DNA of 64,000 nucleotides from Bernardetia sp. ABR2-2B (lineage in GTDB: Bacteria; Bacteroidota; Bacteroidia; Cytophagales; Bernardetiaceae). The position numbers and the translations under genes are program-made. Position 1 is the stretch's first letter, and each line of letters starts with the position of its first letter. Below are positions 1-64,000 of the stretch, one piece after another. Under the pieces are notes generated by a model. It saw only the letters and a list, made by a program, of their open reading frames with translations. It made no database searches and was not told where the DNA came from. Location of the stretch: contig NZ_CP147020.1 of the NCBI RefSeq assembly GCF_037126435.1, forward strand, positions 372,001 to 436,000, written 5' to 3'.

Positions 1-225
1 ATAAAACTCTTCATAACTAGAAATAGGAACTCTATCAGCAAATTGTCCTTGCGTTTTGATAGCAAAATAACTATGTTCTTTACCCCAAACAGTATTTTTT
101 CCAGACGCAATCAAATACTTAAATACTTCTTCTTGTACTTCAAAGGGGTTTTTTTTGAAGTTTTCTATACTTTCCAAGCGTGTGGAAAATAATTTTGCAC
201 CAATCCAATTGATAATATTTTTCAT
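1..225 (-). CDS. GH3-family acyl-adenylating protein, N-terminal part only (runs off the window)
   Basis: An open frame starts at the ATG at 225 and reads off the left edge, giving 75 residues. The start MKNIINWIGAKLF, then a region with KNTVWGKEHSYF and a following PISSYEEF, matches the N-terminus of the GH3 auxin-responsive-promoter-like proteins found widely in Bacteroidota. Members of this family adenylate carboxylic acids and pass the acyl group to an amino acid. The nucleotide-binding and catalytic parts are outside the window, so the substrate cannot be guessed. The family call rests on the N-terminal pattern alone. Confidence 0.7.
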   Translation of the reverse strand, partial: MKNIINWIGAKLFSTRLESIENFKKNPFEVQEEVFKYLIASGKNTVWGKEHSYFAIKTQGQFADRVPISSYEEFY

Positions 226-416
226 AGATTAAAGTTTGAAAAATTGCTCAATAAGAACACAAGCAATTGTAAATAAAAATAAAAGTTTAAAAAATGTGTG
301 TTTACCTTTTGATATAAGTGTCAAATACAATTTAATGTTTACTTTTAAATCATAAAATTAAATTAGTAATCTTTTTGAAAGATACTACAATGATAAAAAA
401 TATTTCCATAAAAAAA

Positions 417-457
417 CCAACAAAGACTTTCTTTTTACATAAAAAAAATCTTGTTGG
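417..457 (-). terminator. Probable intrinsic terminator of the small gene at 468-821
   Basis: CCAACAA at 417-423 pairs with TTGTTGG at 451-457, and the stem can be extended by two or three imperfect pairs. Read on the minus strand it is followed by a run of seven T. It lies just past the stop of the minus-strand gene ending at 468. Confidence 0.6.
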
Positions 458-467
458 TGATGTATAT

Positions 468-821
468 CTAGTCATTTTTGTCAATCATACTCTTATAGAG
501 CTTGTCTTCTATATCTTTGAGTTCGTTTCGTACTTTCCCAATTACTCTGAGTAGTTGTTTTCTTTCTTTTACCTTTTCGTCCCACTCTGGCATATCCAAA
601 AAATCTTTTAGTTTGTCTTCATTAAAAAACATAGAACAAAGATGTAAAAAAGACATTTTATTTTGAATCTTTGGGTGAGAAATTACTTCATGTGTAGCAT
701 TTCTCAATACATCATTTACTCTCATTCCTAAAAAATCAAATTCATAATCTAATTTTTTATCTATTTTTTTAGCCAATTTTTCACGCTTTTTTTCTAATTT
801 TTTCTGCTTATTTTTTTTCAT
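468..821 (-). CDS. Small charged protein of unknown function
   Basis: This 117-residue protein begins MKKNKQKKLEKKREK and is rich in lysine and glutamate, with two likely helical coiled-coil segments (about 1-25 and 85-117). The middle part (about 28-75) is more globular in composition and contains FLGMRVNDVL and FLHLCSMFFNED. I do not recognise a family. There is no signal peptide or membrane segment. It stands alone, with a terminator-like hairpin right after it, so it is probably a single transcription unit. The lysine-rich start is a normal A-rich translation start in this genome. Confidence 0.6.
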   Translation of the reverse strand: MKKNKQKKLEKKREKLAKKIDKKLDYEFDFLGMRVNDVLRNATHEVISHPKIQNKMSFLHLCSMFFNEDKLKDFLDMPEWDEKVKERKQLLRVIGKVRNELKDIEDKLYKSMIDKND

Positions 822-1010
822 CGTATTTTTGGGTAAAAGTGAAATAAAAAATTATAAATTTATATTGGATTGAAATTGAGTTCTACTAAAACTCTATTAT
901 TGCTTAATAAGTTCGCTTTCTTTTATGTTATCAAAAAATAAATAACTAACCTTCTCGTGCATTTTTTATAAATTGGACTGCAAAATTACTTAAAAATTAG
1001 TCAATAAACT

Positions 1011-2201
1011 ATGATTTCTATAAATCAATCTCCTTCCAAACTCAAATGGATTGTTATTCTTTTTGCTTCGCTTATTGGTTTGATGTCCCTTTATTATACT
1101 AATCAATTAGTAGATACTTTGGCAGAACGTGAAGAAGAACAAATTGATTTGGTAGCTAAAGCACAAGAATTAGTAGTTCAGGTAGAGGACAGTCTTATGC
1201 TTAACTTTTTGGTTACAAATATCTTGCAAGGAAATCAATCCATTCCTATGATTGTGGCAGATGAAGAAGGAAACCCCAATCAGTCAAGAAATATTAAATT
1301 TAGAAAAAATGCTACTGAAGACGAAAAAAATAAAACTTTAAGAAAACATTTGGTTTCTATGAAGGAAGCTCATCCACCCATTGAAGTAAAAATTTCGGAA
1401 GAATGGAAGTATTATATTTATTATGAAAACTCTACTTTGCTTACACAGCTCAAATATTTTCCTTATGCACAACTTTCACTCATTACAGCTTTTCTGATTT
1501 TTGCTTATTTCTTATTTAGCTCTTCTCGGCGTGCCGAACAGAATAGAGTTTGGGTAGGACTAGCCAAAGAAACAGCACATCAACTCGGAACACCACTTTC
1601 TGCACTTATGGCGTGGGTGGAATATTTTAGAGCTGATAAAAGTGTTGAGGAAGATATTTTGCAAGAAATAGAAAAGGATATTGCTAGACTTACAATGATA
1701 ACAGAGCGTTTTTCAAGTATTGGTTCTATTCCTGATTTGAGTTCTGAAAATGTATTGGAGGTAGTGGAAGGAGTAACAGAGTACCTCAAAAAAAGAATTT
1801 CTACTAAGGTAAAACTGACAATTAGAGCAAAAAAAGACACAAAGTTATATGCCAAAATAAATAAACCTCTTTTTGAATGGGTCATTGAAAATATTTGTAA
1901 GAATGCTGTTGATGCAATGAGTGAAGCAGGAGGTAAAGGAAGTATAACGTTGTTTTTTTCTTCAGATAGAAGCCAAAAGCAACTTATCTTAGATATTACA
2001 GATACAGGAAAAGGAATTTCACAGAATCAAATCAAAACTGTTTTTCGCCCTGGATTTACTACCAAGAAAAGAGGCTGGGGACTAGGACTTACACTCGCAA
2101 GAAGAATCGTGGAACAATACCATAACGGAAAAATAAGTGTTTTGAAATCAGAAGTAGGAAAAGGAACAACTTTTAGAATTATTTTAAGAACAAGTGAGTG
2201 A
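1011..2201 (+). CDS. Orphan membrane sensor histidine kinase
   Basis: The protein has 396 residues. One membrane helix at about 13-31 and another at about 152-170 flank a periplasmic sensor region of about 120 residues with no recognised fold. The cytoplasmic part has the phosphoacceptor motif AHQLGTPLS (His190), an N-box ENICKNAVDAM near 295-305, a G1 box DTGKGIS and a G2 box GWGLGLTLARRI. All catalytic motifs look intact, so it should autophosphorylate. No HAMP domain is obvious and no response regulator lies beside it. HQLGTPLS-type kinases of this layout are common in Bacteroidota. The stimulus is unknown. Confidence 0.85.
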   Translation: MISINQSPSKLKWIVILFASLIGLMSLYYTNQLVDTLAEREEEQIDLVAKAQELVVQVEDSLMLNFLVTNILQGNQSIPMIVADEEGNPNQSRNIKFRKNATEDEKNKTLRKHLVSMKEAHPPIEVKISEEWKYYIYYENSTLLTQLKYFPYAQLSLITAFLIFAYFLFSSSRRAEQNRVWVGLAKETAHQLGTPLSALMAWVEYFRADKSVEEDILQEIEKDIARLTMITERFSSIGSIPDLSSENVLEVVEGVTEYLKKRISTKVKLTIRAKKDTKLYAKINKPLFEWVIENICKNAVDAMSEAGGKGSITLFFSSDRSQKQLILDITDTGKGISQNQIKTVFRPGFTTKKRGWGLGLTLARRIVEQYHNGKISVLKSEVGKGTTFRIILRTSE

Positions 2202-2406
2202 TTTTTTGTCTGTTTAGTTCAAAAAAAGTTTTTCAAAAACTTAAATACCATTTTTTCGTACATTAGAATACATAAAATAGACTTTATATCTTGTATTAAA
2301 ATTTTGGCTCGTGCTATTTAATTTGTATCTTAATAAGATTAACTATCTTAACAGTTATTTGATTACTCAACAACACTCCATTTAATACTCTTCTCATATA
2401 TATCAA

Positions 2407-5400
2407 ATGAAAAATCAATTTCAATCTTTTCTACTATTATTTTTTATATCTATTTTTATAGTTCCTCTTACACATGCACAGGTAACTATATGGAATGAAG
2501 ATTTTACACTTGCTGATGATACTGAAACCGATGCAGGAGCAACAGCTTGGTCTGAATCTCCTAATGCACAAGGAAGTGTAGATGCAGGTTCTGTTCAAGG
2601 AAATGTATTTACTTGGGAAGATATTGATGGCGAAACTTCCGACGGAAATGAAGCTATTTGGTTGAGTCAGAGTATAGATATAAGTAATTATAATACAATT
2701 ACGGTTAGTGCTGATGTGAGAGGAACAAATAGTATGGAAGATGGAGAAGAGTATATAATATTAGAGTACAGTACAAATGGAGGAACAACTTGGACACAAT
2801 TCACAACTAATGGATTTAATGATGGAGATTTTTCTAATACATTCATAACTGCTTCCTCAAATGTCCCTAATAACACAACATTGCAGATAAGAGCAAGAGT
2901 ATTTAGTGACAACAATAATGAAGACCACGAACTAGATAATGTGTTGGTGCAAGGAATATTGAATACTACAAATCCAGCTACCTGTGGAGCAACACCTTTT
3001 TGGGATGAAGAATTTTCTTTACCAGATGGCACAGATTCAGATAATGGCTCAACAGCTTGGAGCGAAGCAGGAAATACAGGTGCAGGTGAGGTAAATGGAA
3101 ATGCTTATGTATGGGAAAATACAGGAGCTGCTGAAGGAATTTGGATAAGCGACCCTATTAATATAAGTGGACTAACAGATGTTTCTATTTCAATGGATAT
3201 ACAAAGCGACCCTGATATGGCAGGAGAACCTGATTATCTTATTATAGAATATACGACAGATGGAGGAACTACTTGGAACGAGTTTACTACAAATGGAAAT
3301 AATATAGGCGACTTTGGAAACCTAACAGCTTCTGTAAATTCTATCAATGGAACAACACTTCAAGTACGTGCTAGAGCTAGAAGTAGTGCAAATGGAGAAT
3401 TTCATACCATTGATAACGTACAAGTTTCGTGTGTTACAAATACTACTGGGGGTGGAGGAGGAACAGACCCAGACTGTGTTGCTCCCCTTGCTCCACCTAC
3501 TTTTACAGAAATTGCAGCCACTACTGGAGGGTTAGATGTTGGTGGTGGAAAAGATGGAGGGACAGCTTGGGGAGATTTTAATCAAGATGGCTGTTTGGAT
3601 TTGCTTGTCAATACAAACAATGGAAATAATAATGGAGGAGGAACACGTCTCTTTCAAAGTAATTGTGATGGCACATTCTTTCGTGTAGCTGAACCTAGAG
3701 TTCCTGCTGAGTTAGAAGATATTGTAAGAGAACGTAGTGTTATTTGGGGAGATATAAATAATGATGGTTGGTTAGATTTTGCTCGTAATACTTCTGCTAC
3801 TGGAAACAATCAATCTTCAATTCATTTTTATTTGAATGATGGAAATGCTCCTAACAATTCATTTATCCTTATTCAAACTGTTTGTAATGGTAGTGATAAT
3901 GGAAATGCAGGAGGAGTCGTTAATCCTGCACAACAAAATGAAATTGATAATGGAAGATTAGTTGATGGACAAAATACAGAAGGTTTGGGATGGTTAGATT
4001 ATAATAATGACGGCTTTTTAGACCTAGTTATAGAAAATCACAATCACGGAATTGATATTTTAGAAAATCAGTTTTTTTGGGGCGATTTAGCTGATGCTAC
4101 TCCAAATGATGCTGTAAGTATTATTAATTTAGGAGGTGTTACCTGCGACCACCCTAGCAATCCAAATGGAAACCCTAGAACATACCCTCCCTTTATACAC
4201 GTAACACCTGACGAAGACCCAAAAGGGCTAATTACAGGAGCAACAGATGGAGATTATCTAACTATTGGAGACTTTAATGATGATGGTTACTTAGATATTT
4301 TAGGACGAAAAAATAACGAACGTGATTTGTTTGCTAATAATGGTAATAATTTTTTTCCTGTCAATCTTACTTTTAACGGACAAGCAAATAATGGTAATAA
4401 AGGAGGAGTAGCTTTTTGTGATTTTGATAGTGATGGAGATTTTGACATTATTTGGACTTCAAACGATAATCAAACCAATGGAAATGAAAATTTTATTTGG
4501 ATGCAAACAGGTTTGTATTCAGAGAATTTTCTAAAACTAGACGGAACGAATGCTACTACACAAAGAAACCCTATAGATGGAGTTCTCAACAATGTAGATG
4601 GCTGTGCTTGTGGAGATATAGATAATGATGGAGATGTTGATTTATTCCTTTCAGCTGGAAATGGTTCTAGTTATATGTTCAGAAATGATGGAGTAGATGG
4701 AAATGGAGTTCCTATATTGGTAGATAATACAGCAGCTTATGGTATCAATGTAAATGCAAATGGAGAAGGTGTAAATTTAGTAGATTATGATAATGATGGA
4801 GATTTAGATTTGTATATTAATGTAAATGGTGGCGATAACCAGCTTTGGCGAAATGACTTACAATGCCCTAAGAATAATCTGAAAGTAGAAGCTCTAGTGT
4901 GTATAGAACCAGGATTATACAGAGAAGCTGTCGGAACAACAATACGTATAGAGAGTATGGACGGTACATTTTCAAGTGCTTTACAAGATGTAAACGCAGC
5001 AAAAGGACACGGTTCTCAAAATCCTCTTAAAGTTCCTTTTGGTATCCCTGATAATAATGACTTGTATCGAATTATTGTGCGTTTTCCTCCTTTTGGTGTA
5101 GATTTGGATGGAGATGGAACAATAGAAAGTCCTGATAATGGTTTTGGGCAAGATGAGGTTATTAGTGAAACCTATACTGTAGAAAACGTACGTCCTACTG
5201 ACTTTCCAGACCAAACAGTACGTATCACAAGTCAGTTTGCTATTGATGGTGCGACAGATTGTAATGGTGGACTTTTGCCTGTTGAGATGCTTTATTTTAC
5301 AGGAGAACAACTTATCTCTGGAGAGAACCTTTTGAAATGGGGAACAGCTTGGGAACGTGATAATGATAAATTTGTAATAGAACGTTCTTTTAATGGAACT

Positions 5401-5871
5401 AATTTTGAAGCCATTGGAGAACAGAAAGCGAGAAGCGAAAACTCTATTTCTGTTACAGCTTATGAATTTTTAGATAGAGATATAGCTCAAGAAATTCAAA
5501 AACAATTAGTTAAAAAAGTTTATTATCGTTTGCGTCAAGTAGATACGAACGGGACAATTAGTTTTTCGAAAGTAGTAGTTATTACTATGAATACTTCCAA
5601 CCTTGGAATAAGTAACTTTCCTTTGATTTACCCTTCGCCTAATAAAAAATCAAGTGATTTTATGTTAGATTATGAAGCAATCCAAAGCAATCAAGAGTTT
5701 TATTTGAAAATTTATAACGTAATTGGACAAATTGTTTATCAGAAAAAATATACACTCAAAAAAGGAACAAACAAACTTTTTATTCCTACTAAAAAATTAC
5801 CAAAAGGAATTTTGATTGCAAAGTGGACGTCGCTTAGCGAAACAAATTCTCAAAAAATTCTTTTGGAATAA
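2407..5871 (+). CDS. Large secreted FG-GAP/VCBS-type protein with type IX secretion C-terminal signal
   Basis: This 1154-residue protein starts with a signal peptide (MKNQFQSFLLLFFISIF ... THAQ). Two homologous modules of about 160 residues follow, each opening with W(N/D)E(D/E)F and containing a TAWSE block, and read like jelly-roll adhesion or carbohydrate-binding modules. Residues of about 360-830 hold repeated D-x-(N/D)-x-DG-x-x-D calcium-loop motifs (NQDGCLD, NNDGWLD, NDDGYLD, NDGDLD), typical of FG-GAP/VCBS beta-propellers. The last 90 residues (YPSPNKKS ... GILIAKW ... KILLE) fit a Por/T9SS type A sorting domain. It is probably exported and surface-anchored or released. The ligand is unknown. 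Confidence 0.85.
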   Translation: MKNQFQSFLLLFFISIFIVPLTHAQVTIWNEDFTLADDTETDAGATAWSESPNAQGSVDAGSVQGNVFTWEDIDGETSDGNEAIWLSQSIDISNYNTITVSADVRGTNSMEDGEEYIILEYSTNGGTTWTQFTTNGFNDGDFSNTFITASSNVPNNTTLQIRARVFSDNNNEDHELDNVLVQGILNTTNPATCGATPFWDEEFSLPDGTDSDNGSTAWSEAGNTGAGEVNGNAYVWENTGAAEGIWISDPINISGLTDVSISMDIQSDPDMAGEPDYLIIEYTTDGGTTWNEFTTNGNNIGDFGNLTASVNSINGTTLQVRARARSSANGEFHTIDNVQVSCVTNTTGGGGGTDPDCVAPLAPPTFTEIAATTGGLDVGGGKDGGTAWGDFNQDGCLDLLVNTNNGNNNGGGTRLFQSNCDGTFFRVAEPRVPAELEDIVRERSVIWGDINNDGWLDFARNTSATGNNQSSIHFYLNDGNAPNNSFILIQTVCNGSDNGNAGGVVNPAQQNEIDNGRLVDGQNTEGLGWLDYNNDGFLDLVIENHNHGIDILENQFFWGDLADATPNDAVSIINLGGVTCDHPSNPNGNPRTYPPFIHVTPDEDPKGLITGATDGDYLTIGDFNDDGYLDILGRKNNERDLFANNGNNFFPVNLTFNGQANNGNKGGVAFCDFDSDGDFDIIWTSNDNQTNGNENFIWMQTGLYSENFLKLDGTNATTQRNPIDGVLNNVDGCACGDIDNDGDVDLFLSAGNGSSYMFRNDGVDGNGVPILVDNTAAYGINVNANGEGVNLVDYDNDGDLDLYINVNGGDNQLWRNDLQCPKNNLKVEALVCIEPGLYREAVGTTIRIESMDGTFSSALQDVNAAKGHGSQNPLKVPFGIPDNNDLYRIIVRFPPFGVDLDGDGTIESPDNGFGQDEVISETYTVENVRPTDFPDQTVRITSQFAIDGATDCNGGLLPVEMLYFTGEQLISGENLLKWGTAWERDNDKFVIERSFNGTNFEAIGEQKARSENSISVTAYEFLDRDIAQEIQKQLVKKVYYRLRQVDTNGTISFSKVVVITMNTSNLGISNFPLIYPSPNKKSSDFMLDYEAIQSNQEFYLKIYNVIGQIVYQKKYTLKKGTNKLFIPTKKLPKGILIAKWTSLSETNSQKILLE

Positions 5872-5949
5872 GAAAAAAAACAATACAAAGTTTGCAGACT
5901 GCTAATAAAATTGTAAATTACAGATACTTATCAAAAATAAGTGCAAAAA

Positions 5950-5980
5950 AATAAGCCAACAATAAATTTGTTGGCTTATT
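5950..5980. terminator. Bidirectional terminator hairpin
   Basis: AATAAGCCAACAA at 5950-5962 pairs perfectly over 13 bases with 5968-5980, leaving a five-base loop. A-rich sequence precedes it, giving a T run on the minus strand. It sits between the convergent ends of the secreted protein (5871) and hemL (6347). Confidence 0.75.
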
Positions 5981-6201
5981 TCAATCAATCCTATCCTAAA
6001 AACTAAGCATCTTTTTAAGAAATTTTGAACTAAAAACTGATTTCTGAAAAGGTGCTTTTGTGATTATAAATAATCGTATTCAAAAGTCTTTTTTTATCAA
6101 TTTAGTTTCAAAGGTTTTCTTAGAATTTCCTCAAAGTTTTTATAATTAAGTCAAAGTCTTCAAATGAGTAATTAAATACTTTTTGCTTTCTTTGTCTTAA
6201 T

Positions 6202-6294
6202 CGTTACGCTAATATACGTCAAGAATTGATACAAGATTTGGTTCTTCGATATAAACAAACAAGAGGTCGGTTAAAAGCTAAATTTGTTCGGTAA
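6202..6294 (+). pseudogene. Possible 30-codon coding remnant in the spacer 5981-6346
   Basis: The 366-base spacer before hemL has no full gene. One frame from 6202 to a TAA at 6292 reads RYANIRQELIQDLVLRYKQ and continues with a basic tail ending in AKFVR. It looks far more protein-like than the AT-rich spacer around it, yet it has no start codon or upstream coding sequence. A 15-base direct repeat (ATAAACAAACAAGAG at 6251-6265 and 6330-6344) flanks its end, and a fragment of the GTTGGTGTCGC repeat family lies at 6313-6333. It may be the tail of a decayed gene. I do not recognise the protein. Confidence 0.25.
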
Positions 6295-6346
6295 AAAATA
6301 AAAGAGAATTTTGTGTTGGTTGGTATCGCATAAACAAACAAGAGCT

Positions 6347-7648
6347 TTAAGCATGAATTTCTCTCAAAGCATCTTCATTAGCTTCAATAATTCTGTTTAC
6401 ATCTTCATCAGAAAGCGAATTTGATAAGAACCAACTCTCAAATTGAGCAGGAGCAATATAAACACCACGATTAAGCATAGCGTGAAAATATTTTCCAAAA
6501 AGAGCTGTATCACAAGTAAGCGCATCTTCAAAATTTTCTACTTTTTTATCTGTAAAGAAAATATTCGTCATCGAACCGATGTGATTTACTGTATAATTTA
6601 AACCTTGCTCTTTGATAGATTTACGCATTCCATCAGCTATTTTAGACGTTTTTTGTTCTAAGTTCTGATAAATTTGAGGGTTATTATTCAAAATATTCAA
6701 AAGTGCTAAACCTGCTGCCATTGCCACAGGGTTGCCCGAAAGTGTTCCTGCTTGATACACTTTTCCGATAGGTGAAACACAATCCATAATTTCTTTTTTA
6801 CCTCCGTATGCTCCAACAGGCATTCCACCACCAATTATTTTTCCTAAAGTTGTCATATCAGGTGTAACCCCATAAACTTCTTGCGCTCCACCTTTTGCTA
6901 ATCTGAAACCTGTCATTACCTCATCAAAAATAAGTACAATTCCATTTTCATCACATATTTTACGAAGACCTTCCAAATAACCTTCTTTTGGCAAAACACA
7001 ACCCATATTTCCAGCCACAGGCTCAATAATAATGGCTGCAATTTCATTTGGATTTGCATCGACTAAATATTGAATAGCATCTAAATCATTATGAGGAGCT
7101 AATAAAGTATCTTTTGCTGTTCCTTTCGTTACCCCTGGACTATTTGGCGTTCCCATTGTGGCTGCTCCACTTCCTGCTGCAATCAAAAATGAATCTCCAT
7201 GACCGTGATAACAACCTATTGTTTTGATAAATTTTTCTCTTCCTGTATAACCACGAGCCACACGAACAGCAGACATGGTAGCTTCTGTTCCAGAATTTAC
7301 CATTCTTACTTTTTCTATCGAGGGAACCATTTCACAAATTAGCTCTGCAATTGTTACTTCTCTGCGTGTTGGTGCGCCAAAAGAAGATGAACCATGAACT
7401 GCTTCAATGATAGCTTGTGTAACTTCTTCTTGTCCGTGTCCTAGAATCATAGGACCCCAAGAACCTATCAAATCAATATATTTGTTGTTGTCCTCATCAA
7501 AAAGATAAGCTCCTTTTGCTGATTTCATAAAAACAGGTGTGCCTCCAACAGCTTGAAAAGCACGAACAGGAGAATTTACACCTCCTGGAATATGATGTTG
7601 AGCTTCTGAAAAAAGAGTTTGACTATTTGTTAGTGTTACTGAATGCAT
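6347..7648 (-). CDS. hemL: Glutamate-1-semialdehyde 2,1-aminomutase
   Basis: The enzyme has 433 residues, the usual length for the family. It moves the amino group of glutamate-1-semialdehyde to give 5-aminolevulinate, the first dedicated haem precursor of the C5 pathway, in the cytoplasm with PLP. Visible features are the N-terminal [13 protein letters not shown] signature, the [10 protein letters not shown] block, the PLP aspartate in [11 protein letters not shown], the Schiff-base lysine in [16 protein letters not shown], and [14 protein letters not shown]. All key residues are present. No other hem gene is adjacent. The spacing to pnuC suggests a separate unit. Confidence 0.95.
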
Positions 7649-7828
7649 TGTATTTTATTTATTGAGTGAATAAGGTAATTTTTGATATTTACAAAAGTAA
7701 GAATTTAATTGTTTTGTTTTCGTTTGCTATATTCTAATTTTTATGGAACACCGATTTTACGAATTTATACAGATTACCACCAATTTTTTAAATAAAAATA
7801 AACTAAGATGTAATTGTATTTTTCTGCT

Positions 7829-7862
7829 GTTGTTGATATTTTAGTGCAGCGACACCAATAAC
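7829..7862. repeat. Degenerate copy of a palindromic REP-like repeat
   Basis: GTTGTTGATAT at 7829-7839 and ACACCAATAAC at 7852-7862 form an imperfect hairpin with the core TTTTAGTGCAGCG. It ends exactly at the pnuC stop codon. A better-preserved relative, with an 11-base perfect stem, lies at 62309-62344, and a fragment lies at 6313-6333. Confidence 0.5.
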
Positions 7863-8582
7863 TTACTTAGGCATTTGTTTTTTCCATTCAAAATATCCCA
7901 AAATAGCCAATACTAAAAATATAGCATATAATCCTGTCGTAAAATAAAGACCTTTATAGTAATAAATTCCGACACAGAAAGCATCAATTACAAACCAAAA
8001 AATCCAGTTTTCTACCCAGCGTTTGGCAAGTTGAAATTGAGCTACAACGCTAAAAGAAGTAGTAAAAGCATCAAAATAAGGCACAGAAGCATTTGGTAGC
8101 GTAGAAAACCAAGCCCCAAAACCAAAGACTCCTGCAATACCGACAACAATACTGATAAGCCAAAATTTGATGGGCATATAAGTAATTGGAAGCTCTGTAT
8201 CATTATTTTTGATTATTTCGTTACTGCTATCACCATCATAAAAATTATCAGAAGTTAATTCCTCTATCATTTCTTTGTCCAAAACAGAAGGTTCAGAAGA
8301 TAAAGTAGTGTGTTTTTTTCTCTTATTTTTTCCTCCAAAAAGCCAATGATACCAACCCCAAATACTGACTACAAAATAGAAAGCACTTAGAATAGAATCT
8401 CCATACAGACCTGCATCAAGAAATATATATATATAAGGAACAACACTCAAAATACCAAACAACCAACCCCAATGATTATTTCTTGTGTTGAGCCAGACAC
8501 AAATAAGTCCTGTAAGGGCAGCGAAAAGCTCTAGTTTGTGAGAAAAAAAATAGGTTAGAAAAGATTCTAGTAGTTGTTCCAA
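7863..8582 (-). CDS. pnuC: PnuC-family vitamin transporter, probably nicotinamide riboside
   Basis: This 239-residue integral membrane protein has about seven helices. Family features are LICVWLNTRNNHWGWLFGILS near the start, YGDSILSAFYFVVSIWGWYHWLFGGK with the WGWYxW ligand-gate motif, and a C-terminal WFVIDAFCVGIYYYKGLY block. A hydrophilic insert of about 50 acidic residues (about 85-135) splits the protein in the middle and is longer than usual. PnuC carries nicotinamide riboside by facilitated diffusion. PnuT paralogs carry thiamine and often follow a TPP riboswitch. No riboswitch is visible upstream, which favours the NAD precursor, but the substrate is inferred. Confidence 0.8.
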   Translation of the reverse strand: MEQLLESFLTYFFSHKLELFAALTGLICVWLNTRNNHWGWLFGILSVVPYIYIFLDAGLYGDSILSAFYFVVSIWGWYHWLFGGKNKRKKHTTLSSEPSVLDKEMIEELTSDNFYDGDSSNEIIKNNDTELPITYMPIKFWLISIVVGIAGVFGFGAWFSTLPNASVPYFDAFTTSFSVVAQFQLAKRWVENWIFWFVIDAFCVGIYYYKGLYFTTGLYAIFLVLAILGYFEWKKQMPK

Positions 8583-8719
8583 AACGGGTTTTGTTTTTTA
8601 TTGAAAATAGATTTTAAAAATGAGTTGCAAAGATAGACCTTGCAAATAGAGAAAAAAATCGTATCATAAAAAATAATTTCTAATAGATAGTTTTACGATT
8701 AAAAAAGTGATATTATTAG

Positions 8720-8727
8720 TAACTTTG
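8720..8727 (+). promoter_or_regulatory. Possible Bacteroidota -7 element for the universal stress gene
   Basis: TAACTTTG matches the TAnnTTTG -7 consensus about 90 bases before the start codon at 8813. A clear TTTG -33 partner at 17-23 bases is not seen, so the call is weak. Confidence 0.35.
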
Positions 8728-8812
8728 TATTCTATTTTTATAACATCGTCAAAGAGAAGTGTAGATTTTTAGTAAATTTCAAATCTATCTTTTTAAATCC
8801 TAAATTTATTTC

Positions 8813-9661
8813 ATGCAAACTATATTTGTTCCCTTAGATTTTTCAGAAAATTCATTACAAGCTCTTCGCCACGCTATCGAACTAGCTAAAACCTCTGAAT
8901 CACAAATTATTGTTTTTCACTCTTATCAACCTCCTCAAATGGGTGGTGGAAGTTTTACAGGTAAGAAAAAACTTACTGACCTTGGCAAACAAGAAGCTGA
9001 AGATAATATGTATAAAGTAGTGATGCGCTTAAAAGAAACTGAACCTGATTTAGATTTCGAACATTTGATAGTTGATGGCGATCCTATGCAACGCATTCTT
9101 TTCTATTCAGAAGAATATAAATCTGACTTGATTGTTATGGGAACAAAAGGTGCTAGTGGGCTAAATGAGGTCTTTTTGGGGAGTGTTGCAGGTAAAATCA
9201 TCAATGATGCGTCTTGCCCTGTGGTAATTGTTCCAGAAGAGAGTTATAAAGGAACATATGAAAGAATTGTTTATGCAACTTCACTTATAGCAGATGATAG
9301 AGGCGTACTAAAATACTTAAAGGGATTAGCTACGGATTTCAAAGCAAAGTTAGAATGTATCCATATAGAAAAAAATGCAGAAGCAAATTCTAAATTTGAA
9401 TCTTTTGGAAGAGCTTATACAGAAGAAGGAACAGATAATAATTATATAGATTTTAAAATTATTTCTAAAGAAGAAAGTCAGAAAGTAGAAGATGCTTTAT
9501 TAGAATATATAGAAGAAAATCCTCTTACTCTTTTGGTTATGCTTCGTCGTGAACGTGATTTTATACAGCGTGTTTTTGGTCATAGTGTTACTAAAAAGAT
9601 GGCACACCATGCAAAAAGCCCTTTGTTGATTATGAAGGCTGCTGATAAGATAGAGCTTTAA
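8813..9661 (+). CDS. Tandem-domain universal stress protein
   Basis: The protein has 282 residues, made of two UspA folds. Domain 1 (about 1-142) starts MQTIFVPLDFSENSLQALRHA and has the ATP-binding signature G-TK-G-ASGLNEVFL-GS followed by CPVVIVPE. Domain 2 (about 148-282) keeps the fold (ERIVYATSL, PLTLLVMLRR, KSPLLIM) but lacks the glycine-rich nucleotide loop, so it is probably a structural half. Tandem Usp proteins of this kind are common in Bacteroidota and are tied to stress survival. The gene is monocistronic, with a strong hairpin terminator after it. Confidence 0.9.
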   Translation: MQTIFVPLDFSENSLQALRHAIELAKTSESQIIVFHSYQPPQMGGGSFTGKKKLTDLGKQEAEDNMYKVVMRLKETEPDLDFEHLIVDGDPMQRILFYSEEYKSDLIVMGTKGASGLNEVFLGSVAGKIINDASCPVVIVPEESYKGTYERIVYATSLIADDRGVLKYLKGLATDFKAKLECIHIEKNAEANSKFESFGRAYTEEGTDNNYIDFKIISKEESQKVEDALLEYIEENPLTLLVMLRRERDFIQRVFGHSVTKKMAHHAKSPLLIMKAADKIEL

Positions 9662-9670
9662 TCAAAAAAC

Positions 9671-9713
9671 AAAAAGTCTATTCTCAATTATGAACTCTGA
9701 GAATAGACTTTTT
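9671..9713. terminator. Strong bidirectional terminator
   Basis: AAAAAGTCTATTCTCA at 9671-9686 pairs over 16 bases with 9698-9713 around an 11-base loop. A T-rich run follows on the plus strand and an A/T tract lies on the other side. It separates the convergent stress-protein gene and ugd. Confidence 0.85.
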
Positions 9714-9733
9714 TCTTTAAAAGAAATTATAAA

Positions 9734-11083
9734 CTAAGCTTCTTGCGAAACTTGTTTTTTCTCTCTAGTATCAACAGCTTGTCTTCCAATGCTATTATAA
9801 TATGTCTTTAAATCTTCCATCTGTTCTAAGTCAAATACATTTCTTCCATCAAAGATAACTCTGTCTTTCATTATAGAGAATGTTTTTTCAAAGTCTGGAG
9901 TACGGAAAACACTCCATTCAGTAACAATAATCAAGGCATCTGCATTTTTAAGAGCGTTGTATTGATTTTCTTCAAAAGAAACTCTATCATCTCCTTCATA
10001 CTGCTCATGAACATTTTCCATTGCCTCTGGGTCAAAGGTAGAAACGGTTGCCCCTGCTTCTATAAGTTCATCAATGATGTAAAGTGCTGGTGCTTCTCTA
10101 ATATCGTCTGTATTTGGTTTGAAAGCAAGTCCCCACATAGCAAAGTGTTTTCCTGTCAAATCTTCACCATAAAAAGATTTGATTTTATCTACCATCACTA
10201 CTTTTTGGCGTTCGTTTACTTTCATTACCGAACTCAAAATCTTAAACTCATATTTGTTTTCATTAGCTGTTCTTTCTAAAGCCTGTACATCTTTTGGAAA
10301 ACAACTTCCTCCATAACCTACACCAGCAAACAAAAATCGCTGTCCGATACGGTTATCAGAACCCATTCCTTTACGAACAAAATCTACATTCGCTCCTACA
10401 AGCTCACAGATATTTGCAATTTCATTCATAAAACTAATACGAGTAGCAAGGTAAGAATTAGCTGCATATTTTGTCATTTCAGCCGAACGTTCGTCCATAA
10501 AAATAACAGGATTTCCTTGTCTTACATAAGGGTTATAGAGTTTGTCCATTACTTTCCTTGCTCTGTCTGAAGAAGTTCCTACTACAACTCTATCAGGTTT
10601 CATAAAGTCATCAACGGCTACGCCTTCTCTTAAAAATTCAGGATTCGAAACAACATCAAATTCTGTTTTGGTATTTGCAGCAATAGCAGCCTGAACACGC
10701 TCGGCAGTACCCACAGGAACGGTACTTTTATCAACAATGACTTTATAATCTGTTATCATTTTGCCCAACTGTTCTGCAACGCCTAATACATACGAAAGGT
10801 CAGCAGAGCCATCTTCCCCTGGAGGAGTTGGAAGAGCTAAGAAAATAATTTGAGCATCTTTAATAGCTTCTTCTAAATTGGTAGTAAATAAAAGACGTTC
10901 TTGTTTGATATTTCTTTCGAAAAGAACTTGTAAACCAGGTTCGTAAATAGTTAGTTTTCCTGATTTAAGGCGATTGATTTTGTTCTCATCGATGTCGACA
11001 CAAACAACTTGATTACCTGTCTCGGCAAAACAAGTTCCTGATACTAAACCTACATATCCTGTACCAATGACTGCTAATTTCAT
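9734..11083 (-). CDS. ugd: UDP-glucose 6-dehydrogenase
   Basis: It oxidises UDP-glucose twice with NAD to UDP-glucuronate, a precursor of surface polysaccharides. The start was placed at 11083 because MKLAVIGTGYVGLVSG begins the Rossmann fold there. A longer frame to 11149 only adds an AT-encoded hydrophobic leader without similarity. The resulting 449 residues are the normal length. Visible motifs are GTGYVGLVSG, the central DKSTVPVGTA, NPEFLREGVAVDDF, the catalytic cysteine block GVGYGGSCFPKDV and the C-terminal WGLAFKPNTDDIREAP. It is convergent with the stress-protein gene and has its own promoter. Confidence 0.95.
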   Translation of the reverse strand: MKLAVIGTGYVGLVSGTCFAETGNQVVCVDIDENKINRLKSGKLTIYEPGLQVLFERNIKQERLLFTTNLEEAIKDAQIIFLALPTPPGEDGSADLSYVLGVAEQLGKMITDYKVIVDKSTVPVGTAERVQAAIAANTKTEFDVVSNPEFLREGVAVDDFMKPDRVVVGTSSDRARKVMDKLYNPYVRQGNPVIFMDERSAEMTKYAANSYLATRISFMNEIANICELVGANVDFVRKGMGSDNRIGQRFLFAGVGYGGSCFPKDVQALERTANENKYEFKILSSVMKVNERQKVVMVDKIKSFYGEDLTGKHFAMWGLAFKPNTDDIREAPALYIIDELIEAGATVSTFDPEAMENVHEQYEGDDRVSFEENQYNALKNADALIIVTEWSVFRTPDFEKTFSIMKDRVIFDGRNVFDLEQMEDLKTYYNSIGRQAVDTREKKQVSQEA

Positions 11084-11184
11084 ATATAAAAAGAATTGTG
11101 AATAATTAAAAAGAAATGAATTATTATAAAAAATACGTATATAAATCAAAGAAAAAGAGTTCTTCCATTTTAGATTCAGAAAAA

Positions 11185-11213
11185 CAAAGATACAAAAAGT
11201 AGGTTTTAGTCAA
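11185..11213 (-). promoter_or_regulatory. Bacteroidota-type promoter for ugd
   Basis: On the minus strand TATCTTTG (11192 to 11185) matches the -7 TAnnTTTG consensus. A TTG (11213 to 11211) lies 18 bases further upstream as the -33 element. The predicted start of transcription is about 95 bases before the ugd start codon. Confidence 0.6.
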
Positions 11214-11240
11214 GATTTTAAAAAGAAATAATTTATTATC

Positions 11241-11614
11241 TTAAAGATTTAAGGTAATATAATCTAATATTCTCTTTCCAAAAACAATTGTACCCACTAA
11301 AACAGCGTAGATACTTGCTATCAAAACGGCACTTGCTGCCAAATCTTTTATCTGACCTGCTAATTTCTTTCTGGACTAACTAAGTCGACTAACTTTTCTA
11401 AAGCTGTATTCAGAATTTCTGTTATCCAAACAAAACAAATAGCTGATAAAACAGAAATCCATTCTAAAGAAGATATTTGAAAGACAAAACTAAAAAATAA
11501 AGCTAAAATTGCTGCAGGAATATGAATAAAGATATTATAGTCTTTAATCATTATTTTCAAACCTTTGAAAGCATAACCAAAACTACGAAACTGTCTTTTG
11601 AGATAGCTAAACAT
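11241..11614 (-). pseudogene. dgkA: Diacylglycerol/undecaprenol kinase with a single-base frameshift
   Basis: The first frame gives 84 residues (MFSYLKRQFRSFGYAFKGL ... NTALEKLVDLVSPERN) and stops at 11360. The rest of a normal DgkA, KLAGQIKDLAASAVLIASI, continues at once in the frame shifted by one base and ends at 11241. Joined, the two parts make about 124 residues, the standard length of the small three-helix membrane kinase, including the conserved E-x-LNTA-x-E motif. The shift falls at an A-rich run near 11365. The cause could be a true loss-of-function deletion, ribosomal slippage or a sequencing error. It follows the NUDIX gene by 21 bases, likely in one operon. Confidence 0.75.
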
Positions 11615-11635
11615 ATTTTTGAGACTAAAAACAAA

Positions 11636-12340
11636 TTAAATCTCGAATACAAACCCTTCTTTTACAAGCTGTTCGTATTTATCTTTATCAAATTTATAGA
11701 GTTGAGCTGCACGATGGGAAACATTTTGCTGATATTCATCTAGAGGAAGAACAAGTTTTGTCTTTAATATCTTTCTTCTGAAATTTCGTTTATCAAGTGT
11801 CATTCCTAATACGTGTTCATACAAAATTTGAAGTTGAGAAAGAGGAAATTTTTCTGGCAAAAGTTCAAAACCAATAGGTTGATAACGCACCTTTCCACGC
11901 AATCTCTCCAAAGCTATTTTCATAACTTCCTCATGGTCAAAGGCAAGAGGGATTTCTGAGAGTTCTTTTATACTAAACCACCTAGTATCAGCAGCATCAG
12001 AAGCAGCTTTTATTTGATCAGCATGATGCGCCAAGCTTACCAAAGCATAGTAGGCAATACTAATTACTCTCCCTCTTGGGTCACGGTTTGGCGCACCAAA
12101 AGTAAAGAGTTGTTCCATAAAAAGATTATTCATACCTGTTTCTTCTTCTAACTCTCGTCTTGCTGCTGTCTCCAAATCTTCATCCATATCTACAAAACCA
12201 CCTGGAAATGCCCATTTTCCTGCAAATGGATTGTGCGCTCTTTCTATCAAAAGCACTTTCAAGTCAGAGTTTTCACTATCCCAAGCAAAAATAACACAAT
12301 CAACAGTAACAGAAGGGCGTGGGTATTCGTAGCTATACAT
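11636..12340 (-). CDS. NUDIX hydrolase with C-terminal winged-helix domain (NrtR-like)
   Basis: The start was set at 12340 ([18 protein letters not shown]); the longer frame from 12400 adds a polar leader with no similarity. The protein has 234 residues. The first 145 carry a complete NUDIX box ([23 protein letters not shown]) preceded by GKWAFPGG, and the last 80 resemble the winged helix of NrtR regulators. NrtR proteins bind ADP-ribose and repress NAD genes. Many have a broken NUDIX box, but this one is intact, so an enzyme or a dual role is possible. pnuC and nadD are in the same window but not adjacent. It is followed closely by dgkA. Confidence 0.8.
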
Positions 12341-12486
12341 AAAGTTGTGGGTAATTAAATTGGTTTGAGATTTTTTATTCTTAGTGTTTTTTGTACACAA
12401 AGTAAGTTATTTTTTTTGAATAAAGCAATTTTTGGATTAAAAATGGATATATATTATTTTGGATTATAATTTTTAAATTAATTCTG

Positions 12487-13440
12487 ATGCTCTATTTTGC
12501 CTATCTTTTTACATTTAAAGTCAAGATTCTTGCCTTTTTTCTATTTATACTCTTTTTATTTATCTGTTTCCCATCTTTTTCTCAAAAAACTGAATCAGTA
12601 AAAGATACTACATATAAAACTATGCAAGTACGTGAGACCAAAAAATGGCTTATTCCAACAATTGCAGCAACGACATACATAGGAGGAATGACTTTTTTAT
12701 ATCAGAGTTGGTATAAGAACGAAAATCAAACTTCCTTTCATTTTTTTAATGATAATAAACAATGGAATCAGTTAGATAAATTTGGACATACTTATACTTC
12801 TTACCAATTAGGAAAATTAAGTTATTATTCTTTCAAAAAATTAAATTATTCAGAAAAAACAGCTCTTTGGTCTTCTATGGCTGGTTTTTGGCTAATGCTT
12901 CCCATTGAAGTTTTTGATGGATTTTCGCCTACTTATGGAGCAAGTTATGGCGATTTGATAGCAAATGGAGCCGGTTCTTTATTGTTTTTATCTCAACAAA
13001 TTGCTTTCAAAGAACAACGAATTCAGATGAAGTTTTCATTTTTTCCAACTTCTTACTCCGATTTACGTCCAAATACCTTGGGAGAAAATCTTCCTACAAA
13101 AATTTTAAAAGATTATAATGGACAAACTTACTGGTTTTCCTCTAGTCCTGCATTATGGTTAAACAAAGCTAGTAAAACTAAATTTCCAAAATGGTTAGCT
13201 TTTTCAATTGGTTATGGTGCAAATGGTATGTTATATGGAAGTGAAAATCAAAACAATGAAAACGGCTATCAAAGTTCAAGAGATTTTTATATGTCTTTAG
13301 ATATAAATTGGAGTCAGATAAAAACTAAACGGAAAGGTTTACAATTATTATTTGGCGTTTTAGATGGAATAAAAATACCTTTTCCTGCATTTTATTATAA
13401 TACAAAAAAAGGCTTTGATATAAGTTTACTCGCTTTCTAA
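12487..13440 (+). CDS. DUF2279-family membrane-associated protein
   Basis: This 317-residue protein has a hydrophobic N-terminus (about 10-32, a signal or anchor) followed by a second hydrophobic stretch near 52-68. The block LPIEVFDGFSPTYGASYGDLIANGAGSLLF and the preceding FGHTYTSYQLGKL are the hallmarks of DUF2279 proteins of Bacteroidota, predicted envelope proteins of unknown function. The C-terminal half has alternating hydrophobic strands (WLAFSIGYGANGMLYG, DFYMSLDINW) that could be barrel-like. It is transcribed divergently from the NUDIX gene. Confidence 0.7.
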   Translation: MLYFAYLFTFKVKILAFFLFILFLFICFPSFSQKTESVKDTTYKTMQVRETKKWLIPTIAATTYIGGMTFLYQSWYKNENQTSFHFFNDNKQWNQLDKFGHTYTSYQLGKLSYYSFKKLNYSEKTALWSSMAGFWLMLPIEVFDGFSPTYGASYGDLIANGAGSLLFLSQQIAFKEQRIQMKFSFFPTSYSDLRPNTLGENLPTKILKDYNGQTYWFSSSPALWLNKASKTKFPKWLAFSIGYGANGMLYGSENQNNENGYQSSRDFYMSLDINWSQIKTKRKGLQLLFGVLDGIKIPFPAFYYNTKKGFDISLLAF

Positions 13441-13453
13441 TTAAAAAATAAAA

Positions 13454-13900
13454 TTAATCTTTTGGTAATTTTATCCATTCGATTGCTTTATTTAGATTGC
13501 CAAAAGGAATTACATCTACACTTCCTTTTCGTTTTACAAAAATTTCATCAGCAGAAAGTTGCATAAATAAATCATTAGGAATAACATATCCTAAATAAGA
13601 AAGTCCAGTTTGCAAGGCACGAGGAAACCAGTTTCCGTCTATCCATTTTTGGTCTTCATCTGTATAGGTCTGACGATAAGTTAAATCTACAATCAGTTTA
13701 TTTGTATTTTTTTTCTTTAAAAAAAATAGAATTGCATCTAAAAAAGTTCTCAATTCTGTATCATAAACAAATCCAATACTACGAGTAATTATACAATTTG
13801 CTTCTTTGTTGTAATAGATACGAAGTGCATCACTTTCACTCACATCAACATTATAAATTAACTCATTTTCTGGACTAGCTAAATGTTTTGGTAATTTCAT
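13454..13900 (-). CDS. Hypothetical protein with STAS-like features
   Basis: The start was set at 13900 (MKLPKHLASPENELIYNVD), because the upstream extension to 13957 is lysine- and phenylalanine-rich spacer. The protein has 148 residues with no signal or membrane segment. Alternating strands and helices (CIITRSIGFVYDTELRTFLDAIL, KLIVDLTYRQTYTDEDQKW) have the look of the small single-domain SpoIIAA/STAS-like proteins common in Bacteroidota, but I cannot name a family with certainty. It is convergent with the DUF2279 gene, with 13 bases between the stops. Confidence 0.6.
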   Translation of the reverse strand: MKLPKHLASPENELIYNVDVSESDALRIYYNKEANCIITRSIGFVYDTELRTFLDAILFFLKKKNTNKLIVDLTYRQTYTDEDQKWIDGNWFPRALQTGLSYLGYVIPNDLFMQLSADEIFVKRKGSVDVIPFGNLNKAIEWIKLPKD

Positions 13901-13989
13901 AAGTTTATGTTTTTTTATAAAAATAATATTTTGCTTAAAACAAAGCAATTTATTCAAAAAAAACTAAAAAACGGAAATCTAATTATGAA

Positions 13990-14018
13990 AAAAGCCTAAC
14001 TCAAAGAGCTAGACTTTT
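13990..14018. terminator. Terminator hairpin after the S24 repressor gene
   Basis: A 13-base stem, 13990-14002 with 14006-14018, has two mismatches that are wobbles on one strand and a three-base loop. A- and T-rich tails sit on both sides. It lies 26 bases past the stop of the minus-strand gene ending at 14045. Confidence 0.6.
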
Positions 14019-14044
14019 CTATTTTACTGTTATTTTCTAGTGGC

Positions 14045-14827
14045 TTACTGGTTTGTTACAGTAAACTCTTGAAAGCGATCTTCTAAACGTTGCACTGCAG
14101 TACGCAAACCATCTAAATCAGATTGTGGAAGTGTTTTACCAATATATGCTACGAAACGCCAAACCTCTCCTACCTCTGCAATTTCTAACTCATAAGGATC
14201 GTATTGTGGATTCGTAGATTTGAGAAGCAAAGTTCCTTTTTCCTCTATTTTATTAAATACTTTTTTGAGAACAATTCCTTCGTTTTTAAGAACAATAACA
14301 CATACTTGTCCATCTTTTACTTCGTGCCAATCTGTTACATATTCGCCAATTACGATAGTTCCAGATTGTAGAGGAAGCATTGAATCTCCTGTAATCTCAA
14401 AAGCTCTATATGTTCTGTCTTTTGGTAAGAATGGAAGTCTATATTTGGGTAAATCTTTTAAATACTGAACGTCTGTATAGCCTTTAGTATAACCTGCTGC
14501 TGCTTTTTCAGGAACCATTTCTATATTTTCATTATTATTTTCATCTACTGTAATAGCAAGAACTCGTAAAGAATCTGCTGCTACATAACGAGCAAGTCGT
14601 TTGCTTGGTGTATCCTGACTTTCTTCTTCAAGGTTTTTGGTTACTAAATTATCTATCTGTACTTCAAAAATTTGCGCCAATCGTTGTAATGTTTGGAGAC
14701 GTGGTTCTGCCCTTCCTTCTTCATAAGAAGAATATGCTCCACGAGAAATAGAAGCTTCATTGGCTAATGCTTGTTGGCTTTTTTTGGATTTACGGCGTAA
14801 ATAACGTAGATTTTGACTTAGAAACAT
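14045..14827 (-). CDS. XRE-family repressor with S24/LexA-like peptidase domain
   Basis: The start was set at 14827 (MFLSQNLRYLRRKSKKSQQ), where the helix-turn-helix begins; the frame to 14875 adds an unrelated leader. The protein has 260 residues. Residues 1-65 form an XRE HTH with the recognition helix around SISRGAYSSYEEGR. Residues of about 115-240 form an S24 domain with FEITGDSMLPL (nucleophile Ser) and the general-base lysine in IVLKKVFN. This resembles cI/ImmR-type repressors that self-cleave on RecA activation, though single-copy chromosomal homologs exist across Cytophagales. No prophage genes lie nearby. Confidence 0.85.
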   Translation of the reverse strand: MFLSQNLRYLRRKSKKSQQALANEASISRGAYSSYEEGRAEPRLQTLQRLAQIFEVQIDNLVTKNLEEESQDTPSKRLARYVAADSLRVLAITVDENNNENIEMVPEKAAAGYTKGYTDVQYLKDLPKYRLPFLPKDRTYRAFEITGDSMLPLQSGTIVIGEYVTDWHEVKDGQVCVIVLKNEGIVLKKVFNKIEEKGTLLLKSTNPQYDPYELEIAEVGEVWRFVAYIGKTLPQSDLDGLRTAVQRLEDRFQEFTVTNQ

Positions 14828-15121
14828 AACAGTATTAATTATTTGAATAACAGTATTTTTAAGACACAATCGCAAATCATCATTATAATTACCATAATGT
14901 ATTTATTGCAAAGTGTTTATGCTTTATATAAATAAAACTAATCTAATTTTAGCATTATCTAATAAAAGTAACTAAATTTATCAAAAATACCAAAATATTT
15001 TGAAATATATAAGCTTTTTAGCCAAAAGTTGCTAAGAATAGTTGCTTTTCCTCTTTTTTTGAGAAAAAAATATTTTAGAAAGTCTTTGGTAACTTCAATC
15101 TTTACCTTTTAGTAAATAACT

Positions 15122-15844
15122 ATGAATAATAAAAAAGATGTCAAAAAACTAGAGCTTTCTTTTGTAGAAAGTAAAGATGGCTCTCATACACTTCTTCGAC
15201 ACGACATTAACGAAACTTACCATTCACATAATGGAGCGATACAAGAATCACTTTGGGTTTTTATAGATAAGGGTTTGAATTATTTAAAAGAGCAAAATTA
15301 TACTTCAATCAAGATATTAGAGGTAGGTTTTGGGACAGGATTGAATGCAGTTTTGGCATATCAGTTTGCAAAAAAAAACGAAATTAAAATAGAATATATA
15401 TCTTTAGAGCCTTTTCCAGTCCCTTTAGAAATTACTGAAAAACTAAACTATACTGATTTTTTAGGAGGAGAAAGTGAAGCTATTTTTAATCAATTACATC
15501 AAGTTAGTTGGGAAGAGAAACACCAAATATCAAACTATTTCTCAATAAAAAAGGTAGAATCTACATTAGAAGACTACAAGGGTAGTTTTGAAAGTCAAAG
15601 TAAGCTCAACTACTTTGATTGTATTTTTTATGACGCTTTTGCGCCTAGTAAACAAGCTGAAGTTTGGCAGTTATCAAACCTTCAAAAAGCATTTGATTTT
15701 ACAAAAGAGAATGGAGTTTTAGTTACTTATTGCGCCCAAGGTCAGTTCAAAAGAGATTTGAAAGCAATAGGTTGGAAGCTAGAAAGCCTAGATGGCGCAC
15801 CACCAAAACGAGAAATGATAAGAGCTACAAAAATAAGCAGCTAA
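15122..15844 (+). CDS. mnmD: tRNA 5-methylaminomethyl-2-thiouridine methyltransferase
   Basis: This 240-residue SAM-dependent methyltransferase makes the last methylation of mnm5s2U34 in tRNA. The SAM loop is EVGFGTGLNAVLAYQFA (about 66-83). The catalytic region is DCIFYDAFAPSKQAEVW, and the C-terminus has YCAQGQFKRDLKAIGWKLE followed by GAPPKREMIRA, all typical of MnmD. The FAD oxidase half present in enterobacterial MnmC is absent, as is usual in Bacteroidota. It is divergent from the S24 repressor gene, and the 294-base spacer between them is AT-rich with no clear promoter. Confidence 0.92.
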   Translation: MNNKKDVKKLELSFVESKDGSHTLLRHDINETYHSHNGAIQESLWVFIDKGLNYLKEQNYTSIKILEVGFGTGLNAVLAYQFAKKNEIKIEYISLEPFPVPLEITEKLNYTDFLGGESEAIFNQLHQVSWEEKHQISNYFSIKKVESTLEDYKGSFESQSKLNYFDCIFYDAFAPSKQAEVWQLSNLQKAFDFTKENGVLVTYCAQGQFKRDLKAIGWKLESLDGAPPKREMIRATKISS

Positions 15845-16188
15845 CAAAAACAATCTGTAATTAAATTCACTTTGATTTTAAAAGTTTTGTTTTAATACAT
15901 AAGGAATTATTTTTAATTGTTAATCTAATTTCAACTGTAATACACGATTTGAGGCTATTAAATTCAATATTATTTGATAATCAAAGTAAAAAAATAACTT
16001 GGTTATAATTTCCTTTAAGGATTATTCTAAAGAGATAGAAAATAAAAATTCAAAAATTATAACTTCTCACAAATTATTATTTGTGGGTTTTGTTATAGTT
16101 TTATTTTTGAGCTAGTTAAGATATTTTGGAATAGTTTTAGAATAAAGTTTAGTAATTTTAAATCACTCTACTATAAAATATTCTATCT
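15845..16188. other. AT-rich spacer of 344 bases holding one hairpin
   Basis: No gene is seen. A hairpin at 16066-16087 (stem 16066-16074 with 16079-16087, CACAAAT core, four-base loop) is followed by GTTTTG-like T-rich sequence and could be a terminator for mnmD, although it lies 220 bases past the stop. The rest is low-complexity A+T. Confidence 0.45.
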
Positions 16189-16779
16189 ATGAAATCTTTT
16201 AATTTTACTTTCTTATTTATTATTTCTGTATTATTCTTTTCTAGTTGTAGCAACTTCAAGATTGTTACTATCAATGATATGAATAAAAACAAAGAAAATA
16301 CTGAAAGCAATACTTTGAAAAACAAAGTAAAAATATCAAATCAAGAATCAGAATCTACATCAACCAGCGAAAATTATAAAGAATCTTTATCAAAAGCTGA
16401 AAAAGTAGTTGATGCAGCTCGTGAACAACTTGGAACTCCTCACCTTCTCAAAAATCCTAAAAAGAAAAGTGCTACTGATTGTTCGGGTATGACCTGTAAA
16501 TCTTATTCTGTCGTCGGAGTAAATCTACCTCGGACTACTACTGGTCAGGCAGAAATGGGGAAGTTTGTTTCTAAGAAAGCACTTCAAAAAGGAGATTTAG
16601 TATTTTTTACATCAAAAAAAAATAACAGGAGAATTTCTCATGTAGGTCTTATCAGTCGTGTAGAGAAAGATGGAAGTGTTTATTTTATACATACATCTAC
16701 CTCACGAGGTGTAGTAGAAGATGATTTCTACATGAAACATTGGCAGGATAACTTTGTTACAGCCCGTAGAGTTCTATAA
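16189..16779 (+). CDS. NlpC/P60 lipoprotein endopeptidase
   Basis: This 196-residue protein has a lipoprotein signal (hydrophobic residues 5-18 then FFSSC, lipid on Cys20), a polar linker rich in Ser, Glu and Asn (about 28-70), and an NlpC/P60 domain. The catalytic Cys is in TDCSGMTC, one His in SHVGLIS and the second in YFIHTS. These enzymes cut the gamma-D-glutamyl-diaminopimelate bond in peptidoglycan stem peptides. As a lipoprotein it probably acts in the periplasm from the inner face of the outer membrane. It converges with the LD-carboxypeptidase gene, six bases apart, which is also a cell-wall enzyme. Confidence 0.9.
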   Translation: MKSFNFTFLFIISVLFFSSCSNFKIVTINDMNKNKENTESNTLKNKVKISNQESESTSTSENYKESLSKAEKVVDAAREQLGTPHLLKNPKKKSATDCSGMTCKSYSVVGVNLPRTTTGQAEMGKFVSKKALQKGDLVFFTSKKNNRRISHVGLISRVEKDGSVYFIHTSTSRGVVEDDFYMKHWQDNFVTARRVL

Positions 16780-16785
16780 AAAAAA

Positions 16786-17823
16786 TTATTTGAATTTTAA
16801 TACTCCACCTTCCTTATTCACTTCAAAATTCACATTCGCACCACAAATAACAGCTTCATTTTGGGCTGTATGTCCAATAGGAAAGTCAAAAGCGACAGGA
16901 TAATTGTATTCTTGTACCAAATCTGTAATCATTTGCTCAACAGAAAAGCCGAACTGTTGGGCAGTCTGCTTTGAATCAGAAAAACTACCAATTATTAGTC
17001 CTTTCAAATTTCTAAGTTTTCCTGCTCGGTAAAGTTGCCACAACATTCTATCGATAGCATATAAATTCTCACCAACTTCTTCTAAAAAAAGGATTTTATT
17101 ATCGGTATTTATTTCTGTAGGAGTAGCAAGGCTGTTGATTATCATACTTAAATTTCCTCCTATTACTTCTCCTTCTGTTTCTCCTAATTTATTTTTTGGA
17201 TGAGGTAGTGAATTAATTTGATATGATTTGCCTAATAGAGCCTGTAAAAAACTTTCTATAGATTTTTCAATCTGTATTTTATCAGTAACTTCACTTGTAT
17301 CTTGCTTTAGGGTATTTCTCACTCTTTTTTCGCCTTTTTTACTCTGTTGAATTTGTACTTTCTGAGAATCTGTAAATGATTTTTGAGTTTCTAAATTAGT
17401 TTGAGATTGATATAAATACTTAAACTGAACAGGCATAAAACCATGCATACTTTGAAAACCTAATTGATTTATTTTCAAATGAATAGCTGTAATATCACTA
17501 AAACCAATGAGCCATTTGGGGTTTTCTAAAAATTTATCCCAGTTGAGTTTGTCCAAAATACGTCCCATTCCGTAGCCACCACGAATACACCAAATAGCTT
17601 TTGTGTCCTTACAATCTAAGGCTTTTTGAAGATCAAATAATCGATGCTCATCAGTAGCTGCAAAACGAAAAAAATTATCTGTTAAATGAATTCCCACTTT
17701 TGGAACAAAACCTTTTTCTAGTATCCATTGTGTCGCTTTTTCTATATGATTAGAATCCACGACTCCAGAGGGAGCAATAAGACAGATTATGTCTTTAGGT
17801 TGTAAGAAAGAGGGTGTTTGCAT
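16786..17823 (-). CDS. LD-carboxypeptidase (peptidase family S66)
   Basis: This 345-residue cytoplasmic enzyme removes the terminal D-alanine from tetrapeptides during wall recycling. It has LIAPSGVVD at the start, the nucleophile-loop region WCIRGGYGMGRIL, GFSDITAIHL, GGNLSMIINSLATPTE and LFLEEVGENLYAIDRMLWQL, with the C-terminal PIGHTAQNEAVICGA carrying the catalytic His. A lysine- and glutamine-rich insert of about 50 residues (about 137-190) between the two lobes is unusual for the family and is probably a surface loop. Confidence 0.88.
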   Translation of the reverse strand: MQTPSFLQPKDIICLIAPSGVVDSNHIEKATQWILEKGFVPKVGIHLTDNFFRFAATDEHRLFDLQKALDCKDTKAIWCIRGGYGMGRILDKLNWDKFLENPKWLIGFSDITAIHLKINQLGFQSMHGFMPVQFKYLYQSQTNLETQKSFTDSQKVQIQQSKKGEKRVRNTLKQDTSEVTDKIQIEKSIESFLQALLGKSYQINSLPHPKNKLGETEGEVIGGNLSMIINSLATPTEINTDNKILFLEEVGENLYAIDRMLWQLYRAGKLRNLKGLIIGSFSDSKQTAQQFGFSVEQMITDLVQEYNYPVAFDFPIGHTAQNEAVICGANVNFEVNKEGGVLKFK

Positions 17824-18035
17824 GTATTTTTTTATTATTTAATTTTCACTCATACTTCTTGTGAAGAAATAAAGTTTTAAAAATAAGGCTAAAAAACAAG
17901 AAACGCTATAAAAAAATTGATAAAACTCTTTTTGAGCTAACTTAAAGGATTTAATTTATCTTTTTTAACGTGAAATCGGGATTATCTACTGATTATCAAA
18001 TAGTTAGCCTATTCTTTTTAATCTTCGATGCTGTC

Positions 18036-18090
18036 CTTTCGGGCTGACCTTGATTAAAAGTAGGTCAGTCTCGTTAGAGCAGACCGAAAG
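18036..18090. repeat. REP-like palindromic repeat overlapping a gene end
   Basis: CTTTCGGGCTGACC at 18036-18049 pairs with the split arms GGTCAG (18063-18068) and ACCGAAAG (18083-18090). An inner palindrome, CTCGTTAGAG, sits between the split arms. Its GC content is far above the local average. The last dozen codons of the gene at 18054-18581 lie inside it. Confidence 0.5.
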
Positions 18091-18581
18091 TAGCTTTCCT
18101 TGTAGATAGAGAGATATTTCAGACTGTTTTTAATACCGAGTTCACGTTTTTTTAAGTAAAAAACTCGCACATGATTATTATTTCTACTAATATTCTTTTG
18201 TAACACTGCACTTGAATCAGTCAGAGAGCTAAAGTGCATGGTACCAAAAAAATAAGATTTTTTATTACCCATTCCATATTCTTGAATTATAAAATCAAGA
18301 GTTATAGAATCTTTTTGAATACAAATTCCTTTTTCAGATTGAAACAAGTAAGTTGTACTGTCTTTTATTTTTTCTTTAAAAGATAGAAAACCATTAAAAT
18401 TGCTTAACATGTTTGCTTCTGAATCGTAAATAGTTGTGTCTCTTTGAAAAATTTCCACAGTTTTATATAAACTCCATTTTGATTCAAGAAACAAGTTTGT
18501 ACTTTGAGAATCCAATTTGACAAAATCATCGTCTTTATTAGAAAAACATAATAACAATAAAATAAAAGTTATAAATTTCAT
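18054..18581 (-). CDS. Hypothetical exported protein with a repeat-derived tail
   Basis: The protein has 175 residues with a short hydrophobic start (MKFITFILLLLCFS) that may be a signal or lipoprotein signal. The body (about 25-160) is rich in beta-strand-like alternation (GFLSFKEKIKDSTTYLFQSE, ITLDFIIQEYGM), like small lipocalin-type exported proteins of Bacteroidota, but no family is recognised. The last residues (FRSALTRLTYF) are encoded inside a palindromic repeat, so the natural stop was probably lost or moved when the repeat arrived. Confidence 0.55.
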   Translation of the reverse strand: MKFITFILLLLCFSNKDDDFVKLDSQSTNLFLESKWSLYKTVEIFQRDTTIYDSEANMLSNFNGFLSFKEKIKDSTTYLFQSEKGICIQKDSITLDFIIQEYGMGNKKSYFFGTMHFSSLTDSSAVLQKNISRNNNHVRVFYLKKRELGIKNSLKYLSIYKESYFRSALTRLTYF

Positions 18582-18602
18582 AATATAGTTTATTTAATTT
18601 TA

Positions 18603-18745
18603 TTAGGACTTTCGCAAATCATTTATAGAACAAAATTTTACTCTGTTATTTTTATTCCAGTAGGAACAATGCATACATTGTCCCTACACAAATACGATTT
18701 TGAAAAATAAAATTCGGTTGATTTTTAAAATTGCGAAAGTCCTAA
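18603..18745. mobile_element. Small terminal-inverted-repeat element (MITE-like), 143 bases
   Basis: TTAGGACTTTCGCAA at 18603-18617 is the exact inverse of TTGCGAAAGTCCTAA at 18731-18745. Inside lies a second palindrome, TAGGAACAATG at 18661-18671 with CATTGTCCCTA at 18676-18686, an 11-base stem with one mismatch. It has no coding capacity. AGGACTTNCGCA ends are familiar from non-autonomous elements mobilised by IS transposases. No clear target duplication is visible. It lies between the last retron gene and its neighbour. Confidence 0.6.
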
Positions 18746-18766
18746 CTTTAAAAAAGAAAAAAACTT

Positions 18767-20449
18767 TTACACCCTCTCCATCTTCATTTCATTAAAATAC
18801 ATTCTCGTAGCCAACATGTGTTCACAAGCTCCTTTTCGAAGATTATTCATTTTGTAAAAATTACATTCACAACTAGCATCTACAATTCGCTCATCGTTAT
18901 CTATTTGAACAAGTGTGGGATAGGTTGTATTTCTATCTCTTACTCTGCCTTTCAAAACAATTCGCTCACTTTTTTCGCCATCTTTATTGACGACATTTGT
19001 CGTATCAGCTTCTACTTGTACACCATCGTTTTTTATAAAACTTGTTGCTTTTTCTTCTTCTTCACTAGCAAAACGCAGCTTATCCATTGGTAAAGGGTCT
19101 TTAGAAAGCTCACGAACACGATAAACGCCCATTTTCAAATCATAAATTACTCGTCCTGCTTGTGTGTAGGCAGCCAAGGCAGAAGAAACCGTTTTATCAT
19201 CTAAGTTTAGACGACGAGCCAGCGATGCCGAACTTTCAAACCAGTTTTGTTTGAGTGCATTAAAGACCGTTTTTTTAGTAAAATCATCTACTTCACTTCT
19301 TGGTGCCATCAAATCAAAATTCCCTGCTCTTGACCAATCGTTTGAAGTCCAACCTGAAAGACCAAGCGTAAAAGTCATATCAGATTCTAATTCTGCAATA
19401 AAAAAAGAAGGCAAACCAGTTCCTAACAAAACAACCTTAAAATTTTTAGCAATCGGAATAAGTCTTTCCAAAATCAGAATGCGTCGTCTTCCCCAAATAC
19501 GAATTTCTTTGCTTTCACCTCCAGTATAAATCGAACAATGAAAAATCATTTCTTTATTCCAAGGCTCAATAATTATTTTGATAGGTTGATTTGGTTCTAA
19601 AACAAAACGAAGCGAACGAGGACTTTTTTTCTCCTTGAATCTTCTCAAAAACTGACACAAACTAAAAATATCCATCGGATGCAAATCTAGCGTAGTCGAT
19701 GGTAATGTCATCGCAGAACTCACTTGCAAGAAACCACGCACCCACGTATCAGGCAAATCAATTTTGACTTCTTTATAACTATCTTCATTGGTTGTCTGAA
19801 CTTCAAAACCACTTGGGTCAATCTTAAAATCTGTTTCTTTGTAGTTACGAATTTTCTGAAATTCATTATATAAAGTAGCCGAATAATCTACATTTGTAGT
19901 TCCACATTCAAACTCATTTATTTCCTTAAAGACATTATAACTACAACTCAATTTTCCATACGTAGATTCATCTTGACTAAAACACTCAAAAAATACCTCG
20001 TCTGGATGAACTGTAATTACTGGGTCAAGCACAAACCACGCATCTCGGTCTTTTTCGTATAGATAATTATAATATTCGCCTCGTGCTTTATAAAACGGAG
20101 CTAAGATTTTCTGACCTTCTTTATAGGATTCGTTCAATTCTTCTCTTACCTTCAACATTTTAGCTTTTACTTCTTCAATTTGAAAAGATTCCATGTATTC
20201 GGCAAGCCAAATTTGTTCTTGTTTTTCTGCCCACGCTTTATATTCTGTTTTGTCTTTGGGTTTGAAACGCAAATCTGAAACTACTACATGATGAAGCGTA
20301 GAAATTGCTTCACGAAAAGGGATTTTTTTATCCAATTTTCCTACAAAAAAAGTAGGTTCACGAAGCGTATCAGGAGCAAAAGACATTGCCGTCTGCTCTG
20401 AATTATTTATGATGTTGGTGTTTCCACCGTATTTATATTCGAAAAGCAT
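18767..20449 (-). CDS. Winged-helix plus SWIM zinc-finger protein of the retron operon
   Basis: The start was set at 20449 (MLFEYKYGGNTNIINNSE), since the frame to 20497 runs into an intergenic palindrome. The protein has 560 residues. The first 400 form a mixed domain with no recognised family. Residues of about 400-448 look like a winged helix (SSASLARRLNLDDKTVSSAL then YTQAGRVIYD). The C-terminus has a complete SWIM finger, CEC ... 12 residues ... CEH (about 527-545). SWIM fingers bind zinc and can contact nucleic acid or protein. It is third in the operon after the RT and WGR/HEAT genes. It is likely an effector or sensor part of the retron; its activity is unknown. Confidence 0.75.
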   Translation of the reverse strand: MLFEYKYGGNTNIINNSEQTAMSFAPDTLREPTFFVGKLDKKIPFREAISTLHHVVVSDLRFKPKDKTEYKAWAEKQEQIWLAEYMESFQIEEVKAKMLKVREELNESYKEGQKILAPFYKARGEYYNYLYEKDRDAWFVLDPVITVHPDEVFFECFSQDESTYGKLSCSYNVFKEINEFECGTTNVDYSATLYNEFQKIRNYKETDFKIDPSGFEVQTTNEDSYKEVKIDLPDTWVRGFLQVSSAMTLPSTTLDLHPMDIFSLCQFLRRFKEKKSPRSLRFVLEPNQPIKIIIEPWNKEMIFHCSIYTGGESKEIRIWGRRRILILERLIPIAKNFKVVLLGTGLPSFFIAELESDMTFTLGLSGWTSNDWSRAGNFDLMAPRSEVDDFTKKTVFNALKQNWFESSASLARRLNLDDKTVSSALAAYTQAGRVIYDLKMGVYRVRELSKDPLPMDKLRFASEEEEKATSFIKNDGVQVEADTTNVVNKDGEKSERIVLKGRVRDRNTTYPTLVQIDNDERIVDASCECNFYKMNNLRKGACEHMLATRMYFNEMKMERV

Positions 20450-20474
20450 AATTGTATTTTTTTGTGTTTTGCGT

Positions 20475-20584
20475 GTCGCTCGTGGGGACACGAGCAACGG
20501 TTAAAACGTTTACTTTCTACAAACATTACGCTGCTATGCAGCTAAAAATCAAATTCTACCATTGCTCATGTCCTCACGAGCGAC
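20475..20584. repeat. Long inverted repeat between the SWIM and WGR/HEAT genes
   Basis: The arms 20475-20501 and 20558-20584 are 27 bases each and complementary except at three positions, all transitions that leave wobbles on one strand. Each arm is also a hairpin by itself (GCTCGTG-GGGA-CACGAGC in the left arm, one mismatch in the right). It is GC-rich against an AT-rich background and fills almost the whole spacer. It may be a REP/BIME-type repeat, an mRNA-stabilising structure or an attenuator between effector genes. Confidence 0.7.
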
Positions 20585-20597
20585 CTATAAAAAAAAA

Positions 20598-23500
20598 TTA
20601 CTCAAAAACTAAAGCCACATTCAAATTATCATACTTCACTTTTAGTTTTTGAAGAATTTGTATAAATCGTTCTTTATCTTGAACGGTATTTGTAGCCACC
20701 AAATCATTGAATAAAGGAACAACCCAAAAAGCTGTTTCTTTTGAAGAAAAAGCCTCTTTTTCTAAGAAATCTAAGACTCTGTTTTTTGCAATTCTGCCTT
20801 TATTGACTTGCATCAAAACACAACGGAAATAAAATTCCATTTCTTTCAAACGCCCTAGATTTCCAGTTGCAAAACGTTCTAAATAATTAGTTGCAAAAAG
20901 CTGCATCGAATTGCTTGGGTGCTGACTGAGCATAGTGAGGTATTTTTCTCCATCTTTTTCTTCAAAGAATTTTGTAATAAGTTCCTTTCCAAAGGCTTCC
21001 ACATCAAGACGAACCGAATCAGCAATAGAAACCAAACTATCTACATCCCAATCGTTTTCTGTGAAATTTTCTCTAAAAAATACCATCGCTTTCTCTCTGA
21101 CATCATCCCATTTAGCATCCAAAATTCGTAAAGCTTCATCACGTTCGTAACGAATACGAGCCAAGTTATTTTGATAATATTCTATTGTCCAACTACGAAT
21201 TTCTAAAAGCTCATGATTTGCTAAAGCTATAAGTTGTCGGATAGAAAGCTCTTGTCCATCTATGTCTTTTCCTTTGTTTGGAACAATGTGATTTTTGAGA
21301 ATATGAAAACCTACAAACTGACCTTCTCTATAATTTCCATGTAGAAGATTAAGTGTAGTTTTGAGCGTAATTTTTCCTAAATAATTATCAAAATGATTGA
21401 TTAGAAGTTCTGCAATTTCTTTATGAACACTTGGCTGTTCTGTATTTTGTTCTGAATCATTATTTTCACTTTGACTTTCAGAATTATTTTGATTATTTAC
21501 TTGCTCTAATTTTGCTAATTCTTCTCGTTTTATTTCTTCTGGGTCTTTTTTGCGAAGTGCCAAAACCAATTTAGTTACAATAGATTCAGCAAACTGGTTT
21601 CCTTCTTTTGACTTTTGATTTACTTTATCCTTGACTAATTTTGTTACGATTTGAGTAGCTGAATTTCTCAAATTTTGATACGGAGAGACAAGCATATTTC
21701 CTAAAAGCTCATGCGCTTCTAAAAGAAAACTAGTTGGGTACGCTGCAAAGATTTCCATTCCATTAGCTCGTATTTCTTCTGCTTTACTCTCAAAAAATCC
21801 GTTCAAGATAGAAAAAGGAATATCAGTTGCCTTAATGAGTTTTGATTTTATAAGTAAAATATCACTTGCAAAAACTTGATTTTGAAGAGTTTTATCTTCC
21901 AAAAGCTCCAAAACGATGTTCCAACCTAAATTTTCTAAAACAAATTTTGCATTTGTTTTCAAGACAGTTTGAGCATCTTTCAAAACTTCAGTAGAGTAAT
22001 TTTTATCTTTATTTTCACTCACGCCTAACATTTCAGAAATTGCTTTTCCTACAATAATCTGCCATTTTTCATTTGATAAATTGATACTTTTTAGAAAATC
22101 ATTTACCCAACTTCTAATATCTGCGTATTGATTGAAGATAAGTTCAGAAACAAAAAGCGTAAAATTCACATCTTGTGTAAATTCTTGACTGTTTTTCTCA
22201 ATAATTTCTTGTGCTAGTTTTCGTCCTTCTTCTACTTTTGAATTGAGAAGAATCAGAGTCAGTTCTTTATCAAAACTCTGCTCCAGTTTTTCTTTACATA
22301 TTTCTACACCAAAAAAAGCAGGAACTTCAAAGTCAGAGGCTAATAATTTTTTCAAAAGCCTCACATCAAACTTTTCTACTAATTCTTCATATTTATCGTG
22401 TCTTTTTAGGTTTTTGTACGCAAACTCGTGTATTGTACCCAGCTTTGCATCTGCCAAAAGTTGAATATAAGCCTGTGGTAAAGCATCCCATTTTTGAGGA
22501 AAAAATTCATTTCGTTTGAAGCGTTCTTTTTGCTCTTGAAGTGTTCTTTTATTGAAAACTTTGATACGTTTGAGAACAGGTAGGCTTTCTTTTTGAGTTT
22601 TTGGCTGTGCATACCAGCTATCTGAAACCATTGTGATTTTTTCCTTCTTTCTCCATTTGTTTTGTGCTAATTCCAACTCATTATTTTGTCCATTCAAAAT
22701 CAAATTGAGAAGTAAAGAAGAAGAGTTTTCTGGATGAACCACAAAGTTATGTGTATATTTTCTCGTATTTCTATCCCAAGAAGCATATCCAAAATTACTC
22801 ACAAAATGAGCCTGATAATCTTGAGGTTGATAAGAAAGTAAAATAGAAGTCGCTAGTTTTACATAACTATGATTTTCGTCACGTTGAGCAATATCTTTTA
22901 GTCTTCTCAAATCTCTACGCTGAAAATAAGCTCTTGTTTGTTCTGAAAAGCCGATTTTTGAGTTATTAGTTTTGACTTCTTTTGTAACATCTGCAATCTG
23001 CTGATTTATCTCTGGAATGTATCTTCTTACACTATACGAATAATACCAATTATTTCTAGCTGTATCTTCTTTAACATTTGTGTGGCGATACATCGCTGTT
23101 GATTTTTCAAAACGATAAGAAAGTGTACCCAAAACACGAATATCATCACGCAATTCTGCCAGTTTATAGATTGAACGAATATATTTAAAAAATGGAGGAC
23201 GCAAAGAAATCTCAGACAGCACATTCAAAACTATTCTATTCAAAAAAGGATAGGCAACAGTAAGTAAATAAAGTGTTTCTAAAAACTGAAAATCTTTTTG
23301 CTTTTCTTTTATTCTTTGCCCAATTTCCTTCTGTAAACCTTTTGAATTCTGATTTTTTACTAAATCATTGATTATTGGAGGAAGAAAGTCAAGTAATTTT
23401 TCTATTGTAGCTTGTTTTTCACTATCAATATTCAATAAACCTTCCATTGCTATTTTTTGAATATGATGAGGGTATTTTCCATTTCCTATATAATTCTTAA

Positions 23501-24047
23501 AAATAGAACTTGCCTGTGTGTCTTTACATCTCACTAGCGCATAGAGAATAGAATAAATATCTACCACTTCTAAACTGTCGTCTTTTTCAAGAATTTCGGT
23601 AAGAAGTGGAAGTGCTGACTTTAACTTCATTTCCCCTACTTTCCAAGCTACTCGCCCAGTTTTCCACTTGGTTTTGAAAATACTTTTATGTTCTACATTT
23701 GGATTATTTGCTTTCTGCACAGCTTCTCTCAAACGCTGTAAAATAGCCTCTTCTTGTGAAGATATTGAAGCAGGAAATTCTTTTTCTTTCTTAGTTTCGT
23801 TTGATGTTGTTTCTTTTTGATAGCCTTTTTTAGTTTTTTCAGTTTCTAAGGCTGTAAAAACGGCTTGTGCTTTCGGACGACCAACAGGAGAAGCTGTTTT
23901 TGTCCCTTCTTTTAGATTTGCTCCACGTTTTCCATATCTAAAATTGACAACATACAGATTTGAACCTACTTCGCAGAGGTCAATTTCATAGACTTTATCA
24001 GAATTTCCTTTTTTATAAAATAGTTTGCTTTGTTCTATTAGTTTCAT
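20598..24047 (-). CDS. WGR-domain protein with long HEAT-like helical repeat region (retron operon)
   Basis: The start was set at 24047 (MKLIEQSKLFYKKGNSDKV); a start at 24065 is also possible. The protein has 1149 residues. Residues 1-80 form a WGR domain (LYVVNFRYGKRGANLKEG ... KKGY), a nucleic-acid-binding fold known from PARPs and bacterial conflict proteins. The remainder is almost entirely amphipathic helices in HEAT-like pairs (EDKTLQNQVFASDILL, IRSWTIEYYQNNLARIRYE, VREKAMVFFRENF), with a polar low-complexity stretch near 860-885. It has no catalytic motif. It is second in the operon, between the RT and the SWIM gene. A scaffold or sensor for the msDNA is the natural guess. Confidence 0.75.
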   Translation of the reverse strand: MKLIEQSKLFYKKGNSDKVYEIDLCEVGSNLYVVNFRYGKRGANLKEGTKTASPVGRPKAQAVFTALETEKTKKGYQKETTSNETKKEKEFPASISSQEEAILQRLREAVQKANNPNVEHKSIFKTKWKTGRVAWKVGEMKLKSALPLLTEILEKDDSLEVVDIYSILYALVRCKDTQASSIFKNYIGNGKYPHHIQKIAMEGLLNIDSEKQATIEKLLDFLPPIINDLVKNQNSKGLQKEIGQRIKEKQKDFQFLETLYLLTVAYPFLNRIVLNVLSEISLRPPFFKYIRSIYKLAELRDDIRVLGTLSYRFEKSTAMYRHTNVKEDTARNNWYYSYSVRRYIPEINQQIADVTKEVKTNNSKIGFSEQTRAYFQRRDLRRLKDIAQRDENHSYVKLATSILLSYQPQDYQAHFVSNFGYASWDRNTRKYTHNFVVHPENSSSLLLNLILNGQNNELELAQNKWRKKEKITMVSDSWYAQPKTQKESLPVLKRIKVFNKRTLQEQKERFKRNEFFPQKWDALPQAYIQLLADAKLGTIHEFAYKNLKRHDKYEELVEKFDVRLLKKLLASDFEVPAFFGVEICKEKLEQSFDKELTLILLNSKVEEGRKLAQEIIEKNSQEFTQDVNFTLFVSELIFNQYADIRSWVNDFLKSINLSNEKWQIIVGKAISEMLGVSENKDKNYSTEVLKDAQTVLKTNAKFVLENLGWNIVLELLEDKTLQNQVFASDILLIKSKLIKATDIPFSILNGFFESKAEEIRANGMEIFAAYPTSFLLEAHELLGNMLVSPYQNLRNSATQIVTKLVKDKVNQKSKEGNQFAESIVTKLVLALRKKDPEEIKREELAKLEQVNNQNNSESQSENNDSEQNTEQPSVHKEIAELLINHFDNYLGKITLKTTLNLLHGNYREGQFVGFHILKNHIVPNKGKDIDGQELSIRQLIALANHELLEIRSWTIEYYQNNLARIRYERDEALRILDAKWDDVREKAMVFFRENFTENDWDVDSLVSIADSVRLDVEAFGKELITKFFEEKDGEKYLTMLSQHPSNSMQLFATNYLERFATGNLGRLKEMEFYFRCVLMQVNKGRIAKNRVLDFLEKEAFSSKETAFWVVPLFNDLVATNTVQDKERFIQILQKLKVKYDNLNVALVFE

Positions 24048-24062
24048 AGTTATTTTTTGTAC

Positions 24063-24123
24063 CACAGACTTCTAGTCTGTGAGTTGGAATAATGTATTTT
24101 TTGCACAGACTGGGAAGTCTGTG
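24063..24123. repeat. Twin hairpins between the RT and WGR/HEAT genes
   Basis: CACAGACT-TCT-AGTCTGTG at 24063-24081 and CACAGACT-GGGA-AGTCTGTG at 24104-24123 are two perfect eight-base stems of the same sequence. They can pair with themselves or with each other. The arrangement mirrors the palindrome pair at 20475-20584, including a GGGA loop, though the stems differ. Confidence 0.7.
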
Positions 24124-24133
24124 TTACAAAAGT

Positions 24134-25741
24134 TTAAAAAATATCCCACCAATCGGATTCTTCTGACTGACTTTCTGTTTCTTGATTGGATTCTTCTATT
24201 TTGTTTTCCTGTTGAACTTGGCTTATGTTAGAATTATTCTGATTATCAGAATTTTGATTGCCTTCTGTAATTGCCTTTTCAATATAATTTTCAGAATCAG
24301 GAATAGCATTTATTTGTTCGATAAATTTATTTCCTTTCTCTTCATCTACCATTTTTATAAAAGAAGCAAAACCTAAAGCTGCTTGTTTTGGATCAGAATG
24401 ACTTCCCCATTTTTTGTCGTGTTCAAGGTTATTTTTCCAACCTGTTTTCGAAACTTGATGTAAAAAGGCTCTAAACTTTCTTACTGTCTTTCTATCTACA
24501 CCTAATTTTTGTTTGTCATTTCCATTGACAATAATTCCTGTAACTTTCTGCTGACTACCTTTTCGCATAATATGCGTTTTGTCTGGATGCACTTCAAAGC
24601 CTTCACTTTCTACTACCTTTTTTGTAAAATAGAGCAACGAACCGATAATCTTATTTACTTTTTCTCTGTCATTTTTTAAGTCTAAATCAGAAGAAAACGT
24701 TAAATCATCAGCATAACGAGTGTAGGTAAAACCCATTTTTTTGGCAAGACCATTCAACCGCTTATCCATTTTGTAGGCAATAAGTGTAGTAATGGCAGGG
24801 CTTGCAGGAGAACCTTGAGGAAGGAAACGGTGCGTTTTTCCTGTTTCTTTATCGACTTTTTGAGCGTAATAAATCTCGCCATCTACACTTAGTTTATCCG
24901 TTTCATTGTGTGTAGTGAGTAGCGCAAAAATAGTAGAAAGCTGTTCTGAATAACCTAATTTTTGAAAAAGTCCTTTTACTCTTTTGTAAGAAATAGAAGG
25001 GAAAAAATCTTTCAAATCTAAGCTAATAACTAGATTTTTATTTTGATGTGGCTTGGCATTAGTCAGAATAGAACGCTCTTTGACAAAACCATGTACATTT
25101 TGATTAGCTTCAATTTTATCTAAAATATTAGCTTTAATCCAATTTTGAGCAGCTTTTAATTTTGGTTTTGGTGCAGAAATCAAACGTTTTCCACCTGATT
25201 TTTTAGGAACATGATAGGAATGATATTGACTAACCTTCGAAACTGAACGCTGAAAGGCTAAAAAACGAAGTTCTGAAATAGATTTATTTATTTTCTCTGA
25301 AAAGTCTGTCAAACTTTCAAAATAGGGAAGATTTAGACTTCCTAATTTTTCTCTGTCAGAAACTGCATTATTCAATCCTTTCGAAACCTCATTTCCCAAA
25401 TAAACGATATTTGTCTTTTGAGTTTCTGCCCATTTTTCAGCTTTTAGTCTGCGTTTTTCTTCGTTTTTTTTCTTTGTTTCTGCCTGTTTTTCTTTAGAGG
25501 CTTTCATACGTGCAAGGCGCATTTGCTTTAGCATTGCTTCTCTGCTGTCGTATTGTCTTTGTTTTTGAGTAAGCTCGGCAAGTTCTTTTTGAAGTTGAGC
25601 TTGTCTATTGATAAGTTCTTCTGCAAGAGTAGGTTTTTCAGAATCTCCCCAAAAGCCTAAGCGTTTCATTTCTTTTAAAACGTAGTCTTCTTTTGAGGTT
25701 GCACGGATGCGTTCGTAGAGTTGTTGGCGTGTGATTGACAT
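24134..25741 (-). CDS. Retron reverse transcriptase
   Basis: The protein has 535 residues. Residues 40-125 form a charged coiled-coil extension. The RT fold begins near 175 with YHVPKKSGGKRLISAPKPKLK, followed by the retron-specific NAxxH motif (NAKPH, 228-232), SLDLKDFFPSI with a catalytic Asp, LPQGSPASP (307-315), YADD (343-346) and the retron VTG motif (400-402). The final 60 residues are polar and acidic, ending WWDIF. Retron RTs copy part of a dedicated ncRNA into branched msDNA. Two candidate ncRNAs lie directly upstream on the same strand. The long coiled-coil N-terminus is unusual and may bind the partner proteins. Confidence 0.93.
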   Translation of the reverse strand: MSITRQQLYERIRATSKEDYVLKEMKRLGFWGDSEKPTLAEELINRQAQLQKELAELTQKQRQYDSREAMLKQMRLARMKASKEKQAETKKKNEEKRRLKAEKWAETQKTNIVYLGNEVSKGLNNAVSDREKLGSLNLPYFESLTDFSEKINKSISELRFLAFQRSVSKVSQYHSYHVPKKSGGKRLISAPKPKLKAAQNWIKANILDKIEANQNVHGFVKERSILTNAKPHQNKNLVISLDLKDFFPSISYKRVKGLFQKLGYSEQLSTIFALLTTHNETDKLSVDGEIYYAQKVDKETGKTHRFLPQGSPASPAITTLIAYKMDKRLNGLAKKMGFTYTRYADDLTFSSDLDLKNDREKVNKIIGSLLYFTKKVVESEGFEVHPDKTHIMRKGSQQKVTGIIVNGNDKQKLGVDRKTVRKFRAFLHQVSKTGWKNNLEHDKKWGSHSDPKQAALGFASFIKMVDEEKGNKFIEQINAIPDSENYIEKAITEGNQNSDNQNNSNISQVQQENKIEESNQETESQSEESDWWDIF

Positions 25742-25999
25742 AAAACAAATAGATTAATTTGGCAATTCTTTTTCAATTCTTGCATAAAAATGCACAAGAA
25801 TATCAATCTGCTTAAATGAAATTTATTCAGTAAAAAATGGCATAGTAGAAAATATCTGAAAAGATATTTAGATGATTTATGATACAATCTAAATAAATAA
25901 TTTCAATTCCCTCACTAAAAATAATTAATTAACTTCTATTTGTTTGTTTGTTTGTTGTTACTTGGCTATTACACCAATATTTTTTGTTTGACTGATTAC
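25742..25999 (-). other. Leader between the ncRNA pair and the RT start
   Basis: This 258-base AT-rich stretch has no gene. It has a (CAAA)n run at 25940-25955 on the minus strand. It also has an imperfect hairpin around 25775-25800 (ATGCA/TGCAT arms) about 40 bases before the RT start codon, which might affect translation. Confidence 0.45.
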
Positions 26000-26223
26000 T
26001 ATTTTGAAAACCTTCGTATTGTCTAAGGACTATATCTATCAACTCCAGACTAATGGGTACTACCGTTAATTTAAGAGCATCGCTCTGAAACCGTAAATTG
26101 ATGGTAGTACCTATTAGTCATCATAAAGATAGTATGTAGTGAAGTATGTTCTGTATAAAGGCTTGAATGACGAAACATCATTCGTTCTGATAATTAAATC
26201 AGAAAGCAAGGTATTTCAAAATA
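26000..26223 (-). ncRNA. Retron msr-msd RNA, copy 1 (proximal to RT)
   Basis: Read on the minus strand, a terminal a1/a2 stem joins 26223-26210 with 26012-26000 (ten continuous pairs, one bulge, three more pairs). Next come two msr hairpins. One is 26204-26198 with 26191-26185. The other, at 26083-26065 plus 100 (26183-26165), has the stem GAATGA/TCATTC closed by a G-UUU-C apex like the classical Ec86 msr loop. The msd is a long stem, 26048-26073 with 26094-26119 (26 pairs), topped by AGAGC-ATC-GCTCT and standing on a lower stem 26029-26040 with 26128-26140. A G at 26207 just after a1 is a branch-point candidate. No protein frame is present. Confidence 0.88.
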
Positions 26224-26241
26224 CTATTTTTAGAAAAATCA

Positions 26242-26462
26242 GTTATAAAATCTTCGTATTATCTGAGGACTATATCTATCAACTCCAGACTAACAACTAC
26301 TAGTGGTTATTTAAGTGCAGCGCACTTATACCGTAAATGACCACTAGTAGTTAGTTAGTCATCATAAAGATAGTATGTAGTGATGTATGTTCTGTATAAA
26401 GGCTTGAATGACGAAACATCATTCGTTCTGATAATTAAATCAGAAAGCAAGGTATTTACAAC
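26242..26462 (-). ncRNA. Retron msr-msd RNA, copy 2 (distal, directly after the promoter)
   Basis: It has the same architecture as copy 1, shifted by 240-241 bases. The msr side (26357-26457) differs from copy 1 at a single base, and the other flank (26252-26293) at two. The msd stem, 26288-26313 with 26334-26360 (26 pairs, one bulge), has a wholly different sequence (ACTACTAGTGG core) from copy 1. The apex is AGTGC-AGC-GCACT, a compensated change from copy 1. Its a1/a2 stem (26462-26455 with 26249-26242) also differs from that of copy 1 but pairs with itself. It is probably co-transcribed with copy 1 and the RT. Confidence 0.88.
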
Positions 26463-26509
26463 TTCTATGTTTTTTCTTTAAACAGACTTTTCTGTTTGTT
26501 TTGATATTT

Positions 26510-26548
26510 CAAATATAGGAATAAATTTCTAACCTGCAAAGCATTTGC
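26510..26548 (-). promoter_or_regulatory. Promoter of the retron transcript
   Basis: On the minus strand TTTG (26540 to 26537), 19 bases, then TATATTTG (26517 to 26510) is a full match to the Bacteroidota TTTG/TAnnTTTG consensus. Transcription would start near 26503, about 40 bases before ncRNA copy 2. The -33 element is part of a small inverted repeat, GCAAA-GCA-TTTGC (26536-26548), a possible operator. A hairpin AAACAGA-CTTT-TCTGTTT at 26480-26497 lies in the 5' leader. Confidence 0.7.
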
Positions 26549-26575
26549 TAAATAAATTACAAATTTATTTTTATA

Positions 26576-26598
26576 ACTCTACTATGAAAAGGTAGAGT
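26576..26598 (-). terminator. Possible terminator of gmk-nadD
   Basis: ACTCTAC at 26576-26582 pairs with GTAGAGT at 26592-26598 around a nine-base loop. On the minus strand it is followed by TATAAAAATAAATTT, a weak T tract. It ends the nadD message before the retron promoter and overlaps the spacer only. Confidence 0.45.
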
Positions 26599-26603
26599 GT
26601 ATT

Positions 26604-27176
26604 TTATAAATAAAATTTCTTCGAACGAATCAGCGTTTCTACATCTTGAGCTACAAGATAACGAATAGATTTTTCCTCCTTTATCAGTTTTCTAATATAA
26701 GTAGCTGAAATATTTAATAAAGGAGCTTCTACAAATTTTATTTTTGGATGGTTATGAAACTCTGTTTTTGGCGTTCCTTCTCTTGGATAGACCAAAACAC
26801 CATAGTATTCCAAAATCTGTTCGTAGTTTTTCCATTTATGGAAATGTGTTAGATTGTCTTCTCCTATCAAAATCTGAAAATGATGCTCTGGGTATTTTTC
26901 TTGAATATAGGTTAGCGTATCTATGGTGTAACTTGGCTTTGGCATATTAAACTCTATATCACTAACGCTCAATTTTTCATTATCAGCAATTGCCAAACGC
27001 ACCATATCATATCTATCAAATTCATGAAGAAGTGATGATTTTTTTTTAAGTGGATTATGAGGAGAAACCACAAACCAAACTTGGTCTAAGTCTGAATTTT
27101 CTGCAATCGTATTGGCAGTAATCAAATGTCCTACATGAATAGGATTGAACGAACCAAAATAAAGTCCTATCTTCAT
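26604..27176 (-). CDS. nadD: Nicotinate-nucleotide adenylyltransferase
   Basis: This 190-residue enzyme joins nicotinate mononucleotide and ATP to give deamido-NAD. The nucleotidyltransferase signature GSFNPIHVGH is at residues 8-17, WFVVSPHNPLKKK follows near 34-46, ILIGEDNLTHFHKW is in the middle, and the ISATYIRKLI signature is near the C-terminus. Length and motifs are normal. It lies 12 bases after gmk in the same direction, so the two are co-transcribed. Confidence 0.93.
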   Translation of the reverse strand: MKIGLYFGSFNPIHVGHLITANTIAENSDLDQVWFVVSPHNPLKKKSSLLHEFDRYDMVRLAIADNEKLSVSDIEFNMPKPSYTIDTLTYIQEKYPEHHFQILIGEDNLTHFHKWKNYEQILEYYGVLVYPREGTPKTEFHNHPKIKFVEAPLLNISATYIRKLIKEEKSIRYLVAQDVETLIRSKKFYL

Positions 27177-27188
27177 ATTCTACTCTTT

Positions 27189-27764
27189 TTATGCTTTCTT
27201 CAAAATAAATTCTTCTACTATCTGTTCGCTGAAATCTAAGGCTTCACTAAGTGAATCATTGATGACTACTTCGTCAAAAAAGGGAGCAAATTCCATTTCT
27301 ATTTCTGCCTTTTCTACCCTCTCCTTCAATGTATCATCTGTTTCGGTATTGCGAGATAAGAGTCTTTTTCGCAATTCTTTTATAGAAGGTGGTTTTACAA
27401 AGACAGCTAATGCTTTATCTCCAAATTCTTGTTTTAAGGCTACTCCACCTTTTACATCTACATCAAAAACAACTACTTGTCCTTGACTCCAAAGACGCTC
27501 TACCTCACTTTTTAGTGTTCCATAATAAAGTCCATCATAGACTTGTTCATATTCTATAAATTCTTTATTTTCTATCTTATCTCTGAATTCTTCTACAGAA
27601 ATAAAATAATAGTCTTTATTTGGTTTTTCATAAGAACGTGGGGAACGAGTAGTGGCAGAAGTTGAAAAACTCAAGATTTCGGAATAAACACCTAAAAGAT
27701 GTTTTACAATAGTTGTTTTTCCAGCACCAGAAGGAGCAGAAAAAATGATTAGCTTTTGGCTCAT
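27189..27764 (-). CDS. gmk: Guanylate kinase
   Basis: This 191-residue enzyme phosphorylates GMP to GDP. The P-loop is SAPSGAGKTT (residues 9-18). The GMP-binding block is STSATTRSPRSYEKPNKDYYF, with a following EFIEYEQVYDGLYYGT. The lid region is RLLSRNTETDDTLKER. It is first gene of the gmk-nadD pair. On the minus strand a TAATTTTG sequence at 27857-27850 fits the -7 consensus, without a clear -33 partner. Confidence 0.95.
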   Translation of the reverse strand: MSQKLIIFSAPSGAGKTTIVKHLLGVYSEILSFSTSATTRSPRSYEKPNKDYYFISVEEFRDKIENKEFIEYEQVYDGLYYGTLKSEVERLWSQGQVVVFDVDVKGGVALKQEFGDKALAVFVKPPSIKELRKRLLSRNTETDDTLKERVEKAEIEMEFAPFFDEVVINDSLSEALDFSEQIVEEFILKKA

Positions 27765-28133
27765 AAGTGGTTGTAAAGTAATTGCCTGTTTTAGTAATAA
27801 CTGATTTTTAGTGAAACAGTTTTGACTTTTATTTGCAAATGTTTACATACAAAATTACGAAAAAATAATGACTTTTTTATCTGTTTTTTTGTGGCTAATA
27901 AGTCAAAAAATGAAATATAAATAAAATAGATGTTAGAAATGAACTAAAAATTTTTAATTTTGTGATTCGTAAAAAAATACTCATTTGATATAAATTATTT
28001 TTAGAAGCTGTTTGAGAATAGATTTGTTTGCTTTTATTGTGTAACTACGCTAAGCGTAATAAAGACTATCTTCCTTTTGAGCAACTTTATATAAATAATT
28101 AAGATACATTAAAAATTCATAAGCCCTATAAAA
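27765..28133. other. Divergent AT-rich spacer between gmk and the surface-sugar locus
   Basis: This 369-base stretch holds no gene. It has a minus-strand -7-like element at 27850-27857 (for gmk), a plus-strand TAATTTTG at 27955-27962 that may serve the permease operon, and a small palindrome, TACGCTAAGCGTA, at about 28047-28059. Confidence 0.5.
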
Positions 28134-28991
28134 TTGAAAGAACTAAAAGATGATTATTGGACAGAAGAGATTGCACCCACAGGCTCTTTATTTGATTTAA
28201 AATTAAAAGAAGTTTGGAAATACCGAGATTTAATTCTTCTATTTGTAAAACGTGATTTTGTTGCACAGTACAAACAAACTATTTTAGGACCCTTATGGCA
28301 TTTCATAGTTCCATTTATCACAACTGTACTCTACGTAATTGTATTTGGAAACATTATGAATGTTACTACAAACGGAACTCATCCCTTTTTATTTTATTTG
28401 GTAAGTACACTATCTTGGTCATTTTTTGCAAAATGTTTACAAGGCACAGCTGTTACTTTTTCAGCAAACCAAGGTATTTTTGGTAAAGTCTATTTTCCTC
28501 GCTTGGTTACTCCAATATCTACTGTTTTTTCAGCTCTGCTTGGCTTTGGTATTAGCTTGACTTTGCTTATTGTCTCAATAGCTTATTTTTACTTTTTTAC
28601 AGATGAAAAAATAGTTTTATCCATTTGGGTTCTCGCTCTACCTATAATTATGTTTATTAGTGGAACATTGGCTTTAGGTTTAGGTATTATGATTTCCTCA
28701 TTAACTTCCAAATATAGAGATTTGACTATTTTTATTGGCTTTGGTGTTCAGTTATTAATGTTCTTTTCAGCTGTATTATATCCTCTGTCTCAAATACCCA
28801 CACAATATGCATGGGCAGCCAAATACAATCCATTAGTTACTATGATGGAAGGCTATAGAATGGCTTTTTTGGGTGTAGGAAGCATTACTGTTATGGACAT
28901 TGTGTATTTAGGGATTTTATCCATTATTGTATTTATTATTGGAATTATTCTTTTTAACAAAACAGAGAGAACATTTATGGATACAGTATAA
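28134..28991 (+). CDS. ABC-2 type polysaccharide export permease
   Basis: This 285-residue protein has six membrane helices. It has the family opening WKYRDLILLFVKRDFVAQYKQTILGPLWHFI, then FFSAVLYPLSQIP and the late YNPLVTMMEGYR block, all typical of Wzm/KpsM-like permeases for O-antigen, teichoic acid or capsule. The only start that fits is a TTG at 28134: a TAA lies in frame at 28110 and no ATG occurs before the conserved region. The partner ATPase (Wzt/KpsT) is not next to it and must be encoded outside this window. It precedes the pseudaminic acid genes, which suggests a surface glycan role. Confidence 0.85.
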   Translation: MKELKDDYWTEEIAPTGSLFDLKLKEVWKYRDLILLFVKRDFVAQYKQTILGPLWHFIVPFITTVLYVIVFGNIMNVTTNGTHPFLFYLVSTLSWSFFAKCLQGTAVTFSANQGIFGKVYFPRLVTPISTVFSALLGFGISLTLLIVSIAYFYFFTDEKIVLSIWVLALPIIMFISGTLALGLGIMISSLTSKYRDLTIFIGFGVQLLMFFSAVLYPLSQIPTQYAWAAKYNPLVTMMEGYRMAFLGVGSITVMDIVYLGILSIIVFIIGIILFNKTERTFMDTV

Positions 28992-29083
28992 TAGTATTTA
29001 TAAAATTAAAACTGCATTTTACTCAATTCAACTCATTAAATTTTGCACATCATATATATCTGCAAATTATATAACTGATACTT

Positions 29084-30127
29084 ATGCTAGACTTAAATCA
29101 TAAATCCATCTTTATTACAGGTGGTACAGGCTCTTTTGGTAAAAAATTCGTGAAGACAATTTTGAATAAGTATCCACAAGTAAAACGCTTGATTATATTT
29201 TCTAGAGATGAACTCAAGCAGTTTGAAATGGCTCAGACATTCTCACCTAATGATTATCCTGCTATTCGTTATTTCATTGGAGATATTCGTGATAAAGAGC
29301 GTTTGATGCGTGCTTTGCATGGAGTAGATATTGTTATTCATGCAGCAGCTTTAAAACAAGTTCCGACAGCAGAATACAACCCATTTGAATGTATCAAAAC
29401 AAATGTTTTGGGAGCGCAAAACTTGATTGAAGCTTCTATTGATTCAGGAGTAAAACAAGTGGTTGCTCTTTCTACAGATAAGGCTGCAGCTCCTATTAAT
29501 TTATACGGTGCAACAAAACTTTGTTCGGATAAGCTTTTCGTTGCAGCTAATAATATTGCAGGTGGTAATGATATTAGCTTTTCTGTTGTTCGTTATGGAA
29601 ACGTAATGGGTTCTCGTGGTTCAGTTATTCCATTTTTTATGAATAAGAAAGCAGAGGGAAAACTACCAATTACACACGAAGGAATGACACGCTTTAATAT
29701 TTCTTTAGAAGAAGGAGTAAATTTAGTTCTTTTTGCTTTAGAAAAAGCTAAAGGAGGAGAAATATTTGTTCCAAAAATTCCTTCTTATCGTATTCTTGAT
29801 GTAGCTGAAGCCATTGCTCCAGAATGTGAGAAAGAAGTTGTAGGTGTTCGCCCAGGAGAAAAAATCCACGAAGAAATGATAACAGAAAGTGATTCAATGA
29901 ATACAATCGAATTAGAAAATCATTTTATTATTGTTCCTAATGCTCCCTTTGCAAGTTATGAAGAGCAAGTCAGTAAGTATTTAGGTTATCATGGAGGAAA
30001 AGTAGTCAAAGATGGTTTTTCTTATAGCTCTGGAGAAAATACTGATTGGCTAACTGTTGAGCAGTTGCGTGAACTTATCAAAACTCATGTTGATTCTAAC
30101 TTTGAGGCTTTTGAAGCTACTAGTTAA
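29084..30127 (+). CDS. pseB: UDP-N-acetylglucosamine 4,6-dehydratase (inverting), pseudaminic acid pathway step 1
   Basis: This 347-residue extended SDR enzyme dehydrates and C5-epimerises UDP-GlcNAc. Visible features are the Rossmann loop GGTGSFGKKF (about 13-22), SRDELKQFEMAQ, HAAALKQVPTAEYNP, STDKAAAPINLYGATK carrying the catalytic Asp-Lys and the SDR lysine, and RYGNVMGSRGSVIPFF. The VPKIPSYRILDVAEAI and GVRPGEKIHEEM blocks distinguish PseB/FlaA1 from other dehydratases. It lies 92 bases after the permease and leads a co-directional set with pseC, pseF, pseGH and pseI. Confidence 0.93.
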   Translation: MLDLNHKSIFITGGTGSFGKKFVKTILNKYPQVKRLIIFSRDELKQFEMAQTFSPNDYPAIRYFIGDIRDKERLMRALHGVDIVIHAAALKQVPTAEYNPFECIKTNVLGAQNLIEASIDSGVKQVVALSTDKAAAPINLYGATKLCSDKLFVAANNIAGGNDISFSVVRYGNVMGSRGSVIPFFMNKKAEGKLPITHEGMTRFNISLEEGVNLVLFALEKAKGGEIFVPKIPSYRILDVAEAIAPECEKEVVGVRPGEKIHEEMITESDSMNTIELENHFIIVPNAPFASYEEQVSKYLGYHGGKVVKDGFSYSSGENTDWLTVEQLRELIKTHVDSNFEAFEATS

Positions 30128-30212
30128 TTTTTACCCCTACCTATTTATAATCAAGACTTTTATTTCTGTTAAAAAAAGATAAGTAAAAGTCTTGATTCAA
30201 TTGTAACTGTAT

Positions 30213-32294
30213 ATGATTCTATTATCTAAAAATGATAATAACATAAATCTCTCTTTATTTTCGTCTTTACTGGCTATATTAATAAGTGCTTTATGTTTAT
30301 ACATGAGAAAAGAACTGACGACTAATTATGAAAATGTTCTACTCATTTTAGGTTTTAGTCTGCTTTGCATTAATGTTTCCTCTCTAGATTTTTTCTCTAA
30401 ATTATCTTTTAATAGGTCGCAAGTTAGCTCTTTATTTATTTGTCTGATTTTACCTTTACTAATTAGTTGGACACATCAATACTACTTTAAATATTTCTTT
30501 GTGGTAGGGTATTTTTTGTTTTTTATTACTATTTGGAGAAGTCTTGCTACTAACTTTTGGTCTTTTTTCTTTTTATTATTTGCCTTAGGAGTAACTTTTT
30601 TTCACATTGTTCCCTCTATATTTAATAATGATATTAATTATATCAACCCTTTGTTTTTTGAAGCTTTACAGTTGGGAAAAATTCATATAGATACTCTTTT
30701 TCATAGCAGCATTGCTAATATGATTCAGACTTATAATACAACTTCAGCAGGGATAGATGGCTTAGTACCCTTAAAATATCATGTAGGTAGTCACTTCTAC
30801 CTTGCTCATTTTTCTAAAATATTTCAAGAAGGAAGTTTACTAAGTTATAATTTTGGTTTTATTATCGTTTTTATTCCTTTGTTTATCTATATTTATCTTT
30901 CTACAGTTAGAAGTATTTCTGAAAAATTTAAAACTGAACAAAAATTTAAGTTTATATTTTGGATTGCCTTTGTTATTATAACCTTTTCATTGCTATCTGA
31001 TTTAAGCAAATTTGGAAAAGATACATTCTTATTTAATGTGTTTTCAGAGTCCTATGCTTTTGCTTTTGCTTTATTCTGCTTATTTATTATTTTATTTACA
31101 GAAGAAGATACAGATTTTATTTCAGATAAAAAACAATCAATTTTATTTATTGTAGCTTCTTCAACTGTTTTAATTATCAGTTTATCATTAAAAATATCAG
31201 TTGGTTTTTTATTTTGGGTAGCAGTAAGCTACATCTGTTTTAGATTATTCCTATTTAATAAAAACAGTTATTTGAGAATAAAAACAGCCCTTTTTATAGG
31301 GGTTTTGTTTATTATTTTTTATGTTGGATATAAAATTAATCACTCCAATACAAGTGCAAGTGTTATGAATATTGGTTTGTTTAGTTTTATAAAAGAAAAT
31401 ATAAATTATCTCTCTCAAAGAATTTATTTTTATCTTATTCACTTTTTTTGGGGCATTACTTATTGTATTCTACGCATAAGAGATTCAAAGATTTATACCT
31501 TAAAAAAACTTTTAAAACATAATAGTTTTGCAATAATAGATGTTGAATTACTTATAATATTGATGGTAGCAAGTAGTTTACCAGGAGTTTTGATAGTAAT
31601 TCCAGATGGAAGTGCAATCTATTTTACGCTTGTTGCCAGACAGCTAGGAATGATTTTGTTTTTAGCTTATATCGTTCTGCATCAAAAGCAGATATATTCA
31701 TTTTTCAAAACTTACGTATTTACAAAAAATGATATTTCCTTTGGTTTAATTTTTTCTGCTTTTATGGCAATCACTATTTTTGGTGGAATAGCTTGGAAAT
31801 TTCAGGCTGATTTGAGAGCTGCGTATTCAAATCATAAAAATTTAGTCAATGACTATAAACAACTAAAAAATTCACAAATCGATTCTACATCAACAGATAG
31901 AAGCTGGGCTGTATATATTACCCAACAACTAGATAGTTTGGGGCATCTACCAATAGAACAAAAAAGAAAATTAGCTATACATATTTCGCAATCAGATACA
32001 TTATTTTGGAAACAAATGAATACAAAAAGAGCTGCCAAGTCGATTTCTTTTGTCGTTCCTGCTATTAGTGGAATTATGCAAATTGATGGAATGCCTTTAT
32101 ATGGAGAAGAAATATACAATTATGGTTTTAATGATTTTGTTGGAAGAAAGAATCGTTCTGACACGCTTTCTTATTCTCAAATGTGTATAAAAGCTCAAAA
32201 ATATATTCCTACAGTAGAAAAACTCATTATTTATTATCCTTCAAGTCAATCAAAAACAGAAATTTCTTGCGAAAGAAAATTAGAAAAAAAATAA
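30213..32294 (+). CDS. Large polytopic membrane protein, paralog 1 (pseudaminic locus)
   Basis: This 693-residue protein has about 12-13 predicted membrane helices filling residues 10-550 and a soluble C-terminal domain of about 150. A conserved block near 165-205 reads IANMIQTYNTTSAGIDGL then YHVGSHFYL. The C-terminal domain has SISFVVPAISGIMQIDGMPL and GFNDF. Both blocks recur in the protein at 33505-35508. The membrane layout and a conserved polar loop would fit a GT-C type glycosyltransferase, a polymerase or a flippase, but no family is recognised. It ends five bases before pseC, so it is translationally close to that gene. Confidence 0.7.
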   Translation: MILLSKNDNNINLSLFSSLLAILISALCLYMRKELTTNYENVLLILGFSLLCINVSSLDFFSKLSFNRSQVSSLFICLILPLLISWTHQYYFKYFFVVGYFLFFITIWRSLATNFWSFFFLLFALGVTFFHIVPSIFNNDINYINPLFFEALQLGKIHIDTLFHSSIANMIQTYNTTSAGIDGLVPLKYHVGSHFYLAHFSKIFQEGSLLSYNFGFIIVFIPLFIYIYLSTVRSISEKFKTEQKFKFIFWIAFVIITFSLLSDLSKFGKDTFLFNVFSESYAFAFALFCLFIILFTEEDTDFISDKKQSILFIVASSTVLIISLSLKISVGFLFWVAVSYICFRLFLFNKNSYLRIKTALFIGVLFIIFYVGYKINHSNTSASVMNIGLFSFIKENINYLSQRIYFYLIHFFWGITYCILRIRDSKIYTLKKLLKHNSFAIIDVELLIILMVASSLPGVLIVIPDGSAIYFTLVARQLGMILFLAYIVLHQKQIYSFFKTYVFTKNDISFGLIFSAFMAITIFGGIAWKFQADLRAAYSNHKNLVNDYKQLKNSQIDSTSTDRSWAVYITQQLDSLGHLPIEQKRKLAIHISQSDTLFWKQMNTKRAAKSISFVVPAISGIMQIDGMPLYGEEIYNYGFNDFVGRKNRSDTLSYSQMCIKAQKYIPTVEKLIIYYPSSQSKTEISCERKLEKK

Positions 32295-32299
32295 AATCT

Positions 32300-33484
32300 A
32301 TGACTACCAAAACGACTTTTTCTATCCCTTATGGAAAACAGAATATTACCCAAGATGATATAAATGCTGTCGTAGAAACGCTACAAGCAGATTTCTTGAC
32401 ACAAGGACCAAAGATTGATGAGTTTGAATCTAAATTTGCTGATTATGTAGGTTCAAAATATGCTGTGGCAGTTTCGAATGGAACGGCAGCTTTGCATTTG
32501 TGTGCTTTAGCATTGAATGTAAATGAGAAAAGTAAAGTAATTACTACGCCTATTACTTTTGCAGCTTCAGCAAATTGTATCAAATATTGTGGTGGAGAAG
32601 TCGTCTTTGTTGATATTGACCCAAAAACATCACTCATTGACTTAGACAAAGTAGAAGAATTATTAAAATCAAACCCTAAGGGAACGTTTGAAGGAATGAT
32701 TCCTGTAGATTTTATGGGTTTGCCAGTTAATTTAGAAAAAGCTAGAAAACTAGCCGATGAATATGGATTATGGATTATTGAAGATGCTTGTCATGCCCCT
32801 GGTGGATATTTTATAGATTCTCAAAATAGAAAGCAAAGCTGTGGAAATGGAGCTTATGCAGATTTAGCCATTTTCTCTTTTCACCCTGTCAAACACATTG
32901 CTTCTGGAGAAGGTGGAATGATTACGACAAGTGATAAAGCATTATATGATAAATTAGTCAAGCTAAGAACGCACGGAATTACCAAAAACCCAGAATTATT
33001 ACAAGAAAATCTACCTAGTAATGGAGGTTGGTATTATGAAATGCAAGAACTTGGTTATAATTATCGTATTCCTGATATTTTGGCTGCTTTGGGAATTTCG
33101 CAGCTTTCAAGAGCAAATGAAATGATGCAAAAACGTCAAGAAATTGCTGGGCGTTATGATGAAGCATTCAAAGATACAAAAATTTGTTTTTTTCAATATC
33201 CACGAGAAGGTAAAAATAAAATTTTTCATGCATATCATCTCTACGTCATACAAACAGAAAACCGAAAAGGACTTTATGATTATCTAAGAGAAAATAATAT
33301 CTTTGCTCAAGTGCATTATATTCCTGTTCATACTATGCCTTACTACCAATCTTTAGGCTATAAAAAAGGGGATTTTCCAAGCGCAGAAAGTTATTATGAA
33401 TCTTGTTTGAGTCTTCCAATGTACCCAACACTTACAGAAGAAGAGCAAAATTTTGTAATAGAAAAAGTATTATCTTTTATATAA
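32300..33484 (+). CDS. pseC: UDP-4-amino-4,6-dideoxy-N-acetyl-beta-L-altrosamine transaminase
   Basis: The start was set at 32300 (MTTKTTFSIPYGKQNITQDD), which is where the DegT/DnrJ/EryC1 similarity begins; the longer frame overlaps the previous gene. The protein has 394 residues. It transfers an amino group to C4 of the PseB product with PLP. Visible are FLTQGPKIDEFE, VSNGTAALHL, EDACHAPGGYF, SFHPVKHIASGEGGM with the Schiff-base lysine, and GYNYRIPDILAALG. Motifs are complete. It sits between two paralogous membrane-protein genes. Confidence 0.92.
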   Translation: MTTKTTFSIPYGKQNITQDDINAVVETLQADFLTQGPKIDEFESKFADYVGSKYAVAVSNGTAALHLCALALNVNEKSKVITTPITFAASANCIKYCGGEVVFVDIDPKTSLIDLDKVEELLKSNPKGTFEGMIPVDFMGLPVNLEKARKLADEYGLWIIEDACHAPGGYFIDSQNRKQSCGNGAYADLAIFSFHPVKHIASGEGGMITTSDKALYDKLVKLRTHGITKNPELLQENLPSNGGWYYEMQELGYNYRIPDILAALGISQLSRANEMMQKRQEIAGRYDEAFKDTKICFFQYPREGKNKIFHAYHLYVIQTENRKGLYDYLRENNIFAQVHYIPVHTMPYYQSLGYKKGDFPSAESYYESCLSLPMYPTLTEEEQNFVIEKVLSFI

Positions 33485-33504
33485 CTACATCTTATTTATT
33501 ATCA

Positions 33505-35508
33505 ATGTTATCAAAAAAAAATAACGAACATTTTTATTTAGCCTCTTCTTTATTTTGTAGCTTACTTGTCGCTATTTTCTCTATTTTTAGTATTTTTAGT
33601 GAATTCCCTACTCAAAGTATATTAATTACTATAGGATTTGCTCTAACAGTTTGTAATATTTCTACTTTTACGAGAAGATATTATAGCAATATTCCTATTT
33701 CTTTTGTTTTGTTATTTTTACTTTTTCTACCTGTTCTGATTAGTTGGACAGGTTTGTTGTTCTTGAAATATCTTTACTTTATTGGTTACCCTCTCCTTTT
33801 AGTTACTCTTTGGCGAGTATTGGTTAAATTAAAATTCATAGAAATTATAATAATTTTTGGAGCTGCTTTTCTTATTGGTGTATCTATATTGAGTTATATT
33901 TCACAGCTAGAAGGCTCATATATGACTCCTCTATTTAAAAAAGCAATACAGAGTGGGACTTTTAATTTAGACACTATATTTCACATTGCTATTTCTAATA
34001 TGTTGCAAACCTATCAACAATCATCAACAGGAATAGATGGTTTGGAACAACTCAACTACCATATAGGAAGTCATTACTACTTGAGTTGCTACTCAAAATT
34101 AATAGGGCATACTGGTGTTTTTTCTTATAATATATTTTATATTCTAGTTATAATTCCTATATACTTCTTTGTTTTTATACAATCTGTTTATATGGTATCA
34201 CTTTTTTTTATAAAAAAAGATATTTCAAAATATGTTGTAAGCATTTATATTTTCATTGTCATACTTTATTTTTTGGTAATTCCCTCTTTTATCGGACAAG
34301 TAAACTTAATACTGTTTTATGTCTCTGAATCATATTTGCTTAGTATGTTATTTCTATTAGTTTCAGTTATTGTGCTACTAGATTACCTACATTTGAATAT
34401 AAAAAACAAACTAATTAATTATACTGGTGTGCTTGTCTTGGTCTGTTTGAGCATTTTCATCATTACTGTTACCAAAATATCTACTGGCATTCTTTTTTTC
34501 TTAGGCTCTTTATTAGTCATTTTTTTTAAATTTCTTTTAACCCAAAAATACAAAAGCCTATTTTTATTTGGTATTTTATTTACTTTATTCTTTTTGTTCT
34601 CATATTATTTTGCCAATACTAGTCATAATTATTCTTTATCTATTAGTCCTCTTCATTATATAAAAAATCACTCGTCTTACCTTCAACAAAAGCCTTATTA
34701 TTATCTGATAGCCTATATATACTCTATTTTTTATTGCCTTGTCAGATTACGAGAGAAGAAAATTTTTACCTTAAGACAATTTATTTGTGCTGATGAGATA
34801 ATAGAAGTAAAATTAATTTTGATTTTGACAATAATAAGTATATTCCCAGGTCTTATTTTGCCTATTGCAGGGGGAAGTGCTGGGTACTTTACACGAGTTA
34901 CAAGTCATTTGGGAGTCTTGCTCTTTTTGAGTTGGTTGATTGTTCAGACTCCTTTTATTCTAACCTATTTTAAAAAACATTTTTTTATAAAAAAAACAGA
35001 TATTTCATTGAGTTATTTTGCTCTTTCTTTTTTAGTAATTACAGTACTTGGTTCAATTGCTTGGGATTTTAAAAATAACGCTACGCAAGTTTATAAGAGC
35101 TATAAGAGTATAAAAGAAATACCAAAAGATGAGTGGAGAAGTTATATCATATCTGAATTGGATAGCTTAAATAAATTAGATGTACAAGAAAAACAAAAGT
35201 TAGCTATTCGTATTTCTCCTACTGATACTTTATATTGGAATCATTTTAATAAAAATGAATATAATCGTAAATCTATTTCTTTTGTCGTACCAGCATTAAG
35301 TGGAATAATGCAAATTGATGGTATGCCACTTCATCAAACAGAAGTAGAAAATTATGGCTTTAACGATTATAGAAAAAGAACACATTTTTCGGATACACTT
35401 ACTAATAAACAACTTTGCAAAAAAGCAAAAGGGTATATTCCCATAGTAGAACATATTATTGTTTATTATCCTTCTCATTCAACAAAAGAAATTTGTAATT
35501 GCAATTAA
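33505..35508 (+). CDS. Large polytopic membrane protein, paralog 2 (pseudaminic locus)
   Basis: The start was set at 33505 (MLSKKNNEHFYLASSLF), just after the pseC stop. The protein has 667 residues with about 12 membrane helices and a soluble C-terminus, a clear paralog of the protein at 30213-32294. Shared blocks are ISNMLQTYQQSSTGIDGL with YHIGSHYYL, and SISFVVPALSGIMQIDGMPL with YGFNDY. Its stop codon is immediately followed by the pseF ATG, implying translational coupling. The role is unknown; membrane glycosyltransfer, polymerisation or flipping of a pseudaminic-acid glycan are candidates. Confidence 0.7.
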   Translation: MLSKKNNEHFYLASSLFCSLLVAIFSIFSIFSEFPTQSILITIGFALTVCNISTFTRRYYSNIPISFVLLFLLFLPVLISWTGLLFLKYLYFIGYPLLLVTLWRVLVKLKFIEIIIIFGAAFLIGVSILSYISQLEGSYMTPLFKKAIQSGTFNLDTIFHIAISNMLQTYQQSSTGIDGLEQLNYHIGSHYYLSCYSKLIGHTGVFSYNIFYILVIIPIYFFVFIQSVYMVSLFFIKKDISKYVVSIYIFIVILYFLVIPSFIGQVNLILFYVSESYLLSMLFLLVSVIVLLDYLHLNIKNKLINYTGVLVLVCLSIFIITVTKISTGILFFLGSLLVIFFKFLLTQKYKSLFLFGILFTLFFLFSYYFANTSHNYSLSISPLHYIKNHSSYLQQKPYYYLIAYIYSIFYCLVRLREKKIFTLRQFICADEIIEVKLILILTIISIFPGLILPIAGGSAGYFTRVTSHLGVLLFLSWLIVQTPFILTYFKKHFFIKKTDISLSYFALSFLVITVLGSIAWDFKNNATQVYKSYKSIKEIPKDEWRSYIISELDSLNKLDVQEKQKLAIRISPTDTLYWNHFNKNEYNRKSISFVVPALSGIMQIDGMPLHQTEVENYGFNDYRKRTHFSDTLTNKQLCKKAKGYIPIVEHIIVYYPSHSTKEICNCN

Positions 35509-36210
35509 ATGAAAAAACTAGCTATCATTACAGCAAGAGGAGGAAGCAAACGCATTCCTCGTAAAAATATAAATGACTTTTTGGGAAAGCCTATCATTGC
35601 TTATTCTATTGAGACAGCTTTAGAAGCTAATTTATTTGATGAAGTGATGGTTTCGACAGAAGATGAAGAAATTGCTCAAATTGCTCAAAAATATGGAGCT
35701 AAAGTTCCCTTTTTGAGAAGCATAGAAAATGCAGACGACTTTTCAGCTACAAGTGATGTTTTGATAGAAGTTGTTGAAGAGTATCAAAAAGAAGGGAAAA
35801 AATTTGATATTTGTTGTGGTATCTATCCAACAGCTCCTTTTATTACTCCTGAGAAATTGAATGAAGCATTTGAGTTATTAATTACTAAAAGTTTTGATGT
35901 AGTATTTCCAGTAGCTCAATTTTCTTATCCTATTCAAAGAGCATTGAAAAAAGATATAGCAAATAAAATGACCATGTTTAACCCTCAAAATTTATTGAAA
36001 CGCTCACAAGATTTAGAAAGTGCGTATCACGACGCAGGACAGTTTTATATGTTTGATACTATTACCTTTTTGAAAAACAAAAAACTTTGGACAGACAATA
36101 CAGGAGTTATCGTTTTACCTTCTATGCAAGTACAAGATATTGATAATCAAGAAGATTGGAACTTAGCTGAATTTAAGTATCAGTGGCTCAAACAACAAAC
36201 TAAAATATAG
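35509..36210 (+). CDS. pseF: Pseudaminic acid cytidylyltransferase
   Basis: This 233-residue enzyme activates pseudaminic acid with CTP to CMP-Pse. It belongs to the acylneuraminate cytidylyltransferase family: ITARGGSKRIPRKNINDFLG at residues 7-26 forms the CTP loop, followed by VSTEDEEIAQIA, YPTAPFITPE and YHDAGQFYMF. The last motif and the pathway context favour Pse over sialic or legionaminic acid. It starts directly after the stop of the preceding membrane-protein gene. Confidence 0.92.
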   Translation: MKKLAIITARGGSKRIPRKNINDFLGKPIIAYSIETALEANLFDEVMVSTEDEEIAQIAQKYGAKVPFLRSIENADDFSATSDVLIEVVEEYQKEGKKFDICCGIYPTAPFITPEKLNEAFELLITKSFDVVFPVAQFSYPIQRALKKDIANKMTMFNPQNLLKRSQDLESAYHDAGQFYMFDTITFLKNKKLWTDNTGVIVLPSMQVQDIDNQEDWNLAEFKYQWLKQQTKI

Positions 36211-36214
36211 AAAA

Positions 36215-37696
36215 ATGAAAGTTTACTTTCGTGCAGATGCAAATACTCAAATCGGTTGGGGGCATGTAGTTCGCTGTATGGCTTTAGCAGATATGCTCAT
36301 TGAAGATAAAAACTCTTTTTTTGAGTGTATTTTTTTGGTACAGAATCCTTCTTTAACTCTACAAAATCAAATTAAAGAAAAATTTGAGTTAGTTGTTTTG
36401 AAAGAATCAACTGACTTTTTAAAAGAAGCTGATTTTATTGCTCAAAATTATTTAAAAAATGATTCTATTATTGTTTTAGACCATTATCAAATTCAAACAG
36501 AGTATCAAAGAACTATCAAATCAACTAGTAAAGCGAAAGTAGTTTGTATTGATGATATGTACAGTTGGCATTTTGTGGCTGATGCTATTATAAATCATGC
36601 AGGAGGATTAGATTCAACTGATTATTCTTGCGAGTCGTATACAGAATTATGCTTGGGAACAGAATATGCCTTGCTTAGAAAACCATTTTTGGAGGCTGCC
36701 AAACAAGAGCGAAATATAAAAGATATAGAGACTGTTTTTATTTGTTTTGGAGGTTCAGATATTCAAAACCTTACTAAAAAAGCAATACAAGGCTGTTTGA
36801 AAATAGATAAATTCAAGAAAATTCACGTTGTTTTGGGTAGTGCATCTTTATTTTATGAGGAAATTTTAGAAGTATCAAAAACAAGTAATAAAATCATTCT
36901 ACATCAAAATCTTTCTGATATAGAAATGTGTAGCTTAATGAAAAAAAGTGATTTAGCAATAACACCTGCAAGTAGTATTTCTTACGAGATTTGTAGCGTA
37001 GGAATGTATTTAATTAGTGGGTATTATGTAGAAAATCAAAAAAACATTTATAAATTTCTTACAGAAAATAATTTAGCTATTGGAGTAGGTAATTTTGATT
37101 CTTTAAAAAATGCTTTATCTGATATACAAGAAAAAAGTAATTGGCAGAACAATAACCAACTTATTGAGCAAAAAAAATACTTCAATGGCTTTAGTCCTAA
37201 AAGAATTAGAAATATCTTCTACTCTCTCTGCATTCAGTTAGAAAATGCTACAAAAGAACATACACAACTGTATTTTGAATGGGCAAATGAAAAAGAAGTA
37301 CGCCAAAACTCCTTAAATTCAGAGCCTATTAGTTGGGAAGAGCATCAAAAGTGGTTTTTGAACAAAATTACGCAAAAAGATACTAGACTATTTCTTTTTA
37401 AGGTAGATTCTATTCTAATAGGACAAGTGCGTATTGGTTTTCAAAAAGATAAAGATAATTTATTAGTGGCTGTAATAAATTATTCTTTAGATAAGAAATT
37501 TAGAGGGCTAGGTTTTGGGAAAATAGTCCTTCAAAAAGCTATAGATGAAATAAAACAAGAGAGTAAAGATAAAGTAATGTTCTCTGCTACTGTAAAAAAA
37601 GAAAATATTTCATCTTATAGAATATTCAAAAACTTAAATTTTGAAGTAGATAAAGGAGACAAGAAAAATATTCATTTTTATCTACAAACAAACTAA
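36215..37696 (+). CDS. pseG/pseH: PseG-PseH fusion: nucleotide-sugar hydrolase plus N-acetyltransferase
   Basis: The protein has 493 residues. Residues 1-335 match PseG: YFRADANTQIGWGHVVRCMALA with the catalytic His loop, VLDHYQIQTEYQ, CFGGSDIQNLT and TPASSISYEICSVG. It removes UDP from UDP-diacetamido-trideoxy-altrose. Residues 345-493 form a GNAT domain: LYFEWANEKEVRQNSLNSEP is typical of PseH, and the acetyl-CoA loop follows in FRGLGFGKIVLQKA. PseH acetylates the PseC product. In many organisms these are separate genes; here they are fused, in an order of action (H before G) opposite to the domain order. Confidence 0.9.
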   Translation: MKVYFRADANTQIGWGHVVRCMALADMLIEDKNSFFECIFLVQNPSLTLQNQIKEKFELVVLKESTDFLKEADFIAQNYLKNDSIIVLDHYQIQTEYQRTIKSTSKAKVVCIDDMYSWHFVADAIINHAGGLDSTDYSCESYTELCLGTEYALLRKPFLEAAKQERNIKDIETVFICFGGSDIQNLTKKAIQGCLKIDKFKKIHVVLGSASLFYEEILEVSKTSNKIILHQNLSDIEMCSLMKKSDLAITPASSISYEICSVGMYLISGYYVENQKNIYKFLTENNLAIGVGNFDSLKNALSDIQEKSNWQNNNQLIEQKKYFNGFSPKRIRNIFYSLCIQLENATKEHTQLYFEWANEKEVRQNSLNSEPISWEEHQKWFLNKITQKDTRLFLFKVDSILIGQVRIGFQKDKDNLLVAVINYSLDKKFRGLGFGKIVLQKAIDEIKQESKDKVMFSATVKKENISSYRIFKNLNFEVDKGDKKNIHFYLQTN

Positions 37697-37711
37697 TAAA
37701 ACGGTAATATA

Positions 37712-38758
37712 ATGACTTCTATAATAAAAATTCAAGATTTTACAATTAGTCCAAATCATAAACCTTTCATCATTGCTGAAATGTCTGGCAATCATAATCA
37801 ATCGCTTGAGAGAGCTTTAGAAATTATTGATGCAGCAGCAGAAGCTGGAGCGCATGCTGTTAAGTTACAAACTTATACAGCAGATACTATGACATTAAAA
37901 GGAGTATTAAAAATTGAAGATAAAAACTCATTGTGGTATGGTAGAGAACTTTATGAACTATATCAAGAGGCTTACACTCCTTGGGAATGGCACAAACCAC
38001 TTTTTGAAAGAGCAAAAGAGAAGGGATTGATTATCTTTAGCACTCCTTTTGATGAAACAGCTGTTGATTTTTTGGAAGAGCTAGAAGTTCCTGTTTACAA
38101 AATTGCTTCTTTTGAGAATAATGATATTCCTCTATTAAAAAAAGTGGCTCAAACAGGCAAACCAGTTATTATGTCCACAGGAGCAGCTACCTTAACTCAG
38201 ATTGATGATGCCGTACACACACTTAAAAATAATGGTTGTGAGCAACTTATTTTATTAAAATGTACAAGCACTTACCCATCCACTCCTGAAAATACAAATT
38301 TGGTAACTATACCTCATTTAGCACAAGCTTTTGATTGTATGACAGGACTTTCTGACCATACCATGGGAATCGGTGCTGCTGTTGCCTCAGTTGCGTTAGG
38401 AGCAAGAGTTATCGAAAAACATTTTACACTATCTCGTTCTGAAGGAGGTGTAGATTCAGCTTTTTCTATTGAACCACATGAACTAAAGAGCTTAGTTATA
38501 GAAACAGAAAGAGCCTTTCTTTCTTTAGGAAAAGTACAATACGGAATACAAAAAGCTGAAGAAAAAAGTTTAATTTTCAAACGTTCTATTTATGTAGTTG
38601 AAGATATAAAAGAAGGAGAAGAATTTACATCTAAAAACATTCGTGTTATTCGTCCAGGTTTTGGGTTGCAGCCTAAATATTATGATTTAGTGTTAGGAAA
38701 GAAAGCACATAAAGCAATGAAAAAAGGAACTCCACTTACTTTTAATGAATTACTGTAA
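37712..38758 (+). CDS. pseI: Pseudaminic acid synthase
   Basis: This 348-residue enzyme condenses the PseG product with phosphoenolpyruvate to give pseudaminic acid. The NeuB-type barrel has EMSGNHNQSLERALEIID and HAVKLQTYTADTMTLK near the start, KIASFENNDIPLLK, LLKCTSTYPSTPENTNL and GLSDHTMGIGAAVA. The last 60 residues are an antifreeze-like SAF domain (KRSIYVVEDIKEGEEFT ... NIRVIRPGFG). The SGNHN and LQTYTADTMT forms fit PseI better than NeuB. It is the last gene of the set, 16 bases after pseGH. Confidence 0.93.
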   Translation: MTSIIKIQDFTISPNHKPFIIAEMSGNHNQSLERALEIIDAAAEAGAHAVKLQTYTADTMTLKGVLKIEDKNSLWYGRELYELYQEAYTPWEWHKPLFERAKEKGLIIFSTPFDETAVDFLEELEVPVYKIASFENNDIPLLKKVAQTGKPVIMSTGAATLTQIDDAVHTLKNNGCEQLILLKCTSTYPSTPENTNLVTIPHLAQAFDCMTGLSDHTMGIGAAVASVALGARVIEKHFTLSRSEGGVDSAFSIEPHELKSLVIETERAFLSLGKVQYGIQKAEEKSLIFKRSIYVVEDIKEGEEFTSKNIRVIRPGFGLQPKYYDLVLGKKAHKAMKKGTPLTFNELL

Positions 38759-38938
38759 AAACTTTTTGTTAGTAAAAAACGTTCTAAGAGATAGATTACT
38801 CTTATTTTTAGGGATTCTAAATAATCTTGAATTTTTTTGAGTAGTTTTGTAGTGCAAATACCAATTTTTAATAAATAAAGAGTTCACAGAACTTTCAATT
38901 CTGGCTAGAATAAATATATACGCCTAAAACGAAACGTT

Positions 38939-39265
38939 ATGATTACAATTACAGATAAAGCAGCGACTCAAATCGGTCAGCTCAAACAACAAGAAAATCA
39001 CGCTCCTGATAGTAATATCCGTGTATCAGTACAAGGAGGAGGTTGTTCAGGACTTATGTACGACTTAGCTTTTGATGCTTCAATTCAAGATTCAGATCAA
39101 GTATTTGAAGATAAAGGCATCAAAATATTAGTCGATAAAAAGAGCTTGTTGTACCTTTTGGGAACATCTCTTGATTTTACAGATGGATTAAACGGAAAAG
39201 GATTTCAATTTGTAAATCCAAATGCTTCACGTACTTGTGGATGTGGAGAAAGTTTTTCAGTTTAA
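38939..39265 (+). CDS. A-type iron-sulfur carrier protein (IscA/ErpA/SufA family)
   Basis: This 108-residue protein delivers Fe-S clusters to apo-proteins. The first conserved cysteine is in GGGCSGLMYDL (about residue 38) and the paired cysteines are in SRTCGCGESF at the C-terminus. Length and motifs are normal. It stands alone after the pse locus and has a strong terminator. Which member of the A-type family it is cannot be decided from the sequence alone. Confidence 0.92.
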   Translation: MITITDKAATQIGQLKQQENHAPDSNIRVSVQGGGCSGLMYDLAFDASIQDSDQVFEDKGIKILVDKKSLLYLLGTSLDFTDGLNGKGFQFVNPNASRTCGCGESFSV

Positions 39266-39286
39266 ATTCTACTTTCATTCTAATAA

Positions 39287-39320
39287 AAAAGCCAAACAAT
39301 ATAAAAATTGTTTGGCTTTT
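39287..39320. terminator. Bidirectional terminator
   Basis: AAAAGCCAAACAAT at 39287-39300 pairs perfectly with 39307-39320 around a six-base loop, with A-rich and T-rich flanks. It separates the convergent Fe-S carrier gene and the outer-membrane protein gene. Confidence 0.85.
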
Positions 39321-39348
39321 GCTTTCTAAATACTGTTTAAAAATTAAA

Positions 39349-40227
39349 TTATTGTTTTTTCATTTTTATCAATTTATCTGCTTTTGGACGCAAAGGCACA
39401 CAGAAACCAATACTGAATGTTGTTCCTTGATTTGAAATTTTGTAGCTATTATTCACATTTATTCCACCTTCTGCATTTGCTATTGTTTCAATTGTTTCTG
39501 GGCTTATCTCTCCTGGAGGATCTGAAAATAATGCTGTTAATACAGAATTTTGAGCATTTACGTATTCAGATAATGGAACTGAACCTTCTTTTGGTTTTTG
39601 TGCAATATTCATAAATCCATAATAAGCACGAGCTTCAAGAGTTAAATATAAATAAGGAGTCAATCCTACTAAATAACTAAAACCTAGATTAGCTCCTAAA
39701 TCTGTCTGACGAACATCTAAAGGTTGTGTTCCTTCTATGCCTGATGCAGTGCTTCCTACCAAAAGACGAGCCGAAGGACCTGCCAAAACATAAAAATGAT
39801 TATTGCTTTTTGGAGCTATGCGAAGCTGTAACATAGGGTCAAATGAAAAATAATTCAGACTATATCTCTGACGTTGATTGAAATTGATTGTATCAACTCT
39901 ACCCATTTGAATGTAATTGAGTTCCATACGAATACCAATATTCTTAGTAAACTCTTTTCCTGCAAAAACACCAAACTGCAATCCCATTTTAAATTTACCA
40001 TTGCTTTTTTCATTCTCTACTTCCAACAAATTTAAAACAGGAGGAAGTGGTATAGTATCTATAACATCTATAACTTCAATTTCTGGAATTTTTATTCTGT
40101 CAAAGGAAATAGGTGCACGTGCAACCGATAAGCCTGTCTTGAAACCTGCATAAGAAAAGTTTTGTGCTTGTGATTGATAAATACTAGCTAAACAAAAAAG
40201 CAGAGATAGAAAAAATATTTTTTTCAT
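39349..40227 (-). CDS. Outer-membrane beta-barrel protein (PorT-like fold)
   Basis: The start was set at 40227 (MKKIFFLSLLFCLASIY), giving a 22-residue signal peptide ending QSQA-Q. The 292-residue protein continues with alternating strands (FSYAGFKTGLSVARAP, MGLQFGVFAGKEF, IGIRMELNYIQMG, FYVLAGPSARLLVG, LGANLGFSYLVGL, LYLTLEARAYYGFMNIA) typical of a small barrel of the OMP_b-brl_2/PorT type. A proline/isoleucine loop (about 45-65) and a loop near 205-250 are likely extracellular. No ligand can be inferred. It is a monocistronic gene. Confidence 0.75.
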   Translation of the reverse strand: MKKIFFLSLLFCLASIYQSQAQNFSYAGFKTGLSVARAPISFDRIKIPEIEVIDVIDTIPLPPVLNLLEVENEKSNGKFKMGLQFGVFAGKEFTKNIGIRMELNYIQMGRVDTINFNQRQRYSLNYFSFDPMLQLRIAPKSNNHFYVLAGPSARLLVGSTASGIEGTQPLDVRQTDLGANLGFSYLVGLTPYLYLTLEARAYYGFMNIAQKPKEGSVPLSEYVNAQNSVLTALFSDPPGEISPETIETIANAEGGINVNNSYKISNQGTTFSIGFCVPLRPKADKLIKMKKQ

Positions 40228-40401
40228 AATAGTGGTCATAACTAAAATACGTATTAATGTATAGGATTTGAAATTTCTTTTTATAATTTTTGTGATTGAT
40301 ATATTTTATAAGAAAGTTATTAAAATACAAGCTCAAAAATAAACAATGCTACTTTAATTAACGAGAGAATCTTAAAAAAATTGAATGAATATCTTATTTT
40401 G

Positions 40402-41256
40402 TCATTTTTTTGGAGAAATAGTAAAGATACACATTCTGTCTTTAGTGATTTTATAATACTTTAGATTAAACTCAAAAAAATAATTTATTGAATTATCTGT
40501 TTTATTATCTTTATTTAATAAAGCTATTTCTTCTGTACTTTTCTCGTACAATCCTTTTTTAATAATTTTATCCTTTTCAGTAATTAGAATAAATTCTTTT
40601 TCAAGCGTAAAGCTATTCCAGCTCGGAAAATCTAATACTCCTTTATAATTTCCGAAGTTATCAAAAACCAAAATTCCTTGTTCTTTTACTCCCAAAAAAA
40701 TTTGACTTTGATAAAACTCTAAATGAGAAATAGGGTACTCTTCATTTTTTAATAATAAATCTAAAGGCGTTTGAGATAAAATTTGCTTGTTCAGAACATC
40801 ATAATTTTTCAAACTAAAATCTGACTCATCAAAAAACCAAAGCGTATTATTTGGTGAAGGAGCAAGTAACCTTACAAAACCAATTTCTCCATACTGATTA
40901 CTTTCTATTTTTTCAGAAATTTTATAGCGTTCTATTTCTGTAAGAAAACGGTTCAAGATTACCCACTCTTGCAACTCTTGATAAAAAACAAAAATTTGAT
41001 TGGGATTTTGCACATTAAAATTAGTTGGAACAATGGAAGAAGATGGAGAAAAAAGCACATCTATATTTCCTAGTGAATCCAATCGCTTAATAACTCCTTT
41101 TTTATCACAAATATAAATACGCCCATAAGTATCAATATCACTCAAAATGACTTCACTTTCAAATAGTATTTCTTTTTTCAAAAGTAAGGTGTCGCTTTGA
41201 GCAAAAGCTATATGAAAGCAAAAGAAAGATAAGACTAATAAAAATATATACTTCAT
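40402..41256 (-). CDS. Exported protein of beta-propeller type, unknown function
   Basis: The start was set at 41256 (MKYIFLLVLSFFCFHIAFAQ), which gives a clean signal peptide; the longer frame overlaps the kinase gene upstream. The 284-residue protein has repeated strand pairs with the NHL/propeller look (DIDTYGRIYICDKKGVIKRLDSLG, APSNTLWFFDESDFSLKNYD with small changes, EQGILVFDNFGNYKGVLDF). Proteins of this sort are frequent in Cytophagales and are never well characterised. It follows the TPR kinase gene by 22 bases in the same direction, so it may share its transcript and its signal. Confidence 0.6.
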   Translation of the reverse strand: MKYIFLLVLSFFCFHIAFAQSDTLLLKKEILFESEVILSDIDTYGRIYICDKKGVIKRLDSLGNIDVLFSPSSSIVPTNFNVQNPNQIFVFYQELQEWVILNRFLTEIERYKISEKIESNQYGEIGFVRLLAPSPNNTLWFFDESDFSLKNYDVLNKQILSQTPLDLLLKNEEYPISHLEFYQSQIFLGVKEQGILVFDNFGNYKGVLDFPSWNSFTLEKEFILITEKDKIIKKGLYEKSTEEIALLNKDNKTDNSINYFFEFNLKYYKITKDRMCIFTISPKK

Positions 41257-41278
41257 CAAAATTTTATCGTAGTTATTC

Positions 41279-43462
41279 CTAGTATTCGTCCATTGTTTCA
41301 ATTGCAATGGCTTCTTTGATTGGTTCTTTTTTATACTCTGAGTTGAAACTAGGTAACGTAAACCAAAATGTTGTACCCTCTCCTTCTGTGCTTTCCACAC
41401 CTATTTCGCCTCCGTTTTGCTCTACAAACTCTTTGCAAATTATTAATCCTAGCCCTGTTCCTTTTTCTCCTTCTGTTCCTTTTGTGGAATATTTATTGTC
41501 TAACTTAAACAATTTTTGAGAAACTGCTCTTGGCATTCCAACGCCTGTATCTATTATTGATATTTTGGTAAACCCTGTAGTATTTCCTTCTTCATTTTTT
41601 TCTATTTCTGCTTTTACTTGTATTGTTCCTTCTCTGGGTGTAAACTTAACAGCATTAGAAACTAAATTCCTCATAACCGTGAATACAGCATTTTTATCAG
41701 CAAAAACTTGTTTTCCATCAACATCAATACACTTTGCATCAATTTCTTTTTCTTCTATCAAAGGCATTAATATTTCACACATCTTATCTATAACAGTCTT
41801 TAAATCTATATTTTCAGGTTCTAAAGCCACTGCTTTCATTTGTATTCTTGACCATGAGAGCAAATCTTCCAAAAACTTATATAAATTATCTAGTGTTCGT
41901 TCTTGATCAGCTGCCATACTAATTATTTCTTCTTTTGGAAGCTTATCACCAAAAGTAGAAATAAGGTGAGAATATCCTTTTAGAGAATTTAGAGGTCCTT
42001 TAAGGTCATGTGCTACAATAGAAAAAAAACGATCTTTTGTTTTGTTAATAGCATTGAGTTCTGTTTTAGATTTCTCAAGCTGCTCATTCATTTGTTTTAA
42101 TTTTTGATTTTGTTTGTTGATAGAATAACTTTGGCGTTTAAGCATTTTCTGAGTACGCTCTCCAAAGCGATAACGGTTATAAATCAGAAAAGCAACTATT
42201 CCCAAGGCGATAATAATTACTAAACCAATCATATTAAAAGCCTGTGCTATTTCTACTTCCGTCTCTTGTTGAAGTTGTTTTTCACGTTGATTGAGTTGTA
42301 ATAAATCAATTTCTTGTCTATGCCGTTCTTGCTCAAACTGCATTTGGAGACTATTTATCTTACGAATAGAAACTTCATTATTCACAGAATCTTTATACAT
42401 TAAATATTTTCTATAATAATTTAATGCCATTTTATCTTTTTGACTTTTTTCATATAAATTAGCAAATGAAAAATAAACTTGCTTAAATAAAAAATTATTA
42501 TTTAGAGACAGAGCTGTTTTTTCTGCTCGTCTCAAAAACAGCTCTGCCTTATCATACGAACCTTCTGCTCTATAAATATCTCCTAAACGAATAGCAAGTA
42601 AGATAGCTTTTTGTTGTTCTCCTAATTGTTCGGCCATTTGTAATGCATCAAAAGCATACTTTTTAGCTAAATTATAATCAAATTTCGTAAAATATAATTC
42701 AGAAAATAAATCGTAAGTAATTAACAAACATTTTCGTTTTGATTTTCCTATACAAAACTCCTCTGATTTTTGAAGATGAAATAAAGCAGTATCATATTCT
42801 TTTTTTGCTATGAAAACTCGTACGAGTCCGTGTGATGCAATAGCTTGTATTTTTTTGTTTTCATTTGAATTTTCTTTTTTATCAGCCCATTTTAGTAGCT
42901 CTTCATAGTAGTATTGAGCCTCTTTGTATTGCTGACTTTCAAGGTAAAGAGTTGCAATACTTTGATAAAAATCTTCTTTTGTTAATAATGGATTTTTATA
43001 CATCCTCCAAACTTCAAAAGCTTTTAGATAGCTATTTAAGGCTTCTACTTTGTTTCCTGTCTCATCATATATTTTCCCTAATTGATGATATAAAAAAGGA
43101 GGTGGGACTTCCTTTTGCGCTGCAAACGCTGAAATTTGATCCTCTATTATTTGTGAGGCTTTTAAGTGTTGTCCATTTATTTGTAATACTTTTGCATACT
43201 GGTAAGCTGAAATAGCAACCAAACGTGTTGGTTCAAATTTTTTACCTAAATCATGTCCTTTTTCAGCATATTTATAGGCTATTTCGTTATCATTTTTTAT
43301 TACTCTACTAACAATAGAATTATAAATAGAAAGCTTTACTGTGTCTTCCTTCTGACGTAATTCTAATGCTTGAATTAAACTATCTAATTCTTTAACATTT
43401 TGGCTATACCCCAAACCATACAAAAAGCTAGTATAGAATAATAAAGTTAAAATTACTTTCAT
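41279..43462 (-). CDS. TPR-repeat sensor histidine kinase
   Basis: The start was set at 43462 ([21 protein letters not shown]), where a signal peptide begins. The protein has 727 residues. A periplasmic region (about 25-400) holds seven or eight TPR motifs ([42 protein letters not shown]), then a coiled coil, one membrane helix ([21 protein letters not shown], near 415), a second coiled coil, and the kinase core. It has [10 protein letters not shown] with the phospho-His near 480, [17 protein letters not shown] and [12 protein letters not shown]. It is catalytically complete, with no adjacent response regulator. TPR kinases of this type are abundant in Bacteroidota. Confidence 0.88.
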
Positions 43463-43629
43463 TCTATTTTTTTTGTTAAAAATAACAATTAATCCATCTT
43501 TCAGAGAAAGCAAATATTTTCTTCTCTGATTAAAAAATAAAAAACAATATGGATTAAAATGATTCATGTATAAAATATGCGAAAACTATTTATATTAAAA
43601 AACTAAAAAATGATTACTTATCTACAAAT

Positions 43630-44229
43630 TTATTCATTTAATTTCTTTTGAACAAATTGTATAATATCTGGAAAAAATAATAAAAAATCTTTCTCAATAT
43701 CAGAATAGTTCTGTTTTAAAAAATTATATGATTCATGTAGATTAGTAGCATATTTTGCCCTGTGAGAAAGTCCATTAAGTGATTGTTCCATTCCATACAA
43801 GGTTGCATAATTTGTAAGCCAGTCTTGCCTTTGCATTCTCAAAAAAATGTGTTGTGCTAAAGAAGGCAAAACTTCATAGTTTTTTTCTAAAGTTTGATAA
43901 ATAAACGTTGAAAACTCAACTAAATTATAATTTTCACTTTGACTTTCAAATTTATATTTATCAAAGTGTCTTCCTAAAAAATGGTCGTAGTAAATATCTG
44001 TAATCACAGGTGCATACTTCCCAAAATCAGCATGTAAGCGTTTATTTGTTTGCAAAATAATGGGGTGTTTGTCTGTAAATGTATCAATATGACGATGCAA
44101 CATGATTCCTTTTGATATTTCTTTTGGGTAATCTTGATACTTCTTTCCTCTTACAAAATCGCCTAAAAAATTACCTACAACTATATTTTCTATTCTATTT
44201 GATAAAAAAAAATGAGCTAGAAAATTCAT
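43630..44229 (-). CDS. acpH: Acyl carrier protein phosphodiesterase (DUF479)
   Basis: This 199-residue protein of the HD-like AcpH family removes the 4'-phosphopantetheine arm from acyl carrier protein. It opens MNFLAHFFLS, and has VVGNFLGDFVRGK, MLHRHIDTFTDKHP (metal-binding His/Asp) and APVITDIYYDHFLGRHF. Length and motifs are normal. It lies alone between the kinase gene and the coiled-coil pair. The reaction is known for the E. coli enzyme; the role here is inferred from homology. Confidence 0.88.
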   Translation of the reverse strand: MNFLAHFFLSNRIENIVVGNFLGDFVRGKKYQDYPKEISKGIMLHRHIDTFTDKHPIILQTNKRLHADFGKYAPVITDIYYDHFLGRHFDKYKFESQSENYNLVEFSTFIYQTLEKNYEVLPSLAQHIFLRMQRQDWLTNYATLYGMEQSLNGLSHRAKYATNLHESYNFLKQNYSDIEKDFLLFFPDIIQFVQKKLNE

Positions 44230-44330
44230 GTCGTATCTTGAAAATTATAGATAAAGGGAAATAAGATTAATAGTATTACTAAATATAAACAAAATAAATG
44301 GCAATAGTTCAACAAAAGAGTCATAAATTT

Positions 44331-44378
44331 AAAAATCCTATCTAATATTTTGTAATAAAATAATTAAATAGGATTTTT
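44331..44378 (-). terminator. Terminator after the coiled-coil gene
   Basis: AAAAATCCTAT at 44331-44341 pairs perfectly with ATAGGATTTTT at 44368-44378 around a 26-base loop. T-rich tails lie on both strands, just past the stop at 44401. Confidence 0.55.
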
Positions 44379-44400
44379 TGATAGAAAATAGTTTGTTACT

Positions 44401-45525
44401 TTACTTTTTTCCATTTTGCTTAGACTGCTCAAACGCAACTTCACGGAGAGCAGCTAATGATTTTGCGCCAGAAGCTCCATCTATTGCCTTGATCGCCAAT
44501 TCTTTTGCTTCTTTTAATGCACTTGTCAGTTGTATATTCAATGATTTTATTTGTTCATTCTGCTGTGTAATCTTGCTAGAAAGAGCATTTACCTGACGTT
44601 CGGCAATACGTTTCTTGCCTTCATTTTCTTTTGCCAATAAATCAGATTTTGCTTTGTTATCTCTCTGAATAGCAGCTTTCGTACTCTCATAAGCACGTTT
44701 GGTTTCACTATCTAATTTCTTAGGCAGTTCTTCTGCTTTTTCAGTAGCTTTTTCGTAGCTTTCCTCTTTTTCAGACAATAACTTTTCACGTAAAGCAATT
44801 TCTTTTTCTTGCTCTTCTTTAAGCTTTTCTAATTCTTCTGAACGAGATTTAGCTATTTGAGCAGTTTCATCTTTTATTTGCTGACGCTTTAAATTTTTCT
44901 CATACTGGTAAGTTTCATTTTCTCTAGCCAAACTGGTTTGCCACTCTTTTTTACGTTCAGAAAGCGTAGAGTTATGCAAATCTTCTGCTTCTTCATAGGC
45001 TTTTTTAGCTTCTTCTTCTGCTTCTAATTGCTCTTTTTCAGTCTGAGAAATTATTTTTTCAAAAGATTCCGATTTTTCAATATACTCTTGAATGAGACTT
45101 GAAAGTGTGCTTTCTTCGGCTTCCTCAATCTGATGAAGTTCTAAAAGTTGGCTCTCAATTTTGTTACTTTCTTCCTGCAAAACAGCTAAGTTTGCAGCTT
45201 CTTTTGTTAGATTGTCAGACAGACTACTGATTGCGACTCCTACGTTTCCTTTGATATTTTCAAAGGCTGTAACTACACTTTCTACTGACTGATAACCACC
45301 ATTCAAGTTATTATTTGCAGTTTTTTTAGGTTCTTCTTTAGATGTATTTTGAACCTTTGAAGTTACCACCTTTTGAACTGTCAGTCCTTTTTCTAGATTA
45401 TTTTGAAGTGTTCGGTTTTCAGTTTTGAGTTTGGTTACTTCTGCTTGAAGCGATTTATTTTCTTTACCAAGAGTTTGATAAGCATCAATAATCTCTTTTT
45501 TAGTGTTTTTCATTGAAATTGCCAT
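44401..45525 (-). CDS. Coiled-coil protein, paralog A
   Basis: This 374-residue soluble protein is almost entirely predicted coiled coil (about 15-55 and 105-350), rich in Glu, Lys, Gln and Ala. A globular-looking block lies at 75-105 (GGYQSVESVVTAFENIKGNVGVAISSLSD). The C-terminal 60 residues (SKITQQNEQIKSLNIQLTSALKEAKELAIKAIDGAS) resemble the end of the neighbouring protein at 45628-46590 (DNLTTQLKHALEQVQSLSLRAFDN), so the two are distant paralogs in tandem. No family, signal or membrane segment was recognised. It may be a cytoskeletal or scaffold protein. Confidence 0.65.
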   Translation of the reverse strand: MAISMKNTKKEIIDAYQTLGKENKSLQAEVTKLKTENRTLQNNLEKGLTVQKVVTSKVQNTSKEEPKKTANNNLNGGYQSVESVVTAFENIKGNVGVAISSLSDNLTKEAANLAVLQEESNKIESQLLELHQIEEAEESTLSSLIQEYIEKSESFEKIISQTEKEQLEAEEEAKKAYEEAEDLHNSTLSERKKEWQTSLARENETYQYEKNLKRQQIKDETAQIAKSRSEELEKLKEEQEKEIALREKLLSEKEESYEKATEKAEELPKKLDSETKRAYESTKAAIQRDNKAKSDLLAKENEGKKRIAERQVNALSSKITQQNEQIKSLNIQLTSALKEAKELAIKAIDGASGAKSLAALREVAFEQSKQNGKK

Positions 45526-45614
45526 AACGATATTTTTTTTAGAAGGTTAATGTAGCTGACAATTTTTCAACTGTCAGAAAAATAATTAAAAAATCAACAG
45601 TTAGAAACTGTCGA

Positions 45615-45638
45615 CTACCAAATAAATTTATTTGGTAG
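45615..45638. repeat. 24-base perfect palindrome across a stop codon
   Basis: CTACCAAATAAATTTATTTGGTAG is self-complementary throughout. It covers the last codons and the TAA of the gene at 45628-46590. A CAACAGTT/AACTGTC-type arm follows at 45594-45612. It could terminate or attenuate transcription between the two coiled-coil genes. Confidence 0.65.
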
Positions 45639-46590
45639 TTGGATTATCGAATGCTCTCAAAGAAAGTGATTGTACTTGCTCTAATGCATGTTTGAGTTGT
45701 GTTGTCAAATTATCCACCTCTAATTTTCCAGCTTCTACATTCATCTTCAAATCTTCTATTTGTTCAGCAAAGATTTGTTCGTTGGCAGCCTCTTCTTTTT
45801 CCATCAAATCAGCAACTGCTTTTCCTTCTTTTGTGGCTTCATTGGCAGCTTTTTCTCTTGATTTTTTGACTTCATTTTTGAGTTTTTCATCAAATTCAGC
45901 AATCAAAACAAGATTCTTTTGATATTTTTCATCTTTTTCAGCTAATACTTCTTCACGTCCTTGCCAAGTTTTTTCTTTTTCAGCTTTTTGTTCAGTAAGC
46001 TTACGTAAAGTCTGTTTTTTCTGTGCCTGAAAAGCATCATTTGCAAGTTGTGTATTTCGCTGCAAATCATATTCAAAAACTTCTTCTTCCTGCAAACGAT
46101 TTTTCTTTGTTCGTTCTTCAGATTCTTTTACTTCCTTTTCAAAAAGTTCGTTTTCCTTTGCCCAAAAAGCCTCATCTTCTTTACGAGAATTTGCCATTAA
46201 CTCCATTCTCTTTTGATGTGCTTCTGTAAGTTCTGTCAGCTTCGAATCATGTTCTTGTTTCAATAAATAAAGAGCATCAGCAGCTAACTTTACTTGATGT
46301 AAGTTTCCAAGCCTTTTCTTTTCTATTTCGATAGCTTCTTCAATCTGTGAGCGTTTTTCAGATTCATCTTGTAGTTTTTTAGACCACTGTGTAAGCGTAT
46401 CTGCAAAAGTGAGTTGAAGTGTTCCTAGTCCTTTGATAATATTATCAGGTGTGTAAGCACGAGCTGTTTGTAAAAGTGTAATTTCTTTTACTTTAGCTAC
46501 TGATTCTTCTTTCGTAATCACTTCATGACGCTGATGATAGTAGTTTTTAAGAAGTGATGAGAAGTCGTTCTTAATTTGATTCTTGTTCAT
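45628..46590 (-). CDS. Coiled-coil protein, paralog B
   Basis: This 320-residue protein is dominated by coiled coil (about 70-300). Its N-terminal 65 residues (SSLLKNYYHQRHEVITKEESV, TLLQTARAYTPDNIIKGLGTLQ) parallel the VVTAFENIKGNVG block of paralog A. Conserved blocks of Lys/Glu heptads surround two tryptophan-containing segments (EDEAFWAKENELFEKEV, EKTWQGREEVLAEKDEKY). The second of these repeats in paralog A as KKEWQTSLAREN. The function is unknown. It is probably the first gene of a two-gene operon with paralog A. Confidence 0.65.
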   Translation of the reverse strand: MNKNQIKNDFSSLLKNYYHQRHEVITKEESVAKVKEITLLQTARAYTPDNIIKGLGTLQLTFADTLTQWSKKLQDESEKRSQIEEAIEIEKKRLGNLHQVKLAADALYLLKQEHDSKLTELTEAHQKRMELMANSRKEDEAFWAKENELFEKEVKESEERTKKNRLQEEEVFEYDLQRNTQLANDAFQAQKKQTLRKLTEQKAEKEKTWQGREEVLAEKDEKYQKNLVLIAEFDEKLKNEVKKSREKAANEATKEGKAVADLMEKEEAANEQIFAEQIEDLKMNVEAGKLEVDNLTTQLKHALEQVQSLSLRAFDNPTTK

Positions 46591-46673
46591 AATAAATAAA
46601 TAGGTAAATTTGGTAATTGAAAATAATAAAGAGAATTATGAATAAAATATTAATTAAGTAATTTGATTTTTCC

Positions 46674-46726
46674 TTAATTCGTAATTTTTAATTCATAATT
46701 GTTTCTTTGTTTATACTACAAATATA
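46674..46726 (-). promoter_or_regulatory. Possible promoter and AATTCGTAATT repeat upstream of the coiled-coil pair
   Basis: On the minus strand TATATTTG (46726 to 46719) fits the -7 consensus, without an obvious -33 partner. The 5' leader (46674-46701) holds one copy of the TTAATTCGTAATTTTTAATTC repeat that recurs at 60061-60092 and 62714-62730. Confidence 0.35.
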
Positions 46727-46831
46727 GAGGTGCAGAACGTAATCTATTTGAGGACTAAAAAAAACTTCAAAATTTCTTTTATTTTTTTAAAAACACTTTT
46801 TCTTATTCGAATAATTTAACATAATTCAAAA

Positions 46832-47632
46832 ATGAAAATTCTAATTGTAGGTGCTGGAAATATGGGAACAACGTATGCAGAGAGCTTTTTACTTTCTCAT
46901 TCCATTACAAAAAACGATTTATTAATCTTAGAAAAAACAACTGAAAAAGCTGATTTTTTGAAAGAAAAAGGGTATAAAAATGTGATTTCTGAACCTAATG
47001 ATAAAATTTCAAGAGTACAATTAATAATTTTGGCAGTCAAACCACAAGACACAGAGGTATTATTTTCAATACTCAAAAACTATATTTTACCTTCTCAAAC
47101 CGTCCTATCAATTATGGCAGGTGTAAAAATACAAACCTTGAAAAATAGCTTAGGAACTTCAAAAGTAATTCGTGCTATGCCAAACCTACCTTCTCAAATT
47201 GGAATGGGAATGACAGGCTTTACAGCAGACGAATCAGTAAGTAGAGATGAATTATTTTTTGTCCAAAACCTCTTAAATACCACAGGGAAATCACTTTATT
47301 TTTCAGAAGAAGAGAAAATAGATGCTGTAACGGCAATTTCTGGAAGTGGTCCTGCATATATTTATTTTTTTATGGAAGCAATGATAGAAAAAGCGCAAGA
47401 AATGGGTTTTTCACATTCAGAAGCTGAATTGTTAGTTACCCAAACTTTTATGGGAGCTGTTCATTTGGAAAATAGAAGTAATTATTCGTGTGAAGAATGG
47501 ATAAAAAGAGTTTCTTCAAAGGGAGGAACAACAGAAGCTGCATTAAATATTTTCTCTAACGAAAAATTAACAGAGAAAATAGGAAATGGATTAGATGCAG
47601 CACAAAAACGAGCTAAAGAATTGGGAGAGTAA
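46832..47632 (+). CDS. proC: Pyrroline-5-carboxylate reductase
   Basis: This 266-residue enzyme catalyses the last step of proline synthesis, NAD(P)H-dependent reduction of pyrroline-5-carboxylate. It has the Rossmann loop LIVGAGNMGTTYAESF at the start, IILAVKPQD, RAMPNLPSQIGMGMTGF, and the C-terminal signature ISGSGPAYIYFFMEAMIEKAQEMG with a following VSSKGGTTEAAL. All conserved elements are present. It is monocistronic and divergent from the coiled-coil genes. Confidence 0.94.
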   Translation: MKILIVGAGNMGTTYAESFLLSHSITKNDLLILEKTTEKADFLKEKGYKNVISEPNDKISRVQLIILAVKPQDTEVLFSILKNYILPSQTVLSIMAGVKIQTLKNSLGTSKVIRAMPNLPSQIGMGMTGFTADESVSRDELFFVQNLLNTTGKSLYFSEEEKIDAVTAISGSGPAYIYFFMEAMIEKAQEMGFSHSEAELLVTQTFMGAVHLENRSNYSCEEWIKRVSSKGGTTEAALNIFSNEKLTEKIGNGLDAAQKRAKELGE

Positions 47633-47721
47633 TTTGAAATTAAATAACAAAAGTATTTTTTATAGGTTATACTTATAGGTTTTATTTTTTCAACTTCATT
47701 TTTTTTATCTCTATTATTTTT

Positions 47722-48639
47722 ATGGCTCGTAAATTTAGATTCAAAGACTTAGGAACATTACTCAAAGAAACATTTACAGAATGGAATGCTCTTGATCCTT
47801 TTCGTGAAAGTGCTGTTATTGCATATTATACTATTTTTTCCCTTCCTGGTATTATGATTATGTTTATCAAATCAGCAGGTTTGCTCTTTGGAGAAGAAGC
47901 TGTAAGAGGAGAAATAACTGGACAAATTTCAGGGATGATAGGACAACAAGCAGCAGAAGGAGTACAAGAAATGATAAAAAACTCTCTTAGTAATCAAGAT
48001 TCTACCTTTGCTTTAGTGGTTGGTATTGGTTCACTTATTTTTGGTGCAACAGGCGTTTTCGTTCAACTTCAAAAATCGTTTAATAATATATGGGAAGTAG
48101 AACCCAGTACAAATAATGGGATTATGAAATTGGTTACTGACCGAGCCACTTCCTTCGGAATGATTATGGCGATTGCTTTTTTACTTCTGATTTCGCTTAT
48201 CGTTTCTACTCTTATCTCTACGCTTTCAGATTGGATGATGACTTTTCTTCCTGACTTCATGATTTATGGAATGACTGCTCTTGAAATAGTGCTTTCACTT
48301 CTCATTATAGGAGTTTTGTTTGGTTTTATGTTCAAAACACTTCCAGACAGAGAAATTCCTTGGAAAACAGTAGGAATTGGAGGATTAGTTACAGCTGTCT
48401 TATTTACGTTAGGTAAAGAAGGTTTAAGTCTATATTTTGGAATTGCAGAACCTGCTTCTACATATGGTGTAGCTGGTTCGGTAGTCTTGATTCTACTTTG
48501 GGTTTCTTATGCTTGTTTGATTTTATTTTTTGGCGCAGAATTCACAAAAGTTTATGCTCGTTTTTACGGACATCGAACAAAAGTTTCCAAACACGCAAAA
48601 GAAAGAGTAAAAGTTGTAGAAAAACGTCATACTAAATAA
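47722..48639 (+). CDS. YihY/BrkB-family inner-membrane protein
   Basis: This 305-residue protein has six membrane helices. It has the typical opening ALDPFRESAVIAYYTIFSLPGIMIMFI, an amphipathic middle (GQISGMIGQQAAEGVQEMI), FGATGVFVQLQKSFNNIWEV, and a C-terminal YGVAGSVVLILLWVSYACLILFFGAEFTKVYARFYG, all family hallmarks. It was once called ribonuclease BN by mistake; its true function is unknown, and virulence-factor or transport roles have been proposed. A basic C-terminal tail faces the cytoplasm. Confidence 0.88.
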   Translation: MARKFRFKDLGTLLKETFTEWNALDPFRESAVIAYYTIFSLPGIMIMFIKSAGLLFGEEAVRGEITGQISGMIGQQAAEGVQEMIKNSLSNQDSTFALVVGIGSLIFGATGVFVQLQKSFNNIWEVEPSTNNGIMKLVTDRATSFGMIMAIAFLLLISLIVSTLISTLSDWMMTFLPDFMIYGMTALEIVLSLLIIGVLFGFMFKTLPDREIPWKTVGIGGLVTAVLFTLGKEGLSLYFGIAEPASTYGVAGSVVLILLWVSYACLILFFGAEFTKVYARFYGHRTKVSKHAKERVKVVEKRHTK

Positions 48640-48951
48640 GTAATTAAGTAAATGATTTTTAAGATAAAATGAAGATAAATGAAATTTCAAATATAATTTA
48701 TTATTTTATTATATGATTTTGTATTATCCTGTAATTATCATAGTAATCATAAAACCGATAGCTCGGCGAAGCCAAATCACTCGCTAATCAGTCATTACTT
48801 ATATTTAATTTTGTGCAGTTACTTAAGCTGAATTAAATATAACAAAACCCACGACGGCTTTAGCCCTCAACGAAGCTAATTTTAATTGTGGGAAAAGAGT
48901 CGCAAAACGATAAAAGTGTCCTTAGTGCTATTTTTAGGATTTTAGTTCATA
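48640..48951. repeat. Spacer of 312 bases with inverted repeats
   Basis: No gene is seen. TATATTTAATT at 48800-48810 is the inverse of AATTAAATATA at 48831-48841. Just after it a GC-richer stretch is bounded by CCCAC (48848-48852) and GTGGG (48888-48892), with GGCTTTAGCC inside. The style matches the palindromic spacer repeats seen elsewhere in this window. It could end the yihY message or be a decayed mobile repeat. Confidence 0.45.
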
Positions 48952-49704
48952 TCAAATATCTCCAAGCTGTGGACGCATTACAATCTCCTCTACAACCGTC
49001 TGATTTGAAAGAGAATAAACAGAATAAATAGAATCTGCAATATCACTTGAAGGCATAAAACGCTCTTCTGGCAAACCTGCCCCTTCCCAACTTGATGTAT
49101 AAGTAGGACCAGGCATAACCGAAGTAACTTTCACATTGTGTTCTTTTAGTTCTTCACGCAGAACCTTTGTCATGCCATGAAGTGCAAATTTAGAAATACA
49201 ATAACTTCCTCCATTTGGATAAGCTGTAATACTTGCCGTCGAACAAATATTAAATAAATATCCATTTTTTCTTTCTACTAAAATAGGAACTAACATTCTA
49301 GTTAAATGATAGGCACTAAAAAGATTTGTATGTATTTGCATTTCAAAATTACCTTCTTCTTCTTCTAATATTTTCCCTGGTACAAACACACCTGTATTAT
49401 TTACCATTACTTCAAAGCCTTTGGTAGTGCTATTTTCCTTTTTGGCTTCTTTTTCATTGAGTAAAATGATTTTCTTTGCATATTCTCCAAAAGAAATAAT
49501 ATCTTCTTTTTTAGATAAATCAGCTTGTCGATAATATAAAACAACAGGATTTTCTTTGGTAGAATAGTTGCCTTCTAATTCTTCTTTGAGCGCAAAAAGT
49601 TCTTCATTATTTCTTGAACATGTGATTACATCATGCCCATTCTGCATAAATTTTTCTAAAATTGCTTTACCAATTCCTTTTGTTCCACCAGTTACGAGTA
49701 TCAT
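48952..49704 (-). CDS. Short-chain dehydrogenase/reductase
   Basis: This 250-residue classical SDR has the cofactor loop VTGGTKGIGKAI (residues 4-15), NNTGVFVPGK (the NNAG-type motif), a catalytic Ser in NICSTASITAYPNGG, and YCISKFAL with the Tyr-x-x-x-Lys pair. A 25-residue lysine/glutamate-rich insert lies between strands 3 and 4 (about 75-100). The C-terminal TYTSSWEGAGLP and VEEIVMRPQLGDI resemble SDRs often annotated as sepiapterin-reductase- or serine-dehydrogenase-like. The substrate is unknown. It lies 62 bases after the dynamin-like gene in the same direction. Confidence 0.85.
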   Translation of the reverse strand: MILVTGGTKGIGKAILEKFMQNGHDVITCSRNNEELFALKEELEGNYSTKENPVVLYYRQADLSKKEDIISFGEYAKKIILLNEKEAKKENSTTKGFEVMVNNTGVFVPGKILEEEEGNFEMQIHTNLFSAYHLTRMLVPILVERKNGYLFNICSTASITAYPNGGSYCISKFALHGMTKVLREELKEHNVKVTSVMPGPTYTSSWEGAGLPEERFMPSSDIADSIYSVYSLSNQTVVEEIVMRPQLGDI

Positions 49705-49766
49705 ATTCTTTTTTTATTTTAATTATACAATGTCAAATAGAATTTTTTATCGGTAATAACCAGAGA

Positions 49767-51491
49767 TTAAATTAATTCATCTAAAATCTTTTCCAATTCT
49801 CTATCAATTGTTTCGTATTGATTTTTGAGTTCTGTAATCTGTTTTTGTTCCATTTCCATCAACAAATCAAAATCTTTGAAGTTAGCATCAATTTGATTTT
49901 TTAGATTAGCAATGTAAGTAGAGAGTTTTAGATAAATTTCTTCTTTGAGAGCTTGTTTTCCTTGAGCAATTTGTTCACGGTATTTCTGCATAATCTTTTG
50001 CTTCTTTACCATTACCGTAACACCAGTAAAAAAAACTCCCACAGCCGTAATAATTCCACCTGTAATATCAAAAACAGCTCCCTGTGTAAGAACCATTAAT
50101 GCTGTTCCGATAACAGCCATTCCTCCTCCTGCCAAAAAATTGGTTGAAAAGCTTGTTTCTTTTGGAAATAATTCTTTCTGTACAAAGTTTTCAGTTTCTT
50201 TAGTAAACTCATGAAATTCGGTTTGTAAATCCTGCAAAACTCTGCTTCTACGGTCAGCAATATCTCCAAAAATAGCGTGATTTTCTTTCAGAATTTTTGG
50301 ACTATTGTTAAGCTGCAAATCAATCATTTTTGCCATTTGCTGTATTGTATCTGCAATGGCTGTAATTCCTTCTCCTAGTTTGTCAGTTAGAGTTTTGGTA
50401 AGATTGCGTTCCAAATCTTGCGCTACACGCTCAAACCACACTTTTACGGATTCTTTATCGGAAAGCATTGATTTGAAAGATTTTCCCAATAAATTAAAAG
50501 GATTCAAACCTTTATTGATTTCTTGTTCAGTTTCTCTCGTTATATTTTCATATGCACCCAAAATATTTTCTATCAATACATCTACTTGATACAATGATTT
50601 TTTTTCTTGTTCATTAAGTGTTTTCTTTACATCTAATCTGAATTTATTATCAGCTTCTAGCTGTTTTTCTCTAAGACTTACTCCTTCTTTTATTCTTGAA
50701 AGAATTGTTTTTGAAGTATCTATATTGTTTTTGAGCTTTAAAAGTGGCGCACGTCCTCCTGTAATATTTTCTTTGATGTACTCTCTTATTCCTGCAAAAT
50801 TACTTTCTTCATGACTTCCTTCTTTTTCTAATTTGGCAGAAACAGCAAAAATTTGAGGTTCTAATAGTCCTTTTTTTTCTGCATGTTTTCTTACTCCTTC
50901 AATGTTTGTGTTTAAATCAGACTCATTTAACAAATCGGATTGTTGCAAAACAAAAATTATTTTTTTTCTCCAGTCTTTATGAATAAAATCAAAAAAGTCC
51001 CAACTAGATTGGCGATAAGGATTTTTAGCTTCAAAAACAAAAACAATCAAATCCGATGAGGGAATAAAATCTTCTGTGATTTTTTGGTGTCCTTCCGAAA
51101 TGGCATTCGTACCAGGAGTATCAACAATAGCAATTTCCTTTAAAATATCAACAGGCAAAAGAATCTTTTTCAAATGTGGATTCATTACCAAAATCTGTTC
51201 CTCATCGCCATACAAAATCTGCTGTACTGTGTCTGTACAAGGGTCTGGCGCAACTTTACAAATATCTTTTTCGGTTTCTAAGAGCGCATTAACAAAGCTG
51301 CTTTTTCCTGCTTTTACTTCTCCCACCACCACAAACATATATGGCTCATTGATACGCTGACGAAGTTCGCTGACCGTACTAGAAAGCTCCTTACTCTCAA
51401 TATCTTGAGTTAGTTTGTGGAGATTTTTGATAGTTTCATCTAAACGAAGACGAAACTTTTGAAGGCGTTTGTCTATAATACGGCTTTTCAT
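49767..51491 (-). CDS. Dynamin-like GTPase
   Basis: The start was set at 51491 (MKSRIIDKRLQKFRLRLDE); 51521 is also possible. The protein has about 574 residues. The GTPase domain has the P-loop VVGEVKAGKSSFVNALL, a switch Thr in DPCTDTVQ, DTPGTNAISEGHQK (G3) and FVLQQSDLL at the G4 position, where the usual N/TKxD is QQSD. A long helical stalk follows, then a two-helix membrane hairpin (FLAGGGMAVIGTALMVL and ITAVGVFFTGVTVMV, near 455-500) and a terminal coiled coil. Bacterial dynamin-like proteins act in membrane remodelling or repair, and some in phage defence. The membrane hairpin supports that group. Confidence 0.82.
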   Translation of the reverse strand: MKSRIIDKRLQKFRLRLDETIKNLHKLTQDIESKELSSTVSELRQRINEPYMFVVVGEVKAGKSSFVNALLETEKDICKVAPDPCTDTVQQILYGDEEQILVMNPHLKKILLPVDILKEIAIVDTPGTNAISEGHQKITEDFIPSSDLIVFVFEAKNPYRQSSWDFFDFIHKDWRKKIIFVLQQSDLLNESDLNTNIEGVRKHAEKKGLLEPQIFAVSAKLEKEGSHEESNFAGIREYIKENITGGRAPLLKLKNNIDTSKTILSRIKEGVSLREKQLEADNKFRLDVKKTLNEQEKKSLYQVDVLIENILGAYENITRETEQEINKGLNPFNLLGKSFKSMLSDKESVKVWFERVAQDLERNLTKTLTDKLGEGITAIADTIQQMAKMIDLQLNNSPKILKENHAIFGDIADRRSRVLQDLQTEFHEFTKETENFVQKELFPKETSFSTNFLAGGGMAVIGTALMVLTQGAVFDITGGIITAVGVFFTGVTVMVKKQKIMQKYREQIAQGKQALKEEIYLKLSTYIANLKNQIDANFKDFDLLMEMEQKQITELKNQYETIDRELEKILDELI

Positions 51492-51799
51492 TGATTTTTT
51501 TGTATATTTAGTAAAAGACAAATTCGTTTTAAAACAATTGTATAAGTTCCTACGAAGCTACTAAAAAAAGGTGGAAATATAGAAAATATTTGTAATTCTG
51601 CTTATTTCTAGCCTCAAAAGAATAATTTCATTAAAAAAGCACACCATATAAAAACAACCTTTTTAAGTTTTAGTTAGCATAACTAATTAATGGCTTAAAT
51701 TTTGTTTTTTTTAAAATTAATACAACCCAAAGTAATGGTCATTTACTCAAAAATACTCTAATACCTTATCAGAGAATACAAGCCTAAATATAAAATACT

Positions 51800-54142
51800 A
51801 TGAAAAAAATCACACTACTATTACTTTCCTTCTTATTTTTTGTCAGTTTTTCTTCTTTTGGAGAAGGAACAGCACAACTAATGCCGACTGGTGATATTGC
51901 TCCTAGAATAACATTACAGATTTGGGATAACAATGCTGCTGACAGAAATTCTTTTACTTATGGAGCCCCTGCTAATAAACGCTTATATGTACATGCAGAG
52001 GCTGGAGAGATTGTTTACTATGGCTTTGGGGCGCAACTAGATGGAAATAATTTACACTATCGCATTCGTCATTTTGATACTTTAAATTCTATAGTTGTTA
52101 CAACAGTAGCTAATACAGCTGTACCAACTGCTGGAGCTGGATTTATTACTAATTATAATAGAGCAGTAGCAGGTCCTAGAACACTTGTAGGTAATCCTAC
52201 AGGATATAATGATCTTTCTTTTGTAGCTCCTCGTTCTGCAGATTATTGGATAGAATTTAATATTGGAGCAGATCCCAATGTTATTGCTAGAAATAAAAGA
52301 AGAATTGATTTTTTCGATATAACAGTATTTAGTTCTACTGCTACTAATAGAGATCCTGTTACTGGTATTGTATTGGGTAGGTTATTTTCCCAGTCTTGGG
52401 ATATAAATTGTAATAGTGGAGACAACCCATTTTTAGGAACTATGTTTCCTTATACTCCTGATAGAATTACTCTAGGTATTGACTTTAATGGTATTCGTCC
52501 TTTTGGCTTTACCATTAATATGAATCAGTTTGGAACAAGAAATACAGGGAATACAGCAACAGATAGACTATCTCGTGGGGGAAATGAAAGTTTACCACAA
52601 TATCCTATTTTTTTAAACAACCCTGATTCTATTGTTTATCCTACTGGAAGAATTCCTGACTTAACTATTTCTGAAGTAGAAGCAAGAGATTGTGGCGAAT
52701 ACTTTGTCCGTATAGAGATTAATGCTGCTGGTTTTGTAGAATCTTTATTAGATTTTCATCCTGTTGGAGCTCCTGATGGATTATACACTCCTGGAACTGA
52801 AGATGTTTTATTGAATGGTGGATTTGTTCCTGATCCCGTTGCTCCTGCTGTAACAAGTATAGTTTATATTCCTTGGGACGGGAATGATGGTTTAGGAAAT
52901 CCTATTCCACAAGGAACAATAGTTGATTTTATTGCTTATGTACAATCTGGACTTACTCACCTTCCTCTTTTTGACGTAGAAAATCATACGGGAGGATTTA
53001 GAGTTAGCTTAGAACGACCAACTTATGATATTGGAGGAAATATTGTGGCTGACCCTGCCTTATTTTGGGATGATCAAACTATTTTGGGAGACACAAGAAA
53101 TTTGAATGGTGCTACTTCTCCTGCTCATACGTGGTCTGGAGAAAACAATGATACACGTAATACTTGGTTTTATATCAGACGGGTAGAACAAGCTAGTCAG
53201 TTTACTATGGATAGGTTAGACTTTGAACTTGTAGATAATGGCTCTAGTGGTGTATGTACAACAGGACAGAATAATGAATTTAATAATATTACTTTTGATG
53301 TAACTATCAATCCTACCAAATATGAGGCGTGGCAACTTAATTATGCTACTGTAATTAATAACTCAGGTTACACATTAAATTTAGTAAGTGTAGATAGTTC
53401 TGCAGCACCTTATAATACAGGTCCACCTGAAAATCTCCCTCGTAGAGATATTTTTGTTACTTATGAGGTAGTGCCTGACCCAGAAACTACTGAGCTAGAC
53501 TTTAACTTTATTGTTACTGGTAATGTTCCTAATTGTCCTGGTGCTGTAACTTCATCAACTAATGTGTTTTGTGATGATATTCTTCTCCCTATTACTTTAT
53601 TAGATTTTAATGCTCGTCATTATTCAGATAATAGTGTTTTAATAGATTGGCAGACTACAAGTGAAAAAGATAATCAAGGTTTTTATGTACAAAGGAGTAC
53701 CAATGGACAAGATTTTAAAGATATTACTTTTATAGAAGGCAAAGGAACAACAAATAATCAGAGTTCTTATGAATTTATTGATGAAGAGTATTGGACTGGA
53801 ACGGCTTATTATAGATTAGCTCAACTAGATAATAATGGAGAAATTAATCTTACCAAAGCTGTGAGTGTAGAACGAAACTTCTCAAACAATCCATTTACAC
53901 TCTATCCAAATCCCAACAGAGCAGGAGGAGAACTAAACTTAAGAGGAATTACAGATAAATCTTCTATTCAGAGTTTACAAGTAGTGAGTATTACAGGACA
54001 GCAAGTTCTTGTCAATCCTAATCTCAAAATCACCTTTGATGGAGTAGCTATTGATTTACCTCAAAAAATGGCTAAAGGAGTTTATATCGTTCAGTTTGTT
54101 ACAGAATTTGGAATGCAGAATTATAAATTTGTAATAGAATAA
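51800..54142 (+). CDS. Secreted protein with T9SS C-terminal sorting domain
   Basis: The 780-residue protein has a signal peptide (MKKITLLLLSFLFFVSFSSFG). The long N-terminal part (about 22-600) is rich in Asn, Thr, Gly and Asp, with alternating strands and no enzyme motif. From about 612 comes an Ig-like module common before T9SS signals (LPITLLDFNARHYSDNSVLIDWQTTSEKDN), also present in the cargo at 2407-5871 as LPVEMLYFTGEQ. The last 80 residues (FTLYPNPNRAGGELNLRG ... GVYIVQFVTEFG ... KFVIE) form a type A sorting domain. It is probably an adhesin-like or matrix protein. It stands alone, with a strong terminator after it. Confidence 0.85.
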   Translation: MKKITLLLLSFLFFVSFSSFGEGTAQLMPTGDIAPRITLQIWDNNAADRNSFTYGAPANKRLYVHAEAGEIVYYGFGAQLDGNNLHYRIRHFDTLNSIVVTTVANTAVPTAGAGFITNYNRAVAGPRTLVGNPTGYNDLSFVAPRSADYWIEFNIGADPNVIARNKRRIDFFDITVFSSTATNRDPVTGIVLGRLFSQSWDINCNSGDNPFLGTMFPYTPDRITLGIDFNGIRPFGFTINMNQFGTRNTGNTATDRLSRGGNESLPQYPIFLNNPDSIVYPTGRIPDLTISEVEARDCGEYFVRIEINAAGFVESLLDFHPVGAPDGLYTPGTEDVLLNGGFVPDPVAPAVTSIVYIPWDGNDGLGNPIPQGTIVDFIAYVQSGLTHLPLFDVENHTGGFRVSLERPTYDIGGNIVADPALFWDDQTILGDTRNLNGATSPAHTWSGENNDTRNTWFYIRRVEQASQFTMDRLDFELVDNGSSGVCTTGQNNEFNNITFDVTINPTKYEAWQLNYATVINNSGYTLNLVSVDSSAAPYNTGPPENLPRRDIFVTYEVVPDPETTELDFNFIVTGNVPNCPGAVTSSTNVFCDDILLPITLLDFNARHYSDNSVLIDWQTTSEKDNQGFYVQRSTNGQDFKDITFIEGKGTTNNQSSYEFIDEEYWTGTAYYRLAQLDNNGEINLTKAVSVERNFSNNPFTLYPNPNRAGGELNLRGITDKSSIQSLQVVSITGQQVLVNPNLKITFDGVAIDLPQKMAKGVYIVQFVTEFGMQNYKFVIE

Positions 54143-54160
54143 GTCATTATATTTCTATAA

Positions 54161-54200
54161 AAAAAATAGCTATTTGATATTCTTCAAACAGCTATTTTTT
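54161..54200. terminator. Bidirectional terminator
   Basis: A 17-base stem, 54161-54177 with 54184-54200, has one mismatch and a six-base loop, flanked by A and T runs. It separates the T9SS cargo gene and the convergent NTF2-like gene. Confidence 0.85.
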
Positions 54201-54249
54201 TTATTTATGAATTATATTTGGAAGGTAATTAGTCTAAGCTTGTTATTCT

Positions 54250-54687
54250 TTAGCTAGAATGGTCTGCAATAATTACCCATTCTTTCTTTATTTTTTTCCA
54301 AATCAATGTAAAATGACCTTCTAAATCTTCTTTTTCTTCTCGTTTGAGATGCCATTTTCCAATAATAAAAACGTGTTTTTTGTCTAACTTTTTAAATGAA
54401 AGAATATCAAATTGAAGTTTTCCCATAGTCGCTGTATCAGGATATGATTTTTTATAACGATTCAAAGTAGCTTCATATCCATACGTAACTCCGTTCTTTC
54501 CAATAAATTTTAAAGAATCAGATTGCCAATATCCATTCATAAATCCTTCTAAGTCGCCATTATTCCACGCTTTCTGTTGATTTTGAAAGATTTCTATGAT
54601 TTTACTTATGTCTTTTGACTTTACGTTTTGAGCAAAAGAGCTTAGAGAAACAGAAAAAAGTAAAAATAAAACGAGTATATTTTTCAT
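54250..54687 (-). CDS. Exported NTF2-like (DUF4440/SnoaL-type) protein
   Basis: This 145-residue protein has a signal peptide (MKNILVLFLLFSVSLSSFAQ). The rest has the NTF2-like cone fold pattern: a first helix with IIEIFQNQQKAWNNGDLEGFMNGYW, FIGKNGVTYGYEATLNRYKKSYP, and strands FDILSFKKLD, HVFIIGKWHLKRE and GHFTLIWKKIKKEWVIIADHSS. It matches the small periplasmic proteins annotated nuclear transport factor 2 family or DUF4440 in Bacteroidota. They probably bind a small ligand; none is known. Confidence 0.8.
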   Translation of the reverse strand: MKNILVLFLLFSVSLSSFAQNVKSKDISKIIEIFQNQQKAWNNGDLEGFMNGYWQSDSLKFIGKNGVTYGYEATLNRYKKSYPDTATMGKLQFDILSFKKLDKKHVFIIGKWHLKREEKEDLEGHFTLIWKKIKKEWVIIADHSS

Positions 54688-54778
54688 GTAATTTAGAAGT
54701 TTATGTTATCGATAAGAAATATGGATTATTAAATATATAAACAGGTTCAGAGTCAGCAGCAAAGACAATAATCCAAAA

Positions 54779-55222
54779 TTACTCTAAAAGATTAATAGTT
54801 CTACTAAACCAGTTTTTATCGTAAATTTTTATAATTTCTCTATCATTACTTGAAGATAAGCCATGTTTATATTTGTAACATAAATCTTGATTAGTATCAA
54901 AATAATTGAACCAAGAATAAGTAACTACACCTTGTTTAATATTCTTAATACTTCCTAAAAAGATAGATTTTTGTTCTGAGGAGTATAAAATAGACAGAGA
55001 AATAGAACATACAAATAATAGAACTATTTTGCTCTTGCTTATAAAATAAATTGTTATTAGGGAAAATAAACTAACTAAACTGAAAAATATAGGTGGTATC
55101 TTATATAAATTCTCTTGCAATTGACTAGGAATATTTATTATACCAACTGGTAAGTATTCTATTAATCCTAATGATAAAATTAGTAAAAGATAGAATATAT
55201 TTTTACAATTATTTTTCTTCAT
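54779..55222 (-). CDS. Small hypothetical membrane protein
   Basis: The start was set at 55222 (MKKNNCKNIFYLLLILSLG); a start at 55243 is possible. The 147-residue protein has three membrane helices in its first 85 residues (YLLLILSLGLIEYLPVGI, PPIFFSLVSLFSLITIYF, IVLLFVCSISLSILY) and a polar C-terminal domain of about 60 residues with tyrosine and aspartate. No family is recognised. The base composition is like its surroundings. It lies alone between the NTF2-like gene and the dihydroorotase-like gene. Confidence 0.5.
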   Translation of the reverse strand: MKKNNCKNIFYLLLILSLGLIEYLPVGIINIPSQLQENLYKIPPIFFSLVSLFSLITIYFISKSKIVLLFVCSISLSILYSSEQKSIFLGSIKNIKQGVVTYSWFNYFDTNQDLCYKYKHGLSSSNDREIIKIYDKNWFSRTINLLE

Positions 55223-55301
55223 CTTGTATATTTTATTGAACATTTTTGACTTATCTAAATAGCAAAACCACTATAACAATTTTCACTTATTTTATTCTAA
55301 A

Positions 55302-56594
55302 CTAAGAAAATGTTATTATTACTTTGCCTTTCAAATTATTTTTCAATTCAAAAAATGGCGAGTTTTTAGATTTTGATGCGTTTGCTTCTTTTCTAAACTC
55401 CCATTCTTGGTTAGGATAAAAGACTGTCAAATTTACTTTTTGTCCTTCTTTGATTTGAGGTTGCTCTAGTTTTAATAATTTTCTTGGATTGGTAGTAAAC
55501 TTTTCTACTAATTTTTCTACACTCAAAACGTGTTCAGTTTGCTTTCTAATAGCTGCAAAAGCCGTTTGAAAATTAATTATTCCAAATTCTGCCAAATCAA
55601 ATTCTAACTTTTTAGTTTCTTCATCATGTGGGTTATGGTTCGAAACAATAACATCAATCGTATTATCTTTTAAACCTTTCAAAATAGCTTCTCTATCATT
55701 TTGGGTGCGAAAAGGAGGAAAAACCTTCAAAAATGTATCAAAAATAAATAAATCCTTCGCCAAATCTTCATCTAAAAAAGAAATCTGATAGGCTGCTATA
55801 TCACACGTAACTTGTAATCCCTCTTGTTTTGCCTTTCGAATAAGTTCTACACTACGAGCCGTAGAAATAGTAGAAAAATGAATCTTTCCACCTGTATAAC
55901 GCAAAATTTCTAAATCTCTTTGAATCATCATTTCTTCAGCAATGGATGGCAATCCTTTCAAACCCAGTTTTGTCGATGTGATGCCTTCGTGCATCTGTCC
56001 GTTAGCAAGATTTTTATCAGAAGGAAGTTGCATAACAAGTCCATCAAAAGCCTGTGCATATTGTAAAGCTCGGAGCAAAACGCCAGTATGAGAAATATTC
56101 TTCAAGCCATCCGAAAAAGCAACTGCTCCAGCTTTATGAAGGTCATACATCTGTGTCATTTCCTGCCCTTCTGCCTTATGTGTAAGGGCTGCAATGGCTA
56201 AAAACTCTACTTTTGAATTCATTTTTTTATTTTCTTGCTCTAAAAAATAAATATTTTCCTTGCTTTCTATTACTGGTTCTGTATTCGGCAAAATAGCAAC
56301 CTGCGTAAAACCTCCCAAACTTGCAGCTTTACTTGCTGTGTTGAGCGTTTCCCTATGCTCCATCCCTGGTTCGGTTACTAAGGCACGCATATCGCACCAA
56401 CCAACTGAAACAAAAGCATTTTCACAATCTATTTTTTTATAATTTATAGGAATTGTTATAGAAGGATTATATTCTCTAAGATGCGTAATTTTTCCTTCTG
56501 CAATTCCGATACAAAACTCTTTCTTAGAATCGTATTCTGTATCAATAATTTTCACTTTTGGAAGCCAATATGCAGTTGTGTGTTCCGATTGCAT
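55302..56594 (-). CDS. Dihydroorotase-like protein lacking catalytic metal ligands
   Basis: This 430-residue amidohydrolase-fold protein resembles type I dihydroorotase (FTQVAILPNTEPVIES, GAVAFSDGLKNISHTGVL, GITSTKLGLKGLPSIAEEMM, GGKIHFSTISTARSVELIRKAK). In active enzymes the first strand ends D-x-H-x-H-x-R. Here it reads CDMRALVTEPG, so both metal-binding histidines are gone. The late aspartate of the DHAPH motif reads NHNPH. It is therefore probably inactive, like the PyrX-type proteins that are structural partners of aspartate transcarbamoylase. An active pyrC should exist elsewhere. It is a single gene with no pyr neighbours in this window. Confidence 0.82.
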   Translation of the reverse strand: MQSEHTTAYWLPKVKIIDTEYDSKKEFCIGIAEGKITHLREYNPSITIPINYKKIDCENAFVSVGWCDMRALVTEPGMEHRETLNTASKAASLGGFTQVAILPNTEPVIESKENIYFLEQENKKMNSKVEFLAIAALTHKAEGQEMTQMYDLHKAGAVAFSDGLKNISHTGVLLRALQYAQAFDGLVMQLPSDKNLANGQMHEGITSTKLGLKGLPSIAEEMMIQRDLEILRYTGGKIHFSTISTARSVELIRKAKQEGLQVTCDIAAYQISFLDEDLAKDLFIFDTFLKVFPPFRTQNDREAILKGLKDNTIDVIVSNHNPHDEETKKLEFDLAEFGIINFQTAFAAIRKQTEHVLSVEKLVEKFTTNPRKLLKLEQPQIKEGQKVNLTVFYPNQEWEFRKEANASKSKNSPFFELKNNLKGKVIITFS

Positions 56595-56658
56595 TCTGAT
56601 AAATTGATGATGATGATTTTTAGTTGTTGATGTAAAGGTAAAAACTTTGTTTGAAATT

Positions 56659-57027
56659 TTAATCCATTATATGAATTTCTATACTTCTTCCACCAGAAAA
56701 AATACCTGTTGGCTCTAGTGTTGTAATAAATTTGACTCTGTTGTAAGGTAAATAAATGGTAGTTTTGTTTCTTTTATTTTCTATAACAAAATAATTTTGT
56801 TTGAAAACGAACTCCAAAAAAGGCGAAACAAGACAAACTGCTGGTTTTTGGACACTAGAATCTGTTGTTAGGATATGAGTAACAATAGATATTTGACGAA
56901 ATTCTTTTAACTCTAAACTCCCTAAAATTTCTTCACAAGAATTTTTGTCTAATTGAGCAAAAACAGAAGAAAAAGAAAGTAAAAAAAAGAGTATAAAAGT
57001 AGAAACAGATAGTTTAACAAAACTCAT
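56659..57027 (-). CDS. Small exported hypothetical protein
   Basis: This 122-residue protein has a signal peptide ([25 protein letters not shown]). The mature part has two cysteines and strand-rich sequence (LGSLELKEFRQISIVTHIL, AVCLVSPFLEFVFKQNYFVIENKRN, YLPYNRVKFITTLEP) and ends IEIHIMD. No family is recognised. It lies 64 bases upstream of the dihydroorotase-like gene in the same direction, so it may share its promoter. Confidence 0.6.
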   Translation of the reverse strand: MSFVKLSVSTFILFFLLSFSSVFAQLDKNSCEEILGSLELKEFRQISIVTHILTTDSSVQKPAVCLVSPFLEFVFKQNYFVIENKRNKTTIYLPYNRVKFITTLEPTGIFSGGRSIEIHIMD

Positions 57028-57155
57028 AAACGATAGATTTAGTAATTCATTTGAGATAAATTTATAGTTAAGATGCTAATTACTAAACTTAGTTGCACAA
57101 AAATCATAAATTAATCCTAGTTTAAAAAAATTCCTTAATTTTATAATCCTTAATT

Positions 57156-57662
57156 ATGTCTCCTATTTTACTTTCAAATCTACTGATTACAGCTTTTTTA
57201 GTTGGACTTATTTGGTTTGTTCAAATTGTCCATTATCCCATCTTTGAAAATGTAGGCAAACAGAACTTCCGAAACTTTCACTCTGCACATACTACACTGA
57301 CAGGAAAAATAGTAATTTTACCTATGCTCATAGAACTTGGATTATCGTTTTGGCTAGTTTGGGAAGGGTATGAAGTAGATAATATTCTTCAAAACAATTA
57401 TGTAGGTGAAGGTATAAGAAACAGAATGAGTAATTTTTATTCTTTTTCTAGTATTGCTTTAGTCTTTACTATTCTACTTTGGATTCTGACAGCTTGGATT
57501 TTTGTTCCTCTACATGGAAAACTAATCAAAGGTTATGATTTACAGCTTATCAAAAAACTTGTTTTTAGAAATTGGTTTCGTACATTTTTTTGGTCTTTAC
57601 GACTTATTTTATTGATATATATGACTTTAGAAGTAACTAATAATTTGAATTACATTGAATAA
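57156..57662 (+). CDS. Small four-helix membrane protein
   Basis: This 168-residue protein has four predicted helices: about 3-24 (LLSNLLITAFLVGLIWFVQIV), 48-66 (GKIVILPMLIELGLSFWLVW), 90-110 (SSIALVFTILLWILTAWIF) and 138-160 (FRTFFWSLRLILLIYMTLE). Conserved-looking polar residues (QIVHYPIF, HSAHTT, PLHGKL) lie at helix ends. The pattern recalls small uncharacterised membrane proteins of the DUF1772 kind, but that is a guess. Its stop overlaps the stop of the convergent DUF4385 gene by 13 bases. Confidence 0.65.
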   Translation: MSPILLSNLLITAFLVGLIWFVQIVHYPIFENVGKQNFRNFHSAHTTLTGKIVILPMLIELGLSFWLVWEGYEVDNILQNNYVGEGIRNRMSNFYSFSSIALVFTILLWILTAWIFVPLHGKLIKGYDLQLIKKLVFRNWFRTFFWSLRLILLIYMTLEVTNNLNYIE

Positions 57663-58144
57663 TTTTCTTGAAACTCCTTTTTTTGCTTCAAATATTCCTT
57701 ATTCTCTTTTGCCAAAAACCATTTCTCTTTAAAAATCCTAGCAGATTCTGCTTTTATAGGGTCTTCTTCCTGACGTTCTAATTGAGGTCTTCCATGCGAA
57801 CCACTTTGTCCTTTTTTATCTTTCGGAACTTCTCCTTTGTATTTTCTTCCTCCTTTATAATTGGCATATCTCCGTGAACGAGTATAACCCATCTGTAAAA
57901 ATTTACGAGCCATATCTGCGCCTACAAAATCTTCTTCTTTCAAATATGACAGAAATAATTGATAAATCTTTTCAGAAGATTCTTTCGCTATTTCAGGATT
58001 TTTAAATCGCCAAAAAGGTAATATTTCAGATTTATAAGGTTCTACCAACAAAACACCTTGCTCTCCTTTACCAACAGCATAAAGCTCTGGATTTTTACGT
58101 AAATCAAGTTCTTTGTAATTGAGTGAATAATCAAATTTCTTCAT
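57650..58144 (-). CDS. DUF4385-family protein
   Basis: This 164-residue soluble protein has the highly conserved DUF4385 blocks: FDYSLNYKELDLRKNPELY at the start, GKGEQGVLLVEPYKSEILP, WRFKNPEIAKESSEKIY, and FVGADMARKFLQMGYTRSR with a following RYANYKGGRKY. The C-terminal 50 residues are charged and low in complexity. The family is widespread in bacteria and phages with unknown function; the conserved basic and aromatic residues hint at nucleic-acid or nucleotide binding, which is only inference. The 3' end overlaps the neighbouring gene. Confidence 0.85.
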   Translation of the reverse strand: MKKFDYSLNYKELDLRKNPELYAVGKGEQGVLLVEPYKSEILPFWRFKNPEIAKESSEKIYQLFLSYLKEEDFVGADMARKFLQMGYTRSRRYANYKGGRKYKGEVPKDKKGQSGSHGRPQLERQEEDPIKAESARIFKEKWFLAKENKEYLKQKKEFQENYSM

Positions 58145-58245
58145 AACAGATTTTGCTTTTTTAGATAGTTAAACTACTGATAAAGTTAAATTGTTAAGAC
58201 TCTCTTTTTCTAATAAATTATATATTCTTTCAGCTAATTTCACAA

Positions 58246-58866
58246 TCAAATTTTTTGACGATTAGCTCTTTTTTTTGTTTTGTCATTAAATATATTCAGT
58301 AATAGTGAATTATAAATAGGTATTTTGCCTATTTCCCATTCTTTAAAGCTATTTTCAGATAATTTATAAGAAACCCATAATTGATTCTCCTGCTTCCTAT
58401 CTTGTTGTAATATCAAATAAATACTATCTTGTTTGTCCTTTGAAAAAACTGTAAGATGGATTTCTTCTCTAGAAAGGTACTTCCGTCCATCATTTAGTTT
58501 TAGTTTTTGCAAATACAAAGAGAGTGTATCTGCCAAATCTAATGTTAGTTCAGTGTTTTCTACTTGTAAAAGTATTTCATTATTTTCTATAAATGATTTT
58601 ACTTCTGTTCCTGCTTTCTGATAAGAATAAGAATGCAGTAAAGCCAAGCCACCTCCCATTAAAAAACATAGTACAGAAAGAGTAATTCCTATTATGGTAA
58701 GTTCATTTTTTAAATCTAATTTACTTAAATGGTGAATGGTCATTTTGAGTGAAAACCCTGCACCACTAGAAAAGGAAAGTAATAAAAACCCAACTACTCC
58801 TAATAAAGTAGATGGCACGAAAAAATAAAGAATATGTTCAAAAACAAAGTCTGCGATTTGTAACAT
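58246..58866 (-). CDS. Hypothetical two-helix membrane protein, divergent from the flotillin operon
   Basis: This 206-residue protein has a membrane helix at about 15-35 (YFFVPSTLLGVVGFLLLSF) and another at about 57-77 (ELTIIGITLSVLCFLMGGGLALLH), then a soluble domain of about 130 residues (EILLQVENTELTLDLADTL, EIHLTVFSKDKQDSIYLIL). The first part, with its membrane pair and glycine-serine linker, resembles the membrane half of NfeD/YqiJ-like proteins, and it is divergent from such a gene at 59230. No family is recognised. Confidence 0.55.
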   Translation of the reverse strand: MLQIADFVFEHILYFFVPSTLLGVVGFLLLSFSSGAGFSLKMTIHHLSKLDLKNELTIIGITLSVLCFLMGGGLALLHSYSYQKAGTEVKSFIENNEILLQVENTELTLDLADTLSLYLQKLKLNDGRKYLSREEIHLTVFSKDKQDSIYLILQQDRKQENQLWVSYKLSENSFKEWEIGKIPIYNSLLLNIFNDKTKKRANRQKI

Positions 58867-59229
58867 GATTATTTGTTATATTAAAAATTTTGCTCTACAA
58901 AGCTAAAAGTTTCTTAATACAATTGGAAAGTCAAATTTAGTTTTTTGCATAAAAAGCATCATCAAAAATCAATATTAAATCAAATTGTTAAAAATATTTT
59001 AACAGAATAATCTGCTCTAAATGAGCAGATTAGCAAAATTATAATTGGAATAGTTATTGCAAAACAAAACCTTATTTTATTTTTTTACGTAAATATAACC
59101 ACAAACACTTTAAGTCATAAGTTTTAAAAACTACAATTACTTTAATTAAAAGGTTAAACTAACTTTAAAACAAGTTTTGTATATTTACATCTATTTACGA
59201 CTTACTAAACTACAAAAAAAATTACTGCC
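58867..59229. other. Divergent spacer of 363 bases with two hairpins
   Basis: No gene is seen. TGTTAAAA-ATA-TTTTAACA at about 58986-59004 and AATCTGCTC-TAAAT-GAGCAGATT at 59009-59031 are perfect stems of eight and nine bases placed back to back. Neither is followed by a T run, so regulation (operators or a small RNA) is more likely than termination. Confidence 0.5.
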
Positions 59230-59907
59230 ATGAACGAATTAATCACACTTTTAGAAGCTCCTTATAATTTAGTTTATGGAGTATTGGGTGCAATTTCTGT
59301 CGGAATCTGGCTGATGTCTGCCATCGGATTATTTAGTCATAGTGCGATAGAAGGTTTTTTTCCTCATCCACATCTTGACATTGATGTAGATATAGACGTT
59401 GATTTTGATGCTGATGGTGGAAGTAATTTTAGTTTAGGTGATAGTTTTCTTACCTTTTTGAGTGTTGGGCAAGTTCCTATTTCAATAATACTTACCATCT
59501 TGTTTTTTATACAAGCAATTATTGGAGTTTGGATGAATCAGTTTGCTATCAATCAATTAGAACTTTCTTTATCTTGGCAGCTTTGGACAATGTTTTTTGT
59601 CAATTTTGGAATTTCTTTTTTTGTAGCTGTTTTTATTGCAGGATTTTTATTAAAACCCATAAAACCATTCTTTAGAGATTATGGAATTGTCAGAACAGCA
59701 AATAGCTTAATAGGAAAGGTAGCCATTGTTTCTTCCTCAGAAGTTACAGACAAATTCGGAACTGCTATCTTTAAATTAGATGGAGGAGATATTGTTGATA
59801 TTTCTATTCGTGTAGCCGAAAAAGGTTCTGTATTCTTAAAGAAACAAGAAGTAGTCATTGTAGATTTTGATAAAGAAAAAAATCTATATTTCGTGATGTT
59901 AAACTAA
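59230..59907 (+). CDS. YqiJ/NfeD-like membrane protein, flotillin partner
   Basis: This 225-residue protein has a membrane helix at about 15-35, then an acidic stretch (DIDVDIDVDFDAD), two or three helices between 65 and 145 (FLTFLSVGQVPISIILTILFFIQAIIGVW, LWTMFFVNFGISFFVAVFIAGFLL), and a C-terminal OB-like domain of about 70 residues (SLIGKVAIVSSSEVTDKFGTAIFKL). This matches YqiJ/OB-fold NfeD proteins, which usually sit beside a flotillin/YqiK gene, as here (60259). The pair acts in membrane microdomain organisation. The acidic Asp repeat is longer than usual. Confidence 0.82.
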   Translation: MNELITLLEAPYNLVYGVLGAISVGIWLMSAIGLFSHSAIEGFFPHPHLDIDVDIDVDFDADGGSNFSLGDSFLTFLSVGQVPISIILTILFFIQAIIGVWMNQFAINQLELSLSWQLWTMFFVNFGISFFVAVFIAGFLLKPIKPFFRDYGIVRTANSLIGKVAIVSSSEVTDKFGTAIFKLDGGDIVDISIRVAEKGSVFLKKQEVVIVDFDKEKNLYFVMLN

Positions 59908-60258
59908 TTTAATTACGAGTTAGTAATTCGAATGACGATAAAATTATTTATAATATATTCTATTCTTAATTTATACTATTCTTTTCTCTTTTGAGAAACT
60001 CCTTCTCACTTCTTCTCATTCCTAACTGTGAATTACATTTTATGGTACGATGAATTCTTGATTCGTAATTTTTAATTCGTAATTCGTAATTGATTCAACT
60101 CCCATGTGAACTTTATATGCTTTCGTTTTGCGAAATTTATTTTCGTACTGCTTTTCTTTTGCCATTATTTCATAAAAATTTCTTTTCTTGTAAAGGAATC
60201 TATTCAAAATGAAAAGCAATCAAATTTATTTATCTACTTTTAATTTAATCAAAAAAAT
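59908..60258. repeat. Spacer of 351 bases with AATTCGTAATT repeats
   Basis: No gene is seen. At 60061-60092 ATTCGTAATT occurs three times in close order (ATTCGTAATTTTTAATTCG then AATTCGTAATT). Related copies lie at 46674-46701 and 62714-62730. It separates the YqiJ-like and flotillin genes, so the two may be transcribed separately. Confidence 0.5.
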
Positions 60259-62241
60259 ATGAACGCAATTATTTTGCAATCCAATGGCATAAATGGTATG
60301 CCCACCTTTGTTTTTGTCGCTGCTGGTGTTATTCTATTTCTAGTTTTTCTAGTAGCCTTGCTTAGAGCTTTCTTAAAGAAGGCAAGTCCTGGTACTGCAC
60401 TTGTAAAAACAGGTTTTGGACTTCAAAAAGCCTCTATTTCTACTAGTTCGGCTATCGTTATTCCTCTTCTTCACAAAATTGAAACGATAGACTTGACTGT
60501 CAAAACGGTCAGAATAAGAAGACGTGAACACGAAAGCCTTTCTTGTAAAGATGGTATTCGTGCAGAAGTTGAAGTTGATTTTTATATCAAAATTAATGCA
60601 ATGGACGAAGATATTCGTCGTGTAGCAAGTGCTGTAGGCTGTGGGAGAGCTTCTGATATTAGTATTCTTAGAGAACTTTTTGAAGCTAAATTTTCAGATG
60701 CATTAAAAACAGCAGGTTCGAAACTGACTTTTGATTCACTTTATCAAAACCGTACAGAGTTTAAAAAGGAAATCATGAAGGCTCTAGGAGAAGATGAAGA
60801 TTCTGATGTGATTTTGAATGGATATAAGCTAGACGATGTAGCTATTCAGTATTTGGAGCAACTTCCTCTTTCTCAACACGATGACCAAAACGTTTTGGAT
60901 TCGCAGGGTATTAAAGAAATAGCTCAACGTACTGCATCACAAGCAGAGGCTGCCAACCTTCGTTTACGTGAAAAAGAAGTTCGTATTGCAGAACAAAATC
61001 AAGCTGCCGAAACTCGTCAGTTAGAGATTACCCAAGATTTGGAGTTTAAATCTGAAAAACAAAAACGTGAAATTGCCGAAACTGTATCAAAAGAAAATGC
61101 TTTAGCTGAAAAAACAAAGCAAGAGCAGGAGTCTATTGAGCAACAAGCTGTTATTGCTAGAGAATTAGCAATTAGTTTGGCAAGTCAGAAGAAGGAAGAG
61201 CAATCTATTGTAGCTACAAAACTAAGAGAACAAGCTGTTAGTGTAGCTGATGAGAACAAAGAAAAAGAGATTGAACTGGCTCGTATCCGTAGAGAAAGTG
61301 AAGTAGCAGAGCAGTTGCGTGAAAAACTCAAAATGCTAGAAGAAACAGCAAAACAAGAAGCTGAAAAAATTAGAGCAGAAGAACAAGCACGTACTGTACA
61401 AGCTGTTGAGATAGCAAATCGTGATAAGGAAATTGAAGTTATTAAGGCAAAACAGGAAGCAGAAACACAGCTTACCAACCAGCGTGTAGAGGCAGATATT
61501 AAAGCCTATAACTTGATTAAGAATGCACAATCGAAGCAAGAAGCTGCTGATTTAGACTTAAAAACGGCTGACAAACAAGCTCAAATTGAAGTTATTGAAG
61601 CTGATAAAGAAGCAAAGAAAGAACTTATTGCCTTCAATGTAGATGTAGATGCAGAATCATATCGTTTGAGAACAGTTGCACAAGCAAAATTAGAAGCTGC
61701 CGAACTAGAAAGCAAGGCTGCCGATTTGCAATCGCAAACTATCAAGCAAATTGGAGAAGCAGAAGCAGAAGCACTTTTAGCCAGAATTGAAGCTCAAAAC
61801 AAAGTGGGTAAAAACCTTATCCTTGCCGATGCAGTTAAAGAGCTTATTCCATTATTGCCTACCATTATGGAGAAACTTATGGCACCAGCAGAGAAAATTG
61901 ATAGCATCAAATTCTTGAATATCAACGGAATGCAATCTGGAGCAGGAGTAGCTCAAAATGGAAATGCTGCCAACGGAAATGTATTTGGAGGAGGTTCTTC
62001 GCCAATGCAAAATATTATGGGAACAGTTATGGGAGTTGGAATGGCAGTTCCGATGCTCAAGGAAGTTGTCAAAACCATAAAGTCAGATAATGAATATGGC
62101 GATGTTTTGGAAATGGTGAGTAGCATTCCAGGTGGAGAAAAGCTTTTGAGTTTTATTGAAAACTTCAATGAAGCTGAAAAAGCTAAGGAAGAAGAAGCTA
62201 ACAAAGACGATGACGATGTTTCTGATGTTGAGTATATGTAA
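60259..62241 (+). CDS. Flotillin/YqiK-family SPFH protein
   Basis: The protein has 660 residues. A membrane helix at about 14-38 (MPTFVFVAAGVILFLVFLVALL) is followed by an SPFH domain (about 45-215) with GTALVKTGFGLQKASIS, IVIPLLHKIETIDLTVKTV and GIRAEVEVDFYIKINAMDEDI. A very long coiled coil of Ala-Glu-Lys repeats (about 215-530) follows, then a flotillin-type C-terminus with NLILADAVKELIPLLPTIMEKLM. The last 100 residues are glycine-rich then acidic. Flotillins form oligomeric scaffolds in membrane domains. It is likely a functional partner of the YqiJ-like protein upstream. Confidence 0.92.
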   Translation: MNAIILQSNGINGMPTFVFVAAGVILFLVFLVALLRAFLKKASPGTALVKTGFGLQKASISTSSAIVIPLLHKIETIDLTVKTVRIRRREHESLSCKDGIRAEVEVDFYIKINAMDEDIRRVASAVGCGRASDISILRELFEAKFSDALKTAGSKLTFDSLYQNRTEFKKEIMKALGEDEDSDVILNGYKLDDVAIQYLEQLPLSQHDDQNVLDSQGIKEIAQRTASQAEAANLRLREKEVRIAEQNQAAETRQLEITQDLEFKSEKQKREIAETVSKENALAEKTKQEQESIEQQAVIARELAISLASQKKEEQSIVATKLREQAVSVADENKEKEIELARIRRESEVAEQLREKLKMLEETAKQEAEKIRAEEQARTVQAVEIANRDKEIEVIKAKQEAETQLTNQRVEADIKAYNLIKNAQSKQEAADLDLKTADKQAQIEVIEADKEAKKELIAFNVDVDAESYRLRTVAQAKLEAAELESKAADLQSQTIKQIGEAEAEALLARIEAQNKVGKNLILADAVKELIPLLPTIMEKLMAPAEKIDSIKFLNINGMQSGAGVAQNGNAANGNVFGGGSSPMQNIMGTVMGVGMAVPMLKEVVKTIKSDNEYGDVLEMVSSIPGGEKLLSFIENFNEAEKAKEEEANKDDDDVSDVEYM

Positions 62242-62276
62242 TTTTTGATTTCATAAACTCATTCTAGCTCTCAAAA

Positions 62277-62410
62277 CAGGGTTTTCTTATAAAAAGAAAA
62301 AAAATGCCGTTGTTGGTGTTTTATGCGATAGCGACACCAACAACTACAACTTGAAAATGGAGGTTTAAAGTATAAAAAAAGACCTAATAGTTTTTTATAA
62401 GAAAACCTTG
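62277..62410. mobile_element. Probable MITE, 134 bases, with target duplication
   Basis: The ends 62277-62295 and 62392-62410 are inverted repeats of about 19 bases with one mismatch (CAGGGTTTTCTTATAAAAA and its inverse). They are directly flanked by GCTCTCAAAA (62267-62276) and ACTCTCAAAA (62411-62420), a nine-of-ten direct repeat that fits a target-site duplication. The interior has no reading frame but holds a perfect 11-base palindrome (62309-62319 with 62334-62344), related to the repeat at 7829-7862. Confidence 0.68.
62309..62344. repeat. Best-preserved copy of the GTTGTTGGTGT palindrome
   Basis: GTTGTTGGTGT at 62309-62319 pairs perfectly with ACACCAACAAC at 62334-62344, with the core TTTATGCGATAGCG. 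Degenerate relatives lie at 7829-7862 and 6313-6333. It lies inside the MITE-like element at 62277-62410. Confidence 0.6.
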
Positions 62411-62449
62411 ACTCTCAAAATTACTTTTGTAGTTTTGAGAGTTTTTTTT
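62411..62449 (+). terminator. Intrinsic terminator of the flotillin gene
   Basis: ACTCTCAAAA at 62411-62420 pairs perfectly with TTTTGAGAGT at 62433-62442, followed by a run of T to 62449. The left arm is duplicated upstream at 62267-62276, so the MITE-like element separated the gene from its terminator but left a working copy. The rest of the spacer to 62858 (about 410 bases) is AT-rich, with an AATTCGTAATT repeat copy at 62714-62730 and no gene. Confidence 0.82.
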
Positions 62450-62858
62450 AACCATCATTGAAGCTTTGCTATCAAATGAGGATTAACTATAGGCATATAA
62501 AACTCCTTTAGAATCTGATAACACATACCACATTTATAATCGTGGTATTGATTATTGATGGTTGTAATTTGTTTTATGAGGAAAGAAATTACTCTTTTTT
62601 CTTGGAGAAATACGCAAAATACGTTTCTCCTGTATCTTTTCCTTTTTTTTGTGCAAGAAATAGAAGTTAAATAACTTACCGTTTTTTAGATTACAATCAA
62701 CTGATAATCAGCATTTTTAATTCGTAATTATCTCTAAAAGTATTTTTTATAAAAATTCTATTCTTAAAATTTTATGAAATAACGTATATTTGTCTCTATA
62801 AAATTTTAATAACATTCGTTTTGATACAACGAATTAAAGAAAAATCACAGTCAGAGAT

Positions 62859-64000
62859 ATGAATATACATTTTATCGGAATTGGAGGAAGCGTTATGCAC
62901 AATATCGCTATCAGAGAAAAACAGAATGGAAATACAGTTACAGGCTCGGATGATGCTTGGTATGACCCATCTGAAAGCCGTTTGAAAGAAAATGGCTTAC
63001 TTCCTCAGAAAGAAGGTTGGTTTCCAGAAAACATCACTTCTGATTTGGATAAAATAGTAGTAGGAATGCACGCAAAGGCAGATAACCCAGAGCTTTTGAA
63101 AGCACAAGAATTAGGAATCAAAGTTTATTCTTATCCAGAATATATCTATTCTCTTTCTGAAAACAAAGAACGTGTAGTGATTGCAGGAAGCCATGGCAAA
63201 ACCACCATTACGGCTATGGTTATGCATACATTGAGACTTCAAAGCTATCATTTTGATTATCTAATTGGTGCTTATGTTGAAGGTTTTGATTCTACGGTTC
63301 AGCTTTCGGACGCTCCCATTATCATTATTGAAGGCGATGAATACCAAACATCTCCATTAGACAAAACACCAAAATTTTTACATTACAATCATCATATTGG
63401 CGTTTTGAGTGGTATTGCTTGGGACCATGCTAATGTATATCCTGACTTTGAAGAATATAAAAAACAGTTTCGTTTGTTTGCAGAGAGTTCGGTAAAAGCA
63501 GGTGCATTTATTTATAATCAAGAAGACGAGTTGGTAAAAGAAATAGTAGAGGGCAATGAAAAAATTCACTTTGATACTATTCAATTGCCTTATGTTACGC
63601 ATCCATCAAGTGTAAAAGATGGAAAAACATTCTTAAAAACAGAACTAGGACAAATGGAAGTGTCTGTTTTTGGAGAACATAACATGTCAAATCTCAATGC
63701 TGCAAAAATTGTTTGTAGAAGATTAGGAATTAGAGAAAGCCAATTTTATGATGCAATGATGTCTTTTAGAGGTGCTTCAAAACGTCTTGAACTAGTCGGA
63801 GAAAATGAACACATGCATGTTTTTAAAGATTTTGCTCATTCGCCTTCCAAAGTAGAAGCAACTATAAATGCAGTAAAAAAACAATATCCAAAACAGCGTT
63901 TGACAGCCTGTATGGAACTACATACTTTCAGTAGTTTGAATAAAGATTTTATTGGAGAGTATGCAAATACAGCAAAATCAGCCGATATAGCAGCTGTTTA
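62859..64000 (+). CDS. mpl: Mpl-type murein peptide ligase (UDP-MurNAc-tripeptide ligase), partial
   Basis: An open frame from the ATG at 62859 runs off the right edge (380 codons visible). It starts MNIHFIGIGGSVMHNIAI, the Rossmann loop of the MurC/Mpl group, and has the ATP loop VIAGSHGKTTITAMV, IIIIEGDEYQTSPLDKTPKF, GIAWDHANVYPDFEEY, FGEHNMSNLNAAKIV and GASKRLELVGEN with DFAHSPSKV. GIGGSVMHN and the DEYQTS block fit Mpl better than MurC. Mpl re-attaches recycled tripeptide to UDP-MurNAc, in keeping with the LD-carboxypeptidase at 16786, but a MurC-like role cannot be excluded. The C-terminal end is missing. Confidence 0.85.
   Translation, partial: MNIHFIGIGGSVMHNIAIREKQNGNTVTGSDDAWYDPSESRLKENGLLPQKEGWFPENITSDLDKIVVGMHAKADNPELLKAQELGIKVYSYPEYIYSLSENKERVVIAGSHGKTTITAMVMHTLRLQSYHFDYLIGAYVEGFDSTVQLSDAPIIIIEGDEYQTSPLDKTPKFLHYNHHIGVLSGIAWDHANVYPDFEEYKKQFRLFAESSVKAGAFIYNQEDELVKEIVEGNEKIHFDTIQLPYVTHPSSVKDGKTFLKTELGQMEVSVFGEHNMSNLNAAKIVCRRLGIRESQFYDAMMSFRGASKRLELVGENEHMHVFKDFAHSPSKVEATINAVKKQYPKQRLTACMELHTFSSLNKDFIGEYANTAKSADIAAV

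Follow-up and report, generated by a model that had tools for sequence, protein, structure and literature searches.

The standard picture of a retron is that of one reverse transcriptase (RT), one ncRNA and one msDNA. What, then, is to be made of a single RT gene that stands behind two ncRNA units, nearly the same in their flanks and different in their msd stems? Such a locus lies in a stretch of 64,000 nucleotides of Bernardetia sp. ABR2-2B (NZ_CP147020.1, positions 372,001 to 436,000), called the window below. The initial annotation, made from the letters alone, had described it as a retron RT with two tandem ncRNAs whose msd stems have diverged, and each part of this description is upheld by computation. 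With moderate confidence, we read the locus as one promoter-driven array from which one RT would make several distinct msDNAs, which may act as baits or sensors for a WGR/SWIM effector.

Retrons are recognized by an a1:a2 stem, msr hairpins, a branching G, a long msd stem and an RT with the motifs NAxxH, YADD and VTG. On the minus strand of the window, the two units are followed by the genes for an RT, a WGR/HEAT-ARM protein and a SWIM protein (Table 1), consecutive and on one strand, in a putative operon. All three proteins are typed as retron type XIII by the PADLOC-DB 2.0 profiles; for the RT, the runner-up family is at 1.3e-83, against 4e-171 for RT_XIII. NAKPH, YADD and VTG in this protein are what we take to be the retron RT motifs. 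The computed structure near the RT contains an a1:a2 stem, msr hairpins and an msd stem. Type XIII retrons (RT_XIII, WGR_XIII, HEAT-ARM_XIII, SWIM_XIII) have the same genes and an upstream ncRNA, usually of one unit in the loci surveyed; a single ncRNA per RT is usual rather than defining, and the window departs from it with two units, its relatives with up to six.

Table 1. Coordinates of the features of the window and of the arrays and genes compared with it
Feature	Position	Strand	Basis or remark
SWIM zinc-finger protein, 576 aa	18767..20497	-	SWIM_XIII 5.8e-236 (profile level)
WGR/HEAT-ARM protein, 1155 aa	20598..24065	-	WGR_XIII, E printed as 0, 1023 bits (profile level)
Retron reverse transcriptase, 535 aa	24134..25741	-	RT_XIII 4e-171; contains NAKPH, YADD, VTG
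Proximal ncRNA unit, copy P (earlier copy 1), msr and msd core	26010..26212	-	covariance-model match, 164.3 bits
a2 arm of copy P	26000..26014	-	fold and duplex energies
msd stem-loop of copy P, 27 pairs predicted	26046..26125	-	RNAfold
Candidate branching G of copy P	26207	-	TTGC nearly invariant in 42 units
a1 arm of copy P, one unpaired base	26208..26223	-	fold; cognate duplex -12.4 vs -4.2 kcal/mol
Distal ncRNA unit, copy D (earlier copy 2), msr and msd core	26250..26453	-	covariance-model match, 175.9 bits
a2 arm of copy D	26241..26249	-	fold and duplex energies
msd stem-loop of copy D, 30 pairs predicted	26286..26366	-	RNAfold
Candidate branching G of copy D (G in conserved CCTTGC)	26448	-	TTGC nearly invariant in 42 units
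a1 arm of copy D	26455..26463	-	fold; cognate duplex -7.6 vs -2.4 kcal/mol with the other a2
Bacteroidota-type promoter-like site TTG-N19-TATATTTG	26510..26539	-	ahead of copy D
nadD, identified by eye	26604-27176		upstream of the ncRNA units
L210 array	3104-3982
L211 array	3817-4699
Calothrix ncRNAs, in L119	5909-6093 and 11732-11921		beside WGR/SWIM genes
Calothrix RT	G776:C1:3054543-3055940

The initial annotation had called for covariance-model searches. Rfam 15 gave zero matches at gathering scores in the whole window, and its sole match at E≤1 near the locus was a microRNA model, with 21.6 bits against a threshold of 110. A model built for the purpose, R1, rests on an alignment of 42 units that includes the window and its relatives; it matches both copies, with scores that are not independent because these sequences entered the model. 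R1 comes without a separate false-positive control, and the tool itself describes the E-values it gives as rough.

How different are the two copies? Recounting confirms that the msr side differs at 1 of 101 bases (26116-26216) and the other flank at 2 of 42 (26012-26053), and the apical pair is swapped as claimed, A:T at 26076:26084 and T:A at 26316:26324. The middle has indeed diverged, at 21 of 62 columns (26054-26115), but to call the two stems unrelated went too far: TACTA and the apical ATTTACGGT...TTAAAT are common to both, and the change surrounds this common core. Both middles do fold into a long stem, predicted by RNAfold at 27 pairs in copy P and 30 in copy D, apical hairpin counted, instead of the 26 first given. 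The flanks are 97% identical and the msd 73%. What had been overlooked is that the outermost stretch, 26217-26240, which includes the a1 arm, has also diverged (13 of 24 bases differ) and that each unit has its own a1:a2 stem. In both copies, a1 favors the a2 of its own unit over that of the other, and the copies therefore have the look of complete units. The candidate branching G is assigned by analogy with known retrons.

It is clear that the tandem units are real and not an accident of assembly. Assembly duplication was considered and rejected because the copies differ in stem and in a1/a2 and because well-assembled genomes carry them, G001 being a single contig. In the window's own genome, zero additional R1 matches were found at E≤0.1.

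The 42 units of the alignment have a common anatomy: a1 is followed by CCTTGC, an msr hairpin like GATGATGTTTCGTCATC, then CATCACTA, ATCTTTAT and the long, variable msd stem; the stem is followed by GGAGTTGAT..TAGTCCT.AG....CGAAG and then a2. A pairing test covered 42 units from 15 arrays, and in 35 of them a1 binds its cognate a2 more strongly than any other a2, where 15 units would be expected. The summed cognate energy is -611, the permutation mean is -366, and none of 100,000 permutations reaches the cognate sum. This test was run without L072 (a near copy of L056), G904, G922:C343, G1135 and G1177. The seven units in which a non-cognate partner is best or equal belong to L076, L089, L109, L136 and L182; in L182 cognate and non-cognate pairings are alike on average (-10.0 vs -9.5 kcal/mol). 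Could the array instead be a single long RNA with internal repeats? This is unlikely, because the cognate a1:a2 pairing wins in 35 of the 42 units.

Covariation was examined in 12 units, 10 from the genus and 2 from G447, on the structure folded from copy 2. In these, 97.9% of 670 cells pair, compared with 86.7% in shuffles and at most 43.6% with the partners slid; changes in the msd helix are two-sided in 13 of 25 pairs and one-sided in none, and the covariation score was reached by none of 500 shuffles. A CTA in the middle of the msd helix is invariant across the 12. Among the matches used for counting G.T pairs (111 of 121, after 11 were added from L210-L212), G.T makes up 1.7% of 2830 predicted msd-stem pairs and 15.5% of 839 msr-hairpin pairs. 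This fits a stem that is kept as a DNA duplex, and it is only suggestive because much of the msr G.T is one conserved U:G.

Another question is how common such arrays are. The census covered 95 sources, the window and 94 loci, of which 80 are the closest relatives among the matches listed by a SWIM-based scan. At E≤0.1, R1 gave 110 matches in 87 of the 95 sources: one in 71, two in 12, three in 1 and four in 3. The expectation that a retron normally has one ncRNA per RT is borne out by the 71 of 87 loci with a single match. Sixteen of the 87 sources have more than one, and 12 of these are clear tandem arrays, with two units (the window, L056, L059, L072, L060, L089, L090, L097), three (L076) or four (L092, L109, L136). 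A few units score low, namely copy 4 of L092 and copies 1 and 3 of L109, at 63-85 bits. Further double ncRNAs were seen in L116 (7876-8375) and L115 (9838-10277), both probable arrays whose second match is cut at the contig end in the former and weak in the latter; L144 (11674-13157, 1 kb apart) and L119 each have two distant units.

The genus itself was surveyed for copy number, as the initial annotation had advised, and a single copy is not the rule everywhere. Two copies are present in four of six retron-bearing genomes, one in G003 and in G004, and G005 has none; other lineages have 2-6. Genome scans in which the best 150 first-look candidates were scored per genome gave exactly two R1 matches in each of G000, G001, G002, G006 and G023. 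Of 390 genomes in the window's order, 31 have an R1 match (E≤0.001), with tandem copies in seven (G000, G001, G002, G006, G023, G447 and G498, the last with the scores of L076) and at two separate places in G032, G047, G467 and G492. In the order to which the genome of L092 belongs, 21 of 348 match, with tandem copies in G769 (L092), G771 (L109), G904, G918, G922 and G1092; in the phylum of the L136 genome, 4 of 297 match, with close copies in G770 (L136), G1135 and G1177, the latter two judged from R1 only. In all three of these scans, of the two orders and of the phylum, the filters were stricter, and weak matches are lost by them. Counting each locus once and the two arrays of G922 apart, there are about 20 array loci of 2-6 units in Cytophagales, relatives of Saprospiraceae and Acidobacteriota. 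Retron arrays are real, and they recur. RT_XIII-like genes whose fetched flanks have no R1 match were also seen (L062, L063, L177, L178, in G032 and G047), in genomes that match R1 elsewhere.

As for the history of the arrays, a tree of 75 RT rows has 12 that bear arrays, and these need at least six gains or losses, of which well-supported branches force at least five; the branches that lead to some rows, L060 and L109 among them, are long. Left out of the tree are the 17 loci in which no RT was hit, L055 and L058 as duplicates, and L066, L067, L070 and L084. Three array groups appear: L060, L076 and L182 with the window's genus, the Saprospiraceae MAGs, and an Acidobacteriota row. In the clade of L060, L076, L182 and the genus, seven of nine rows have arrays.

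Are the units transcribed together? The site ahead of copy D was found with the Bacteroidota-type promoter consensus. Each of the six loci from the genus has a promoter-like TTG-N19/20-TAnnTTTG 53-65 nt before its first copy, and the motif is absent between copies. From this placement, the loci with one copy probably do have just one, and the pairs are probably co-transcribed. Outside the genus, the motif occurs in two of 12 other arrays, before copy 1 in L060 and between copies in L097. A Sigma-70-type consensus was uninformative, with 8 sites compared with 6.3 in shuffles. One might suspect truncation behind the single copy of G003, where the contig extends for no more than 663 nt beyond the RT on the upstream side; this is unlikely because a promoter-like site stands 65 nt before that copy.

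The heart of the matter is what happens to the stems. Over 30 pairs of tandem copies, the msd is 60% identical and the msr 78%. Flank and msd identities were computed on 102 of 110 units (104 R1 matches and six units of L182-L186). In the genus, flank and msd identities of tandem copies are.97 and.73 in the window, 1.00 and.87 in G001,.93 and.82 in G002, and.95 and.81 in G006. Between species, certain pairs are reversed:.90 in the flank and.96 in the msd for copy D of the window against copy P of G002,.88 and.98 for copy D of G002 against G003, and.88 and.99 for copy D of G006 against G003. These stems are 96-99% identical between species whose RT fourfold sites agree at 53-57% (.57 window/G002,.57 G002/G003,.55 G006/G003; window/G006.53), while their tandem neighbors differ. 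Other pairs have no msd excess (copies D of G001 and G002,.94 flank and.93 msd; G004 and copy D of G006,.94 and.93), and the stem of copy P in the window is unlike the rest of the genus (.69-.74). At flank identities of.85 or more, the median msd identity is lower in tandem pairs (15) than in pairs between loci (223) in three of three bins; the 15 are few and not independent, six of them coming from L136. Similar stems also occur inside arrays, as in copies 2 and 3 of L076 (msd 91%) and copies 2 and 4 of L109 (89%).

L210 and L211, with RTs 88.6% identical in amino acids and 78.5% in nucleotides, share three of their four stems, two in swapped order, and the fourth has no counterpart. The shared stems are at.84,.92 and.79, against.50-.62 for the other 13 pairs. 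Judging from the swapped stem types, shuffling or conversion of array units seems to take place over time. The picture fits flanks that are homogenized and stems that are individually maintained. In 42 dereplicated arms, from 93 of the 104 matches, TACTA recurs 14 times, CTATA 13 and ATACG 11; the top count of any 5-mer in 500 single-base shuffles is 8. The set of 104 omits L137 and L142 (same score as L128), the cut-off L102, L095 and second match of L116, and the weak second match of L115. This recurrence may in part be due to stems that descend from a common ancestor. A TACTATACG-like stem core was noticed across Bacteroidota and Cyanobacteria, for example in L077, L080, L073 and L133, and this TACTATACG-like core may be a protein-binding site.

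How, then, might such a locus work? In this type XIII retron, two self-contained ncRNA units lie in tandem, probably under the control of a single promoter. Each unit would fold through its own a1:a2 stem, with msr and flanks common to both. The single RT would reverse-transcribe each unit into its own msDNA, and the two msDNAs would have the base and the apical loop in common and a different duplex between them. In the studied retrons, according to PMC12548924 and the preprint PMC13405049, RT, ncRNA and msDNA restrain an effector, and the msDNA is described as a sensor whose trigger is a phage methyltransferase or a DNA-binding phage protein. Through the array, the WGR/SWIM effector would have a few msDNAs of differing duplex sequence at its disposal, and in defense these may serve as baits or sensors for phage proteins that modify or bind DNA. 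Because stems are kept across species while their neighbors differ, the array most likely supplies a set of different msDNA duplexes, each of which would be accessible to another phage activity, and different msDNAs may act as separate phage sensors. For the two independent sensors suggested in the initial annotation, the support from stem conservation is indirect. A wider and more tentative proposition, to which we give somewhat less credence, is that type XIII includes multiplexed retrons, with a heritable, shuffling stem repertoire on 2-6 ncRNAs, one RT (sometimes in trans) and one effector, by which several phage activities are watched.

Would the extra units not simply raise the amount of msDNA? 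This is the main rival reading: dosage, with stems that drift while they keep pairing, and with the consideration that identical tandem hairpins would recombine or cross-anneal. Nearly all changes in the 12 units preserve pairing, the msd is more variable than the msr among tandem copies and single-copy loci occur, all as such drift would have it. It fits poorly with named stems that are kept almost unchanged between species while RT fourfold sites agree at little more than half, with three of four stems still recognizable, two of them swapped, in L210 and L211, and with core 5-mers that exceed the shuffle maximum. Dosage with drift is weakened by this stem conservation, and we consider it rather unlikely. 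A different thought is that one unit is active and that the remainder are decaying duplicates or a regulatory leader. The low scores in L092 and L109 could be taken that way, but both copies of the window retain the conserved elements, the stem and a cognate a1:a2, and arrays persist in most rows of the clade that includes the genus, so that this idea appears quite improbable.

If several msDNAs are made, they could also be divided between the two accessory proteins of type XIII, different ones serving the WGR/HEAT and the SWIM protein and not different phage triggers. The six- and four-unit loci adjoin a diverged WGR/HEAT-ARM_XIII-like protein, as one could expect from such a division of labor; against it, single-unit loci (L065, L068, L069, and L058, for whose unit count L071 stands in) match both proteins, and arrays go up to four and six units. 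We regard it as improbable, if a little less so than a single active unit. Least credible of all is a CRISPR-like origin, in which phage DNA would be the source of the variable stems and the stems would guide its recognition. Constant flanks around variable inserts and the swapped order in L210 and L211 call such arrays to mind; the common core motif, however, speaks against random capture, and exact scans of viral contigs with three 20-base stems, taken from relatives' loci and not from the window, came back empty. The ncRNA flank motif likewise had zero exact matches in viral contigs.

The set of distinct msDNAs that we favor has parallels elsewhere. The window shares with classical retrons like Retron-Eco1 (Ec86) the a1:a2 stem, the msr hairpins, the candidate branching G, the long msd stem and the RT motifs, but these have one ncRNA per RT and the window two. 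We know of no natural arrays of classical retron ncRNAs. Titles and abstract openings gave no recognizable paper on natural tandem retron ncRNAs, and an earlier mention in print is possible. In engineered arrays for multi-site editing, several ncRNAs are likewise served by one RT; those are man-made, whereas the array of the window is natural and conserved. CRISPR arrays are also built of repeated constant parts and variable parts in a changeable order. TIGR arrays (PMC12045711), too, combine repeated constant and variable parts, and the likeness of both to the retron arrays lies in these parts and their changeable order. Unlike them, retron units are self-folding, full ncRNAs, apparently meant for reverse transcription, their variable parts are self-complementary, and the three stems tested had no viral DNA match.

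What can be gained from such arrays? Near-identical tandem template RNAs with different stems and end arms, together with relatives of 2-6 copies, suggest that a single enzyme may produce several distinct DNA probes rather than one. Natural arrays with different stems, some conserved between species, make a role of the msDNA stem sequence directly testable, and the copies within one cell are a ready-made comparison. As natural systems with one RT and several templates, some apparently with the RT in trans, they also bear on multiplexed DNA production and editing.

The point about trans arrangements comes from 17 SWIM loci without an RT in the fetched flanks, several owing to contig ends. In six cyanobacterial genomes searched as a whole, there is one RT_XIII match each, not beside an ncRNA. 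In Calothrix (G776), ncRNAs and RT share a contig, but the ncRNAs are found at 1.858 and 1.864 Mb, and the RT, with no R1 match near it, is at 3.055 Mb, about 1.19 Mb away. In the other five, the distance is unproven because the RT match sits on a different contig of a draft from that of the ncRNA; G775 has two ncRNA matches and the other four drafts one each, and the RT frames of G775 and G1125 contain a stop.

The largest arrays are also the most diverged. G904:C107 has six units and G922:C343 four, with msr and flank blocks repeated, stems that differ and low R1 scores (10.7-43 bits); in two stems of L214, the arms are perfectly complementary, over 26 bases in one and 27 in the other. A WGR/HEAT-ARM_XIII-like protein lies downstream of both arrays, and in G922:C343 a SWIM_XIII protein is also found before the contig ends. 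In G904 the RT and, by eye, a SWIM_XIII-like gene are on a contig other than that of the array, so the linkage is putative; G922 has one RT match, adjoining its other array. As loci, these diverged six- and four-unit arrays before a WGR/HEAT-ARM-like protein are L216 (3568-5809) and L215 (1158-2433), and they possibly form a separate subtype because R1 gives their units only 10-43 bits. Finally, G002 and G006, both of the genus, each carry another RT gene, which is different from the RT gene of the window and shows a weak relationship to it (G002:C1:4407810-4408559 and G006:C41:39795-40586).
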